From a virus, in the IMG/VR virus record IMGVR_UViG_3300008267_004387, positions 1 through 48,077 of that record: a DNA stretch of 48,077 nt. One strand, 5' to 3'. Below are positions 1 through 48,077 of this stretch, piece by piece (the stretch's first letter is position 1; every line of letters begins with the position of its first letter). The notes beneath the pieces were generated by a model that had not been told where the DNA came from, did not search any database, and saw only the letters and a program-made list of their open reading frames with translations. The position numbers and the translations under genes are program-made.

Positions 1-56
1 AGAGTCTGCTTCTTATCTATTTTTTCTAATTTAGCAAGTAGATCGTTAAAGTCCAT
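1..56 (-). CDS. 5' end of a gene running off the left edge, unknown function
   Basis: An ATG at 56-54 opens a frame that stays open to the window edge and begins MDFNDLLAKLEKIDKKQT. The peptide is charged and helical in character. A late-promoter octamer (GATAAATA on the minus strand, 80-87) lies about 24 bases upstream, as for other genes here, which supports the start. Too little is present to assign a function; the position at the end of a putative head-protein run suggests a late structural gene. Confidence 0.6.
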   Translation of the reverse strand, partial: MDFNDLLAKLEKIDKKQT

Positions 57-79
57 AATTCAATTCCAATGTTATCAAA

Positions 80-87
80 TATTTATC
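80..87 (-). promoter_or_regulatory. T4-type late promoter (GATAAATA)
   Basis: The minus strand reads ACTGATAAATATT here, matching the octamer found upstream of several genes in this window and close to the T4 late consensus TATAAATA. It sits about 24 bases before the ATG of the partial gene at 1-56. Confidence 0.6.
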
Positions 88-180
88 AGTGCTCACTTTA
101 CATTTCACGGTAGCGAATCGCTTCTTGTAGGCAGCAGCCGCCTAACACCTCCGTAGAGTAACGGTCCCAAGGTAGGTGTT
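88..180 (-). other. Structured intergenic region (candidate terminator or small RNA)
   Basis: The 123-base gap between the stop of the 246-residue gene and the partial gene carries stacked inverted repeats. One hairpin has arms at 144-150 and 174-180 (AACACCT/AGGTGTT) enclosing a second stem at 151-154/161-164 (CCGT/ACGG) with a six-base loop. Next to it are an imperfect GC-rich arm pair around 129-143 and a small palindrome, AGCGA-A-TCGCT, around 113-123. The outer arm touches the stop codon at 180-182. There is no T-run, so a simple Rho-independent terminator is not certain. Confidence 0.4.
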
Positions 181-920
181 TATCCAATATCTTTATCAAT
201 TCCTCTGCTGGCTACGCCTCCGCGTTTACGCTTGCTAGCCAATTCGTCTATTCCGTGACGAATTTGTTCTAAATTTTGTTCTAGTCCCATAAACATGCCG
301 CCTTTTGACAGCTTACATATTTGTTCCCATACAGCTAAATTATCTGAATCTGCCATGTTGGCTAATTCTTTAAGTTGATTTCTAGCCTGCATAATCCTAC
401 TTTTTAATTTCATAGGATTTGCTTTCTCGTGACCGTAGATCATAGGATCATTAGGATCGTCTGTGGCTGCAATTGGTGTTTCTTTTACACTCAATCTTTT
501 GGCAGCATGATGTTTGGCTCTTCTATTAAGAGAATCTGGTGGTAATTTACTTTGGCTAATATGTTTGTTTAAACGAGGAACACCTTCGTTGACTTTATTA
601 GCTACAATCTCAGCCAGCTGTCTACTACGTTCTTTTGATCTTTCAGCTGACTCTTCAAGTTCTTCTTCAACTTTTTTAAAGTATTTTCCAATCATTCCTG
701 GTTTAGCATCTTTAGCTACGTTAAGCACAGGACTGGTAATAGTTTTACGAGGCTCTGCCTCAATATAAGTTTGTACTGCTAATGTTTCAGCAGTGGTCAA
801 TCGATTAAGAGGACCTTTGCCTTCCATGATGTGCAGGAATTTTTTCATATCATTAGAGCCTTCTACAGGCTTCTTGGCAGAAGCACCATTAAAAGCCTGT
901 AAAATTTTCTTCATGTCCAT
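180..920 (-). CDS. Conserved marine-phage protein, possibly head-associated
   Basis: A 246-residue charged, soluble protein with no signal peptide or membrane span. Starts at ATG 920 or at an ATG two codons later are both possible; upstream SD is weak. A second methionine near residue 24 opens MKKFLHIMEGKG, which contains I-x-E followed by G, resembling the (I/L)-x-E cleavage site of T4 head protease. The region around 85-110 is Glu/Arg/Lys-rich and probably coiled coil, and the C-terminus is basic. Two bases separate it from the upstream gene, so the two are probably co-transcribed. Function is unknown; a head or core role is inference from neighbours and N-terminal motif. Confidence 0.8.
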   Translation of the reverse strand: MDMKKILQAFNGASAKKPVEGSNDMKKFLHIMEGKGPLNRLTTAETLAVQTYIEAEPRKTITSPVLNVAKDAKPGMIGKYFKKVEEELEESAERSKERSRQLAEIVANKVNEGVPRLNKHISQSKLPPDSLNRRAKHHAAKRLSVKETPIAATDDPNDPMIYGHEKANPMKLKSRIMQARNQLKELANMADSDNLAVWEQICKLSKGGMFMGLEQNLEQIRHGIDELASKRKRGGVASRGIDKDIG

Positions 921-922
921 GA

Positions 923-1951
923 TTACTGTGCTTTCTTTTTAGCAATAGCGATAGCAGCCTGTTGTTTAGGATTTTTAGCCTTGCCTTCGTACATGCTACC
1001 ACACTCTTTTAAACCATGTACTGGACAGCTCTTACCTGCAGGACTGTGATTACATTTAGCGGCACCTTCCATTTTCTTACCAAACTTCTCTCCGCCCTTC
1101 ATACCCCAGGTATTACCTGTATGTTTAGGTAGTTTAATCTCTTTAGACTTGTCAGCTTTCTTTTCAGCAGCAGATTTTTGTTTTACTTTACTTGCTGGTT
1201 CCCCATGCTCGTCGTCTTTGTAATCTGTACGCTTATGAACTACACCAGTTTTAGTTTTAGTCAATTCACCAGTGCGTGTCTTTTTGGTATCGCCTACTTT
1301 CATATCTTCTTTAACAGACTTACCACCCTTTTCATCTTTGCCAAGACGTCCAGCAATGACATCACCTCGTGTTACTTTGTCGTATGGTTTAGCATTGTTA
1401 GCTAGATTGCCATCACCCTTTTTAGATTTAGCAGCTTCTCTAACTGGTTTAGCCAGTGCAGGGTTTGTAGGTCCCATTGCCTTTTGTCCAGTCTTGGGAT
1501 TAATATCTCCCCAACGAATACCTTTGTTTGGTCCAGCAACAATAACAGGATACTTTCCATCTTTGCCTTTTGGCGGAGGAGCACTTTCACCGTCCGGATC
1601 ATATGGAAGTGCGCCCGACTCGTCCATGCTCTGTGCAACCTTTTTAAGCTTGTCTAATTTTTGCTTTGCTTCAACTAGCTTCTGACGGAATTCAGCTTTG
1701 ACTGATTCCGAGTACATATCGCTGTTTTCAATCTTTGAACCGTATTCGCTGAACTTCATTTCGTACTCCATGTAATGATATACGCTGGCTACATAGTCAG
1801 CGGCTTTGGTAATTTTAGCCTGTACCCATCCTTCTAGTTGATCACCGTCTTTGACCATTTTAAAAAGTTTAAAGCTATAATTAGCCATCTTATAAAGATC
1901 AGCTCTAGCCATAGCAGCTTCGTGATCATCTGGGCGCATGTTCATATCCAT
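923..1951 (-). CDS. Conserved marine-phage protein with C-terminal Cys/His cluster
   Basis: A 342-residue protein. Residues about 10-120 are helical and resemble a domain I associate with T4-like marine phages (around the peptide KAADYVASVYHYMEYEM). The middle, about 125-290, is low-complexity and rich in Lys, Gly, Pro and Thr. Near the end is a possible zinc site: C300, H302, C309, H312 and C317. The last residues (NPKQQAAIAIAKKKAQ) form a tail seen in other phage structural proteins. The start is supported by GGAG seven bases upstream and a GATAAATA octamer at 1972-1979. Function is unknown; a late virion or assembly role is inferred. Confidence 0.85.
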   Translation of the reverse strand: MDMNMRPDDHEAAMARADLYKMANYSFKLFKMVKDGDQLEGWVQAKITKAADYVASVYHYMEYEMKFSEYGSKIENSDMYSESVKAEFRQKLVEAKQKLDKLKKVAQSMDESGALPYDPDGESAPPPKGKDGKYPVIVAGPNKGIRWGDINPKTGQKAMGPTNPALAKPVREAAKSKKGDGNLANNAKPYDKVTRGDVIAGRLGKDEKGGKSVKEDMKVGDTKKTRTGELTKTKTGVVHKRTDYKDDEHGEPASKVKQKSAAEKKADKSKEIKLPKHTGNTWGMKGGEKFGKKMEGAAKCNHSPAGKSCPVHGLKECGSMYEGKAKNPKQQAAIAIAKKKAQ

Positions 1952-1971
1952 TGTAAATCTCCAATTTTTAA

Positions 1972-1979
1972 TATTTATC
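1972..1979 (-). promoter_or_regulatory. T4-type late promoter (GATAAATA)
   Basis: The minus strand reads CGATAAATATT, overlapping the stop codon of the upstream 87-residue gene (1975-1977) and lying 21 bases before the ATG at 1951. Confidence 0.65.
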
Positions 1980-2238
1980 GTTTAATAGGCGGACCGCCAA
2001 ATAAGCTTACACCTTTTACATTGTGAGCTCCTTTAGCTGTACCGTCTGAGTTTTTAGGTTGTATAATTTTAGGCTGCGGTGGGCTTTTTGTGCCGCTACC
2101 CGATTTAGCACTACCTGTATAACTTTTTTTACCCCTAGCAGACCCGGGGCTAATATGCGGATTAACAACAGTACCAATATTTGCTGTGCTAGTAGCTCCA
2201 GCAGATGCGTATTCGTTGATAATTTCTCGTATTTTCAT
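1975..2238 (-). CDS. Small basic conserved phage protein with capsid-targeting-like N-terminus
   Basis: An 87-residue protein, low complexity and rich in Ser, Gly, Pro and Lys, with no membrane segment. The first nine residues, MKIREIINE, resemble T4 capsid-targeting sequences (for example MKTYQEFIAE of the internal proteins) and contain I-N-E, fitting the T4 gp21 consensus (I/L)-x-E. The start has a clear AAGGA eight bases upstream. It looks like a small head-packaged or accessory protein; that role is inference and no enzymatic domain is visible. Confidence 0.8.
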   Translation of the reverse strand: MKIREIINEYASAGATSTANIGTVVNPHISPGSARGKKSYTGSAKSGSGTKSPPQPKIIQPKNSDGTAKGAHNVKGVSLFGGPPIKR

Positions 2239-2248
2239 AGTTTAGTCC

Positions 2249-2494
2249 TTAAATTGGTTTTTCACCTGTTAGCTTTGGTAGACTAAACCAGAGTTTAAAC
2301 CATTCAGGAGTTCCCGGTTTGATGTCATGTTTTTTTTGTAATTCGCCCTTTTCGTTACCAGTAAGGCTTATATTACTGCCTCCGTAAGGATCTACAGGAT
2401 CATATTTTAGATAACCCTTAAATTCATTTATTCCAGCAAGGCGTTTTAATTGACCTAATTCATCCATTACTTTAATGTGGCTCTTAACATCCAT
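2249..2494 (-). CDS. Small conserved phage protein
   Basis: An 81-residue soluble protein. The N-terminal part holds LKRLAGINEFKGY, again with an I-N-E tripeptide. It overlaps the end of the Dps-like gene by 28 bases, pointing to translational coupling. An in-frame ATG at codon 9 (MDELGQLKRLAGI) could be the real start. The C-terminus is Pro/Lys-rich with aromatic residues. No known domain recognised. Confidence 0.7.
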   Translation of the reverse strand: MDVKSHIKVMDELGQLKRLAGINEFKGYLKYDPVDPYGGSNISLTGNEKGELQKKHDIKPGTPEWFKLWFSLPKLTGEKPI

Positions 2495-2901
2495 CCGTGT
2501 TTTTTGTGTGCATCTAATCTGCTGGCAACAAAGTCGCTGAAACCAAACTGTTTATAATTTTCACTGATTTCAAATAACACCTGTAACATCTTAACCATCT
2601 TTTCATTATCTTGCAACAATTCAACAACCATTTGTTTGCTGTCTAATATACCTGTTTCGTCGTCTATCTGTGACAGCATACTAAATCTTTGAAAGCTAGC
2701 AGGGGCATACGCTCCCATGGCACGAATTTGTTCGGCAAATGTATCAATGCTACCATACGCTTCTTCGTAAATTTTACCAAACAAATTATGCAAAGGTTCA
2801 AAGAACATACCTTCTACGTTCCAGTGAAAGTTTTGTGCTTTGATAACAAAACTGTATTCGCTAGCAAATGCAATTTTAGCGGCTTTGTGTAACTCTTCCA
2901 T
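2467..2901 (-). CDS. dps-like: Dps-like mini-ferritin (ferroxidase)
   Basis: A 144-residue all-helical protein, near the size of bacterial Dps (about 150-170). Dps oxidises Fe(II) with peroxide at a site between two subunits of a dodecamer, protecting DNA. The signature is present with exact spacing: H26, H38, D53 and E57 match E. coli Dps H51, H63, D78 and E82, including HWN after the first His and IDTFAEQ around the last two. The E. coli D67 equivalent is Gly42. The basic N-terminal tail used by some Dps proteins for DNA binding is short. Start supported by AAGGA seven bases upstream. It lies among putative head genes, so late expression and packaging are possible. Confidence 0.85.
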   Translation of the reverse strand: MEELHKAAKIAFASEYSFVIKAQNFHWNVEGMFFEPLHNLFGKIYEEAYGSIDTFAEQIRAMGAYAPASFQRFSMLSQIDDETGILDSKQMVVELLQDNEKMVKMLQVLFEISENYKQFGFSDFVASRLDAHKKHGWMLRATLK

Positions 2902-2903
2902 TT

Positions 2904-3755
2904 TTATTCCTTAACTCTTCTTTCTGACATTTTTAAAGGTTCGTCTTTTTCTAAATTCTTTTTACTATTAACTGGTATTTCTTTTGTTGCATCTTTTTCA
3001 ACACTGGACGGAGTTTCTTTATTTTTTAATTTATTACTAGCTAATGGCTTTGTTGGCTTCTTTACAGGTTCAACAGATTTTTCTTTGCTAGATTTAGCCT
3101 TTTCTTTTTCAGCTTTGGCTTTTTCTTTTTCAGCTTTGAGTTTATCTCTCTCGTCCTTTTTTCTTATCTCTTCATCTTCAGCTTCAATGTATGGCAGCAT
3201 ATATTGTCTTACTAATTCGAAATAAGAACGTCCTGCAATAACAATGTCTGGTTTCCCGTTGAGGGCATATTTTTCAAAATCTTTTAAATTGTTTTCTCTT
3301 ACTGCTTTACGAACCAGCGATGCTTCACTCTTACGTTCTGCTTTTGCCCACTCAATATTTTTAAATTTGTAATAACCATGTGGACCTTCTATACCGTTTT
3401 GTTTCTGTATCATTGGAAGATATATTTTTACATCTTTATCATCAGTAACTACTCGTAAGGTTGACTCTTCTCCGTGTTGCTTATAGGCCAGTACAGCAAG
3501 TGTAAACCAAGTTGTAGTGGCAATAAGATGGTCTGCAATTTCAGGATATAGTTCTTTCATTGCTTCTATTTTAATACCAAACGGTAAAGGATCTTTTGGT
3601 CCTTGTGTGCTTTCATTTGTACCAATATACCAGTTAGGAAACTTTGCTGCCTCTATCCATGCAGCCACATGACCAAAGTGTGGAGGATTAAATCTTCCAA
3701 ACATAATGGCTACAGACCTGTCCGTGCCAACTTCAAATAGTTCTCTTAAAAGCAT
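2904..3755 (-). CDS. HxGH-motif nucleotidyltransferase with charged C-terminal tail
   Basis: A 283-residue protein. Residues about 13-180 form a nucleotidyltransferase domain of the cytidylyltransferase/NMN-adenylyltransferase superfamily: GRFNPPHFGH (about 20-29) is the nucleotide-binding HxGH motif, and the later segment around RKSEASLVRKAV is a candidate for the second phosphate-binding motif. Residues about 195-283 are Lys/Glu-rich, low complexity and probably extended or coiled. The N-terminus, MLLRELFE, resembles that of T4 Alt (MELITELFDE), a head-packaged enzyme, and has L-F-E like a gp21 site. Substrate is unknown. Packaging into the head is inferred from the N-terminus only. Confidence 0.8.
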   Translation of the reverse strand: MLLRELFEVGTDRSVAIMFGRFNPPHFGHVAAWIEAAKFPNWYIGTNESTQGPKDPLPFGIKIEAMKELYPEIADHLIATTTWFTLAVLAYKQHGEESTLRVVTDDKDVKIYLPMIQKQNGIEGPHGYYKFKNIEWAKAERKSEASLVRKAVRENNLKDFEKYALNGKPDIVIAGRSYFELVRQYMLPYIEAEDEEIRKKDERDKLKAEKEKAKAEKEKAKSSKEKSVEPVKKPTKPLASNKLKNKETPSSVEKDATKEIPVNSKKNLEKDEPLKMSERRVKE

Positions 3756-3758
3756 AAT

Positions 3759-4118
3759 TTATTTCCGAAATTTTCCGTAGTGGCCTTCTCTGACATTTTC
3801 ACTTTCTAATTTATGTATAGCAGCGCATACCTCTTGGCACATTTCTTCAGATAGTGTACTTTTTAATCCTTCTACTTGAAATTTATTTTGATATTGTTCA
3901 AACGCTTTACTTACTAATTTTTTAAAAGCTCTGGGATGAATTTCTTTGCCTTCTTCGCAATACTTCTTAAATTTAAGCATTGCTGGAAAATAATCTTTTC
4001 TATAGAACGAAGGTTCGTTATTCATATAAAAAATAAGATCGTCGGTGAGATCAAAATCTAATTCTTTTTCAGGATTAGATTCGCTAGTAGCGGGAAAAAA
4101 CATTTCATTAATACGCAT
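3759..4118 (-). CDS. Conserved marine-phage protein
   Basis: A 119-residue soluble, mostly helical protein beginning MRINEMFFP. A TTG three codons upstream would lengthen it, but the ATG at 4118-4116 is preferred: AGGG lies ten bases before it, and the MRINE start fits the I-x-E peptides of its neighbours. It begins just after the stop of the gene at 4121. The middle (DLIFYMNNEPSFYRKDYFP) looks like a conserved core, and the C-terminus is basic. No domain recognised. Confidence 0.8.
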   Translation of the reverse strand: MRINEMFFPATSESNPEKELDFDLTDDLIFYMNNEPSFYRKDYFPAMLKFKKYCEEGKEIHPRAFKKLVSKAFEQYQNKFQVEGLKSTLSEEMCQEVCAAIHKLESENVREGHYGKFRK

Positions 4119-4120
4119 AA

Positions 4121-4564
4121 TTACCAAGCCCTACATGACCAATAACGTGCTTTCCAACGTGGACCAGGATTGTCACAGTTGTGTCTAGCACGGAAGTTTT
4201 TACGGCGACCAGGAATATGCTTTTTAATGCTTAATTTCTTGTCACCAAAATTTACCTTAACTACTTTACCATTAGGCTTGCGTACATAGACTTTAGACTT
4301 TTTAACATCGCCCTTCATAGGCTTACCCAATGGCACTGAACGACCTTGATAGTCGGCTTCAGTAATTAGCTCAAGATTAGATTCTTTAAGCATTTTAATG
4401 GCTTCGTTGTCTAAAGCAATTAAAATGCTGTCCTCCCAGCTTTCTAATACTGTGGTTTCAATTACAGTATCTTCACCAATTTCAATCTCAAATCCGTCAC
4501 CGGGATGGACATCGCCTTCTAGTTCAATTTGTTCTACATATTCGAGCAAAGTTTTAGCGGTCAT
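4121..4564 (-). CDS. Conserved marine-phage protein with basic Cys-containing C-terminus
   Basis: A 147-residue two-part protein. Residues 1-65 are acidic; residues 105-147 are strongly basic and aromatic, ending in the motif PGRRKNFRARHNCDNPGPRW followed by KARYWSCRAW, a tail I recognise as shared by many T4-like marine phages. The two Cys and one His could bind metal. The gene has its own late promoter inside an inverted repeat immediately upstream, and its SD (AAGGGA) lies in the 3' arm of that hairpin, so late expression is strongly suggested. Function unknown; a nucleic-acid or head-assembly role is plausible. Confidence 0.85.
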   Translation of the reverse strand: MTAKTLLEYVEQIELEGDVHPGDGFEIEIGEDTVIETTVLESWEDSILIALDNEAIKMLKESNLELITEADYQGRSVPLGKPMKGDVKKSKVYVRKPNGKVVKVNFGDKKLSIKKHIPGRRKNFRARHNCDNPGPRWKARYWSCRAW

Positions 4565-4567
4565 AGA

Positions 4568-4607
4568 AAGTCCCTTATTTCTTTATATTTATCGAAATAA
4601 GGGACTT
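4568..4607 (-). terminator. Perfect 14-bp hairpin between two genes, terminator with promoter in loop
   Basis: The arms at 4568-4581 and 4594-4607 are perfectly complementary (AAGTCCCTTATTTC/GAAATAAGGGACTT) with a 12-base loop. On the minus strand the hairpin begins four bases after the stop of the gene at 4611-5249 and ends four bases before the ATG at 4564. It lacks a long T-run, so termination may be partial. In read-through RNA the SD of the next gene would be locked in the stem. Confidence 0.75.
4586..4593 (-). promoter_or_regulatory. T4-type late promoter in a hairpin loop
   Basis: GATAAATA on the minus strand lies wholly in the loop of the 4568-4607 hairpin. Initiation a few bases downstream would fall in the 3' arm, producing an mRNA that cannot form the hairpin and leaves the SD (AAGGGA) of the 147-residue gene exposed. 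Confidence 0.7.
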
Positions 4608-4610
4608 GTG

Positions 4611-5249
4611 TTAAGCTTTAATTACTGATTCTATTTTGCTTATATATGTGCCTACAAACATCCTAACCATGGTCATAGCTTTGTCAGTACGAACATAGAA
4701 GTAGCTACCACCGTAACTGCGTGTTCTAGTAAGGTCTTTTTCAGCTCTTTTTGTAAGTTTTATATTCTTGTTTTGTTTAGCCCAATTTATAAATGTACTG
4801 TTTTCTTGAGTAGTTTTACCTAGGAAAACCTTGTAATCGTAATTTAATTTTTTAACAATTACTGCTCCTTCTTTTAACGAAGGATTAGATTTATTGGGTA
4901 TACAAATATAACTTACACGGGCAGGATCTAGTCCTGCCAATGCTTCGATAGATTTACTGTTGTTAGTGTAGAAATTAAGATAAGGGTGTTCTACTCTTAT
5001 GTTGTAATCTGTAAAAGATGCCAAAGACTTTTGAAGGTCAAAGCAATATTCAATGTCTTCGTTACTTTTAATTTTAAGCCATAACGGTCGTTGTCCTGTT
5101 TTAAGGAGTTTTAATCTTGTTTCAACAAAGTCTAAATCGTTGCCTCTAAACCAATTTGCAGCAGGACACACCAGTACAATCTTGTATTGGTACTTGTTTG
5201 AAAATAAACTTACTGTGTCCTTAATTGTAATTGATTTATCAAGCTTCAA
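4611..5249 (-). CDS. Conserved phage protein of unknown function
   Basis: A 212-residue soluble protein starting from TTG (5249-5247). AAGGA lies nine bases upstream and the start overlaps the clpA stop by 11 bases, so translational coupling is likely. The sequence is mixed alpha/beta, with hydrophobic strands (YKIVLVCPAANWFRG, VSYICIPN) and a basic C-terminal half. No domain recognised. As last gene of the DnaJ-PDF-ClpA operon it may be part of the same early host-modification set, but nothing in the sequence tells what it does. Confidence 0.75.
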   Translation of the reverse strand: MKLDKSITIKDTVSLFSNKYQYKIVLVCPAANWFRGNDLDFVETRLKLLKTGQRPLWLKIKSNEDIEYCFDLQKSLASFTDYNIRVEHPYLNFYTNNSKSIEALAGLDPARVSYICIPNKSNPSLKEGAVIVKKLNYDYKVFLGKTTQENSTFINWAKQNKNIKLTKRAEKDLTRTRSYGGSYFYVRTDKAMTMVRMFVGTYISKIESVIKA

Positions 5250-7482
5250 TTGCTAACATCCTTGCAAGTTTAGGTTTAGAATTTAAAATAAGCTCACCGT
5301 TTTTCTCTGTAATAACCAGAGTGCCGCCTTCTTTTAAATCTCCAAACAACATCATTCTAGCTAACGGACGTTTAATTTCTTTGTCAATTATACGCTGTAA
5401 CGGTCTTGCGCCCATTTTAGCATCGAATCCTTTTTCAATTAACCAGTCAATGGCTTCGTCAGTAATTTTAAGTTTAACATTCTTTTCTTTAATTTGATCA
5501 CGCAGTTCAATGACAAATTTACCAACAATTTTAATCATTGTCTCTTTAGTTAACTTACCAAACGTTACCACAGCATCTAAACGATTACGGAATTCCGGAG
5601 CAAAGAACTTTTTAAGTGCTTTGTCGCTGTAGCTCTGTTCTTGTGTGCCAAAGCCAATAGCATTCTTTTCTGCGTCTTGTGCGCCAGCATTAGTTGTAAT
5701 AATAAGAATTAAATTGCGGCAGTCTGCTTGTTTTCCGTTGCTACCTGTGATAAAACCATTGTCCATCATCTGCAATAGAATAGTTGATACATCAGGGTGC
5801 GATTTTTCAATTTCGTCTAACAACAATACGCAGTTAGGACTTTCTTGAATTTTAGTAATCAGTAAACCAGCATTTTCTTCGAAGCCTACATATCCCGGAG
5901 GACTGCCAATCAGTTTACTCACCGAGTGCTTCTCCTGGTATTCACTCATATCAAATCGCACAAGTTTAACACCAAGATGTTTAGACAATGCTTTAGCAGT
6001 TTCAGTCTTACCAGTACCAGTTGGCCCCATGAATACAAAACTACCAACAGGTTTGTTTTCAGGCTTTAATCCAGCTCTGCTGACAAGAATCTTATCTACA
6101 ATTTCTATAATTGCACTATCCTGACCATAGACTTCTTGTTTAAGTTTATCTTCAAGTAGTGCTAGATTGCCGCTTTCTTGTTCTGCAATTTGCTCCACAG
6201 GCATTTGAATCATTCTTGCAATTTCGAATTGAATAGCGTTTTCATCAACAATTCTTTCGTCAGCAAGTTTGAGATTAAATCGACTACAAGCACAGTCAAT
6301 TAAATCAATTGCTTTGTCGGGTAACTTTTTATCAGTTTGATATTTTACACTCAACTTAATAGATGCACGAATGGCATCGTCTTTGATTTTAACATTATGA
6401 AACTGCTCGTAATACTTCTTAACACCTTTAAGAATCTGCAAGGTCATTTCTTGTGTTGGCTCATCAACTGTAATACGCTGGAATCGACGCATCAGCGCAC
6501 GATCCTTTTCAAAGTGCTTGCGATATTCTTCCCAAGTAGTACTAGCAACTACTTTGACATTGCCCTTGGCCAATGCAGGCTTCATCATGTTAGCAAGATC
6601 ATTGGCATTGTTATTTGCTGAACCAGCACCACTGATCATATGTGCTTCGTCAATGAACAAGACAGTCTTTCCTTTTTTACTGAGTCCTTTTAATACTGCT
6701 TTAAATCTTTCTTCAAAGTCGCCGCGATATTTACTACCTGCTAGCATAGCACTTACGTCTAAACTAAAGACTGTATATCCTTTAAGGAATTCAGGTACAG
6801 CACCGCTGACAATATTATAAGCCAATCCTTCTGCAATAGCAGTTTTACCAACACCTGGGTCGCCTACTAGAATACAGTTATTCTTACTGCGTCGACCTAA
6901 TGCTAGGGCAATGTTTTCTAATTCTTCAACGCGACCAATAACTGGATCAACTTTGCCCTTCCTTACTAGCTCGTTAAGATTGCTGGTAAAAGACTTAATA
7001 GCTCTTTCTCCGGCGTTGTCTCTAGGATCTTCTTCTTCAGGAGTTTCAACTTCGTTGTTTAGATAGTCTGCAAATTTTTCTTTGTCGATATCAGCTTGTT
7101 GAATATAATAACTGGCCCAACTGCGCTTTTCGCTCATCATAGCAAGGAAAACATCTGTGCTTTCAATACGTTGACGTCCGTTAAACAATACCTGTGTAAA
7201 TGCACGATTAAGAACACGTTCTACAGTTTGCGTCTTGCGAGGTTTAATATCTGTTATTGTGTCATTAACAATTTCGTCACATTTATTTTTTAAATAATGT
7301 TCGAGATTCTTTTTAATATATTCTGGGTCAGCGCCATACCCTTGAACACAGTTAAAAAAACTATCTTCACAGAGCATTGAAAATAACAGATGCTCTATGG
7401 TAAGATATTCGTGCTTTAACTGTTTAGCAACGTTAATTGCTTTTTCAAATACTAGCTGAAGCTCGCTGCTGGGTTCTACCAT
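5239..7482 (-). CDS. clpA: ClpA-like AAA+ unfoldase
   Basis: A 747-residue protein, close to E. coli ClpA (758). ClpA unfolds substrates and feeds them to the ClpP peptidase. Visible in order: Clp N-domain (about 1-145); first AAA module with Walker A GDPGVGKT (207-214) and Walker B FIDEA (277-281); second AAA module with Walker A GPTGTGKT (486-493) and Walker B LLLDEIEK (553-560). The tripeptide IGF at 609-611 aligns with the ClpA/ClpX loop that docks into ClpP. There is no ClpB-type middle coiled coil and no clpP in the window, so it probably works with host ClpP. Start supported by AAAGGA six bases upstream; it overlaps the PDF gene by 38 bases. Confidence 0.95.
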   Translation of the reverse strand: MVEPSSELQLVFEKAINVAKQLKHEYLTIEHLLFSMLCEDSFFNCVQGYGADPEYIKKNLEHYLKNKCDEIVNDTITDIKPRKTQTVERVLNRAFTQVLFNGRQRIESTDVFLAMMSEKRSWASYYIQQADIDKEKFADYLNNEVETPEEEDPRDNAGERAIKSFTSNLNELVRKGKVDPVIGRVEELENIALALGRRSKNNCILVGDPGVGKTAIAEGLAYNIVSGAVPEFLKGYTVFSLDVSAMLAGSKYRGDFEERFKAVLKGLSKKGKTVLFIDEAHMISGAGSANNNANDLANMMKPALAKGNVKVVASTTWEEYRKHFEKDRALMRRFQRITVDEPTQEMTLQILKGVKKYYEQFHNVKIKDDAIRASIKLSVKYQTDKKLPDKAIDLIDCACSRFNLKLADERIVDENAIQFEIARMIQMPVEQIAEQESGNLALLEDKLKQEVYGQDSAIIEIVDKILVSRAGLKPENKPVGSFVFMGPTGTGKTETAKALSKHLGVKLVRFDMSEYQEKHSVSKLIGSPPGYVGFEENAGLLITKIQESPNCVLLLDEIEKSHPDVSTILLQMMDNGFITGSNGKQADCRNLILIITTNAGAQDAEKNAIGFGTQEQSYSDKALKKFFAPEFRNRLDAVVTFGKLTKETMIKIVGKFVIELRDQIKEKNVKLKITDEAIDWLIEKGFDAKMGARPLQRIIDKEIKRPLARMMLFGDLKEGGTLVITEKNGELILNSKPKLARMLAIEA

Positions 7483-7978
7483 TACGTTTCCTTTGTCGTT
7501 TAATTGCTAAATCTAATTTAAATTTACTTACCTTGGATACAAAACACACGCCATCCAAGTGATCTAATTCGTGTAAGAAGCATCGTGCATCAATGCCGTC
7601 AAGTCTTATTATAACAGGATTTTTGTCTCTGTCAAAAAATTCGACTACAATATTTTCTGGACGTTTCACTGCTAACAACAAATTTGGAAAACTCAAACAT
7701 CCTTCGTAATCTTGAGTCTCTTCATCGCTGGTAGCAATAACTTTAGGATTGAATACTGCAAAAGGTTCAGTGACTCCTTGCAGGTTTCTTGTGTACATTG
7801 TAAACACACGGGCTTCAATACCGCATTGTGGTGCTGCTAATCCTATGCCGTTTTCAGCGTACATAAGTTTAACCATTTGTTCTTCTAGGTCCTTTGGATC
7901 CATTACCGGATTATCAAAATCAAATTCCGGCATAGGTTTGTCTAGTATATTATTTGGATGTAAGACTAATTTCAGCAT
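7445..7978 (-). CDS. def: Peptide deformylase
   Basis: A 177-residue enzyme that removes formyl groups from nascent protein N-termini. All three PDF motifs are intact: GIGLAAPQ (44-51), EGCLSFP (92-98) and the metal-binding HELDH (136-140). C94 and the two His of HELDH should bind the metal. A basic tail of about 25 residues follows the catalytic core, whereas the cyanophage PDFs I know of are shorter, without a long tail. It overlaps dnaJ by 29 bases and clpA by 38 bases, so the three form one operon concerned with new protein processing. Confidence 0.95.
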   Translation of the reverse strand: MLKLVLHPNNILDKPMPEFDFDNPVMDPKDLEEQMVKLMYAENGIGLAAPQCGIEARVFTMYTRNLQGVTEPFAVFNPKVIATSDEETQDYEGCLSFPNLLLAVKRPENIVVEFFDRDKNPVIIRLDGIDARCFLHELDHLDGVCFVSKVSKFKLDLAIKRQRKRNGRTQQRASASI

Positions 7979-8813
7979 ATAATTTTTCTAGTTTTTCTTT
8001 AAGTTCTTGATCAGTTACTGCCGGGATCTGCATTTTTATTTTAATAATGAGGTCTCCGCGGAAGTTACTGTTTATGTTTTTAAATCCTAATCCTGCTGAT
8101 GCAAAATCACTACTGGGATCAACACCCGGTGGCAGATTAAATCTTACATTTTTACCACCTGGGATTTCTACCATTTTAGTACAGCCGAGCATAGCTTCAA
8201 ACGGATTAATTGCAATATAGGCAATAAGGTGATCACCGAATCGTTCGTACAGTTGTGTAGGCTCAACTACCACAGTAACTAATAAATCGCCACGGGGTAA
8301 ATTACCTATACTGTCGTCTCCCATTCCGTGATATCGAATAGTTTGACCACTTTGTATGCCAGGTGGTACCTTGATTAGTACAGTTTGATTTTTACCAGAC
8401 GGTAATTTATAATTGGCTTCTAGTTCTGTACCGGTGTAACTTTTATCAAATGCAATTTTTATGTTGATATTTAAATCACGATTTTTAGCTCGTCGTTGAC
8501 CTTGCCTAAAGATTTCTTCAAAAGGATGCCCCCTTCCGAATCCTTGCCCAAACATAGAACCAACATCAAACCATCCTTGTCCACCGCCACCTTGTGCAGT
8601 AAACGGATTAAAACCCTGTCCATTTTTTTCTGCATCGTACATGGCTTTCTTGTCTGGATCGCTTAATGTATCATAGGCTTGACTTATTTCTTGAAAACGT
8701 TTGGTATCACCACCTTTATCGGGGTGATGCTTACCGGCAAGCTTTCTATAAGACTTCTTTATTTCGTCCAAAGATGCATTTTCATTAACTTCTAAAATTT
8801 TATAGTAATCCAT
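7950..8813 (-). CDS. dnaJ: DnaJ/CbpA-type co-chaperone (no zinc finger)
   Basis: A 287-residue J-domain protein that would stimulate host DnaK. The J domain covers residues 1-60 with HPD at 30-32. A Gly/Phe-rich linker (about 65-105) and two C-terminal substrate-binding domains follow. The four CxxCxGxG repeats of class A DnaJ are absent, so it is class B, like CbpA. The ATG at 8813 gives the canonical MDYYKILEV start; an upstream in-frame extension of 14 residues is rejected because it runs into the -10 box. That promoter leaves only six bases between TATAAT and ATG, so the mRNA is probably leaderless. No SD is visible. Confidence 0.93.
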   Translation of the reverse strand: MDYYKILEVNENASLDEIKKSYRKLAGKHHPDKGGDTKRFQEISQAYDTLSDPDKKAMYDAEKNGQGFNPFTAQGGGGQGWFDVGSMFGQGFGRGHPFEEIFRQGQRRAKNRDLNINIKIAFDKSYTGTELEANYKLPSGKNQTVLIKVPPGIQSGQTIRYHGMGDDSIGNLPRGDLLVTVVVEPTQLYERFGDHLIAYIAINPFEAMLGCTKMVEIPGGKNVRFNLPPGVDPSSDFASAGLGFKNINSNFRGDLIIKIKMQIPAVTDQELKEKLEKLYAEISLTSK

Positions 8814-8819
8814 AGCACT

Positions 8820-8848
8820 ATTATATATTAAAAAAATGATGATGTCAA
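8820..8848 (-). promoter_or_regulatory. Consensus sigma70 promoter for dnaJ-def-clpA
   Basis: On the minus strand TTGACA (8848-8843) and TATAAT (8825-8820) are both perfect and separated by 17 bases, the ideal host RNA polymerase promoter. The expected +1 falls on or next to the A of the dnaJ ATG (8813). Confidence 0.85.
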
Positions 8849-8859
8849 CATACAAATGA

Positions 8860-8885
8860 CAAAGGGCATATTTCTATGCCCTTTG
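8860..8885 (-). terminator. Hairpin terminator after the lysis operon
   Basis: An 11-bp stem (arms 8860-8870 and 8875-8885, core AAAGGGCATA/TATGCCCTTT) with a four-base loop lies 18 bases after the stop of the exported-protein gene. The following T-tract is short and interrupted, so efficiency is uncertain. The sigma70 promoter for dnaJ starts 12 bases further on. Confidence 0.7.
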
Positions 8886-8903
8886 GTTGGAGTAAAAAGT
8901 AGT

Positions 8904-9134
8904 TTACTTCTTGGCAGCAGGAATGTCTGTACCTTCGAGTTTCTTGCGAACTTTGATTTGTTTACATTCTTCTACTACTTTGCCGTTTTTATCTTTAACT
9001 TCTTTACCTGCTTTGTCTTTCTTTGGGTGGCATACGGTTTTCATTTCGCCCTTGCCAGGCCCTTCTTTGTCATCGGCAGCGTAAACATTGCCAATTAACG
9101 CTAGACTTGTTACTAATGCTAGAATAAATTTCAT
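8904..9134 (-). CDS. Small exported protein with signal peptide
   Basis: A 76-residue protein. The ATG at 9134 is chosen over an upstream one because it has a perfect AAGGAG seven bases before it and starts a textbook signal peptide: a short basic start, hydrophobic core FILALVTSLALIG and cleavage after VYA (about residue 19). The mature part is short, highly charged and has two Cys (C35, C57) that could form a disulfide outside the cytoplasm. It is last gene of the lysis operon and its SD overlaps the holin stop codon. Function unknown; a periplasmic role during lysis or infection is an inference. Confidence 0.8.
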   Translation of the reverse strand: MKFILALVTSLALIGNVYAADDKEGPGKGEMKTVCHPKKDKAGKEVKDKNGKVVEECKQIKVRKKLEGTDIPAAKK

Positions 9135-9144
9135 AATTGTCTCC

Positions 9145-9732
9145 TTAAATTTCTGGATCATATTGTGGTGGAGGTGCCTTCTTTCCACCCCAACCTGTAG
9201 TTACTCCGGCTGCTGGTGCCCCAAACCCGCCACTCGCTGGCGCTCCAAATCCTGGATTGCCACCAAAGCTCGCTGGTGCTGGAGATGCGCCTCCAAAGCT
9301 GCCTCCCCCGCCCACGGGTTGTGAGCCCCAGGAATTTGTGACTGGTGCTGGTGCACCAAATCCACCGGCTGTGGACTGTCCGACTGGTGCCGGAGGCGTA
9401 TATGTTGTTCCGACATTCGCTGGTAGGTTGATTCCGCCATTGTTTGCTCCTCCTAGTTTTTCCTGTGTACGACCATATGCCGCAATACCTAGAACAGCAC
9501 CCATAGCAATGTGATACAATCCAGCGCCCTGTAATGTAATAGGTTGCCATTGGACATTGACCTGACCTTTACTTACACTCTGTAGTATACTCCATAGTAC
9601 TGGGAATATTACAAAGTCTGCAATACAAGTCAACATATATGACCATCCCATCATAGGACGCCATTTACTGTTCATCCAGTCTTCTTTCTTCTTTTCAGAA
9701 GCACTCATTTTTTCATATTCTTTATTGCTCAT
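9145..9732 (-). CDS. Holin-like membrane protein with long Gly/Pro/Ala tail
   Basis: A 195-residue protein. Residues about 20-90 look like a three-helix holin of the GTA/phage type (KWRPMMGWSYMLTCIADFVIFPVLWS, then GAGLYHIAMGAVLGIAAYGR), with at least two clear membrane spans. Residues about 95-185 are low complexity, rich in Gly, Pro, Ala, Phe and Thr, and atypically long for a holin. AGGTG precedes the start. The setting is a lysis cassette with spanins and an endolysin, so a role in timing endolysin release is likely. Which of this and the neighbouring DUF4337-like protein is the true holin cannot be decided from sequence. Confidence 0.75.
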   Translation of the reverse strand: MSNKEYEKMSASEKKKEDWMNSKWRPMMGWSYMLTCIADFVIFPVLWSILQSVSKGQVNVQWQPITLQGAGLYHIAMGAVLGIAAYGRTQEKLGGANNGGINLPANVGTTYTPPAPVGQSTAGGFGAPAPVTNSWGSQPVGGGGSFGGASPAPASFGGNPGFGAPASGGFGAPAAGVTTGWGGKKAPPPQYDPEI

Positions 9733-9742
9733 CGCTCACCTC

Positions 9743-10261
9743 TTATAAACTAAATGGAAGCCAAAGCCATAGTGCTTGACTTACAAACAAACTACCAGCT
9801 GCCCCTACAACTAAACTAACCCAAAACATTGGCATACTTACTGCAAGAATACTAGCAGTGAGTAGAACAATAGCAATTTGTAGTACGCTACCACCCCAGG
9901 TAAACCAAGGAGATTTTTGTCTAGCTTGCTCGCGTTCAGTTTCTAATGCTTTGGCCTTTTGCATGATTTCTTTTTTATCTGCTTCCATACGAGCAGCTTC
10001 TGCTAGAAACTTTTCTTTGTTAGCGGGAATCTTTGATTCTACTGCGGCAGTTTCATAAAGAACTTGTCGAACATTCTTTGCTTGATACCATGCCCATTGA
10101 TTATTAGCAGCAATAGTGTTGTTCATAATTTTACTGCTGTTTTGTCCTCCAACCATTGAACTGATTGCTAAAATAGCAGCTAAAAATACAATGACAAATC
10201 CTGCTTTATCTTTGATCTTTGCTTCACGCTCTGAACGTGACAGTGGTTTAACTTCGCTCAT
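9743..10261 (-). CDS. DUF4337-type membrane protein in lysis cassette
   Basis: A 172-residue membrane protein. One span near residues 20-38 (GFVIVFLAAILAISSMVGG) is followed by the motif NNTIAANNQWAWYQAKNVRQ typical of DUF4337 proteins, a helical coiled segment (about 75-115) and two C-terminal spans (about 122-165). Its ATG overlaps the endolysin stop by one base (TAATG). DUF4337 has no established function to my knowledge; here, between endolysin and holin, it may be a second holin, antiholin or pore regulator. This is inference from position and topology. Confidence 0.75.
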   Translation of the reverse strand: MSEVKPLSRSEREAKIKDKAGFVIVFLAAILAISSMVGGQNSSKIMNNTIAANNQWAWYQAKNVRQVLYETAAVESKIPANKEKFLAEAARMEADKKEIMQKAKALETEREQARQKSPWFTWGGSVLQIAIVLLTASILAVSMPMFWVSLVVGAAGSLFVSQALWLWLPFSL

Positions 10262-10893
10262 TAATGTGCTCCTAAAACATGTAATGCGTGTTCGTAGTGC
10301 TTGATACGATCTTCTAGACCAATTGTACCTCCGTTGATACGTTTAGTCAATGTTAGAATGTCGCCCCTGTCCGCCCACTGATTAAGTTTGTTTGTTTCCC
10401 AGAACCAGCAAGCTGATTGTACAGCGCCTTCAAATGTTGCTAGGTAAGCCGGAATTTCTTCAACTGGTGTTTCAATACTGTCAGCAAACGCTTGATAGTT
10501 ATTTTTACCAGTTAATTGAATAAGTCCACGACCTAAATAACGGAATCCGTCACCTGTTTCTTCTGGACCGTTGCCCATACGTCCGCCGTAGACTCTGTTA
10601 GCAATAGCTTCTTGCTTGTTAGGCAATGCTGCAAATTGTGCTGCCAAAGCATCTGTTGGGAAATATTTAGGAAAAATTTTACGCAAAGTTGCTGCTTTGT
10701 AATTTAAATTTTCCTTTAGCATTCTAAAGCCGCCGCTTTCGTGAGCGCATTGTGCTACAAAGGCTGCTACTCTTTGTGGGGTATTAATGTCGTAGTCTGG
10801 TAAACAAATTGCTAATGCTTCGTACCAATGATCTACGTAGGGATTACCTGGAATAAGCTGTGACAGCTGCTCCTGACTTAATATAAAACTCAT
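10261..10893 (-). CDS. GH19 endolysin (chitinase-like peptidoglycan hydrolase)
   Basis: A 210-residue glycoside hydrolase family 19 domain without signal peptide or extra wall-binding domain. The active-site region is CAHESGGFRMLKENLNY: E52 and E61 are the likely catalytic pair. Further on are the GRGLIQLTGKNNY segment and QSACWFWETNKLN, both typical of phage GH19 lysozymes. It would cut the glycan strands of peptidoglycan after release by the holin. SD AGGAG precedes the start, and a possible late promoter (TTAAATAA, 10919-10926) lies 26 bases upstream. Confidence 0.92.
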   Translation of the reverse strand: MSFILSQEQLSQLIPGNPYVDHWYEALAICLPDYDINTPQRVAAFVAQCAHESGGFRMLKENLNYKAATLRKIFPKYFPTDALAAQFAALPNKQEAIANRVYGGRMGNGPEETGDGFRYLGRGLIQLTGKNNYQAFADSIETPVEEIPAYLATFEGAVQSACWFWETNKLNQWADRGDILTLTKRINGGTIGLEDRIKHYEHALHVLGAH

Positions 10894-10918
10894 TATCGCT
10901 CCTAGTCATAATGTACAG

Positions 10919-10926
10919 TTATTTAA
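10919..10926 (-). promoter_or_regulatory. Possible late promoter for the endolysin
   Basis: TTAAATAA on the minus strand, centred in the palindrome AGTTATTTAACT and overlapping the o-spanin stop codon. It deviates from GATAAATA at two positions, so this is a weak call. Confidence 0.35.
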
Positions 10927-11185
10927 CTGAATCGAACAGTTTTTTCTGCTCGTCGTACCACTCTTTCCAACCATCTACTTTATTTGAACATTGATAATAA
11001 AGTGTATAGTTGTTAACTATTACTTTTAATAGATCGGTTATCGCTACCTTATCACCGGCTATTTGTTGTAGTTCCTGACATTGTTCCGTTAGATTTTTAG
11101 GAACTTCAGGAAAGTTTCTTTTAACAGGAGTTACAACGGAACATCCTGTTAAAAATATTGCAAAGATTACTGCAAGATGTTTCAT
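10919..11185 (-). CDS. Outer-membrane spanin lipoprotein (Rz1-like)
   Basis: An 88-residue small lipoprotein. The N-terminus MKHLAVIFAIFLTGC is a signal peptide with lipobox LTGC; C15 would be lipidated and the mature protein anchored in the outer membrane facing the periplasm. The rest is helical. Its start overlaps the upstream gene by four bases (ATGA). Together with that gene it fits the two-component spanin pair that joins and disrupts the outer membrane in the last step of lysis of Gram-negative hosts. Rz1 proteins are often proline-rich; this one is only slightly so. Confidence 0.8.
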   Translation of the reverse strand: MKHLAVIFAIFLTGCSVVTPVKRNFPEVPKNLTEQCQELQQIAGDKVAITDLLKVIVNNYTLYYQCSNKVDGWKEWYDEQKKLFDSVK

Positions 11186-11727
11186 TTCTTGTTATCCTTT
11201 ACAATTTGATTCAACTCTTTAATTGCTGCCTTGTTGTGCTCGTCAATTATAATTTGAGGAACAGGGCAACTTTTAAGAGCATTCTCAAGCTCTTTTTGTC
11301 TAGCTGCAAATTTTTCGCGTTCAGCTTGACTCATGTCCTTGGTAATTTCTACAGTATCGCCTTTTACTATTCGATCAATATATTCTATTTGTGTTTTAGC
11401 ACGTTCTTTAACTATACGATCTTTATAAACAATTTTTTCTTCAATTTTTACATTAGTCTCTTTAGATTTGTCTTCGGCTACTCTTACTTTTTCTTCTAAC
11501 TCTCTTACTCTAGCCTGCCATTTTTCTTCGTTGGCAATCACGCCTTGAAAGTATACACCTACTAATAGTAAGATAATAGAAATTACTTTAATTGGAAGTG
11601 CGTTGTTTGATATAAAAGGAATCTTTTTAAGAATCCAAGATGCAATCAATCCAATTACACCTGCAATTAATACGAGAGACCAAAACCAATCAGGTAAAAA
11701 ACTTAACATCCAAGTTATTTGCCACAT
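11182..11727 (-). CDS. Inner-membrane spanin-like protein (Rz-like)
   Basis: A 181-residue protein with two hydrophobic spans near the N-terminus (about 10-33 and 44-65), followed by a long charged coiled coil (about 68-165) with a Cys near 154. Rz proteins usually have a single N-terminal span and a periplasmic coiled coil, so the extra span is unusual. The immediate downstream partner, overlapping by ATGA, is a lipobox protein, which makes the spanin assignment likely. SD GGAG precedes the start, and the ATG overlaps the preceding stop codon (TAATG). Confidence 0.75.
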   Translation of the reverse strand: MWQITWMLSFLPDWFWSLVLIAGVIGLIASWILKKIPFISNNALPIKVISIILLLVGVYFQGVIANEEKWQARVRELEEKVRVAEDKSKETNVKIEEKIVYKDRIVKERAKTQIEYIDRIVKGDTVEITKDMSQAEREKFAARQKELENALKSCPVPQIIIDEHNKAAIKELNQIVKDNKK

Positions 11728-12440
11728 TATAATTTCTCCAATGCTACTGCAAAGTTTCCATTTTCAAATACAAATGTTTGGTTAATTTTAGTTATGTTAT
11801 AGTTTCCAATGTACTTGGTTAGATAAAGTGATTCAGCTATGTCTTTGTTTTCAATCATTATTCTACCTGGAAGACTTTCATACACTTCGGATCTAGAGCC
11901 AAAGCCCTTAATTCTCATACGTAAAGGTTCTGCGTATTTCTTTTGAAATACTAGATCGTCATTGTCTACACTTATACTTTCAAGATAGCTTTTGTTAAAA
12001 AAGTTACTGAAATTATTTAAACTATTTTCTTTAATTTTTATCTCGTAGTCGTTTGGACTAGTTGGAATCATTTCATTAAGATTGTCTAACGGTAACGAGT
12101 TAAAACTTTTATAATATCTAAATTTAAAATCTTTGTTACCAGTTAAGTTAGAAAGTCCATACATTATTTCTTGAATTTGTTCAGCAACTCGTTTAGTTCT
12201 TTCTAATTCAACAAACACTTTATACTTTCCATCATCCAGCTCGCCAGGACTTGCATCAGCGTCTAACACAAAGTCGTATCCACGCTCAACAAAATTTACA
12301 AGATCTTCTGCTGGTTCTTTATCTTCTACGGTAAAACTTAAAACTACGATGTCTTTGTCATTGCCCATTTTTGAAGCATAACTATCAACTTCAAATATAT
12401 GTTCAATAAGATCGTGTAAATCGTTTTCTTTTAAACTCAT
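11727..12440 (-). CDS. Conserved marine-phage protein, probably structural
   Basis: A 237-residue soluble protein. I use the ATG at 12440 (MSLKENDLHDLIEH), which has GGAG six bases upstream and follows the upstream stop by one base, rather than a hydrophobic extension from an upstream start inside the neighbour. The N-terminal segment (DLIEHIFEVDSYASKMGNDKDIVVLSF) is a pattern I recognise from T4-like marine phages. The C-terminal half is mixed beta. No function is established; it pairs with the upstream 190-residue gene. Confidence 0.85.
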   Translation of the reverse strand: MSLKENDLHDLIEHIFEVDSYASKMGNDKDIVVLSFTVEDKEPAEDLVNFVERGYDFVLDADASPGELDDGKYKVFVELERTKRVAEQIQEIMYGLSNLTGNKDFKFRYYKSFNSLPLDNLNEMIPTSPNDYEIKIKENSLNNFSNFFNKSYLESISVDNDDLVFQKKYAEPLRMRIKGFGSRSEVYESLPGRIMIENKDIAESLYLTKYIGNYNITKINQTFVFENGNFAVALEKL

Positions 12441-12441
12441 A

Positions 12442-13014
12442 TTAAGCTCCTGGTGCCATTGGCATAGCACCTGCCATAGGAGCAGCGGCGCCAGCAGGAG
12501 CACCTGTTCCAGCTTGTGCAGTCATTTCATCTGCCGTCTCAGCTGGTGCAGCTTGTTTTCCTTCAGTGCTGCCAATACCAATGCTTTCTCTCATCTTTGT
12601 CATATATCCTTCGAAGATATCTGAAACAAGTTTACGTGGCATAGTAATTTCTACTACCCATACAGGATTACGATCTAATTTACCCTTTTGAGTACCTGGG
12701 CGTAGATCGTCGTGTGTTTTTACTTCTCGTGGTTCTAAAAGGTGTGTGCGCTCGTAACGTACTTTACATCCGTAATCTAACAGACGTTTAGCAGCCATAG
12801 GATCTGGCATTTTTTCCATAGGCCACATAAAGCTAGCCTTGATCCAGTGACGTTCAACTAAAGGACCTTCTGCAAGTTCACCGTCCTGCCAATTTTTATA
12901 TACGTACATATCCATTTCGTCAAGCACACGCTCAAAGTCTTTAAGTGTGCTCAAACTAGAGTTGGCGCTGTAGATAGATTCTACATTTTTAATAACATCT
13001 AAAATATCTCTCAT
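12442..13014 (-). CDS. Conserved marine-phage protein with Ala/Pro/Gly-rich tail
   Basis: A 190-residue protein. Residues 1-140 look globular (NWQDGELAEGPLVERHWIKA, WPMEKMPDPMAAKRLLDYGC), resembling a family in cyanophages and related phages. Residues about 150-190 are Ala, Gly, Met and Pro with few charges. SD AGGA lies eight bases upstream. It is the first gene after the intergenic region divergent from phoH, so it probably heads the lysis transcript. No enzymatic motif seen; a virion role is inferred. Confidence 0.85.
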   Translation of the reverse strand: MRDILDVIKNVESIYSANSSLSTLKDFERVLDEMDMYVYKNWQDGELAEGPLVERHWIKASFMWPMEKMPDPMAAKRLLDYGCKVRYERTHLLEPREVKTHDDLRPGTQKGKLDRNPVWVVEITMPRKLVSDIFEGYMTKMRESIGIGSTEGKQAAPAETADEMTAQAGTGAPAGAAAPMAGAMPMAPGA

Positions 13015-13175
13015 TTTGCGTCCTAGAAAATGCTACACTTATTTAGCTGCTGGGAAAGTATATCTTATCATATTATTTTTGGATTTATTTGTTAAATAAA
13101 AATGTAGGACCTCTGTAGTTACTGGGCGGTCGCTACAAGTCCTGCTTTTAACTTTTAAAAAAGTGGGAGAACTTA
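13015..13175. promoter_or_regulatory. Divergent intergenic region between lysis operon and phoH
   Basis: The largest gap in the window, 161 bases. For the minus-strand genes, CTAAATA (13040-13046) is a possible late box 26 bases before the ATG. For phoH, TTAAATAA (13092-13099) is a possible late box followed at once by an imperfect hairpin in the leader: stems 13106-13110/13139-13143 and 13114-13118/13133-13137, then SD GGGAGA before the ATG at 13176. All boxes are weaker than the GATAAATA set. Confidence 0.45.
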
Positions 13176-13895
13176 ATGAGTAAAAACCGCGTAAAAAAAC
13201 GTTTTACTTCCAATGTCAACGTGATTGACTTTCAAACGTATGCACCTCAAAAGAAGCATAAAGTAACACTACTGCCTCGCAATAAAAACCAAGAAACTTA
13301 CCTACAAAAGCTACAGGATGACAAGAAAAGCATCGTGTTTGCTATCGGCCCTGCTGGTACAGGTAAAACAATCATGGCTGTTATGCACGGTATTAAGTTA
13401 CTCCAAGAGGGCATAATTGATAAAATCATTGTGACTAGACCCGCCGTTTCCGTAGATGAAGACCTAGGATTCTTACCAGGTACGCTTAATGAAAAGATGG
13501 CACCATGGACAAGACCTATCTTTGATGTATTAGGAGAATATTATCAACAGAAAGATATTGAGAGTATGTTGTACGAAGGTACAATAGAGATTAGCCCACT
13601 TGCTTATATGCGAGGCAGAACATTTAAAAATGCTTATGTCATAGCAGATGAAATGCAAAATGCCACGCAGAATCAAATGAAAATGTTATTAACTCGTTTA
13701 GGTGAAAATTCCAAAATGGTTGTTACAGGAGATTTAGCACAAGCAGATAGATTAAAAGATAATGGTTTGATTGACTTTATTGGTAGAGTAGAGGACAGAA
13801 GATATCAACATATTGATGTTGCTAGATTCGACCATAAAGACATTGAACGACACCAAGCAGTTGCCGAAGTCTTAAAGATTTACGGCGACGAGTAA
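13176..13895 (+). CDS. phoH: PhoH-like ATPase
   Basis: A 239-residue P-loop protein of the PhoH family, common in marine phages, where its role is unsettled (it has been proposed to be an RNA-associated ATPase or linked to phosphate stress). Walker A GPAGTGKT is at 58-65; the Walker B/DEMQN segment (AYVIADEMQN) is near 154-163; the arginine-rich TGDLAQADRL loop follows. GGGAGA precedes the ATG. It is one of only three plus-strand genes and is transcribed towards, and separated from, the dCMP deaminase gene by a shared bidirectional terminator. Confidence 0.93.
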   Translation: MSKNRVKKRFTSNVNVIDFQTYAPQKKHKVTLLPRNKNQETYLQKLQDDKKSIVFAIGPAGTGKTIMAVMHGIKLLQEGIIDKIIVTRPAVSVDEDLGFLPGTLNEKMAPWTRPIFDVLGEYYQQKDIESMLYEGTIEISPLAYMRGRTFKNAYVIADEMQNATQNQMKMLLTRLGENSKMVVTGDLAQADRLKDNGLIDFIGRVEDRRYQHIDVARFDHKDIERHQAVAEVLKIYGDE

Positions 13896-13902
13896 GTCAA
13901 AA

Positions 13903-13927
13903 AAAAGGGCGCTTTATGCGCCCTTTT
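13903..13927. terminator. Bidirectional terminator between phoH and dCMP deaminase
   Basis: A perfect 10-bp stem (AAAAGGGCGC/GCGCCCTTTT, arms 13903-13912 and 13918-13927) with a five-base loop. On the minus strand it is followed by a run of eight T, a strong terminator; on the plus strand by TTTT then G/T-rich sequence. The last codons of the deaminase gene and its TAA lie inside the stem-loop. Confidence 0.9.
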
Positions 13928-14432
13928 GTGTTTGTGTAACTTCTATTCCTGATTTTTCAAGGAATCGGACTCCCGCATCGTCTCTATAGTTTTCATTATA
14001 GAAAACACGACGAATACCACTTTGGTATATTAGTTTTGCACAATCCAAACAAGGACTGTGAGTAACAAATAAATCAGCATCCAAGCCACTGTTACTAGAT
14101 TTCGCCAATTTCGCAATAGCATTTGACTCAGCATGTAGTACCTCTGGTTTAGTTTTTAGGCCGTAACGTACATTGCGACCTGCCTCTTCGTGCCATCCTT
14201 CGTAGGGATACTGCGCTTCAATTTCTTCAGGACTCAGCCAACCACCTGCACCCTTGTCCCAAACTTTATCTTCACAGGTGTTATCCCAACCAGCAGGCAT
14301 ACCGTTGTAGCCATAGCTGATAACAGTATCGTCTTTGACAATCACAGCCCCAACATTTAATCTAACAGCATGACTGAGCTGGGCAGCACGTTCTGCCCAG
14401 TCCATATATAAATCTATATACTTTTGTTTCAT
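13914..14432 (-). CDS. cd: dCMP deaminase
   Basis: A 172-residue zinc deaminase that converts dCMP to dUMP, supplying dTMP synthesis. The zinc motifs are H100-A-E102 and P127-C128-x-x-C131, and [15 protein letters not shown] (41-55) is the substrate-binding segment of T4-type dCMP deaminases. Residues about 54-95 form an insert between the two halves that is also seen in T4-type enzymes. The final codons are part of the terminator hairpin. Its ATG overlaps the ferredoxin stop (ATGA). Confidence 0.95.
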
Positions 14433-14752
14433 TCTTCTAGAAGATTAATTTTATTAGGCTTGTCTTTCCATTCTTCGTGATCAGGTAATGCCGCTTTCTT
14501 TTTAGTTATAGTAGGCCATTGCTTGCTTAATCTTGTGTTAAGTTCAGTCCAAAATACGACATCAACATTGACATCGTTATCCTGAACTATGGCATCGATA
14601 GGACATTCTGGAATACAAACACCGCAATCAATACACTCGTCTGGATCAATAACAAGAAAGTTTGGACCTTCTTTAAAACAGTCAACAGGGCATACTTCAA
14701 CGCAATCAGTGTGTTTGCATTTAATACAATTTTCAGTTACTAAATGAGTCAT
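14429..14752 (-). CDS. fdxA: 7Fe ferredoxin (FdxA-like)
   Basis: A 107-residue ferredoxin with the same length and cysteine layout as Azotobacter FdI/FdxA: C9, C12, C17, C21, C25, then C40, C43, C46, C50. By alignment C9, C17 and C50 would hold a 3Fe-4S cluster and C21, C40, C43 and C46 a 4Fe-4S cluster. The C-terminal extension typical of FdxA is present ([23 protein letters not shown]). It is an electron carrier; the partner is unknown. FdxA is typical of proteobacteria, so this was probably acquired from a proteobacterial host. It lies between clamp loader and deaminase in an early operon and overlaps the latter by four bases. Confidence 0.93.
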
Positions 14753-14754
14753 AA

Positions 14755-15672
14755 TTATAATCTCGCAAGTCTAATAAGAGTAGCAGCCAGATTAATTTCT
14801 GGATCGATAACCAGTGTATGATCAACTAGTCCTTGTTTGATGATTAGCACAGCAGAGTCTTGTGCCTGCTCATCTTTTCCAAACAAATCAATATTGTCGT
14901 ACATCCAGCGATAGATATCGTCCATTTCTTCTGGCCTTGCTTTGCCGCACAACAGTTTTCTAGCTTCGTTTATTTTACCTTGCTTAAACAGTTCAACCAT
15001 TTCGATACGATAGTCCAATGTGCCGATATCATTAGTATTGGGTCGTATAAGTTTACCTTCATTGGTATTTTGTTGTACAAGGTTGATGCATTTACGCAAA
15101 TCTGGATAAGTTACTTTGACAAATGTATCTAGTGTATCTAAATCAAACTCTGTGCCTTCTTCTACTAGGATAGTGGCTACCCGAGCTGTAAATTCAGTAG
15201 CGTCAATTTTTTCAAAGTGAAACTGTTGACATCTACTATGTAGAGCAGGAATAATTTTGTTAGGATGATTACAAGTAAGAATGAATCTACTAGTGCTAGC
15301 ATACTCTTCCATAACTCCACGCATGGCCGCTTGTGCATCTAGAGTAAGCTCATCTGCCTCATCTAACAGCACTACTTTAAATGGACCAAACGGCATCATC
15401 TGGATAAAGCTAGTGATTCTATGTCTTACCTCACCAATGCCTCTTTCTCGACTGGCGTTAATTTCTAGAATATCGTATTCTGGAATTTCCATTTCGTGAA
15501 GGATCATTTTAGCCATGGTAGTTTTACCAATGCCTGGACTACCACTTAACAGCAGATGCGGTATGCTTTTATCTTTGATCCAAGATAGTACTGTCTTCTT
15601 TTGAAATTCGTCACGCCATACATAACCATCAACGGTCTTTGGTCGATATTTCTCTACCCACAATTCTTTCAT
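14755..15672 (-). CDS. 44: Sliding-clamp loader ATPase subunit (T4 gp44-like)
   Basis: A 305-residue AAA+ ATPase, near the size of T4 gp44 (319). It opens and loads the sliding clamp on primer-template DNA. Walker A is GSPGIGKT (44-51), Walker B is LLDEADE with DEAD at 104-107, and the arginine-finger SRC motif is at 146-148. The partner small subunit (gp62) is not in the window. Start has AAAGGA seven bases upstream and overlaps the preceding small gene by 44 bases. Confidence 0.95.
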
Positions 15673-15895
15673 TTGAAATCCTTTGCCTTAAATTAAATTT
15701 TTCAGTTATTGTATCTAAACTTTTTTGTATTGTACACTCTACTACACCTAGATCGTGAGTAGTATACGCACAATGTATGGGAGTTTGGTCTACAGCATTT
15801 AAACATTCTTCTATGACCAAATCAATTAGTTTGTTTAAACGATCTCGCTCGTACGTACTGCTAAACCCCGCTTTCCCAATTAGTTCCTCTTTCAT
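15629..15895 (-). CDS. Small conserved phage protein
   Basis: An 88-residue protein starting MKEELIGKAG. The ATG at 15895 is preferred to a GTG two codons upstream because AAGGAG lies five bases before it. It is helical with a central segment, DLVIEECLNAVDQT, and CAYTTHDLGVVECTIQKSLD, that I recognise in small genes of T4-like marine phages. It overlaps the clamp loader start by 44 bases and the upstream gene's end by 35 bases. Function unknown. Confidence 0.75.
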   Translation of the reverse strand: MKEELIGKAGFSSTYERDRLNKLIDLVIEECLNAVDQTPIHCAYTTHDLGVVECTIQKSLDTITEKFNLRQRISNERIVGREISTKDR

Positions 15896-16070
15896 AATCA
15901 CTCCTTGTGTTCTCTTCTATACTTCTTTGATGCTTATATTCTCGTTTAAGCCAGTATTTGTATTTGTTAAAATATTCTTTAAGGTCGTAGGACAGAGTCT
16001 GACCGTAACCTTCTAATTCAGATTGATGTTCAAACCACATTTCTTGTAACCACGTACGAAAATTTTTCAT
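15861..16070 (-). CDS. Small conserved phage protein
   Basis: A 69-residue protein, aromatic and charged (MKNFRTWLQEMWFEHQSELE, then YFNKYKYWLKREY). Similar small proteins occur next to replication genes in T4-like marine phages. No SD is visible; its ATG lies one base after the preceding stop, so it is probably translated by coupling. Function unknown. Confidence 0.7.
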   Translation of the reverse strand: MKNFRTWLQEMWFEHQSELEGYGQTLSYDLKEYFNKYKYWLKREYKHQRSIEENTRSDYERGTNWESGV

Positions 16071-16071
16071 A

Positions 16072-16317
16072 TTATGTATTATCTTTTAAAGTTTGCCACA
16101 TTTTTTTCTGATCTTGAATTTTTAGCCATTCTGTTTCATCATCGCCAAAATTCGGAGCTCTAGAAAGTGCATCGTCTACTAACCATTTAATTCGCCATAG
16201 ATCCTGTTTGCAATGCCAAGAAGTAAACCCGTCGTTATAACTTGAATTAATTTCAAGAGCAAGAGTGTTTATTTGAGAGGCAATGTCAGCGACATCCCAG
16301 TTTTTTTTGAATCCCAT
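16072..16317 (-). CDS. Small conserved phage protein, first gene of early operon, leaderless
   Basis: An 81-residue soluble, helical protein starting MGFKKNWDVADIASQI, a pattern I recognise from small genes of T4-like marine phages. No SD is present. A perfect sigma70 promoter ends six bases before the ATG, so transcription should begin at or next to the start codon, giving a leaderless mRNA. It heads the operon with the clamp loader, ferredoxin and dCMP deaminase. Function unknown. Confidence 0.8.
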   Translation of the reverse strand: MGFKKNWDVADIASQINTLALEINSSYNDGFTSWHCKQDLWRIKWLVDDALSRAPNFGDDETEWLKIQDQKKMWQTLKDNT

Positions 16318-16323
16318 ACTTAC

Positions 16324-16352
16324 ATTATAGAGAAAAAGAAAGGGTCTGTCAA
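16324..16352 (-). promoter_or_regulatory. Consensus sigma70 promoter overlapping a terminator
   Basis: On the minus strand TTGACA (16352-16347) and TATAAT (16329-16324) are both perfect with a 17-base spacer. The TTGACA is exactly the six-base loop of the terminator at 16339-16360. Six bases separate TATAAT from the ATG at 16317. Confidence 0.88.
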
Positions 16353-16360
16353 GACCCTTT
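16339..16360 (-). terminator. Terminator after mazG with a promoter -35 box as loop
   Basis: An 8-bp perfect stem (AAAGGGTC/GACCCTTT, arms 16339-16346 and 16353-16360) with loop TTGACA on the minus strand, followed by a T-rich tract (CTTTTTCTC). It begins three bases after the mazG stop codon. Confidence 0.85.
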
Positions 16361-16363
16361 GAG

Positions 16364-16732
16364 TTATCTGCTCACAAACGGAGCCAACTCCGGGGGCACC
16401 CACCCTACGGGTTTCAATACCTTACCGTCCTCACGCTTACGCACCTTGCCAGTATCTTTGTCAATCTTGGCAAAGTTAGTTTTCATGACTTCTTTCCATG
16501 CGCCTTCTGCATCAAACCCTGCTGAATGAATAGCACCGATAGTCACAACCAAGATATCAATTAGTGCATCGAGCACTTCTACGTCATCATTAGCAGCCAG
16601 AGCGGCTTGCAATTCTTTGTGTTCTTCTTCAATCAATGCACAGTACATATCAAACTGAGAACCGGCTGGCCCATCAACTGTTTGATCACAGGCTCGCATA
16701 AACTTTTCTTGATCTCTAAACGGATTTGTCAT
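16364..16732 (-). CDS. mazG: MazG-like nucleotide pyrophosphohydrolase
   Basis: A 122-residue single-domain all-alpha NTP pyrophosphatase. The metal-binding motif EExxE...ExxD is visible: E36, E37, E40, then E52 and D55, with D59 following. Phage MazG has been proposed to hydrolyse dNTPs or alter ppGpp, but its in vivo substrate is debated. The C-terminal part (NFAKIDKDTGKVRKREDGKVLKPVGWVPP) contacts substrate in related enzymes. The ATG overlaps the co-chaperonin stop by four bases, and a terminator follows three bases after the stop. Confidence 0.9.
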   Translation of the reverse strand: MTNPFRDQEKFMRACDQTVDGPAGSQFDMYCALIEEEHKELQAALAANDDVEVLDALIDILVVTIGAIHSAGFDAEGAWKEVMKTNFAKIDKDTGKVRKREDGKVLKPVGWVPPELAPFVSR

Positions 16733-17064
16733 AATGGAATATATTCGTCTTCTGGTTTTTCACTTGTCTGTAAAAGTATTGATTCTGGTTCAACCATTCT
16801 GAGTGTAAGTTCCTTACCTTCAGATTCAATTTTTACACCTCTAGTCCAACGACCATGTTCTACATAAATCCACTCGCCAACTTTTACGTCGTCTTGTTCT
16901 GGACCAACTGCCCAAACTTTTGCCCAACGTGGTCGTACTCCGTGAGCCTTACCGTCGTCACTTTGAATAATAATTCCAGAAGCGGTTTTACGTTCTTCAA
17001 AATCCATATCGACGACTAACACATTTTTTCGTATTGGCTTAATTGTGCCTTTAACTACGTTCAT
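16729..17064 (-). CDS. GroES-like co-chaperonin (T4 gp31/CocO type)
   Basis: A 111-residue protein, exactly the length of T4 gp31, which replaces GroES on host GroEL to fold the phage capsid protein. The GroES beta-barrel pattern is visible: PIRKNVLVVDMD, the mobile-loop-like ERKTASGIIIQSDDGKAHG (about 24-42) and AKVWAVGPEQ (about 48-57), then EWIYVEHGRW as the roof/second strand region. IIIQ matches the hydrophobic tip of the GroES mobile loop that binds GroEL. GAGG precedes the start. A GroES-like role is well supported; which client it serves is not known. Confidence 0.85.
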   Translation of the reverse strand: MNVVKGTIKPIRKNVLVVDMDFEERKTASGIIIQSDDGKAHGVRPRWAKVWAVGPEQDDVKVGEWIYVEHGRWTRGVKIESEGKELTLRMVEPESILLQTSEKPEDEYIPL

Positions 17065-17071
17065 AGTTACC

Positions 17072-17287
17072 TCAATTTCCAGTTGATTTTCCTACATAAT
17101 AATCGTTGACAATTTCTTCGCGCTTGCGAATAATTTTGCCACCCGGTCCGATTTCATCACCTCTAGCGTTTACTCTAGCATTACCAACTGCTAGGGTAGA
17201 CTCATTGCGGCTACGAAGTTTGTCTAAATCAACTTCTTTGCCCTGCATAGTGCGATAAACTTGTTTTGGTGCTTCTTTCTGTGCCAT
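17072..17287 (-). CDS. Small conserved phage protein
   Basis: A 71-residue charged protein with the segment AVGNARVNARGDEIGPGGKI, which I recognise as strongly conserved among T4-like marine phages. The start has AAGGAG nine bases upstream, and a possible late-type box (GATAAGTA, 17311-17318) lies 24 bases upstream. Function unknown; short, soluble and probably binds a larger partner. Confidence 0.8.
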   Translation of the reverse strand: MAQKEAPKQVYRTMQGKEVDLDKLRSRNESTLAVGNARVNARGDEIGPGGKIIRKREEIVNDYYVGKSTGN

Positions 17288-17310
17288 GATAGGTCTCCTT
17301 GTAATATATG

Positions 17311-17318
17311 TACTTATC
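17311..17318 (-). promoter_or_regulatory. Possible late-type promoter (GATAAGTA)
   Basis: GATAAGTA on the minus strand differs by one base from the GATAAATA boxes, overlaps the DnaE-like gene stop codon and lies 24 bases before the ATG at 17287. Confidence 0.4.
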
Positions 17319-17814
17319 TTAAAAATTCACGCCAGTTTAAATTATATTTAATAGGGTCGATTCTGTGAACTCCTAGAATATATAGTACATAACTTGATAC
17401 ACTAGATCCACGTCCTACACCCCAAACAATATTGTTAGCTCTGCAAGTGTCTACCAAATATTTTAACCATCGCAAAAGATTTATCATATTTCTTGCTCGA
17501 AATTCCTGTAATTCTTCTATTAGTCGTTGGTAGTGTTCTTTAGGACATTCATTAACTAGGAATCCTTCGATGTCCATAGTTTGATATTCGTCCGGCATAA
17601 GCCAATTTTGTTGTAGTGCTTGATCAAAGTCTTCAACAGAATAATCTCTATTAATATTGTCGTTTAAAAGAATTTCTTCGAGTTGAGAAAGCTTTTTAAT
17701 ATCGCTAGTACTGTCGCAGACGAGACCTTGTAGTTTGTCACACTGATTTTGATAAATCAGATTAATAAGGTCTCTTTCTTCAAAGATTGGATTTTTGTAT
17801 TTGTCAAACTTCAT
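17314..17814 (-). CDS. Truncated DnaE/PolIII-alpha-like protein
   Basis: A 166-residue protein. Residues about 92-166 align with the start of the palm of bacterial DNA polymerase III alpha: VWGVGRGSSVSSYVLYILGV then HRIDPIKYNLNWREFL matches the DnaE pattern GPGRGSGAGSLVAYALGIT, DPLRYDLLFERFL. The protein stops right there, before the catalytic PDIDIDF aspartates, so it cannot polymerise DNA. I recall similar short proteins in cyanophages, so it is a family rather than a broken gene. No SD is visible; a 15-base palindrome (17818-17832) lies directly upstream. It may bind nucleotide or a replication partner. Confidence 0.75.
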   Translation of the reverse strand: MKFDKYKNPIFEERDLINLIYQNQCDKLQGLVCDSTSDIKKLSQLEEILLNDNINRDYSVEDFDQALQQNWLMPDEYQTMDIEGFLVNECPKEHYQRLIEELQEFRARNMINLLRWLKYLVDTCRANNIVWGVGRGSSVSSYVLYILGVHRIDPIKYNLNWREFLR

Positions 17815-17823
17815 TGCGTAAGT

Positions 17824-18057
17824 TTAACTTACATTGATTAATTTGTCAAGTCCTTTGTCTCTACTTTGGTATTGTTGCTCAAGAAGTTTCGATCTTCTCA
17901 CTGACAGCTCTTCTCTGTACAGTCCTATAAAAGTAGAAATTTGTTGTTTGACAGCAGGATTTTGGACCATCCAATATTTTTTGGTTAGGTCCTGTAACCT
18001 ACTTTCAATTTCTGTTTCTTTAAGTTGACTAAAATCTTCAGACAATGGATGTATCAT
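17824..18057 (-). CDS. Small helical conserved phage protein
   Basis: A 77-residue protein, predicted fully helical (SEDFSQLKETEIESRLQDLT, then KQQISTFIGLYREELSVRRS), of a type common in T4-like marine phages. The start overlaps the end of the upstream structural gene by four bases (ATGA), so it is coupled to the virion block. Function unknown; the coiled-coil character suggests assembly. Confidence 0.8.
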   Translation of the reverse strand: MIHPLSEDFSQLKETEIESRLQDLTKKYWMVQNPAVKQQISTFIGLYREELSVRRSKLLEQQYQSRDKGLDKLINVS

Positions 18058-19376
18058 GCGAACTCGCCAATGAATTTAATATAAACAACATTATTGTATG
18101 GATCTTTCCAAGCTTCAATTACTTTTCTTCTTGAAGTATCTGCACTTACTGTAAATGGAGATACTATAGACTGTGCGTTTCTAGTAACAGTAAGGTTAGA
18201 TCCAAATGCCACAGCCTGTGCAGAATCCCAAGTGACCGTTAGAATTGTTCTTGGAACTTGAGCAAGTGTGCCAGATGCTGTTGAGAAAGTTTGAATAGCA
18301 GTACCGCCATGCGTTGTAGCTACTCTAATCTTTGTACTACTGACAATTGCTGATACAAAATAATCAGTTAACGGCAATAACCCACCAAACCCTGTGCCAG
18401 TAAAACTTATTGGCATACCAACGTACATGTTTGTTGAATCAATGGTTACAGTATTTCCGTCACCTGACAGTGGGAAAGATGCATTCTGTGCTCCGCCTGT
18501 GTATGCGCCTGTAGTTGCTACCGCAATGTAACTTGCTGGACTGCTTGATAATTTAATATCACCCCCTACCTTGTAAGCATAGTAAGTTTGCGTAGTACTT
18601 AATTCTGGAACTCCAGTAACATTAGCTAGGCTAACAGGATCACCGTCAGTGATTGATGCAATGCTGCTACTCATAGTTACAAAAGTGTCAGCACCAACTA
18701 CAATAGCAGAGTATCCAATGGCTAGTGTAGCTGTTGTACCTGTTGCATTTCCTGTCATAGGTGTTATATTTGATACTGTTACAGTTCCAGTAATACCAGT
18801 TCCGTAAACAGTATTGCCAATTTCAAATATTCCTGATGTAAGATTAGAATTGATATAAGTGAATCTAGTTGTATTAGATAGCACTGATTTTAGTTCTCTT
18901 ACTGCTCCAGTGGCAATAGCTAGGTTTTGACCAATTTCATATTTGACTGTTCCACCGCCAGTGGTAGCAAAAGTAATAGTTCTTTGTGTACCGTCACTTC
19001 TTAATTCTAAACGGATACGTCCGTATTTGTCATTTCCGGGCCATCCCTCAAAGGTAACGAGTCTGTCTGCACCGGCTATTTCAATCATTTGATATTCACC
19101 GTTGGTAAGACTTACTGCTAGATTTGAAGTAGCAGTAGTTTGATACGCACTACCCCATGCACGACTTAACACTAGATTGTCTAGTATATTTCCGTTAAAG
19201 TTGTTAGTATCGTTTAATTTGGCTGTGTTGTTCTGTAATGCTGTAATTTCGTTGCCAGCAGTGGTCAGCCCAGTTTTAATAACATTAAAGTTATCTCTAA
19301 AACCTTGACTGTCGTTATCGACTCCTGCTACGGGAAAATTAGCATCTATAGTGTTTGCTACTATTGCACTGGTCAT
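18054..19376 (-). CDS. Virion structural protein, probable fibre or appendage
   Basis: A 440-residue beta-rich protein, low in Cys and Lys, high in Thr, Ser, Gly and Val. The N-terminal 35 residues (ANFPVAGVDNDSQGFRDNFNVIKTGL) resemble the short anchor at the N-termini of other virion proteins here (NDGTGDDLRTAFIKANNNF), with the shared D-x-x-R-x-x-F/N-F spacing. The rest is repetitive beta, with ITGTVTVSNITPMTG-like segments and a late motif typical of cyanophage structural proteins. Overlaps the 1177-residue gene by four bases. Role in adhesion or tail decoration is inferred. Confidence 0.85.
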   Translation of the reverse strand: MTSAIVANTIDANFPVAGVDNDSQGFRDNFNVIKTGLTTAGNEITALQNNTAKLNDTNNFNGNILDNLVLSRAWGSAYQTTATSNLAVSLTNGEYQMIEIAGADRLVTFEGWPGNDKYGRIRLELRSDGTQRTITFATTGGGTVKYEIGQNLAIATGAVRELKSVLSNTTRFTYINSNLTSGIFEIGNTVYGTGITGTVTVSNITPMTGNATGTTATLAIGYSAIVVGADTFVTMSSSIASITDGDPVSLANVTGVPELSTTQTYYAYKVGGDIKLSSSPASYIAVATTGAYTGGAQNASFPLSGDGNTVTIDSTNMYVGMPISFTGTGFGGLLPLTDYFVSAIVSSTKIRVATTHGGTAIQTFSTASGTLAQVPRTILTVTWDSAQAVAFGSNLTVTRNAQSIVSPFTVSADTSRRKVIEAWKDPYNNVVYIKFIGEFA

Positions 19377-22300
19377 GTTAATGTGGTCCTATCGTTTCTA
19401 AATACAAGATATTTATCTGTGTCGTAGGCACCGTCTACAGAATCAATTATGTAGCGATCTACGGTATAATCTAGTATCTTTGGGTCAAAATTACTGTTTT
19501 TAATGGCTAACAGTATTTCAGAAGACTTACCTGGCAAGCAATAACACAACGGTACAGCGGCAGTATAATTTAGTTCTGTTGCTGATCCGGCTTGAATACT
19601 ACGCATCCAAAGTGGCAAGTAATTTCTTTCAGATTTAGTATTCGGCATATTGCGTATTCTATAACGCCATAAGCTTATACTACTTGGAAACCTAAATGAT
19701 GTTTCGGGGTCGCCGACGTATACATCGGTTCTGTCAATGGTGGAATTAAATGGTATTGGTCTATTCCAAAATTGTGTATCTAAATCTTGCGGCCCGTTGT
19801 AAAACTGATTGTTTTGATCAACTGTTACTAATCTATTATTGTTTTGCAGTTTTAATAACAAGGGTAATGTTTTACCGTCTTTTTCTAATGTGTCTATCAT
19901 TTCTATATAAACTACTTCATAGACAACATCGTTCGTACCTGGTGTTTTAGCCACAGCCGATTTAATTTCGCCAAATCTAAATCTTTTTGCTTTATGGTTT
20001 TTACCCATTGCACTGATATATTCTGCGGCTAATCTTGTTTCGATTCCTGCATAGACTAACATTCGCAGATCTTTTTGTATTCCGTAATTTTTATCGTACG
20101 GTCTATAAATGTATTTTTGATCAAATATATCAACGTTATTGACAAACGATTTAAACAGTTCTCTCTGACTTGGTTTTAAGAAAGGTTTAACTGTAACATT
20201 ACTGTAGTTTACATCGTTAGGCGTTTCTACTGTTAGTGTAAATGTTTTTTCTACTGCGCTAAATCTTAACGGATCTGCTGCCTCAACAGTAAATGTATAT
20301 TCTCTGTCAAATGTGGTAGTATTTTTTGCACCATCTAAAATAAAAGTATTCCCGTCAATGGCAGTGAGACTTAAATCAGTTGCTGGAAATTCATAAAGGT
20401 TCCACTTAATTGGGTCAAAGGATAGTCCACTGTTATGAGCTTGATTAGCTTTGTAGTAACTAGGACTAGCAGTTGCAGATCCAATGGCTTCTGCCATCGT
20501 AGTAGTTCGTCCTTTGTTTTCATAATTAAAATAATTCAACGGAAGAACCTGTGTTTGTCCTTCAAATGATGCAATACCAACACTGACTCCGATAATACCT
20601 GAACCAAAGAATCCTGGATCACTGTCGTATCCTAGTGTAAGAGTAGTAGCAGTACTTGATAACGCTAACCATCTTCCATTATAGGAACTGGTGCTTTGAC
20701 CTCTTAATTCATAATAATATTCTAAACCAGACGAAGTTACAAAATTTAAATCGTGAATACCAGCAACTCCGCCAAGTTGATCTCCACTGATTCTAATTGA
20801 ATCTCCTGGCATGTAACCTGTTCCTGGATCAATTAATTTGATTGTGGTAACACCCTTGTATGTAGGATTTATTAAATTAAAACCTTTTTCAACTCTAAAT
20901 ACTGCACCTGTTCCAGATCCAGAAGATGATGATGCAAAAACAACAGGCCAAACAAAACTAGCAGTTGATATAGAATTGCCATCTGCTAGAGTAAACACTG
21001 GTGCCAAGGGAGTTAAATTTTGATCAACAATGTCAAACTTTACTCTATAAATTGAACCAGTTTGTTCTTTATCTATTACACTTAAAACTTTAATTGGATC
21101 TAAATTTATTTTTACTGAATCGTAGAAATTAAAACTTTCGTTATCAGTTATAACTTTAGTCAATGCTCCGTTTTTAAAATTGTGATCTGTAGTAGTTACA
21201 ACAGAAGCTATATTTTTTCTTCTCACTATAGATTTAATTTCGGTTGCATTATCTTGTTTTACCACATCCCCAACGGCGTAATTTTTGCTAGGTTTCCAGT
21301 AGCTTTTATATACCACTTGGTCGTTAATTTCGTTTACTTTGCCAACTATTTCACCATCGAAGTTTAAACTTAAACCTGCTGGAAGTTTACCGCTGGTTAT
21401 TCGATATAAAATCTGCGGACTAAATGTACTGGTTGCTTGAACAAATAGATCACTGACATATCCGGCATTGATACTTCCAAGACTGCCTGGACTAATCCAT
21501 GACATTACACTTTCAACTTCGCCTAATATTTTAACAGTAAACAATCTTCGACTAGATGCAGTTTCGCTACTTTGTCCAAATCTAGTCGCTTTAATAGTAA
21601 AATTAAATTCTCTAGTCACAGCTGACTGATAAGGTACAACTCCAAATACTTCTCCAGTATTACCGTCAAAGCTCATGCCTGGAGGCAATTTGCTTTTATC
21701 TCCAATATAAATTGCTGTACTGTCTGGAATAGTCACAGCAAGACCAGGAGCAACTGTAACTCTATAAGTATCGCCCCCAACTGTATCTACGCCTATGATC
21801 TCATAGGTAGTTCCAGTTGCCCCAACAAAATCGCCAGAAAAGTTTAAAAATTGTCCTATTTTTGGAACATCGGATGCTCTTTCAAATCTTATAAAATTTA
21901 AACCTTGTCTGTTATCTGATGCAGATTCTTTTCTTACAATGCCGCTTAATCTCGCATTAACGTCACAGTAATTAAAGTTAATTGGGCCTAACTCTGTAAA
22001 CCCTTCAAATATGTCTATTTTAAAAGTTTGATAGTTGTTGGCTCTTCTAGTACCAAGATTAGCAGGTGTTGTAAAGATAGGTGTTCTTACGTAAGTAGCA
22101 TCTGCGGTAAAAGTTCCGCTACCTGAACTTGTAATAGTATTATCACTTCTAAAGAAGTCATCACCAACTACAAATATTCTGTACTTACGTTTAGTAACGG
22201 TATCTCCGTCAGTAATAGTAGCAATAAATTCGTAGTTTCTGTTTAGCTTTCTAGGTTTAGTTGTAGGGACAAAGAAATCAAAAACGGTTGAATCGTAGAC

Positions 22301-22906
22301 AAACGAGTCGTAACCGTTTGACGGTCTAAATCCAAAATCGTATGCTACACTATCGTATAAGTCTGTATCAAAAGGACCGTTACCTGAATTTGCAGGAATT
22401 TGTAATAACGGCTGTATAAAACCTGTTATTCTGCCGCCGGTAGTCATTAGTAAACCTGGAGGTAGCTCACCTTCTCCGCTGGCTATAAAATAACTTAATT
22501 GTTGGCCGGCTGCGGTGTCAGTGTCTGATGCACCTAACTGAAAATCAATATAACTTGTTTCTAAAATAAAATATGCGTTATTTGAACCAACAGGCAACGG
22601 CCCTGGAGGAGTTAACCATTGAGGTTCATCGGCTCCTGCAACAGTCATGTAAAAAGTTCTATCGCTTATTCCAGCCGAAGATGTAGCTCTTATAACAAAT
22701 TTAAATTCTGTAGTACGTGGAACTTCGTAAGGTGTACCTACTATTTTGTAGCCAGAGATTCTTAACCCAGGTGGAAGTTTCCCAGCAATTACAGAAAATG
22801 TAACGCTGGGCGTGTTGTTAGTGGGTAAATTTATGTCTACTGTTTCGCGCTCTTGACGAACACCAAAACTGTATCCAGAATCCTGAATCCAAATAGATAA
22901 TGCCAT
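19373..22906 (-). CDS. Large virion protein with putative-Ig (He_PIG) repeats
   Basis: An 1177-residue beta-rich protein. At least four copies of the He_PIG-like signature occur: KLPPGLRISG.KIVGTP near 43-58, ELPPGLLMTTGGRITG near 150-165, KLPPGMSFDGNTGEVFG near 407-423 and KLPAGLSLNFDGEIVG near 501-516. Such domains are extracellular Ig-like modules. The C-terminal 200 residues are different, more charged, with many aromatic residues (KPSQRELFKSFVNNVDIFDQKYIYRPYDKNYGIQKDLRML), and may be an attachment or trimerisation part. SD GGAG precedes the start. Similar large proteins occur in T4-like marine phages. Tail or neck appendage is likely. Confidence 0.85.
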   Translation of the reverse strand: MALSIWIQDSGYSFGVRQERETVDINLPTNNTPSVTFSVIAGKLPPGLRISGYKIVGTPYEVPRTTEFKFVIRATSSAGISDRTFYMTVAGADEPQWLTPPGPLPVGSNNAYFILETSYIDFQLGASDTDTAAGQQLSYFIASGEGELPPGLLMTTGGRITGFIQPLLQIPANSGNGPFDTDLYDSVAYDFGFRPSNGYDSFVYDSTVFDFFVPTTKPRKLNRNYEFIATITDGDTVTKRKYRIFVVGDDFFRSDNTITSSGSGTFTADATYVRTPIFTTPANLGTRRANNYQTFKIDIFEGFTELGPINFNYCDVNARLSGIVRKESASDNRQGLNFIRFERASDVPKIGQFLNFSGDFVGATGTTYEIIGVDTVGGDTYRVTVAPGLAVTIPDSTAIYIGDKSKLPPGMSFDGNTGEVFGVVPYQSAVTREFNFTIKATRFGQSSETASSRRLFTVKILGEVESVMSWISPGSLGSINAGYVSDLFVQATSTFSPQILYRITSGKLPAGLSLNFDGEIVGKVNEINDQVVYKSYWKPSKNYAVGDVVKQDNATEIKSIVRRKNIASVVTTTDHNFKNGALTKVITDNESFNFYDSVKINLDPIKVLSVIDKEQTGSIYRVKFDIVDQNLTPLAPVFTLADGNSISTASFVWPVVFASSSSGSGTGAVFRVEKGFNLINPTYKGVTTIKLIDPGTGYMPGDSIRISGDQLGGVAGIHDLNFVTSSGLEYYYELRGQSTSSYNGRWLALSSTATTLTLGYDSDPGFFGSGIIGVSVGIASFEGQTQVLPLNYFNYENKGRTTTMAEAIGSATASPSYYKANQAHNSGLSFDPIKWNLYEFPATDLSLTAIDGNTFILDGAKNTTTFDREYTFTVEAADPLRFSAVEKTFTLTVETPNDVNYSNVTVKPFLKPSQRELFKSFVNNVDIFDQKYIYRPYDKNYGIQKDLRMLVYAGIETRLAAEYISAMGKNHKAKRFRFGEIKSAVAKTPGTNDVVYEVVYIEMIDTLEKDGKTLPLLLKLQNNNRLVTVDQNNQFYNGPQDLDTQFWNRPIPFNSTIDRTDVYVGDPETSFRFPSSISLWRYRIRNMPNTKSERNYLPLWMRSIQAGSATELNYTAAVPLCYCLPGKSSEILLAIKNSNFDPKILDYTVDRYIIDSVDGAYDTDKYLVFRNDRTTLT

Positions 22907-22922
22907 TATAGCTCCGTTTTAT

Positions 22923-22931
22923 ATATTTACC
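22923..22931 (-). promoter_or_regulatory. Possible late promoter (GGTAAATA)
   Basis: The minus strand reads GGGTAAATATAT in the 45-base gap before the 1177-residue gene, about 18 bases before its ATG at 22906. One base differs from GATAAATA. Confidence 0.45.
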
Positions 22932-22951
22932 CAAAAATGGAACTATAATTA

Positions 22952-25936
22952 TCAGAATCTACGTATTCGACTCCTCGGCCAAGCAATTCCTGTAGAGGGT
23001 CTAGCACCAATAGCCTGTTTAGGCACCATTGTTCCTGTGTCTAAACGTTCCCTTTTGTAATACAGATACTTGTTAGGTGCGCCTTGTAAGTCTGTAGTAT
23101 CTGCCGGACCACCACTAGTTGCTGTAATCTGCCCAGTTTTAGCTACACTTAAAATGTATTCTTTAGCCTGTGTTTGATTCCAGTAAGGATTGTTTTCTAA
23201 AGCGCAGGCAATAACTCCGCAGACCTGCGGACTAGCCATACTTGTTCCACTGAGTTTCCCAAGGAAATAAGTTGTACCTGTGCTTCTAGAATCGCTTGTT
23301 CCGCTGGTAAGTGAGCTAATGATATTTGTACCTGGTGCAAATATATCAACGCCAGTACCACAATCACTGTATGATGCTTTGTAATCACCAGTAGTTACAT
23401 CTATAGAGCCAACACAGATGTTTGGTATATTATAACCTTGGTCACCAACTGGTCGATTAGGGTCAAATACATCATTGGCAGTAGGACTAGTACCTCGCAT
23501 ATAGTGGTAAGGGTTTGTTACACTACCCGGATATCTAGTAGCCATTTCAAAAGTATTGTCCCAATCAATATCACCTGGCAAACAATGTTTCCAACGACCG
23601 TTACCAGCCGCCCCTACAAACATAATTCCTTCTTGTATAGCATCTTCAATGTCACTGTCTAGCGCGGCAACACGTTTAGGAATTCGTTGACCACTAATAA
23701 ATCCCCAATCATTTAATTGTTGTGTTGTAAATCCTGTACCTGAGCTCTTGGCTGCATTACTGCCAATTTGTAGATCAATCTGAGTTGGATTGTCTTCGTA
23801 AAAGACATACTCGCAGACCATAGTTGGACTACCTAATGTCCCGCTTGTACCAGTTGATCCTTCCATTCTTACTCTGTAGGTTCTAGTTCCGTTGACTATG
23901 TTAATAGTCCCTGTCATAGTACCATGAATTTGACAAATATAATAAAGGGTAGACGGAGCATCATTAGGGACAGTAAATGTAATAGTGCCGCTTTGTGTTC
24001 CGTTATTAGTTACTCCGGTATTGTAAGCATCATTAGTTCCGGTAACTTGAGCTGTTTTAATCCAAAAAGGATGACCACTAGCACTGACATTGAATGTATA
24101 TGTTCCACCTCTTTTTAATGTTAAAGTAGGGTTAGATGATGAATTAATAGTATAGGCACTTGCACCAGAGTTAGTTACGGTATACGTTCCAGAGTCTACT
24201 CCTTCAACACCGTAGTAAATTCTTTGAACAGATCTATCCCCAGAGCATAACATTATTTTTGGTAGATTGGGCGAAGATACACTTATTCCGGAAAATATAG
24301 TTGACCCTTCGCCGAATGTAATATAAAAATTTGTTCCTACGTAGATGGTAGTATAACTTACTCCAAGGTATTCGATGCTAAATGGTAATGTAAGAGTCCA
24401 ATAACCGTCGTCATTATCTCCAAAACTAGGAGTTATAGCTGCCGTAAGAGCACCTGCTCCTAACAACGAATTAGTGATAGTTGATATACTAGCAGTAGCA
24501 GGGGTTGACTCAGTTGTGATAACAGTCACACTCATAGCCGCAGCAAATGTTGGACTAGGAGCAAGTGATACATCAATTGTTGATATAAATTTTAATGTAT
24601 AAATTTCGTTGTTTGGTAAGTTATAAGTAGGTTCTCCTACAATAACTTCAATAGTTCCGCCGTTAGTGGTACTATCAGGGCCTGCACTAAATGTATCTAT
24701 AGGAACAGGATTAGTGCCTTCGTAAATTTCAACTGCAACAGCTACACTCATTGATCCTGATACTGCATCTATAGCAACATTACTGTTAAAGTTTATATCT
24801 CCGGGTCCCTGAATAGTTACTTCGTATAGCGCATCTGGCCCAGTTGCTCCAAGCAGCGTAATATATGCCTGTTGTCCTTGTTGTAACCAAGTTTCGGGGA
24901 TTGTAAGAATATCGCCTGCCGGCGGCACGTAAGGCCCAGTTGTGGTAATTCTATTTCCGTGGTTTTCAAATCCGTTAAGTTGCGCCAATCTTTCACCGGA
25001 CGTACAAACTCCGCTAGTACCTAAAAAGGTTACAGCACCACTTGGCGTATAACGAGTTCCTCTGTAAGTAACAGCAGTGATATCACCAAAAGACCATTCA
25101 CTAGGAAATATGCTCATGCCCCAACTGTTATTTGTGATAGTAGGATTTTTTCTTCTAGTAGAAGGATTAATAGATTTGTTTTTGTGAAATTCTCTTACAT
25201 AATCCATTACATAGGGAAAGTTAAGATCACCATTTGCACCTGCAAAATAATAAATGTTATAAATGTTTGCTTCTCTCGCCCAGCCTTGTGTATTTCCAGC
25301 AATTGTTCCGCAGACATGAGTAGCATGATCAGAAATGCTGTATATGTAATTTCCTGCTGATGTACCTTTTACTGCGGGATCGTGTTGCAACCAATTATAA
25401 GAAACTGTTCTGGTTCCGCCAGTGCCATCTGCATTTACTGTATACTCAGGATGACCAAAAACAATGCCGTCACCGTCAATGGCTATCACATCAACATTTT
25501 TTCCAGTTGCAGGTAATTTAATTGTTCCTGTTTGATTGTTAGTGCCATTGCTACCCCATCCAGATCTATTTTCTCCTTCATAGCAACGAAGGAGCCCCCA
25601 GTTAAGCATGGTGTTGCCAGTGCTGGAACTCTTATTCCAATTACTGGATGTTTGTTCCCGCAATACAGTTAATCCTGCACTAATACCTAAATATCTTGGA
25701 TGAAGGACAACATTTCTTACTCGGGAATCTTTTCTTAATTCTAATGATTCCCACTCGGTAAGCCAATAATGCGTATTTCTACTAGTGTCTCTTTTTTCTT
25801 TAACTTCTACTGATCTTTCTGGGACATATCCATTACCTCCCAAATTTTCCATATCGCTATAGAATTGTTCTAAATCTTCATGCTTAAAAAGAGTTACAAT
25901 ATATTCTTTTTTAGCTGCATAATCTTTCATTGTCAT
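22952..25936 (-). CDS. Virion-block subtilisin-like protease with cupredoxin-like insert
   Basis: A 994-residue protein with an S8 peptidase scaffold. Residues 1-90 resemble a propeptide (RNTHYWLT...LRKDSRVRNVVLHP) shared with the next gene. The triad is D154 (VIAIDGDG), H204 (DHATHVCGTIAG) and S899 (GTSMASPQV); the NNSWG and AAGNG motifs match the S8 fold. Between the N-terminal half and the second half is a long insertion (about 300-730). It contains a cupredoxin-like domain with H622, C668, H671 and M674 in the order H...C-x2-H-x2-M of type 1 copper sites. The C-terminus ends in SRIRRF. SD AAGGAT precedes the start. In the adhesin block, an extracellular processing or surface-degrading protease is likely. 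Confidence 0.88.
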   Translation of the reverse strand: MTMKDYAAKKEYIVTLFKHEDLEQFYSDMENLGGNGYVPERSVEVKEKRDTSRNTHYWLTEWESLELRKDSRVRNVVLHPRYLGISAGLTVLREQTSSNWNKSSSTGNTMLNWGLLRCYEGENRSGWGSNGTNNQTGTIKLPATGKNVDVIAIDGDGIVFGHPEYTVNADGTGGTRTVSYNWLQHDPAVKGTSAGNYIYSISDHATHVCGTIAGNTQGWAREANIYNIYYFAGANGDLNFPYVMDYVREFHKNKSINPSTRRKNPTITNNSWGMSIFPSEWSFGDITAVTYRGTRYTPSGAVTFLGTSGVCTSGERLAQLNGFENHGNRITTTGPYVPPAGDILTIPETWLQQGQQAYITLLGATGPDALYEVTIQGPGDINFNSNVAIDAVSGSMSVAVAVEIYEGTNPVPIDTFSAGPDSTTNGGTIEVIVGEPTYNLPNNEIYTLKFISTIDVSLAPSPTFAAAMSVTVITTESTPATASISTITNSLLGAGALTAAITPSFGDNDDGYWTLTLPFSIEYLGVSYTTIYVGTNFYITFGEGSTIFSGISVSSPNLPKIMLCSGDRSVQRIYYGVEGVDSGTYTVTNSGASAYTINSSSNPTLTLKRGGTYTFNVSASGHPFWIKTAQVTGTNDAYNTGVTNNGTQSGTITFTVPNDAPSTLYYICQIHGTMTGTINIVNGTRTYRVRMEGSTGTSGTLGSPTMVCEYVFYEDNPTQIDLQIGSNAAKSSGTGFTTQQLNDWGFISGQRIPKRVAALDSDIEDAIQEGIMFVGAAGNGRWKHCLPGDIDWDNTFEMATRYPGSVTNPYHYMRGTSPTANDVFDPNRPVGDQGYNIPNICVGSIDVTTGDYKASYSDCGTGVDIFAPGTNIISSLTSGTSDSRSTGTTYFLGKLSGTSMASPQVCGVIACALENNPYWNQTQAKEYILSVAKTGQITATSGGPADTTDLQGAPNKYLYYKRERLDTGTMVPKQAIGARPSTGIAWPRSRIRRF

Positions 25937-25948
25937 ACTGCTAAATCC

Positions 25949-28489
25949 TTATGTTCTTCTTATTTTAACTCTTGGATAAGTTATTCCATCAGTTGGTCTT
26001 ACTCCTAATGCGTAGGAAGGAAATACTGTTCCCTGTTCTGCTCGATCTTTATAATAGTAGAGTATAAGATTATTACCGTCTTGCAGTGATGTTACATCGG
26101 TATAACCGTCGAATGATTCAAACATCTTTCCAAAAGTTGCATGTGACAGCAAATATGTTTTAATTTGACTTTGAGTAAATGCAGGATATTTTTCTAACAC
26201 CAGCGCAAGATAACCAGTTACCTGTGCAGTGGCCATACTTGTACCGTTGTATTTTTGATAGGTAGAACCGTTTTCAGTAATAGTATCTGACGAACTTGTA
26301 GGTCCAGAATCACCAGTATTGTCATATACCCCAGAAATAATATTCATTCCCGGTGCATATATATCTACCCTTGGTCCAGTACTAGAGGCCTGCATTTTGT
26401 ATTCTGAGCTAGAGCTTGACAGGGCGCCCACACAAATTACCCCTGGGTGTGCGCCTGGGGTTGGTCCTCTATGATAATAGTAAGGTATTCCGTTGTCTAG
26501 AAAATAATTGTCATAATCAATGCCACCTGGAACATCTATTTTATGAGAATCATTGCCTGCTGAACAGACAAATATAATACCGTCATTTATTGCGTCATCC
26601 ATGTCTGCTTCAAAAGAAGCATCGCGTTGCGGCGCATTATTGTAGTTAATGTTAATACCATACGACAATAATTGTTCGTTGGTAAATTCACCTCTGTAGT
26701 TTGAGTTTTGATCTACGTGAAGATCAATAGTAGTATTGTCTACTCCACTACCGCTACCTGAAGATTCATAAAATGTCATTTCCCAAAGTACTGTAGGAGA
26801 ACCATCAATACCACCGTTAGCAGCATCGTGCCCTTCCCAACGTACTCTAAATGTTCTATTTGGAGTAACGCCGCTAGTTTGTGTATATATTCTTTGGCAA
26901 CTTCTGTCTCCAGCTGAAATATGTATTTTTCTAGTCTGCGGTCCTTCTGCACCAACAGCCACTGTGTAACATCCAGCAGCACTACCCCCAAATAATACAA
27001 AACTGTTTGAACTGATCCATATAGTACCTAGGTTAGGATCCGCACCAATCTGTGATGGACCATAAGTTGTTCCTAGATAGGAAATGTCAAACGGCAAAGA
27101 AAGTTGCCAAGCAGCATCATCATACTCGTCTACGCCAGTAGGGCTTGAACCAGTGGGAGCACCTACCAAGGTCATACCTGTTCTACCTAACATATTCTTT
27201 GACAATGTGTTTGTTGTGGCACTTCCAGAAGCGGTAGTAATTCTATTGCCACCGTTGACTACGGATTGCAAAGTAGCTAATCTTACAGTGGCACTACACA
27301 CTCCAGAATAACCAGTGTCAATCTGCGGATTACCAAGACTCTCTGGTGTTATTGTCTGTCCTTGATATCTTATGCTGCTAAATCGAGATTTTAAATTACC
27401 TGTATAAGGATTATTTTTTCCAATAATTCTAGTACCTAGACCCCAGCTACAATTTACTATTGTGGGATTACTAGTCCCTTTGTTGTTGTGCCATGCACGA
27501 AGGTAGTCAATAACATATCCTAACGGAGTATATTGATTAGCTGATCCAGGATTTAAATCATAGTTTGTAGTATCGTGTCTTAAATTAAATAAATTGGCAT
27601 CTTTGGCCCAGCCTTGATTTTCACCTGCTATGATGCCAGCTACGTGAGTAGCGTGATTGTTACCACCCGTGTAACTATCACCTGGCGTGGTTGTATAATA
27701 TTTGTATTTGCCAACCCAGGTGCCTGTAGCTGATTTGGTATTTTCCTGTGCTCCGGTATTGGTGTATCTAAACTTATCAGTGACTCCGCCATTGATACTA
27801 GCTGATACAGCAGTTATTGCAACATCTGTAGCATTGTAACTTGAATCGCTGGTACAGGTAACGCTGACAATCATACCAACAGCAAGGCTGTGTGCTCCGT
27901 TAGTGGTCACTGTTGCTCTATTACTACTGTCTCTTTCAACATTAGTAATGTTAACTGCTGTCCCGCGAACCGCAGCATCGTGATTGGCATACCAATCGTA
28001 CTGTGTAATTTTTCCAGTAATTTCAAAATGTGTTGGATACGCAATGTCATCTAGTACAACAACGTCAACATCGAGACCAGTTTCAGTAAAGTTAACACTG
28101 GCTGTTTTTTCTGTAAGCGCAGTTTCTGAACCCCAGTTTTCTGGATTAGTTCTTAAAACAGATCTGTATAGACCCCAGTTTCTTTGCCCAATGGCTGGAA
28201 GATCTGCTCTGCTGAATGTACCCGACTGTACAGCATGAAGTTCGTTGACTAGATTTGTTTCTTGTAAATCTAATTCAACATGTTGTACACGGGGATCTTG
28301 TTTTAATTTTTCTGCTTCAGCATTGGTTAAACGATAATGTGTATTACGACTTATACCTCTTCGGTGAACACATTCAACGGATCTAGTAGGAGCAAATTCA
28401 AATTGCCCCTCTGTTTCCATATCCTGGTAGAATTGTTCTAGGTCACTTTTATTTTTAAGAGTGACCACATAATGTCTGTAAATTGCCAT
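25949..28489 (-). CDS. Virion-block subtilisin-like protease, paralogue of the preceding
   Basis: An 846-residue S8-type protein and clear paralogue of its neighbour: both have the N-terminal RNTHY-LT and DPRV/DSRV segments, both have exactly 96 residues from the catalytic Ser to the C-terminus, and both end in a basic I-R-R-F/T. Triad: D147 (VVVLDD), H279 (NNHATHVAGIIAG), S751 (GTSMATAQV), with CSAGNDSHK and NCSWG motifs. It lacks the cupredoxin-like domain. Instead it has an insertion between D147 and H279 (about 178-260, ITNVERDSSNRATVTT...) like beta domains of marine-phage structural proteins. No SD; starts one base after the upstream stop. Confidence 0.88.
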   Translation of the reverse strand: MAIYRHYVVTLKNKSDLEQFYQDMETEGQFEFAPTRSVECVHRRGISRNTHYRLTNAEAEKLKQDPRVQHVELDLQETNLVNELHAVQSGTFSRADLPAIGQRNWGLYRSVLRTNPENWGSETALTEKTASVNFTETGLDVDVVVLDDIAYPTHFEITGKITQYDWYANHDAAVRGTAVNITNVERDSSNRATVTTNGAHSLAVGMIVSVTCTSDSSYNATDVAITAVSASINGGVTDKFRYTNTGAQENTKSATGTWVGKYKYYTTTPGDSYTGGNNHATHVAGIIAGENQGWAKDANLFNLRHDTTNYDLNPGSANQYTPLGYVIDYLRAWHNNKGTSNPTIVNCSWGLGTRIIGKNNPYTGNLKSRFSSIRYQGQTITPESLGNPQIDTGYSGVCSATVRLATLQSVVNGGNRITTASGSATTNTLSKNMLGRTGMTLVGAPTGSSPTGVDEYDDAAWQLSLPFDISYLGTTYGPSQIGADPNLGTIWISSNSFVLFGGSAAGCYTVAVGAEGPQTRKIHISAGDRSCQRIYTQTSGVTPNRTFRVRWEGHDAANGGIDGSPTVLWEMTFYESSGSGSGVDNTTIDLHVDQNSNYRGEFTNEQLLSYGININYNNAPQRDASFEADMDDAINDGIIFVCSAGNDSHKIDVPGGIDYDNYFLDNGIPYYYHRGPTPGAHPGVICVGALSSSSSEYKMQASSTGPRVDIYAPGMNIISGVYDNTGDSGPTSSSDTITENGSTYQKYNGTSMATAQVTGYLALVLEKYPAFTQSQIKTYLLSHATFGKMFESFDGYTDVTSLQDGNNLILYYYKDRAEQGTVFPSYALGVRPTDGITYPRVKIRRT

Positions 28490-28490
28490 A

Positions 28491-29834
28491 TCATACTTCT
28501 AGTTGTAATAATGTAAGTGTTACTGTAATAGTTGTAGTACTGCCACTTTTATTAGTTACTCTTACAGGAATAGTTGTTGTTACTGGGCTTTCGTCGTTGA
28601 ACCCTAGTGTTGCAGGACTGATTAAAATAGTTTCAGCGCCTGTGGTAATAACTTCTGCAATAACACCAGCGCCTGGGCTAGGATCGACCCCTTCTGCTCT
28701 AGAAGCATCTGCTATTCTTGCTGCTTCGCTGGTGTAAATTCTTACCCATGCAGCAGCACTTGTTTGAACTTTTAACAGTGAATAAGATTTAAAACCAGTA
28801 ATGTTAATTGGACCAGTACCGCCCTCTAATAAACTGCCAGTTGTGGCTGCGGCAGTAGTTCTTGAAAATCCGCCACTGGCTGGCAAGTCATCCCATATTA
28901 CGCTACCGGCACCGTCTGTGGTCAATACTTGACCAATAGTACCGTCTGTGGCAGGCATAGTAAAGCCTGGGAAGTCTGTAGTACCATCGGTATTAAACTG
29001 CCAATTTTGATAACCTACATTGTTAGCATCAAGGCGAACTGTGAGTCCGGTTTGATTAATATACATGGTATTAAGGGTAGTTGTAGTATCAAAAATATCA
29101 CCAGGTGCAGGCGTTCCGCCCCCAGTGTCGGCACCAGCTGATATGCTGACCCAAGATATTTCGGCACCACCACCGTCACCTGCACCTGCAATGATCCAAG
29201 GGTAGCTTCCGTCGCCTTGAATACGAGAATTGCCCTCACCGTCGACAGCTAGTTCTATGCGACCTAATGCATTAAGGGTAAATGTAAATGATCCATTTGC
29301 CAGTGTGCTGCCGCCTGCACCTGTAGAATCAGCCTGATTGGTCCAAAAGGTTCCATCCCATTTAAGAACTTCACCAGTTGTGACAGGAGTTACAATGTTA
29401 ACATCTAATAAGTCGTCAATGTTAGCTGCGCCACCGCCTGCATCAGCTTGATTGGTCCAGAAGGTTCCGTCAAATTTAAGAACTTGACCAGACGTAGCAG
29501 TGCCAACAATATTAACATCTAACAGATCGTCAACGTTGACTGCGCCACCGCCACCACCTGATGGTGTAGCCGGCTTCCAAGTGTTGCCAGCAGTATCCCA
29601 TGTAAGCACTTGCCCGTCTGTTGGCGAAAGTGGAGATACATCAAATAAATCTTGTAGACGTAGACTTTCGGCACCGCCTGCATATTCCAATGCTGTCCAT
29701 GTAGTGGTACCGTCACCTACTTTAAATTTACCCGTATCGGTTTCAAACCCAGGTTCTCCTGCCGATAATACCACGGTTCCGTTTGAGTTCCACTCCGCAG
29801 CAGTTCCTCTTCTTAATTGAATTTTTACAGTCAT
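28491..29834 (-). CDS. Mtd-N-type tail fibre protein
   Basis: A 447-residue protein. The N-terminal 45 residues (KIQLRRGTAAEWNSN, AGEPGFETDTGKFKVGDG, TTWTAL) match the N-terminal domain first described in the Bordetella phage major tropism determinant, widespread on phage fibre proteins. Two imperfect internal repeats follow (DDLLDVNIVGTATSGQVLKF and DDLLDVNIVTPVTTGEVLKW, each with DGTFWTNQAD). The C-terminal 120 residues form a different beta domain. SD AAGGAT is eleven bases upstream. It probably participates in host recognition. Confidence 0.85.
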   Translation of the reverse strand: MTVKIQLRRGTAAEWNSNGTVVLSAGEPGFETDTGKFKVGDGTTTWTALEYAGGAESLRLQDLFDVSPLSPTDGQVLTWDTAGNTWKPATPSGGGGGAVNVDDLLDVNIVGTATSGQVLKFDGTFWTNQADAGGGAANIDDLLDVNIVTPVTTGEVLKWDGTFWTNQADSTGAGGSTLANGSFTFTLNALGRIELAVDGEGNSRIQGDGSYPWIIAGAGDGGGAEISWVSISAGADTGGGTPAPGDIFDTTTTLNTMYINQTGLTVRLDANNVGYQNWQFNTDGTTDFPGFTMPATDGTIGQVLTTDGAGSVIWDDLPASGGFSRTTAAATTGSLLEGGTGPINITGFKSYSLLKVQTSAAAWVRIYTSEAARIADASRAEGVDPSPGAGVIAEVITTGAETILISPATLGFNDESPVTTTIPVRVTNKSGSTTTITVTLTLLQLEV

Positions 29835-29846
29835 GTTAATTTATCC

Positions 29847-30410
29847 TTATGTACTCCAATTCCATTCCATTGGAATCCTGAATTTAATTGACGTATCTAA
29901 ACGCCACGGTTGAGTTGTTACTAACGTGCGATCGTTAAACTCTACATCTGAACCACTACCTTCGTCGCCTACAACGAATGTAATTACCTTAACTCCATTA
30001 GTAATTACCAATTGCTCAATTGTGCCAGCAACACTAGGTGTCTTCTGTGGAAAGTTTGTCAATACACAATATCCATTAGCATCAATAGTTCTGCTAACTA
30101 TTTCATGTGCTGTCCAAGAAGTTAAAGTTGTGCCTGAGGCATTTTTAAAAGCAAATGTAGTAAGGCTAGTCTCTAACGTCATTGTGCCGCCTGCGCTGCC
30201 GTTATTTACTACTGAATATCCTGCAAACAAACTACCTTTTTCAGGAGTACTTGTACTATTTGCTTCAGCGCCACGGCTAGTGTGAGATGAATCGCCACTA
30301 TTATAAAACTGCCAAGTTGGATATTCATATGTAGAATCTGATGCATTACGATAAGTTAAACTATCTACGATGTCTGCTGTAAGTGCTGTACTGATTGTCA
30401 TTGTTGCCAT
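29847..30410 (-). CDS. Small virion protein, unknown
   Basis: A 187-residue Thr/Ser/Val-rich beta protein without signal peptide or known domain. GAGG is nine bases upstream of the ATG. It sits between two fibre genes with only 12 and 4 bases of spacing, so it probably belongs to the same virion appendage. Confidence 0.75.
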   Translation of the reverse strand: MATMTISTALTADIVDSLTYRNASDSTYEYPTWQFYNSGDSSHTSRGAEANSTSTPEKGSLFAGYSVVNNGSAGGTMTLETSLTTFAFKNASGTTLTSWTAHEIVSRTIDANGYCVLTNFPQKTPSVAGTIEQLVITNGVKVITFVVGDEGSGSDVEFNDRTLVTTQPWRLDTSIKFRIPMEWNWST

Positions 30411-30414
30411 GTTC

Positions 30415-30939
30415 TTATACCTCAGTTAATGTTACGCCACCGTCGTAGGGAACAAACGGTGATCCCAGTGTGGCTGTTGTATCAGTATATCTAATAGCAC
30501 CGACACCAGTGGTATCCGATACTGGTACTATAACAAATTTACCTGATGCTGGAATAGAGTTAAGACTGACATCAGCAGTAGTGGCCATCCAAATTATTGC
30601 CCAACTAGCAGTTCCTGAGCGTAGAGCATTGGTAGTTATAGCACTTGTAGTATTAGTAAAATAATAGGTTCTTGTTGGTGCATTGTACTGAAAACTAACC
30701 ATGTTATTATAGTGAGCAAGACAAATAGTATTGCTGCTTTTATAAGCAGTCCAATTGCTTTCTACTGTCTGTGCTGTAGGTTGAGCACCAGAATATATAG
30801 TCATTGCCCGCATTGGACTAGTCCTATCAGAAACACTACCGCTATATGGGGCGGGCGTGGTGTTTAGTTCGGGTGTAAAAATCATGTCGAATGTTCTTCG
30901 AGTAACTAATCGACTAACTTGTGCTGAGTATGTTGCCAT
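30415..30939 (-). CDS. Small virion protein, unknown
   Basis: A 174-residue beta-rich protein (TRRTFDMIFTPELNT..., then aromatic-rich YYFTNTTSA). Its late promoter (AATAAATA, 30960-30967) overlaps the stop of the 1049-residue gene, and SD AGGAAA precedes the ATG, so it can be transcribed as a separate late unit with the downstream fibre genes. Function unknown; fibre accessory is inferred. Confidence 0.75.
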   Translation of the reverse strand: MATYSAQVSRLVTRRTFDMIFTPELNTTPAPYSGSVSDRTSPMRAMTIYSGAQPTAQTVESNWTAYKSSNTICLAHYNNMVSFQYNAPTRTYYFTNTTSAITTNALRSGTASWAIIWMATTADVSLNSIPASGKFVIVPVSDTTGVGAIRYTDTTATLGSPFVPYDGGVTLTEV

Positions 30940-30959
30940 TTTTAAATTTTCCTATCATG

Positions 30960-30967
30960 TATTTATT
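30960..30967 (-). promoter_or_regulatory. T4-type late promoter (AATAAATA)
   Basis: The minus strand reads TTAATAAATAC, overlapping the stop of the upstream 1049-residue gene and lying 21 bases before the ATG at 30939. Confidence 0.5.
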
Positions 30968-33900
30968 AAGGAGTAAAGTAATCGTTGTTACTAATAACAC
31001 TAAATCCTGTTACATCTATCTCAAATGTTGGAGTATTTGTAGTATCTTCCTCTAGTTCTAGCATAAATGCACTATTACTGATTACATTGAATCCAGTTAC
31101 GTCAAACACAAATGTTGGAGTATTTGTAGTATCTTCCTCCAACTCTGTCATAAATGCGTTGTTGCTGGTGAGTCCAAATCTTGGTAGATTAAACTCGCCA
31201 GGTACTGCAATTGGCAAGTATTGAGCGTTGCTTGGGTAACTTATTCCTTCGCCCCATACAATTCTTACTGCGCCACCGCCACCGCTTCCTCCGTTATTTT
31301 GACCAGAACTTTCGCTAGCACCAAGCCTGCCACCACCATATGACATTCCGGTACCGCTCGATCCTTGACCAAGCAAACCTGCTCCGAGACCATTGTAATT
31401 ACCTGGGCCGGATCCAGTACTGCCGCCGGCTCCGGCTCCTGTATAACCGCCTGCACTGCCGCCACCGTAATAGCGATCTGCTATAAATGGTGCACCGCCT
31501 GCACTTCTGCCGCCTGCACCACCACCATCGCCTACATAGCCACCGCCATAACCAAGAGGATCTGGGGCTACTATTGTTATGCGGGCTTTACCGCCTAAAC
31601 CTGCAACTGTGCCGGTGTTGATAAAATAACTATCACTGCCATCTTGTCCATCGCTAGAAATAGGTGTAGTCCCGGCAGCACCAACTACTACAGTGTAACT
31701 TTGTCCAGGTACAACTGGTATATAATTTTTCCACCCAAGACCACCACCACCACCACCGCCGTTATATGATCCCGATGCGCCACCACCTACTGCTACTACA
31801 CAGACACTGCCAACACCTGCAGGTGCTGTCCAGCTGTAAGTTCCTGGAGTTGTATATTCTACTGAGTCTGCTGGAACTAATACAACGGTTGTGCTTGTAT
31901 CGTTAATAGTAACTGAACTGCTGGTTGCTACTACTGTACCACTTGTGCTACCAGTACGTACTGATGCAGTAAATGTTTCACTACCTTCTGTTGTAGCGTC
32001 AGCAGTAGGAGTTACACTAAATGAACCCGAGTTACTAGTAATAGTAAATGATCCAGAAATAGTTCCGAAGTCCCCACTATTAGTTATTGTCCAGTAATAT
32101 GTTCCATCTGTAATGCCTGTGCCAGACACGTTAAATGTTAGACTGCTACCTTCATTAACACTGGATGCAGCTGGAGTAATGCTGTATGTTGCTCCGGGTG
32201 CTGGTGTTGTACTCGTGTCGTTGATAGTAACTGAACTGCTAGTTGCTACCACAGTACCACTTGTACTGCCTGTACGTACTGACACAGTAAATGTCTCTGC
32301 GCCCTCTGTGGTAGCATCTGCTGTAGGAGTTACGCTGAACGATCCTGCATTGCCAGTAATAGTAAACGATCCTGATGATGCTGCGGTAAATGATGCATTA
32401 AAATCTCCGCTACTGGATACTGTCCAGTAGTATGTGCCGTTGGTAATGTCTGTACCGGATACATTAAATGTTAAACTACTGCCTTCATCGACACTGGATG
32501 CAGCTGGGGTAATGCTAAATGTTGGTACAGGCGGAGTAACTCCACCACCATCAGCTGTGGCAGTAAACGATGTTGTTGACGGAATACCTGCACTAATAAA
32601 GAATTCAAATACTGTAGTAGATGCAGCACCTGCATCAATATCACCGCTGGTCCATTCTGTTCCAGAACTACCAGGACTTCCACCGTCCATGGTTGCAGCA
32701 AATACAGAACTAGTTGGAGTTCCACCGTCAGCTTCTGTGTCAAATACAACAGTTGCAGGTCCTCCACCGTCTACATCTCCAGTGGTCCAACCCACAGGTC
32801 CAGCTCCGCCACCTATAGTTCCGAGATCTAAATTTAAACCAGTTTGATAATCAAATGTTTCAAAGTCAACTGGCAATGCCTGTACTAACAACTGTAACGG
32901 GTTAGTAATGTTTCCGCCCAACGTGCCAAAATCAAAGCTATTGCTTATTCCGGTACCGCCACCAACAGCATTAACCCACGACGTTCCATTATATTGTAAA
33001 ACTTCTCCGCTGGCCGGAGAGTTAATAGCTACATCAGTGAGTTGATCTAAAGTTGTAGCACTACTTGAAGAGTTAATAGTAACATCACCAAGACCGTTAG
33101 TCGGGGATATTGTAACATTGGCGCCTGCAATAATCTTGCTTACACCAGAAGTAATAGTTCCTGGTGTCCAGTTAGTGCCGTTCCAAACCAGTGCTTGTCC
33201 GTTACTAGGAGCAGTTGATGTTACATCACCAAGTGCAGATAAATTATGATTGCTGATATCACTGACCTGTCCAGTGACATTGCCAGTAAATACAGCATTT
33301 AGTCCGGTTGTCCCTGCATTTAATACTGTAAGACCATTAGAAGCTCTAACATTACCTGTTAAGTTACCTGTGACATTACCTAGAACGTTACCTGAGACAT
33401 TGCCGTTTACAGGTCCAAAATGTGTTCCGGTAGTATTACCTGTTAGGTTGCCAGTGACATTGCCTGTTAGGTCGCCGGTAACATCACCTGTTAAATCTCC
33501 AATAAAAAATGGCGCATTAATTTCAGCGGTAGCATTTATCGAAACGCCTGCTTCTAAATTAAGAATTCCGTTAACTGCACCTAAAGTTAAATTTTGACTA
33601 GAATAAAAAGTAAGAGAGTCACCGACTCTATTTGTTATAAGTGTTTCGCCGGGAATATTTTTATTGTTCCCGCTGATTACCAAAGAATTTAAAGTTATCT
33701 CATTAAAATTTTCAGTAGTTGTATTGTAAGCAGAAAGTAAGATTGTAGTATTATGAGCAGTAACTTCAATTGGTAAGTTAGCAAATATACTGTAACCGTT
33801 TAAGTCTAAATCTCCTCCTAATTTTGGATTAGGATCTTCTTCTACTGCATTAATGCTGTCTGGGGCAGCTACGGTTATTTCCTCACCATTGTGAGAAATA

Positions 33901-34115
33901 ATCATATTAGCGCCCTGCTTTATACTTCTAAATTGTAGGTTAACAGTATCTTTGCCTACAAATACTGGACTACCTGTACCTAAATTTTCAGCATTTTCAA
34001 CTTTGGTTGTGTCAAGCGTTGAAAAGTTGTTATTGGCTTTAATAAAGGCCGTGCGTAGGTCATCACCGGTCCCGTCGTTTGCGTATGTTCCAAGATTTAC
34101 TGTTGTTATACTCAT
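30966..34115 (-). CDS. Large tail fibre with Calx-beta and glycine-rich domains
   Basis: A 1049-residue protein. The N-terminal anchor is NDGTGDDLRTAFIKANNNF (about 13-31). Near 205-255 a run of (D/N)(V/L)TG(N/D) repeats. Residues about 530-745 hold two Calx-beta-like modules (SVNEGSSLTFNVSG..., ending TVVATSSSVTINDTS), nearly identical at DNA level. Residues about 770-955 are extremely glycine-rich, of a type in phage adhesins such as the T4-like gp38 region. The end has two nearly identical 30-residue repeats (ELEEDTTNTPTF). A GATAAATA box lies 19 bases upstream. Strong candidate for the receptor-binding adhesin. Confidence 0.88.
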   Translation of the reverse strand: MSITTVNLGTYANDGTGDDLRTAFIKANNNFSTLDTTKVENAENLGTGSPVFVGKDTVNLQFRSIKQGANMIISHNGEEITVAAPDSINAVEEDPNPKLGGDLDLNGYSIFANLPIEVTAHNTTILLSAYNTTTENFNEITLNSLVISGNNKNIPGETLITNRVGDSLTFYSSQNLTLGAVNGILNLEAGVSINATAEINAPFFIGDLTGDVTGDLTGNVTGNLTGNTTGTHFGPVNGNVSGNVLGNVTGNLTGNVRASNGLTVLNAGTTGLNAVFTGNVTGQVSDISNHNLSALGDVTSTAPSNGQALVWNGTNWTPGTITSGVSKIIAGANVTISPTNGLGDVTINSSSSATTLDQLTDVAINSPASGEVLQYNGTSWVNAVGGGTGISNSFDFGTLGGNITNPLQLLVQALPVDFETFDYQTGLNLDLGTIGGGAGPVGWTTGDVDGGGPATVVFDTEADGGTPTSSVFAATMDGGSPGSSGTEWTSGDIDAGAASTTVFEFFISAGIPSTTSFTATADGGGVTPPVPTFSITPAASSVDEGSSLTFNVSGTDITNGTYYWTVSSSGDFNASFTAASSGSFTITGNAGSFSVTPTADATTEGAETFTVSVRTGSTSGTVVATSSSVTINDTSTTPAPGATYSITPAASSVNEGSSLTFNVSGTGITDGTYYWTITNSGDFGTISGSFTITSNSGSFSVTPTADATTEGSETFTASVRTGSTSGTVVATSSSVTINDTSTTVVLVPADSVEYTTPGTYSWTAPAGVGSVCVVAVGGGASGSYNGGGGGGGLGWKNYIPVVPGQSYTVVVGAAGTTPISSDGQDGSDSYFINTGTVAGLGGKARITIVAPDPLGYGGGYVGDGGGAGGRSAGGAPFIADRYYGGGSAGGYTGAGAGGSTGSGPGNYNGLGAGLLGQGSSGTGMSYGGGRLGASESSGQNNGGSGGGGAVRIVWGEGISYPSNAQYLPIAVPGEFNLPRFGLTSNNAFMTELEEDTTNTPTFVFDVTGFNVISNSAFMLELEEDTTNTPTFEIDVTGFSVISNNDYFTP

Positions 34116-34133
34116 AGTTCGCTCGTATAGTAA

Positions 34134-34141
34134 TATTTATC
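34134..34141 (-). promoter_or_regulatory. T4-type late promoter (GATAAATA)
   Basis: The minus strand reads CTGATAAATATTAC, 19 bases before the ATG at 34115, in the gap after the 812-residue fibre gene. Confidence 0.65.
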
Positions 34142-34159
34142 AGGGACTAGCTGTTTAAT

Positions 34160-36598
34160 TTAAACGTACTGTATAGCATGGATAGTGTAACTATAACCTA
34201 CCCCACTTGCGGTTGTACTGTTAGTTGTAGCTCTTACAGTTATAATTCCTCCTGAAATTACTGCGTTGTTAGTGCCTAGCGGTTTGGTTCCTATAGTAGT
34301 TCCATTGGTTCTTTGTTCGTTTATAGCAACAAGAGAACCATCAGATGCTACTAACCATTCACTGATGTTAACTGCACCAGTGTTATTGTTTGTCCAAGTA
34401 ATAGTATATCTACAGGTAGTATATGCAGCAGTATCAATGGTAAACAAGTTTACTGTTTCTGTAGCATTTGTTACCAGCTGTGTATATGTTCCACTGAACA
34501 GTCTTTCTAGAGCACCAGTAGCACCACTGCTGAGATCCCTAGTGATATTAAACGAAGTTGCTGAAGTAGATAGTGTAAGACTAGTATTAATAGTTGTGTT
34601 GGTAAACGATCCAACTGCATATCCTTCTGCACCGTGATCACCCCATCCATACGCAGTATTCCAGTTAGAAACTTCAGTGTTGGTAATTGCACCTGCTGGG
34701 CTACCAGTAAATACTGGATCAGTTTCTACAAATGTTGTTAGATAACCTGCAAGTGTATGATCGCCCCAACCATACGCAGCATTCCAGTTAGAAATATCAG
34801 TGTTGGTAATTGCGCCTGCTGGACTACCGCTGAACACTGGGTCAGTTTCTGTATAGCTGGTCAAATATCCTGCAAATGCATGATCACCCCATCCGTATGC
34901 TGCATCCCAGTTAGTAACCTGCGTACTGCTAATTCCACCAGCTGCACTGCCACTGAACACTGGATCAGTTTCAGTGTAGCTTGTTAGGAACCCACTGTCA
35001 TTGGTCAATTGACTGGTTGTTGTAGGTATTGGAGGTCTGTTTGTGAGATCGCCATAATCTCCGCTGAATGTTGTAAATCCTGTGTCATTAATAAAAGCAC
35101 TTAATGAAGTTGGTATACCGTTAAGATCACTGTAATTACCGGTAAATGCAGCAAGTCCTAAAGCAGTTGGAATCCATTCTGTTGTTGCTAGATTGTATAC
35201 AAGAACATTACCGTCAACAACACCACCTGTGGAAACATTTGAAAGATCATCTAATGTTGAAGGAACAAATGGTGTATTACTTAAATCACTGTAGCTACCA
35301 CTTGTTGCTACTGTGGCCAGTGTTGGTGTACCTGATAGATCAGCATAGCTACCACTTGTTGCTACTGTGGCCAGTGTTGGTGTACCTGATAGATCAGCAT
35401 AGCTGCCGCTTGTTGCCACAGTGGCCAATGTTGGTGTACCTGATAGATCAGCATAGCTGCCGCTTGTTGCCACAGTGGCCAATGTTGGTGTACCTGATAA
35501 GTCTGCGTAACTTCCACTAGTAGCTACAGTAGCTAATGTTGGTTTGTTTTTAATAAAATCAGCTGAAGTGTTAGTAGTTTGTGTCCAATCACTTTGTATC
35601 TGAGCTGCTGGTATTGTTGGCGTACCTGATAAGTCTGCGTAACTTCCACTAGTAGCTACAGTAGCCAATGAACTAGAATCAGCTTTTAATGATATTGCAT
35701 TTGTAACAGTAGAAGCAAAACTAGCATCATCATTTAAGGCTGCTGCTAGTTCGTTAAGAGTATTAAGTGCATCAGGAGCAACATCAATTAAATTAGATAT
35801 AGCAGTATTAACATAAGTTTCTGAAGCCATGCCAGTAGGCACACCGCTCAAGTCAGCATAACTTCCGCTTGTGGCTACAGTGGCAAATGTCGGTTTGCTA
35901 GTAACACTGGTCCATGCAACAGAGCCAGTCCATGCTGTAGATTGTGTAGTTGCATCAGGAAATACCACAGAACCCGAACTGTTAAATGTCCATTTCTTTT
36001 CACCTGCTCCGCCATTTTGAAAATTAGAATATAGTTCAACACTGTTATTTTTTACAGTAAGATTACCTGCCCCTGTTCCTGCTCCGTCAGATCCGTAAGC
36101 GTAAACATAAACAGGAGTACCTGTACTCTTGCCTCTGATATTAAAACCTGTGTCAGTTCCAGATTTATCAAAAATGTGCTGCCCATTAGGCCATACTAAA
36201 TGACCGTCTGCGTCAACTGATACGGTATAAGATCCGTTTTTCAGTGCGCTGATACTAGGCTGCGATCCACCTACAGTAAGGTTACCAGTCCCGTCAACAC
36301 CAACGGCTACGCCGCCAATATAGATAGTGTTATTGCTTACATAAAGTCTGCGCCATTGTTTGCTAGGACTACCTAGATCAAACCCAGAATCAGTTGACGG
36401 AATAATATTAGACGCAACAGCCGTGTAAATATTTTCTTTATCGTCAAAATAAGGCAAAGCTTGCCATGCAAGAGCTCCAGTACCTATTTTTAGTTTACCT
36501 GTATCAGTTTCGTATCCAGGTTCGCCAATACCCAGTGTTGGATTAACATTGGTCCAATTGGCTGCTGTATCTCTTCTAAATTTAATTTTTGATGCCAT
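34160..36598 (-). CDS. Mtd-N-type tail fibre protein with tandem repeats
   Basis: An 812-residue protein. I start at the ATG at 36598 (MASKIKFRRDTAANW), which has GGAGC five bases upstream and gives the canonical Mtd-N domain (TLGIGEPGYETDTGKLKIGTG); a longer frame from upstream overlaps the neighbour. Residues about 350-440 carry five tandem 18-residue units (LATVATSGSYADLSGTPT); residues about 550-680 carry three 39-residue units around ETDPVFSGSPAGAITNT and AYGWGDHALAGYL. The C-terminus is a compact beta domain. Fibre shaft repeats and a receptor-binding tip are inferred. Confidence 0.87.
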   Translation of the reverse strand: MASKIKFRRDTAANWTNVNPTLGIGEPGYETDTGKLKIGTGALAWQALPYFDDKENIYTAVASNIIPSTDSGFDLGSPSKQWRRLYVSNNTIYIGGVAVGVDGTGNLTVGGSQPSISALKNGSYTVSVDADGHLVWPNGQHIFDKSGTDTGFNIRGKSTGTPVYVYAYGSDGAGTGAGNLTVKNNSVELYSNFQNGGAGEKKWTFNSSGSVVFPDATTQSTAWTGSVAWTSVTSKPTFATVATSGSYADLSGVPTGMASETYVNTAISNLIDVAPDALNTLNELAAALNDDASFASTVTNAISLKADSSSLATVATSGSYADLSGTPTIPAAQIQSDWTQTTNTSADFIKNKPTLATVATSGSYADLSGTPTLATVATSGSYADLSGTPTLATVATSGSYADLSGTPTLATVATSGSYADLSGTPTLATVATSGSYSDLSNTPFVPSTLDDLSNVSTGGVVDGNVLVYNLATTEWIPTALGLAAFTGNYSDLNGIPTSLSAFINDTGFTTFSGDYGDLTNRPPIPTTTSQLTNDSGFLTSYTETDPVFSGSAAGGISSTQVTNWDAAYGWGDHAFAGYLTSYTETDPVFSGSPAGAITNTDISNWNAAYGWGDHTLAGYLTTFVETDPVFTGSPAGAITNTEVSNWNTAYGWGDHGAEGYAVGSFTNTTINTSLTLSTSATSFNITRDLSSGATGALERLFSGTYTQLVTNATETVNLFTIDTAAYTTCRYTITWTNNNTGAVNISEWLVASDGSLVAINEQRTNGTTIGTKPLGTNNAVISGGIITVRATTNSTTASGVGYSYTIHAIQYV
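35294..35545 (-). repeat. Five tandem 54-bp repeats inside a fibre gene
   Basis: Units starting at 35294, 35348, 35402, 35456 and about 35510 have exact 54-base periodicity and keep the reading frame. The first two units are identical, and units three and four share a different base pattern (GCCGC, CCACA), which suggests separate doubling events. Isolated copies of the same peptide occur elsewhere in the gene, around 35620-35660 and 35850-35890. Confidence 0.9.
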
Positions 36599-36599
36599 T

Positions 36600-36914
36600 T
36601 TATGCTCCGCCTCCGTCAACGAGGAAATCTGCTGCGTCGAATTCTGTAGTTGAATCGCCCCCATCTATATTTAAGTCCAAAACTAGATTAAGGGTATTGT
36701 CTACATCGCTGTATGTTGCTGATAATCCGCTATGCGTTCCGTTAGTAAACATTTCTGCCGCATAGTCTTGTGCAAGTTCTTTTAGGTCTGCTGCCGTGCC
36801 GCCGGTGAGTGTGTACAATTCATTGAAATTAGAATTTACTTTTGCAAATGCAGTACGCAACGGATCACCGTTTCCTTTGTCAGCAACACCTAAATTTATT
36901 AATTGTTTTGCCAT
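36600..36914 (-). CDS. Small virion protein with the shared N-terminal anchor
   Basis: A 104-residue protein beginning MAKQLINLGVADKGNGDPLRTAFAKVNSNF, the same anchor found at the start of the 1049- and 2376-residue proteins, with an acidic Asp/Gly-rich C-terminus. AAGGAT precedes the ATG. It is almost only the anchor domain, so it may be a connector or a free subunit of the appendage attachment site. Confidence 0.8.
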   Translation of the reverse strand: MAKQLINLGVADKGNGDPLRTAFAKVNSNFNELYTLTGGTAADLKELAQDYAAEMFTNGTHSGLSATYSDVDNTLNLVLDLNIDGGDSTTEFDAADFLVDGGGA

Positions 36915-36924
36915 AATTTTATCC

Positions 36925-39900
36925 TTAACCGTAAGTTACGTTAATTGTGTACCAGTTCAACGAATTAGCACAGAAGAATTCTAATGACGTGCCTGCTACA
37001 ATTGTAAATGGATCGGGTGTATCGTTGATGTTTGCAGCACCTGCAGGGTACAATGAAAGATTATTAGTACCGCTGTTTCTTACAATAATTCTCATACCTG
37101 CCTGTGCAGTAGGTAATTTTACACCAGTTCCACTAGCTACGTTACTAACAATGTTAATGTTTGCGTCTAACTCTGTAGCAGTTGCTTGGTTGGTTCCTGC
37201 GGCTGTAATATTACCAGTAGTACTAAATTTAGCAATACCAGTAGAACTTAAAGTGTTATTGTCAACATAAGATTTAACTGCTGCTTCAGTAGGAACCGCA
37301 GTATTAGAATTGCCACTCAGTGCAGTATCTGTGCTGAATTCGGTAATGCTTGCACCAGCAGACATAGACAAACCAGTTAAGTTACTAACAGTTCCGCCGG
37401 TAAGTGCAGCTCCTCCATTGAATTCGTTGGCATAAATTTTACCAAGCTTATTAACTTCTGTACCAACATTTCCTAGGTAGTCTGTTCTCAATATAGAGTT
37501 AACTCCACCAAGACTTGATGAACGTGTAAGACCAAAATAAACTGTGGTATCAATGTTAGTACCAGTGACTGCTACAGTGAATGTAAGGTCGTTGCCGACA
37601 CCTAATCCGCCAGATATTCCGTTAAGTAACTTACCATCAACAAATAGTTGATCTCCTTCGGCGTATCCATTACCACCAAATGTTACAGTAATGCCGCTGT
37701 ATGCACCTCCGCTGTAACCAACATTAACTATAGCACCGTATCCGCTGCCCGAAAGGCTAGTAACAGGCACTGAAGATATAGTGCCGCTACCTGATATTGA
37801 ATTACCAGAAACACTACTGAATACAGAAGAAACTTTTAAGCTGTTAAATCTTCTTGTTAAGACATTAGCACCAGGATCAAAACTTGTAAACAGGTTGTTA
37901 ATACCATTCTGTACAATTCCGCCTGTGGTAACTTCCTGTGGCGCAGCTGGCGACCCTGTAAGATTTCCTAGAATTCTATTTGCAGCAATATTTTGTATTT
38001 CAGTAAGCGCCACACCGCCTGCTTTAATTCCTACCCAACCATCAGTGATTTCAAAGTTACTACTGTCAAAACTTGCAACACCGCTGGCTGCTTGTTTCTG
38101 TGCAGCAGTTCCTGTTGGAGCACTGGCACTAGTTGCGGATAATTGCATCAGTAATTTACTTTGTGCAATATCAGCTGTTGCAGATATGTCAGTATCTTCA
38201 ACCGATCCTGAAGTTAATTGATAATCAAGCGTTGAGTTTTCTAAACTTAATACTGTTGCACCCTGTGCATGATCAGACCCGCTGGTAGTATATTTAGATC
38301 TAGTAACACCGTCAAAGCGTTTTGCACCGAGTGTAACTCCTGAATATTGAAATATTTCGTTGCCTATTCTAAAATGTCCCGAAGTTGGCCATGTAGATAT
38401 ATCTTCGTTAACAACAACTCCGCCTGCTACACTTGCAATAGTAGCATCAATAATACCTACGTCCACAGTTGGGAAGTTAGTTACGCCGCCATCTAGTGTG
38501 GCAGTAAGTGTGCTAGAAAGTGTAGCAGATATGTCTCCACTTATTGTGGCACTGACTATTGATTTTTGTGCTCCAGTAAACACTGGAATATCAGCCGACA
38601 CAGGAGTCATCACATTGACTTCGTTGAGTTTAAAGAAGCTGTCTTTAGCCGCTACCTGTAGATCAACATATCCAATAGTCGAAGCATCAGTTGAACTTGC
38701 AGCGTTATAGACAAGATTGGTAATTCTATGTCCTACAACTGCACCCATACTTAAATCTGCTTCTAGCACAGGACTACCAAATGTAGGTAGGAAACCGCCA
38801 CCTGCCGGTAAACGTTCACTGGATGTAACTGGATTACCGTTTCGATCAAAACCTAATCTTCGATTAATGTAGCCTTGAACTGCACTTTCTACTGGTACTG
38901 AATCGTCAGCATTATCAGTCATTGTGTCGTCAGTGCTAAATTCTTTAGCAACAACACCACGTTTGAAACCAATACCGTCCAAGTTGCTCAACGCAATACT
39001 TGCAGAGAATGTAACAGTACCAGTACCTTGGTCAACAGTAAAGAATGGACCTACACGGAAAATACCGTCTTGGTCAGTTGACACATAGAATACACGACCT
39101 TGCGTTTCTTCAACAACTTCGTTAGACTGTATCGGTGTACTTACAGGTGATCCTAAAATATTGCTAGGATAGTTTGTACTGTTGAATCCGCCTGATCCAA
39201 TGTCTAAAAAGTCATGTCCTGTAGCACGGCATGTACTGATGTTTACAGTGATCTGTGCAGGTGCGCCTGCTTCAATACCTGCTCTTATATTTTGAACTCT
39301 AGTCTGTGTAAGCCCTGCAAATAAACCTGGACTAAATGTATTCTCAATTGACCCTTCACCGTAGGCCTTATCTATAAGTGAAATATATGCTGACTCGGTA
39401 CCATTAATTGGAGTGTATGATGCAATAGCAAACAATTTACCATCTAATGCTAATAACAAATCTCCAGAGTTCATTCTTGCAATTGTACTAGCATTTGAAA
39501 TACTTTGAACTGCAATTTTATCATCAGCTACGTTAGCACCCATTGTTTTAGGACCACCGTCTTCATAGTCAATATCTGCTAGTTTACTAGGATTAGTTTG
39601 TAAAATAACATAGTTGTAACTAGTATCAAAAGACAGTATTGCCTGTCCTGTTGGCAAAGGTGAACCAGTTGGCGTAGTAAGTCCATACGCTAAAGTTCTG
39701 TAAACTTGATTAGCTTCTGCTACACTGGTAAATTCTAAAGCAGTACTAGGTCTTACTGGTTTAACAGCTTCTACACCAGTAAATCTAAAATTCTGTAAAC
39801 TTCGTATAATAACATTTTGACCGTCAACTAGACTTGACACAAGTCCAGCAGAAGCAGACGCTGTATTTAGATTTAATTTAAGAACAGTTCTTGTAGTAAC

Positions 39901-42900
39901 AGCAGGTCCAGGATCAACACCAACACCTATGCTGGTAGTAAGTTCAACGTTGCTTACTTCGTAAGTAGTGATAGGACCAAGATAATGTCCACTAATTGTA
40001 CATGCCCCATCACCGCTACCACCAGTTGTTGCCAACGATGCATTGTAGCTTGTTGGGTAGCCAGGATGTTGAGCGTATGTGCCGGGCTCAATTAGTTCAA
40101 TTGAAGTAACACCGCCTGTTACACCGTCAACAGATAAGACTCTAACCTGTGTGGCCAAACCACTAGGGAACAACACGCCACCAAATACTGTAAGAATATC
40201 GTCAACTTGATATCCTGCTCCCGGTGCTGTAATTCCAATGTTATTTGGTGCCGCTGACGTATTCTCAACTAAACTTTGTTTAGTTGGAGTATGATCAATT
40301 TCAATTTCTGAAATGTTAAACGGAGCATATTGATAGTTGTCAATGTAAATTGATTTGTCGCCGGCATTATTTCTAGCACTGAAACTACCTCGTTTATAAA
40401 TTTTAACAACTTGTAAAACATTATCACCTAACGCTACAGGATCGGGAACTTCTCGAGGATCTCCTCCTGCTGCCCTTAAACCATAGACACCGTTACAGCT
40501 TGATCCGTTAAGAGAACGAATTTGTCCGCCATTTACAGAATAATAACTGGTCCAATTGTAGTATGTAAACACTGATACTAGTTCTGAAATAGCATTATTT
40601 GTAGCAACAACTCCGTAGCCTAAATCGTTAACCTGTGTAAAGTCATTGGCCAACATTGAACGATTACCAGGAGTTCCTACTATGATTGAATAAGGATATA
40701 CCCAAGGTAAGCCTGTTGTTGGATTATTTACTGGCCAAGGTGTAGATTCGTCTAGTGTAACAGTACAAGTACCAGCTACTCGATTATAATTTGATACTGC
40801 GTTTATTTGGTATCTTGATCCTTCAATGATAAAACTTGTTGGAATACCTGGTTGTCTTACTGTAAGACCTCCAAGTGTAATAGAACTTGCACTTATTCTT
40901 GACGCTACAGTTGCAGGCAAATCGCCACAGAAACCATCAAGGAACATACCTCCCCTAAATGATTTTTTGTTTACGCTACCACTTAAACTTGTTGCAGTTT
41001 GGAAATATGGAGATTTAGTCTGTATCTGTCCTTCTGGATCAAGCACACACATAAATCCGCCATGACCCTGTGCTGTAATGTTACGTAAGATTGTTCCATC
41101 GTTTAATAGGAACACATCCATGTCTTTGTTGGCTTTTGGTGGGTTGTTAACGCCTTGGATAGTTTTCTTGATACCGTTAATTAAATCGCCAACAATGGCA
41201 GCAGCAGTAGGTTCTCCAGTAAGTATAAGTTGAGCCTGAACATTGATGTAATTAATACCATCTAATGTTTCTGTAAGCTGAGTTGTAATAGCTTTACGTC
41301 CACTAGAACTCCACTTATATGAAGCACCTGCTGCTAAAGTTCTTGTGACTCCGCCATAGGTTAAATCATATATTAGCGCATCAACAATTAATCCTACATC
41401 TCGAGAACATAGTGTTTCGTCGTAGACCAATGTTGGATAAGTTGTATTGATATAACTTATTACATCAGATTGAATTTGTAATTTATTTGAAGTAAGTAAA
41501 GTTGCTGCCGCAGTATTTCCGGCTGTTTTAACAATACTTCTACTAAAAATTCCAGACTGTCCTGTAGGATCTGTCAAATAATGATAGCCAAAGTTTTCAC
41601 CTGTTGGTGCTAAACCAGATCCGTTTAATCCTCTTACAGTTGCACCTGATAGTGCAATTAATGGTTGATCGCTTATTTCAAAACTGGTTGAATTGATAAT
41701 TCTTGTAACCTGTGTTGCCGGTGCCAGTTCGCCTGTGCCTGCAATAACACTGACATACATTCCTGTTTCTAAACCGTCTGTGTCAGCAGTGGTAATTTTC
41801 CAATATGCGGGACTTCCTGAGTATTCAAAACTTTCGGCAACAAAAGACGAGGCAGCATCGGCAGCAGTCGTATATGTTCTTGTTAATCCGTCAAATGTAT
41901 CATCTCTGTAAAAATACATTCCGGCCCACGGACTTGTACTAGTTCCTGGCGCTGGTCTAATAATTACTCGACGGAATTCATCACCTTTAATAGACACGTT
42001 TGTTGGAACACGTATTGGAAATTGTTCATAGTAAACACCAGACTCAACACGAACTGTGATTTGAGCTTCTGGTACAGGTTGTCCAAATTCTAAAGTCTCG
42101 CCGTCAATAAACTCAACTAGTGTGCCATCTCCAGCTCGTCCGTTGAGTACAATGTTTTTAATACTTTCGACAAGTCTTTCGATAATGATAGCTGAATCAG
42201 CTTCACCAGTATCACCGGAGGTATTCTGTGGAATAAGACCTCTTTTACCAAATGCTATATCGTTTGGTGCTGGAGGAATAGTAGTGTTAGTAATGATTTG
42301 TTGTGCCAGCAGATTAATATAATCAATACCGTCAACTGTTTGCGAAACCTGTCCCGGAGGTAACACTGAAGAAACACCTAGATAATATGATCTTCCTGCT
42401 TCGATAGATTTTTTATTACCACCATATGTAATATCAAAAATAATCGCGTCAACAATTAAACCTGCGTCTCTAGCACATTTTTCTTCGTCAAAACCTAAAA
42501 TTGGATACTTGGCTTTGATATAAGTTACTACTTCATTTTTTATAAAATCTTTGTTTGCTAATAATCTAGAAGCAGATTTTTTATAGTCTGTTGTGTAGTT
42601 AGTGACTTCAGTTTCTTTGAGTAATAGTTCTACAACGTAGATATCATTGAGGCCGGTAACACCGTTGTAAGTTTTAACTCTAGCAGTGGCACCACTACGT
42701 ATTCCTTTAAGAATACTGCCTTCTCGTAGATCTCTATTAGCAACATCTTTACTTTGATCAACACCGCCACCATTAGAAAATACACTTAAAGTTCTAGTAC
42801 TACCAGCACCAGTAGTGATATTTTCTATATAGGCAAAATTAGAAACGTTAGCATAGGTTAATAATTGTCTATAAGGACCTGGCTCCGACAACGAAGCAGC

Positions 42901-44055
42901 AATTAATTCTTCTGCTTTAAGACAGGCTGCTCCGACAGTTTCATACGCATAGGCAAATGCACGACCTTCTTTTCCCGGAGGCGTTTTAATCTGTGCATCA
43001 TCACCAGCCATTGATACAAACAAGTTTGATTCAGATGCAAAACTTGAATTGTCTACATAATATTTGGTAGCTGCCTGTAGGTCATCTGGACCTGTAGGCG
43101 AACCTGATCCAGCAAGTGTACCTGGGTGATCAAACAATACTAGGGCACCAGTCATAGTATCGCCTTCTCGACGAACAGTACTCTTACGAGGTAATGCTTC
43201 ATTACTGACCCAACTACCTGAAAGTTCTGCATCGTAAAAGAAGTCAGTTATTGTTTCTACGCCACGTGTGACAATTTCCGGATCGTTGACAATAATCCTG
43301 TTTGTACCATCTAGTGCGTCCGGTCTAGTTGGATGCAATGATAATCTATTTTTGTCAACGAATCGTAAGTAATATGTTAATCCATTGAGCAGTCCTGTGG
43401 CAGATGCAATGGTAGCAAAGTACTTGTAAGGAACACCGTTAGATCCTGTGTTAAACCCGTGATTTGGAATAATTGCATAACCCTCAATCCAATTGGTTAT
43501 AGTTTTTGAATATTCAGTTTGATCTAACGGCTCACTTCTTACACGAACTTGACTTCCTATTCCAGGGCCACCGCTGGTTTGTAGATATCGTTGATCGGCA
43601 TATCCTCTAGTAATAACTAGATTATCTGCTGAAATAAATGTATTATGGGTGTTGTTAAAGTCTGCCGCAACATCGTCTGTTGGATCAGGTAAGTTACCAA
43701 TAGTAAAGTTTTTAGCATCCATGTGCCCGCCCAAAGATGGAACTGGGTCTGTAGAAACTTTACCACCAGTGGCGATAATTCTTATTTCGTTGTCGTCTTC
43801 GTTGTCAACTTGAATGCCTTCCCCGCCAACTAGTGCTTTACTTAATAATGATGAAGCATCTGCGTTTGATATAATAACCTGATTAGGTCCGTATACAGGA
43901 GCATCGTCAAGATCAGTAAAGGCAATTCTGTCGCCTTGTCCAAAAATAGCAAATAATTCAGAAAAGTTTTCGTTTACTTTACGGAACGATTCACGGATAC
44001 TATCGCCAGTACCGTCATTGCCTTGTACACCAATATCAATATTTTGTCTTGCCAT
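36925..44055 (-). CDS. Giant virion structural protein
   Basis: A 2376-residue protein, the largest in the window. It starts with the anchor NDGTGDSIRESFRKVNENFSEL. A domain of about 110 residues occurs twice (around 495-590 and 855-950), marked by CARDAGLIVDAIIFDITYGG / CSRDVGLIVDALIYDLTYGG and VDGIDYINL / LDGINYINV. Around 650-800 are PAPGTSTSPWAGMYFYRD and pectin-lyase-like beta-helix features (VRVESGVYYEQFPIRVPTNVSIKGD). Multiple GTD-type Ser/Thr-rich segments follow, and the C-terminal 90 residues (VKLPTAQAGMRIIVRNSGTN) form a compact end domain. AGGGGA precedes the ATG. Similar giant proteins occur in T4-like marine phages and are probably tail-fibre or baseplate-attached appendages. 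Confidence 0.88.
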   Translation of the reverse strand: MARQNIDIGVQGNDGTGDSIRESFRKVNENFSELFAIFGQGDRIAFTDLDDAPVYGPNQVIISNADASSLLSKALVGGEGIQVDNEDDNEIRIIATGGKVSTDPVPSLGGHMDAKNFTIGNLPDPTDDVAADFNNTHNTFISADNLVITRGYADQRYLQTSGGPGIGSQVRVRSEPLDQTEYSKTITNWIEGYAIIPNHGFNTGSNGVPYKYFATIASATGLLNGLTYYLRFVDKNRLSLHPTRPDALDGTNRIIVNDPEIVTRGVETITDFFYDAELSGSWVSNEALPRKSTVRREGDTMTGALVLFDHPGTLAGSGSPTGPDDLQAATKYYVDNSSFASESNLFVSMAGDDAQIKTPPGKEGRAFAYAYETVGAACLKAEELIAASLSEPGPYRQLLTYANVSNFAYIENITTGAGSTRTLSVFSNGGGVDQSKDVANRDLREGSILKGIRSGATARVKTYNGVTGLNDIYVVELLLKETEVTNYTTDYKKSASRLLANKDFIKNEVVTYIKAKYPILGFDEEKCARDAGLIVDAIIFDITYGGNKKSIEAGRSYYLGVSSVLPPGQVSQTVDGIDYINLLAQQIITNTTIPPAPNDIAFGKRGLIPQNTSGDTGEADSAIIIERLVESIKNIVLNGRAGDGTLVEFIDGETLEFGQPVPEAQITVRVESGVYYEQFPIRVPTNVSIKGDEFRRVIIRPAPGTSTSPWAGMYFYRDDTFDGLTRTYTTAADAASSFVAESFEYSGSPAYWKITTADTDGLETGMYVSVIAGTGELAPATQVTRIINSTSFEISDQPLIALSGATVRGLNGSGLAPTGENFGYHYLTDPTGQSGIFSRSIVKTAGNTAAATLLTSNKLQIQSDVISYINTTYPTLVYDETLCSRDVGLIVDALIYDLTYGGVTRTLAAGASYKWSSSGRKAITTQLTETLDGINYINVQAQLILTGEPTAAAIVGDLINGIKKTIQGVNNPPKANKDMDVFLLNDGTILRNITAQGHGGFMCVLDPEGQIQTKSPYFQTATSLSGSVNKKSFRGGMFLDGFCGDLPATVASRISASSITLGGLTVRQPGIPTSFIIEGSRYQINAVSNYNRVAGTCTVTLDESTPWPVNNPTTGLPWVYPYSIIVGTPGNRSMLANDFTQVNDLGYGVVATNNAISELVSVFTYYNWTSYYSVNGGQIRSLNGSSCNGVYGLRAAGGDPREVPDPVALGDNVLQVVKIYKRGSFSARNNAGDKSIYIDNYQYAPFNISEIEIDHTPTKQSLVENTSAAPNNIGITAPGAGYQVDDILTVFGGVLFPSGLATQVRVLSVDGVTGGVTSIELIEPGTYAQHPGYPTSYNASLATTGGSGDGACTISGHYLGPITTYEVSNVELTTSIGVGVDPGPAVTTRTVLKLNLNTASASAGLVSSLVDGQNVIIRSLQNFRFTGVEAVKPVRPSTALEFTSVAEANQVYRTLAYGLTTPTGSPLPTGQAILSFDTSYNYVILQTNPSKLADIDYEDGGPKTMGANVADDKIAVQSISNASTIARMNSGDLLLALDGKLFAIASYTPINGTESAYISLIDKAYGEGSIENTFSPGLFAGLTQTRVQNIRAGIEAGAPAQITVNISTCRATGHDFLDIGSGGFNSTNYPSNILGSPVSTPIQSNEVVEETQGRVFYVSTDQDGIFRVGPFFTVDQGTGTVTFSASIALSNLDGIGFKRGVVAKEFSTDDTMTDNADDSVPVESAVQGYINRRLGFDRNGNPVTSSERLPAGGGFLPTFGSPVLEADLSMGAVVGHRITNLVYNAASSTDASTIGYVDLQVAAKDSFFKLNEVNVMTPVSADIPVFTGAQKSIVSATISGDISATLSSTLTATLDGGVTNFPTVDVGIIDATIASVAGGVVVNEDISTWPTSGHFRIGNEIFQYSGVTLGAKRFDGVTRSKYTTSGSDHAQGATVLSLENSTLDYQLTSGSVEDTDISATADIAQSKLLMQLSATSASAPTGTAAQKQAASGVASFDSSNFEITDGWVGIKAGGVALTEIQNIAANRILGNLTGSPAAPQEVTTGGIVQNGINNLFTSFDPGANVLTRRFNSLKVSSVFSSVSGNSISGSGTISSVPVTSLSGSGYGAIVNVGYSGGAYSGITVTFGGNGYAEGDQLFVDGKLLNGISGGLGVGNDLTFTVAVTGTNIDTTVYFGLTRSSSLGGVNSILRTDYLGNVGTEVNKLGKIYANEFNGGAALTGGTVSNLTGLSMSAGASITEFSTDTALSGNSNTAVPTEAAVKSYVDNNTLSSTGIAKFSTTGNITAAGTNQATATELDANINIVSNVASGTGVKLPTAQAGMRIIVRNSGTNNLSLYPAGAANINDTPDPFTIVAGTSLEFFCANSLNWYTINVTYG

Positions 44056-44074
44056 ATTATTCCCCTATGCGGTC

Positions 44075-44410
44075 TTAATAGTTGTCTGCTACAGAAAAGC
44101 TAGATCCGCACCCGCAGGTAGTTTGTGCATTAGGATTTTGAATCACAAATTGCGCTCCCATCATATCTTCTTTATAGTCTATGGTTGCATCATTTAAGTA
44201 TTGCATACTCATCGAATCAACCAGTACTATAATACCATTTTTTTCTACAGAAAAGTCGTCTTCATTCTGCGCTTCGTCAAAAGTAAAACCATATTGCATA
44301 CCAGAGCACCCGCCCCCTTGCACAAATGCTCTTAATTTAAGATTAGGGTTGTTTTCTTCAGCTAATAGGTCTTTGATTTTGTCAATAGAAGAATCAGTAA
44401 TAGTCAGCAT
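44075..44410 (-). CDS. erpA: A-type iron-sulfur carrier (ErpA/IscA-like)
   Basis: A 111-residue protein of the HesB/IscA/ErpA family, which bind and transfer Fe-S clusters. The three ligand cysteines are C35 (GGGCSGMQY), C99 and C101 (TTCGCGSSF). The length and [11 protein letters not shown] end are typical of ErpA. A GATAAATA box (44427-44434) and SD AAAGGA support the start. A phage copy can help mature Fe-S proteins, for instance the 7Fe ferredoxin in this genome; that pairing is inference. Confidence 0.93.
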
Positions 44411-44422
44411 TTCATTTCCTTT

Positions 44423-44466
44423 CGAGTATTTATCCGTAAGTTTTATAACCTTAATGTAAATACTCG
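44423..44466. promoter_or_regulatory. Divergent, mirror-symmetric late promoter region
   Basis: A perfect 10-bp inverted repeat, CGAGTATTTA (44423-44432) and TAAATACTCG (44457-44466), flanks 24 bases. Leftward it reads GGATAAATACTCG (octamer 44427-44434) for erpA; rightward TGTAAATACTCG (octamer 44455-44462) for the zinc-ribbon gene, whose ATG follows directly at 44467. Confidence 0.6.
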
Positions 44467-44754
44467 ATGTATCTTACAGAAGAATTTGTCACTGAAACGC
44501 ACACTAGAATTAGCAAATTAGGTAAAGAGCATACCTATAGCCGCACTCGCCGAGTGGTCGTATTTAGGTGTGATAACTGCCGTGAGGTATTTCGCAGAGA
44601 CAGAGAAGATATCAGTCCCAAACGATTAAGCAACAACTATTTTCATTGTTGCAGTAATTGCGATGCAAGAAGATTTGCACAGCGCAAAGGGGCTGAGCGT
44701 AGAACAATCTGGGATAAGCCAGCTAGTAGTTTAGATGATATTAGTCAATTATAA
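44467..44754 (+). CDS. Small zinc-ribbon protein, conserved in marine phages
   Basis: A 95-residue basic protein with a zinc-ribbon pattern: C35-x-x-C38 ([10 protein letters not shown]) and H60, C61, C62-x-x-C65 ([11 protein letters not shown]). The N-terminal 30 residues ([21 protein letters not shown]) and basic C-terminus are typical of a family in T4-like marine phages. There is no SD and the late-type octamer ends four bases before the ATG, so translation may begin on a leaderless or near-leaderless mRNA. A DNA- or RNA-binding role is plausible. Confidence 0.85.
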
Positions 44755-44773
44755 ATTGATAATTAAATACAGC

Positions 44774-44781
44774 TATAAATA
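44774..44781 (+). promoter_or_regulatory. T4-type late promoter (TATAAATA)
   Basis: A perfect T4 consensus octamer 21 bases before the ATG at 44803, with AAGGAG between. Confidence 0.75.
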
Positions 44782-44802
44782 GTACACAAGGAGAACAACA
44801 AC

Positions 44803-45153
44803 ATGTTTGATTTTTTACGTAAATTATTTGGATTGCCTACAGAAGCTGATAAAGCAGCGGCAAAAGAACAAGTCGCTAAACCAGAGCAGGCACCATATAA
44901 AGTCGAAGCGCCAGCTCAACCAGCTTGGCATACTGCCCCTGCTGAAGGTTCAAAATTAGCAGAAAATGTTCTTGATGTAAATCACGACGGCAAAGTTAAC
45001 TTTGACGATGTTAAGGCAGCAGTTAAGAAAACTACAACTAGAGCAAAGAAAGCAGCCGATGTTAACGGTGACGGTAAAGTTACCACAGCAGATGCCAAAG
45101 CCGCTGTTAAGAAAGTATCTAACAGAGGCAGAAAGCCAAAAGCTAAAGTTTAA
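44803..45153 (+). CDS. Small protein with two EF-hand/dockerin-type calcium loops
   Basis: A 116-residue protein. Two 12-residue calcium-loop patterns occur: D58-x-N-x-D-G-K-V-N-x-x-D69 and D86-x-N-x-D-G-K-V-T-x-x-D97, each followed by KAAVKK, the dockerin/EF-hand layout with Asp at position 12. The N-terminus MFDFLRKLFGLP is amphipathic and the C-terminus (SNRGRKPKAKV) is strongly basic. AAGGAG and a perfect TATAAATA are upstream, so it is expressed late. Calcium-linked binding to a partner or DNA is inferred; function unknown. Its stop codon overlaps that of uvsE on the other strand. Confidence 0.85.
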   Translation: MFDFLRKLFGLPTEADKAAAKEQVAKPEQAPYKVEAPAQPAWHTAPAEGSKLAENVLDVNHDGKVNFDDVKAAVKKTTTRAKKAADVNGDGKVTTADAKAAVKKVSNRGRKPKAKV

Positions 45154-46163
45154 TTTTTAGACTGTTCGTATAGTGCAAAGCTGGCAAGATTTTTGCCTTT
45201 GCTTTCGCACATAATATCGCAGTTATCCCAAAAGCTCAGAGCCCATTCATTACAGGATTTATTCCAAAAGAAGTTTGAATGCGCTCTGAGCTTTGCTTTT
45301 TTATGACCACTTTCTATTAGCGACTGTAAGGAGGGAACGGTGTCTGTGGCATGGTTAACAACAACGTCTTCCCGTGAAACACTATAATGTATGACAGGGC
45401 GCACACCACGCCAACTATCGCTAATCCTTTTAACACGGTCGTCAGATGCTTCAATATATTCTCCAGTTTTAATCCAATGATGATGTAAGTCTAACACCAA
45501 AGCGAGATCGTCGACGAGTTCAAGGCTGGCATCGATTCCCCAGCTGATTTCGTCGTTCTCGATGGTGATGCAGTTTCTTGCTTCGGGGGTAAGTCTTTTG
45601 AGGGCAGCTTTGATACCGGCTGGACCGGCTCTACCGGCAATGTGGACGTTGATCTTAAAGTCCTGATATCTTTTACCGTACCCCATCCATCTGACCATAT
45701 CCGCATGATATTCAAACTCCTCTATGCTACGACTTACGATATCTGGATTATCGCTAGCAAGGACAGTAAACTGCCCAGGATGAAAACTAACCCGAACACC
45801 CATCTTGCGAGCTGTATCTCCCACTGCTCTGAAATGTCTTTCGGCGTAATCTCTGACGTCGGCAGTCCTCCAAAACCAAGACCAACTCGGCTCAGTATAC
45901 ACAGGAAGGATATCGCTACTGAGTCGTACCATTCGTAAATTTTCATCTAATCCACCTACCCTTTCAACTAGCAAGCGAGTAGACTCAATGTTCTGCTTCA
46001 TAATATCCCAAAGCTTTTCTACGGCTACGTCCTTGCTTTGTCTATTTAACCAAGCAACAGTAGTACTGCCAGTATTATATTTCTTGCATTCGTCTTTGGG
46101 TTTGATACCATTAACTTGATCAGGACGGTCAATCCATTTACAAGCAAAGCCAATTTTTTTCAT
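45150..46163 (-). CDS. uvsE: UV damage endonuclease (UvsE/UVDE)
   Basis: A 337-residue TIM-barrel enzyme that nicks DNA next to UV photoproducts. Signature motifs are present: LRMVRLSSDILP (76-87), FHPGQ (127-131), NVHIAG (172-177), ENDE (202-205) and DLHHHW (225-230), which supply the metal-binding His, Asp and Glu residues. Length fits the family. Its ATG overlaps the cytidylyltransferase stop (ATGA). Repair of light damage is useful to a phage in surface water. It ends convergently with the dockerin-like gene through overlapping stop codons. Confidence 0.94.
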   Translation of the reverse strand: MKKIGFACKWIDRPDQVNGIKPKDECKKYNTGSTTVAWLNRQSKDVAVEKLWDIMKQNIESTRLLVERVGGLDENLRMVRLSSDILPVYTEPSWSWFWRTADVRDYAERHFRAVGDTARKMGVRVSFHPGQFTVLASDNPDIVSRSIEEFEYHADMVRWMGYGKRYQDFKINVHIAGRAGPAGIKAALKRLTPEARNCITIENDEISWGIDASLELVDDLALVLDLHHHWIKTGEYIEASDDRVKRISDSWRGVRPVIHYSVSREDVVVNHATDTVPSLQSLIESGHKKAKLRAHSNFFWNKSCNEWALSFWDNCDIMCESKGKNLASFALYEQSKN

Positions 46164-46567
46164 TTTTTGCTTTCTGCGTCTACTACACGCTGTCTTAATT
46201 CGGTTGTTGAGAAACTGTGTTTACGTTGATTAAAATAATACTCCATAGGAATATCATGTCCAGTAAATTCTTTACCTTGATATTCCTCTCCAAGTATTCT
46301 AACATCTATAGGAAAAGAAAGCAATATGTCACGAAGTTCTTTTTCGGTAGCATACACTATAACTTCATTGACAAACACGCAGGCATTTAACTGCACAAAC
46401 CGTTCAAATACACTTTGTACGGGTTTGTTCTTATGAGGACGATCAATAGTCGGATCTGTTTGCAAGCCAACAATAAGATAGTCACATTGTTCTTTTGCTT
46501 CTTTGAGCATTATAATATGCCCTGCATGAAACAAATCAAATGTTGAGCAAGTAAATCCTGTTCTCAT
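46160..46567 (-). CDS. Glycerol-3-phosphate cytidylyltransferase-like protein
   Basis: A 135-residue protein, the size of TagD. It has GFTCSTFDLFHAGH (HAGH at 14-17), IVGLQTDP, and STTELRQRV near the end, the equivalent of the RTEGISTT motif of cytidylyltransferases. It would join CTP to a small phosphate compound such as glycerol-3-phosphate. The ATG at 46567 is preferred to a GTG one codon upstream because TGATG overlap with the preceding stop is normal here. Substrate not proven. Confidence 0.85.
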   Translation of the reverse strand: MRTGFTCSTFDLFHAGHIIMLKEAKEQCDYLIVGLQTDPTIDRPHKNKPVQSVFERFVQLNACVFVNEVIVYATEKELRDILLSFPIDVRILGEEYQGKEFTGHDIPMEYYFNQRKHSFSTTELRQRVVDAESKK

Positions 46568-46758
46568 CACCAGTGCCTAATAGTGTTAGCAATAATAAAA
46601 AAGCAAGTTACAACATGTATTATAACCCAGAACGTCTTAAAGAACAAGGCAATTCGAGCTTCTCGACGTGTAAGTATAGGAACATCCGGACGATCATCGT
46701 CCGTCTGCCCCATCAAGTGCCCAGTTGCCCGAGCCCAAATTTTTTCTAAACTATTCAT
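46567..46758 (-). CDS. Small single-span membrane protein
   Basis: A 63-residue protein. Residues 1-36 are polar with WARATGHLMGQTDDDRPDVP; residues about 38-60 (ALFFKTFWVIIHVVTCFFIIA) form one membrane span. This family is familiar from T4-like marine phages but has no known function. It overlaps queD by four bases at the start and the cytidylyltransferase by one at the end. Confidence 0.8.
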   Translation of the reverse strand: MNSLEKIWARATGHLMGQTDDDRPDVPILTRREARIALFFKTFWVIIHVVTCFFIIANTIRHW

Positions 46759-47279
46759 CCTTCGTAGCTTGCAGAGTTGCCAGCATGTTCAAATACTTCT
46801 ACTGAACGTAGACGAACACCTTGTCCTGTAGGATATCGTGCTTCGAAGAGTCGTCCGTCTGGATGTATCCAACTAATGCCTGCTTGATATGCGCCTAGAA
46901 TTTCGTTCATTGTTTTGTATGCCAGTTCAGCAAACTTTTCACAGCCAACAGCTTCTACAATACGTAGATTACAAACTCCACCTTCGGATTGTTTGCCCAA
47001 TGCCGCCATCTGTTTAAAAAGTGCCAAGTGGGGATCATCTGACCCTACACACAGAGTATGATCGAATTGCCATTCACTCCATTCTTTGAATGCTTTGAGT
47101 CCACCGAAGTCCATAACCCAGTTACGATCGTCGAGTGTTTCACTTTCAAAGATTAGTTTGATACCAATTGAGTATCCGTGTAGTAGTGAGCAATGGCTGT
47201 GTGTACTACGCCATTGTCTAAAACAGCATGACAGCCCTCTGTCGTTACCGTAAGTTTTTGTTGAAAGATATTTTGCCAT
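46755..47279 (-). CDS. queD: QueD-like 6-carboxytetrahydropterin synthase homologue
   Basis: A 174-residue T-fold protein of the 6-pyruvoyl/6-carboxytetrahydropterin synthase family, the first committed step to 7-deazaguanines such as queuosine. Metal and catalytic residues visible: H27 and H29-C30 (STHSHCSLL) and H34 with G-Y (HGYSIG), where the usual third His of HGH is Tyr36. FDHTLC (H74) and an E in GCEKFAEL (E109) are retained. SD AAAGGAG precedes the start. No other queuosine gene is in the window, so it may make a precursor for host or phage use. The Tyr substitution makes activity less certain. Confidence 0.85.
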   Translation of the reverse strand: MAKYLSTKTYGNDRGLSCCFRQWRSTHSHCSLLHGYSIGIKLIFESETLDDRNWVMDFGGLKAFKEWSEWQFDHTLCVGSDDPHLALFKQMAALGKQSEGGVCNLRIVEAVGCEKFAELAYKTMNEILGAYQAGISWIHPDGRLFEARYPTGQGVRLRSVEVFEHAGNSASYEG

Positions 47280-47371
47280 CTCTAGTCTCCTTTAAAAAGT
47301 AGCAAGTTTGATGACATGCAGAATATTTAAAGAGGGGTGAATGCCATGTAAGTCCTCTATGAATACTTATC
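47280..47371 (-). promoter_or_regulatory. Intergenic region with possible late box before queD
   Basis: A 92-base gap. GATAAGTATTC (minus strand, close to the stop of the upstream gene) and TTTAAATATTC resemble late boxes with one or two mismatches. A loose inverted repeat (AGAGG...CCTCT) is visible around 47330-47362. Nothing else stands out; SD AAAGGAG at the queD end is strong. Confidence 0.3.
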
Positions 47372-48070
47372 TCAAGCAACCTTGAGTAGTATGATTTCTT
47401 CGTTAATGCGTCCGTTCAATTTAGTATCAGTAGCATTAATGTCGTCCAAGAATTTACGCAATGCAATCTTGCCAGCCGCCTTAAACTCTTTGAGTTTTTC
47501 TTCTGGCTTACGCAGAGTCTTGCAGATGCTCTTAAATTCATCAAAGCCGGTAATGCTAGTACCCTTGACTCCCAGAGTGTTAAACTCTGCGGCCACGTAT
47601 TTTCCTAACTTACGACTTTTAGTGTTGTAGATCCAAAGTTCGCCAGCGCCAATAATGTCAACAGGATTAACGCTGACTAATTTCAAAGGCTCGTTAGTTT
47701 TCATGTACTTGAGTTTAGAAATTAGTTTATCTTTAGATACTGCCTTGGTCTTACGTGGAGCACGATTAACTTTAGCTTCTTGAGCAAGCATATCGCAGGC
47801 CATCATAATTTCTTGATAAAATGCAATCAAGATTTTAATTTGCTTTCGGCTACGATGACTGTAACCTTCACGCAACTGTTCGTCACCTTTGCCGCTGGCA
47901 AGTTCTTCTAACTCTGCCAAATCCCTGCTATAGAATCCTTTAATGATTCTTGCGTGAGCGGCCTTGACCTCTTTACCCTTGAGCAAGTTAAGCATTTTAA
48001 ATGCCTTTGGATCAAAGTTTTCAGGATCAGTTTGAAAGCTTTCAATAGCATCTTCAATTTCTTCAGTCAT
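47372..48070 (-). CDS. Conserved phage protein, probably 5'-truncated by window edge
   Basis: A 232-residue fragment or protein. The frame remains open to the window edge beyond the ATG at 48070, and no SD can be seen, so the true start may lie outside. The C-terminal 130 residues (VNRAPRKTKAVSKDKLISKLKY, KLGKYVAAEFNTLGVKGTSITGFDE, KTLRKPEEKLKEF, FLDDINATDTKLNGRINEE) are a strong conserved module in T4-like marine phages. It is basic and helical in the middle. Function unknown; nucleic-acid binding is plausible. Confidence 0.8.
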   Translation of the reverse strand: MTEEIEDAIESFQTDPENFDPKAFKMLNLLKGKEVKAAHARIIKGFYSRDLAELEELASGKGDEQLREGYSHRSRKQIKILIAFYQEIMMACDMLAQEAKVNRAPRKTKAVSKDKLISKLKYMKTNEPLKLVSVNPVDIIGAGELWIYNTKSRKLGKYVAAEFNTLGVKGTSITGFDEFKSICKTLRKPEEKLKEFKAAGKIALRKFLDDINATDTKLNGRINEEIILLKVA

Positions 48071-48077
48071 GCGATAT

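Follow-up and report, generated by a model that had tools for sequence, protein, structure and literature searches.

Enzymes known from phage tails act on sugars and the cell wall, and in fibres of the T4 gp37/gp38 type a variable tip adhesin, encoded just behind the fibre gene, is attached at the fibre end. In a review devoted to the enzymes that tailed phages use for entry (PMC6116005), the main text contains none of the words protease, proteolytic, and proteinase. S8 peptidases have been mentioned in cyanophages (PMC3037559), and single-copy homologues of the proteases described here are already annotated in many cyanophage genomes, among them the phrog_9158 'subtilisin-like serine proteases' of S-H38, S-CREM1, S-WAM2, and Sf-FR1. 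The papers searched contained no study of the function of these phrog_9158 proteins.

A more distant S8 homologue, gene 228 of phage S-SCSM1 (PQC12_gp144), is marked '(virion protein)' in the phage record. Mass spectrometry identified 45 virion proteins in this phage (PMC9602691). The record carries 48 such labels by our count, including three non-structural proteins that the paper names as detected and omitting several predicted baseplate proteins; the labels thus seem to track mass-spectrometry detection, albeit imperfectly.

Here, we describe two adjacent subtilase genes in a complete IMG/VR virus record of 48,077 bases (the window, meaning the whole stretch of DNA analysed), which belongs to a T4-like virus of bacteria. 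The phrog_9158 cyanophage proteins belong to the same family, occupy the same slot behind a fibre gene with the C-terminal domain (CTD) described below, and resemble the window pair in their prodomain-like N-terminus and in the length of their C-terminus; they differ in being single copies without its inserted modules and in having a loop of only 76–91 residues, rather than approximately 300–500, from the SWG motif to the oxyanion Asn. Gene 228 of S-SCSM1 shares the I9-like N-terminus and an S8 core with conserved catalytic motifs, but it lacks both an upstream CTD and a C-terminal tail and has LamG lectin domains appended. Secreted subtilases such as proteinase K, aqualysin, and PCSK9 share the catalytic fold and prodomain, whereas the window pair has no evident signal peptide, a huge insertion between the substrate strand and the oxyanion Asn, and a phage-specific tail. 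The arrangement resembles T4 gp37/gp38-type pairs in layout; here, the protein encoded second is a proteolytic enzyme that bears a tail peptide. In the non-subscription literature, we found no description of the CTD, of the tail common to these proteases, or of the paired genes. A first-pass annotation had been aware of no well-described counterpart, which holds for the papers searched, but the annotated cyanophage homologues and the reported S8 peptidases qualify it.

Two catalytically intact subtilases

Subtilase 1, the first of the tandem (25949..28489, (-) strand), is an 846-residue protein matching Pfam Peptidase_S8 (4.6e-33; 115 bits) and phrog_9158 (E 8.6e-70). Subtilase 2 (22952..25936, (-) strand) follows after a gap of 12 nt, comprises 994 residues, and matches the same profiles (8.5e-21, 75 bits, against a gathering score of 21.8; phrog_9158 E 3.7e-119). 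The first-pass annotation had assigned complete triads to both, and these were confirmed as D147/H279/S751 and D154/H204/S899, respectively, in canonical order with their motifs and with the Ser inside GTSMA; an oxyanion Asn was additionally located between His and Ser (N646 and N779).

Relatives had been named as the place to look for loss of triad residues. In a 99-row alignment, D, H, N, and S were aligned in every intact S8 relative examined, the two exceptions being one non-S8 row and one truncated ORF. Against the close relative L001, whole-gene dN/dS was 0.064 for subtilase 1 and 0.089 for subtilase 2, with values of 0.034–0.067 in the catalytic core of the two genes; both are under strong purifying selection. 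Taken together with residue conservation, these ratios show that the intact triads are not due to chance and that the enzymes are under selection, ruling out degenerate pseudo-enzymes.

The propeptide-like N-terminus that the annotation had seen in both proteins is borne out by structure prediction. Both models begin with a beta-alpha-beta-beta-alpha-beta arrangement, which agrees with an I9-like prodomain fold at about residues 5–73 of subtilase 1 (28271..28477, (-) strand) and about residues 9–78 of subtilase 2 (25703..25912, (-) strand; also aligned to subtilase 1). Pfam I9 remained below its cut-off of 21.2 bits for subtilase 1 (14.1 bits, E 0.078) and gave no match for subtilase 2. In Foldseek searches, the 846-mer model matched PCSK9 and unautoprocessed pro-subtilisin E, the predicted prodomain aligning to the latter (3whi), and it reached a TM score of 0.77–0.80 by target length against the subtilisin-like proteinase 1s2n, notwithstanding its inserts. 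A subtilisin fold was also found for the 994-mer, with a lower TM score of only about 0.44.

A fibre domain shared by the protease loci

One nucleotide upstream of subtilase 1 ends the gene for a 447-residue fibre protein (28491..29834, (-) strand) with a Pfam Mtd_N match at its N-terminus (1.3e-16), and placement of the pair in the tail-fibre block, as originally proposed, is thus upheld. Across the loci, S8 genes are almost always located among fibre genes. The C-terminal part of the fibre protein (residues 321–447; 28494..28874, (-) strand) is the putative docking domain; the window contains no other CTD, and a search of the PDB returned no match for this domain. Of 79 distinct upstream neighbours, 78 end in such a domain of about 125 residues, and most of them lie only a few nucleotides from the protease gene; their N-terminal fibre part varies in length.

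Three IMG/VR scans, seeded with S8-linked or related sequences, allowed us to ask what follows unique CTD genes with downstream data: the next gene encoded an S8 protease in 129 cases, a member of another large family in 44, an S53 protease in one, and something else in one. The large family consists of proteins of 767–851 residues without recognised domains, and possibly represents an alternative tip protein. In some of the same viruses, a second CTD fibre gene is followed by such a protein without Pfam domains (L110 8572-10875, L113 7172-9502, L114 7855-10410, L103 1302-3746), and some members carry the cupredoxin-like domain described below. An apparent CTD–S8 fusion in L334 was left out of the evidence.

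The S53 protease of L127 (5377-6654) resembles kumamolisin and served as the query for a scan that recovered further S53 genes, placing sedolisins in the CTD slot in L337–L345 as well. These proteins conserve Glu/Asp/Asp/Ser and belong to a different protease family (Ser-Glu-Asp) from the window S8 pair, with which they share the genomic slot and the C-terminal tail; S53 and S8 have a related fold (clan SB). Because the L127 protein begins near the mature kumamolisin N-terminus, it has no S53 prodomain. S53 genes lacking an upstream CTD also exist (L346–L349), and their C-terminus differs.

A C-terminal tail limited to CTD-linked proteases

Both window proteins end in a tail of two repeats, DRAEQGTVFPSYALGVRPTDGITYPRVKIRRT in subtilase 1 (25952..26047, (-) strand) and ERLDTGTMVPKQAIGARPSTGIAWPRSRIRRF in subtilase 2 (22955..23050, (-) strand). 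In CTD-linked S8 proteins, this tail typically comprises two RxxxGxx[YWF]PR-like repeats over about 32 residues (for example, RLDTGTMVPKQAIGARPSTGIAWPRSRIRRF), and CTD-linked S53 proteins share it (for example, LRPTSGSVFPNHKFDNRPTSGQVWPRTKTL). In tandems whose ends are complete, each of the two proteins has it without exception.

In non-redundant sets, the strict motif occurred in 141 of 184 S8 proteins with a CTD and in none of the six without one, a split that is phylogenetically confounded since the CTD-less S8 proteins form one divergent group. The S53 proteins, for which this holds less, split 9/9 with a CTD against 0/3 without, with a chance of about 1/220 by simple arithmetic. The 43 CTD-linked S8 proteins that fail the strict pattern are mostly of marine cyanophage types, and in many of them a [YF]PR variant can be recognised. 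Among 505 further proteins with lengths from 300 aa upwards, not one carried the motif, which rules out a general phage background; when shorter ORFs were included, it appeared in 6 of 1128 other proteins, none with two repeats.

The simplest reading is that this sequence serves as a docking tail for the fibre CTD. Model confidence is low at the very C-terminus (residues 977–994 of the 994-mer and 816–846 of the 846-mer), which would fit a peptide that folds upon binding.

Loops and inserted modules

The relatives share a fixed frame, mostly with about 143–165 residues before the Asp and, where C-terminal additions are lacking, 94–103 after the Ser. In the window pair, exactly 96 residues had been reported to follow the catalytic Ser: the equality stands, but 95 residues lie beyond the Ser and 96 is reached only if it is counted. 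Given the similar post-Ser lengths across relatives, the equal C-termini of the pair are a family trait.

Four surface loops vary around this frame. The D–H loop spans 45–63 residues in relatives, or about 130 with an extra module; the SWG–Asn loop spans 71–91 in single-copy cyanophages, approximately 270–300 in first-copy, and approximately 400–616 in second-copy types; the N–S loop spans about 95–121 or about 190; and the C-terminal end of other relatives may bear LamG, YHYH, or Gly-rich domains. The insertion before H279 described for the 846-mer was recovered as a D–H module of about 85 residues (residues about 176–262; 27704..27964, (-) strand), with a D–H spacing of 132 as against 45–53 for the majority of first-copy relatives; this module was also detected in relatives where the long loop is N–S instead. 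The insertion after the His of the 994-mer is likewise real, but it is not confined to that protein. Both proteins carry one at a shared position, the stretch from SWG to the oxyanion Asn, which measures 507 residues in the 994-mer and 297 in the 846-mer, with spacing counts placing the insertions at about residues 275–750 of subtilase 2 (23687..25114, (-) strand; mostly beta in the model) and about residues 352–620 of subtilase 1 (26630..27436, (-) strand). In subtilisin numbering, this site lies directly behind the substrate-binding 125–127 strand, and the modules therefore border the active site.

Nested within the subtilase 2 insertion is a cupredoxin-like domain of 101 residues (23889..24191, (-) strand; phrog_677 match; H..C-x2-H-x2-M). 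A sequence search of the PDB gave only chance-level matches for it, the best being to a Cu nitrite reductase (E 0.38). This domain is exactly absent from L006/L007, where a 303-nt in-frame gap interrupts DNA that is otherwise about 99% identical. Its clean presence or absence between such similar genomes demonstrates that module exchange in these proteases is real, in line with the module swapping envisaged in the first-pass annotation. In L004, another 50-aa stretch of the same insertion is missing.

Age and distribution of the tandem

A search for tandem subtilases had been suggested for marine phage genomes. Two protease scans revealed adjacent S8 pairs in 28 other IMG/VR contigs, all distinct, with intergenic spacings of 5–49 nt; a single chimaeric assembly is thereby rejected. 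In the phylogenetic tree, first copies form one clade, save for one locus of different layout (L036), and second copies fall mainly into another, shared with many single-copy viruses. Separate clades and recurrence of the pair point to an old tandem inherited as a unit. Gene duplication, as initially proposed, therefore holds as regards paralogy, but a recent local duplication is rejected because the copies fall in separate old clades.

A 383-kb tandem record contains no S8 genes beyond the pair, and some records of 163–364 kb contain a single S8 gene. At two loci, a second, divergent S8 gene of 567 aa with neither CTD nor tail lies about 1.2 kb downstream (L036 5253-6956, L064 11817-13520). 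The first-copy subtilase lacks the Ser motif in one contig, L014 (1451-3721), and is split in two in another, L038 (1304-2344 and 2503-3786), reflecting decay or assembly error.

A scan of a genome collection returned two CTD+S8 contigs, one in a Bacteroidetes MAG (L358) and one in a Rhodobacteraceae bin (L359), which are possibly a hint of the host or misbinned phage. The candidate host marker psbA was set aside: of 12 linked records, two carried it (L309, L279), and the remaining ones, the 383-kb tandem virus among them, did not.

Proposed role and alternatives

The first-pass annotation had left three roles open: fibre processing, cleavage of host surface proteins, or service as surface-borne adhesins. 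The fibre CTD, the shared tail, and the replacement of S8 by S53 favour a fibre-attached protease among these options. We consider it slightly better than an even prospect that both are competent subtilases at the fibre tip, docked by their tails on the CTD and cutting or probing host surface proteins. Encoded directly behind the fibre gene, they would be synthesised in zymogen form, their prodomain being I9-like; each would then bind the CTD of about 125 residues through its C-terminal tail of about 32 residues and so become part of the virion. The beta-rich modules beside the substrate-binding strand would let the two enzymes differ in reach or target and would place targets at the active site, and a single type of fibre equipped with both proteases could thus cut or probe two sets of host surface proteins during adsorption.

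The strict pairing of protease and CTD genes, the maintenance of proteolysis at that slot when S53 stands in for S8, and a prodomain control suited to an enzyme made inside the cell would equally fit maturation proteases that trim the fibre during morphogenesis (for example, with the CTD as an assembly domain), much as the prohead protease serves the head, with no need for host contact. We regard this as rather unlikely: about one-quarter of the sampled CTD genes are followed by the family without a recognised protease domain, records of 65–383 kb have two proteases per single CTD gene, and the diversity of modules (cupredoxin-like, LamG, YHYH, and Gly-rich) exceeds the needs of a trimming enzyme.

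Less probable still is an adhesin built on a subtilase scaffold, which would cleave itself once in the manner of PCSK9, keep its prodomain bound, and from then on serve solely for binding at the fibre tip. PCSK9 and prodomain-bound structures are indeed among the fold matches, large modules adjoin the active site, and modules are gained and lost as in receptor-binding proteins; however, the catalytic residues are invariant across very divergent relatives, and an S53 protease with an intact catalytic set occupies the same slot. Although many phage proteases act inside cells, intracellular or released enzymes attacking host proteins outside the virion, with fibre-gene proximity reflecting operon structure only, are very improbable given the fibre-block placement, the CTD linkage and tail, and the 'virion protein' label of the S-SCSM1 homologue.

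For the preferred reading of fibre-tip proteases, an extension to aquatic T4-like viruses in general is plausible, if somewhat short of an even chance. Here, the fibre CTD would be a socket and the two-repeat tail a plug, through which interchangeable S8 or S53 proteases with swappable modules are mounted one or two at a time and digest host surface proteins on arrival. If true, proteases mounted on a fibre by a recognisable docking tail would suggest that surface proteins act as a barrier to entry, and the CTD and tail would provide a sequence signature for such cassettes in uncultured viruses. The idea is testable in existing Synechococcus phages.

Elsewhere in the window, positions 5239-7482 contain a 747-aa ORF matching phrog_4871 'ATP-dependent protease' (E 5e-251).
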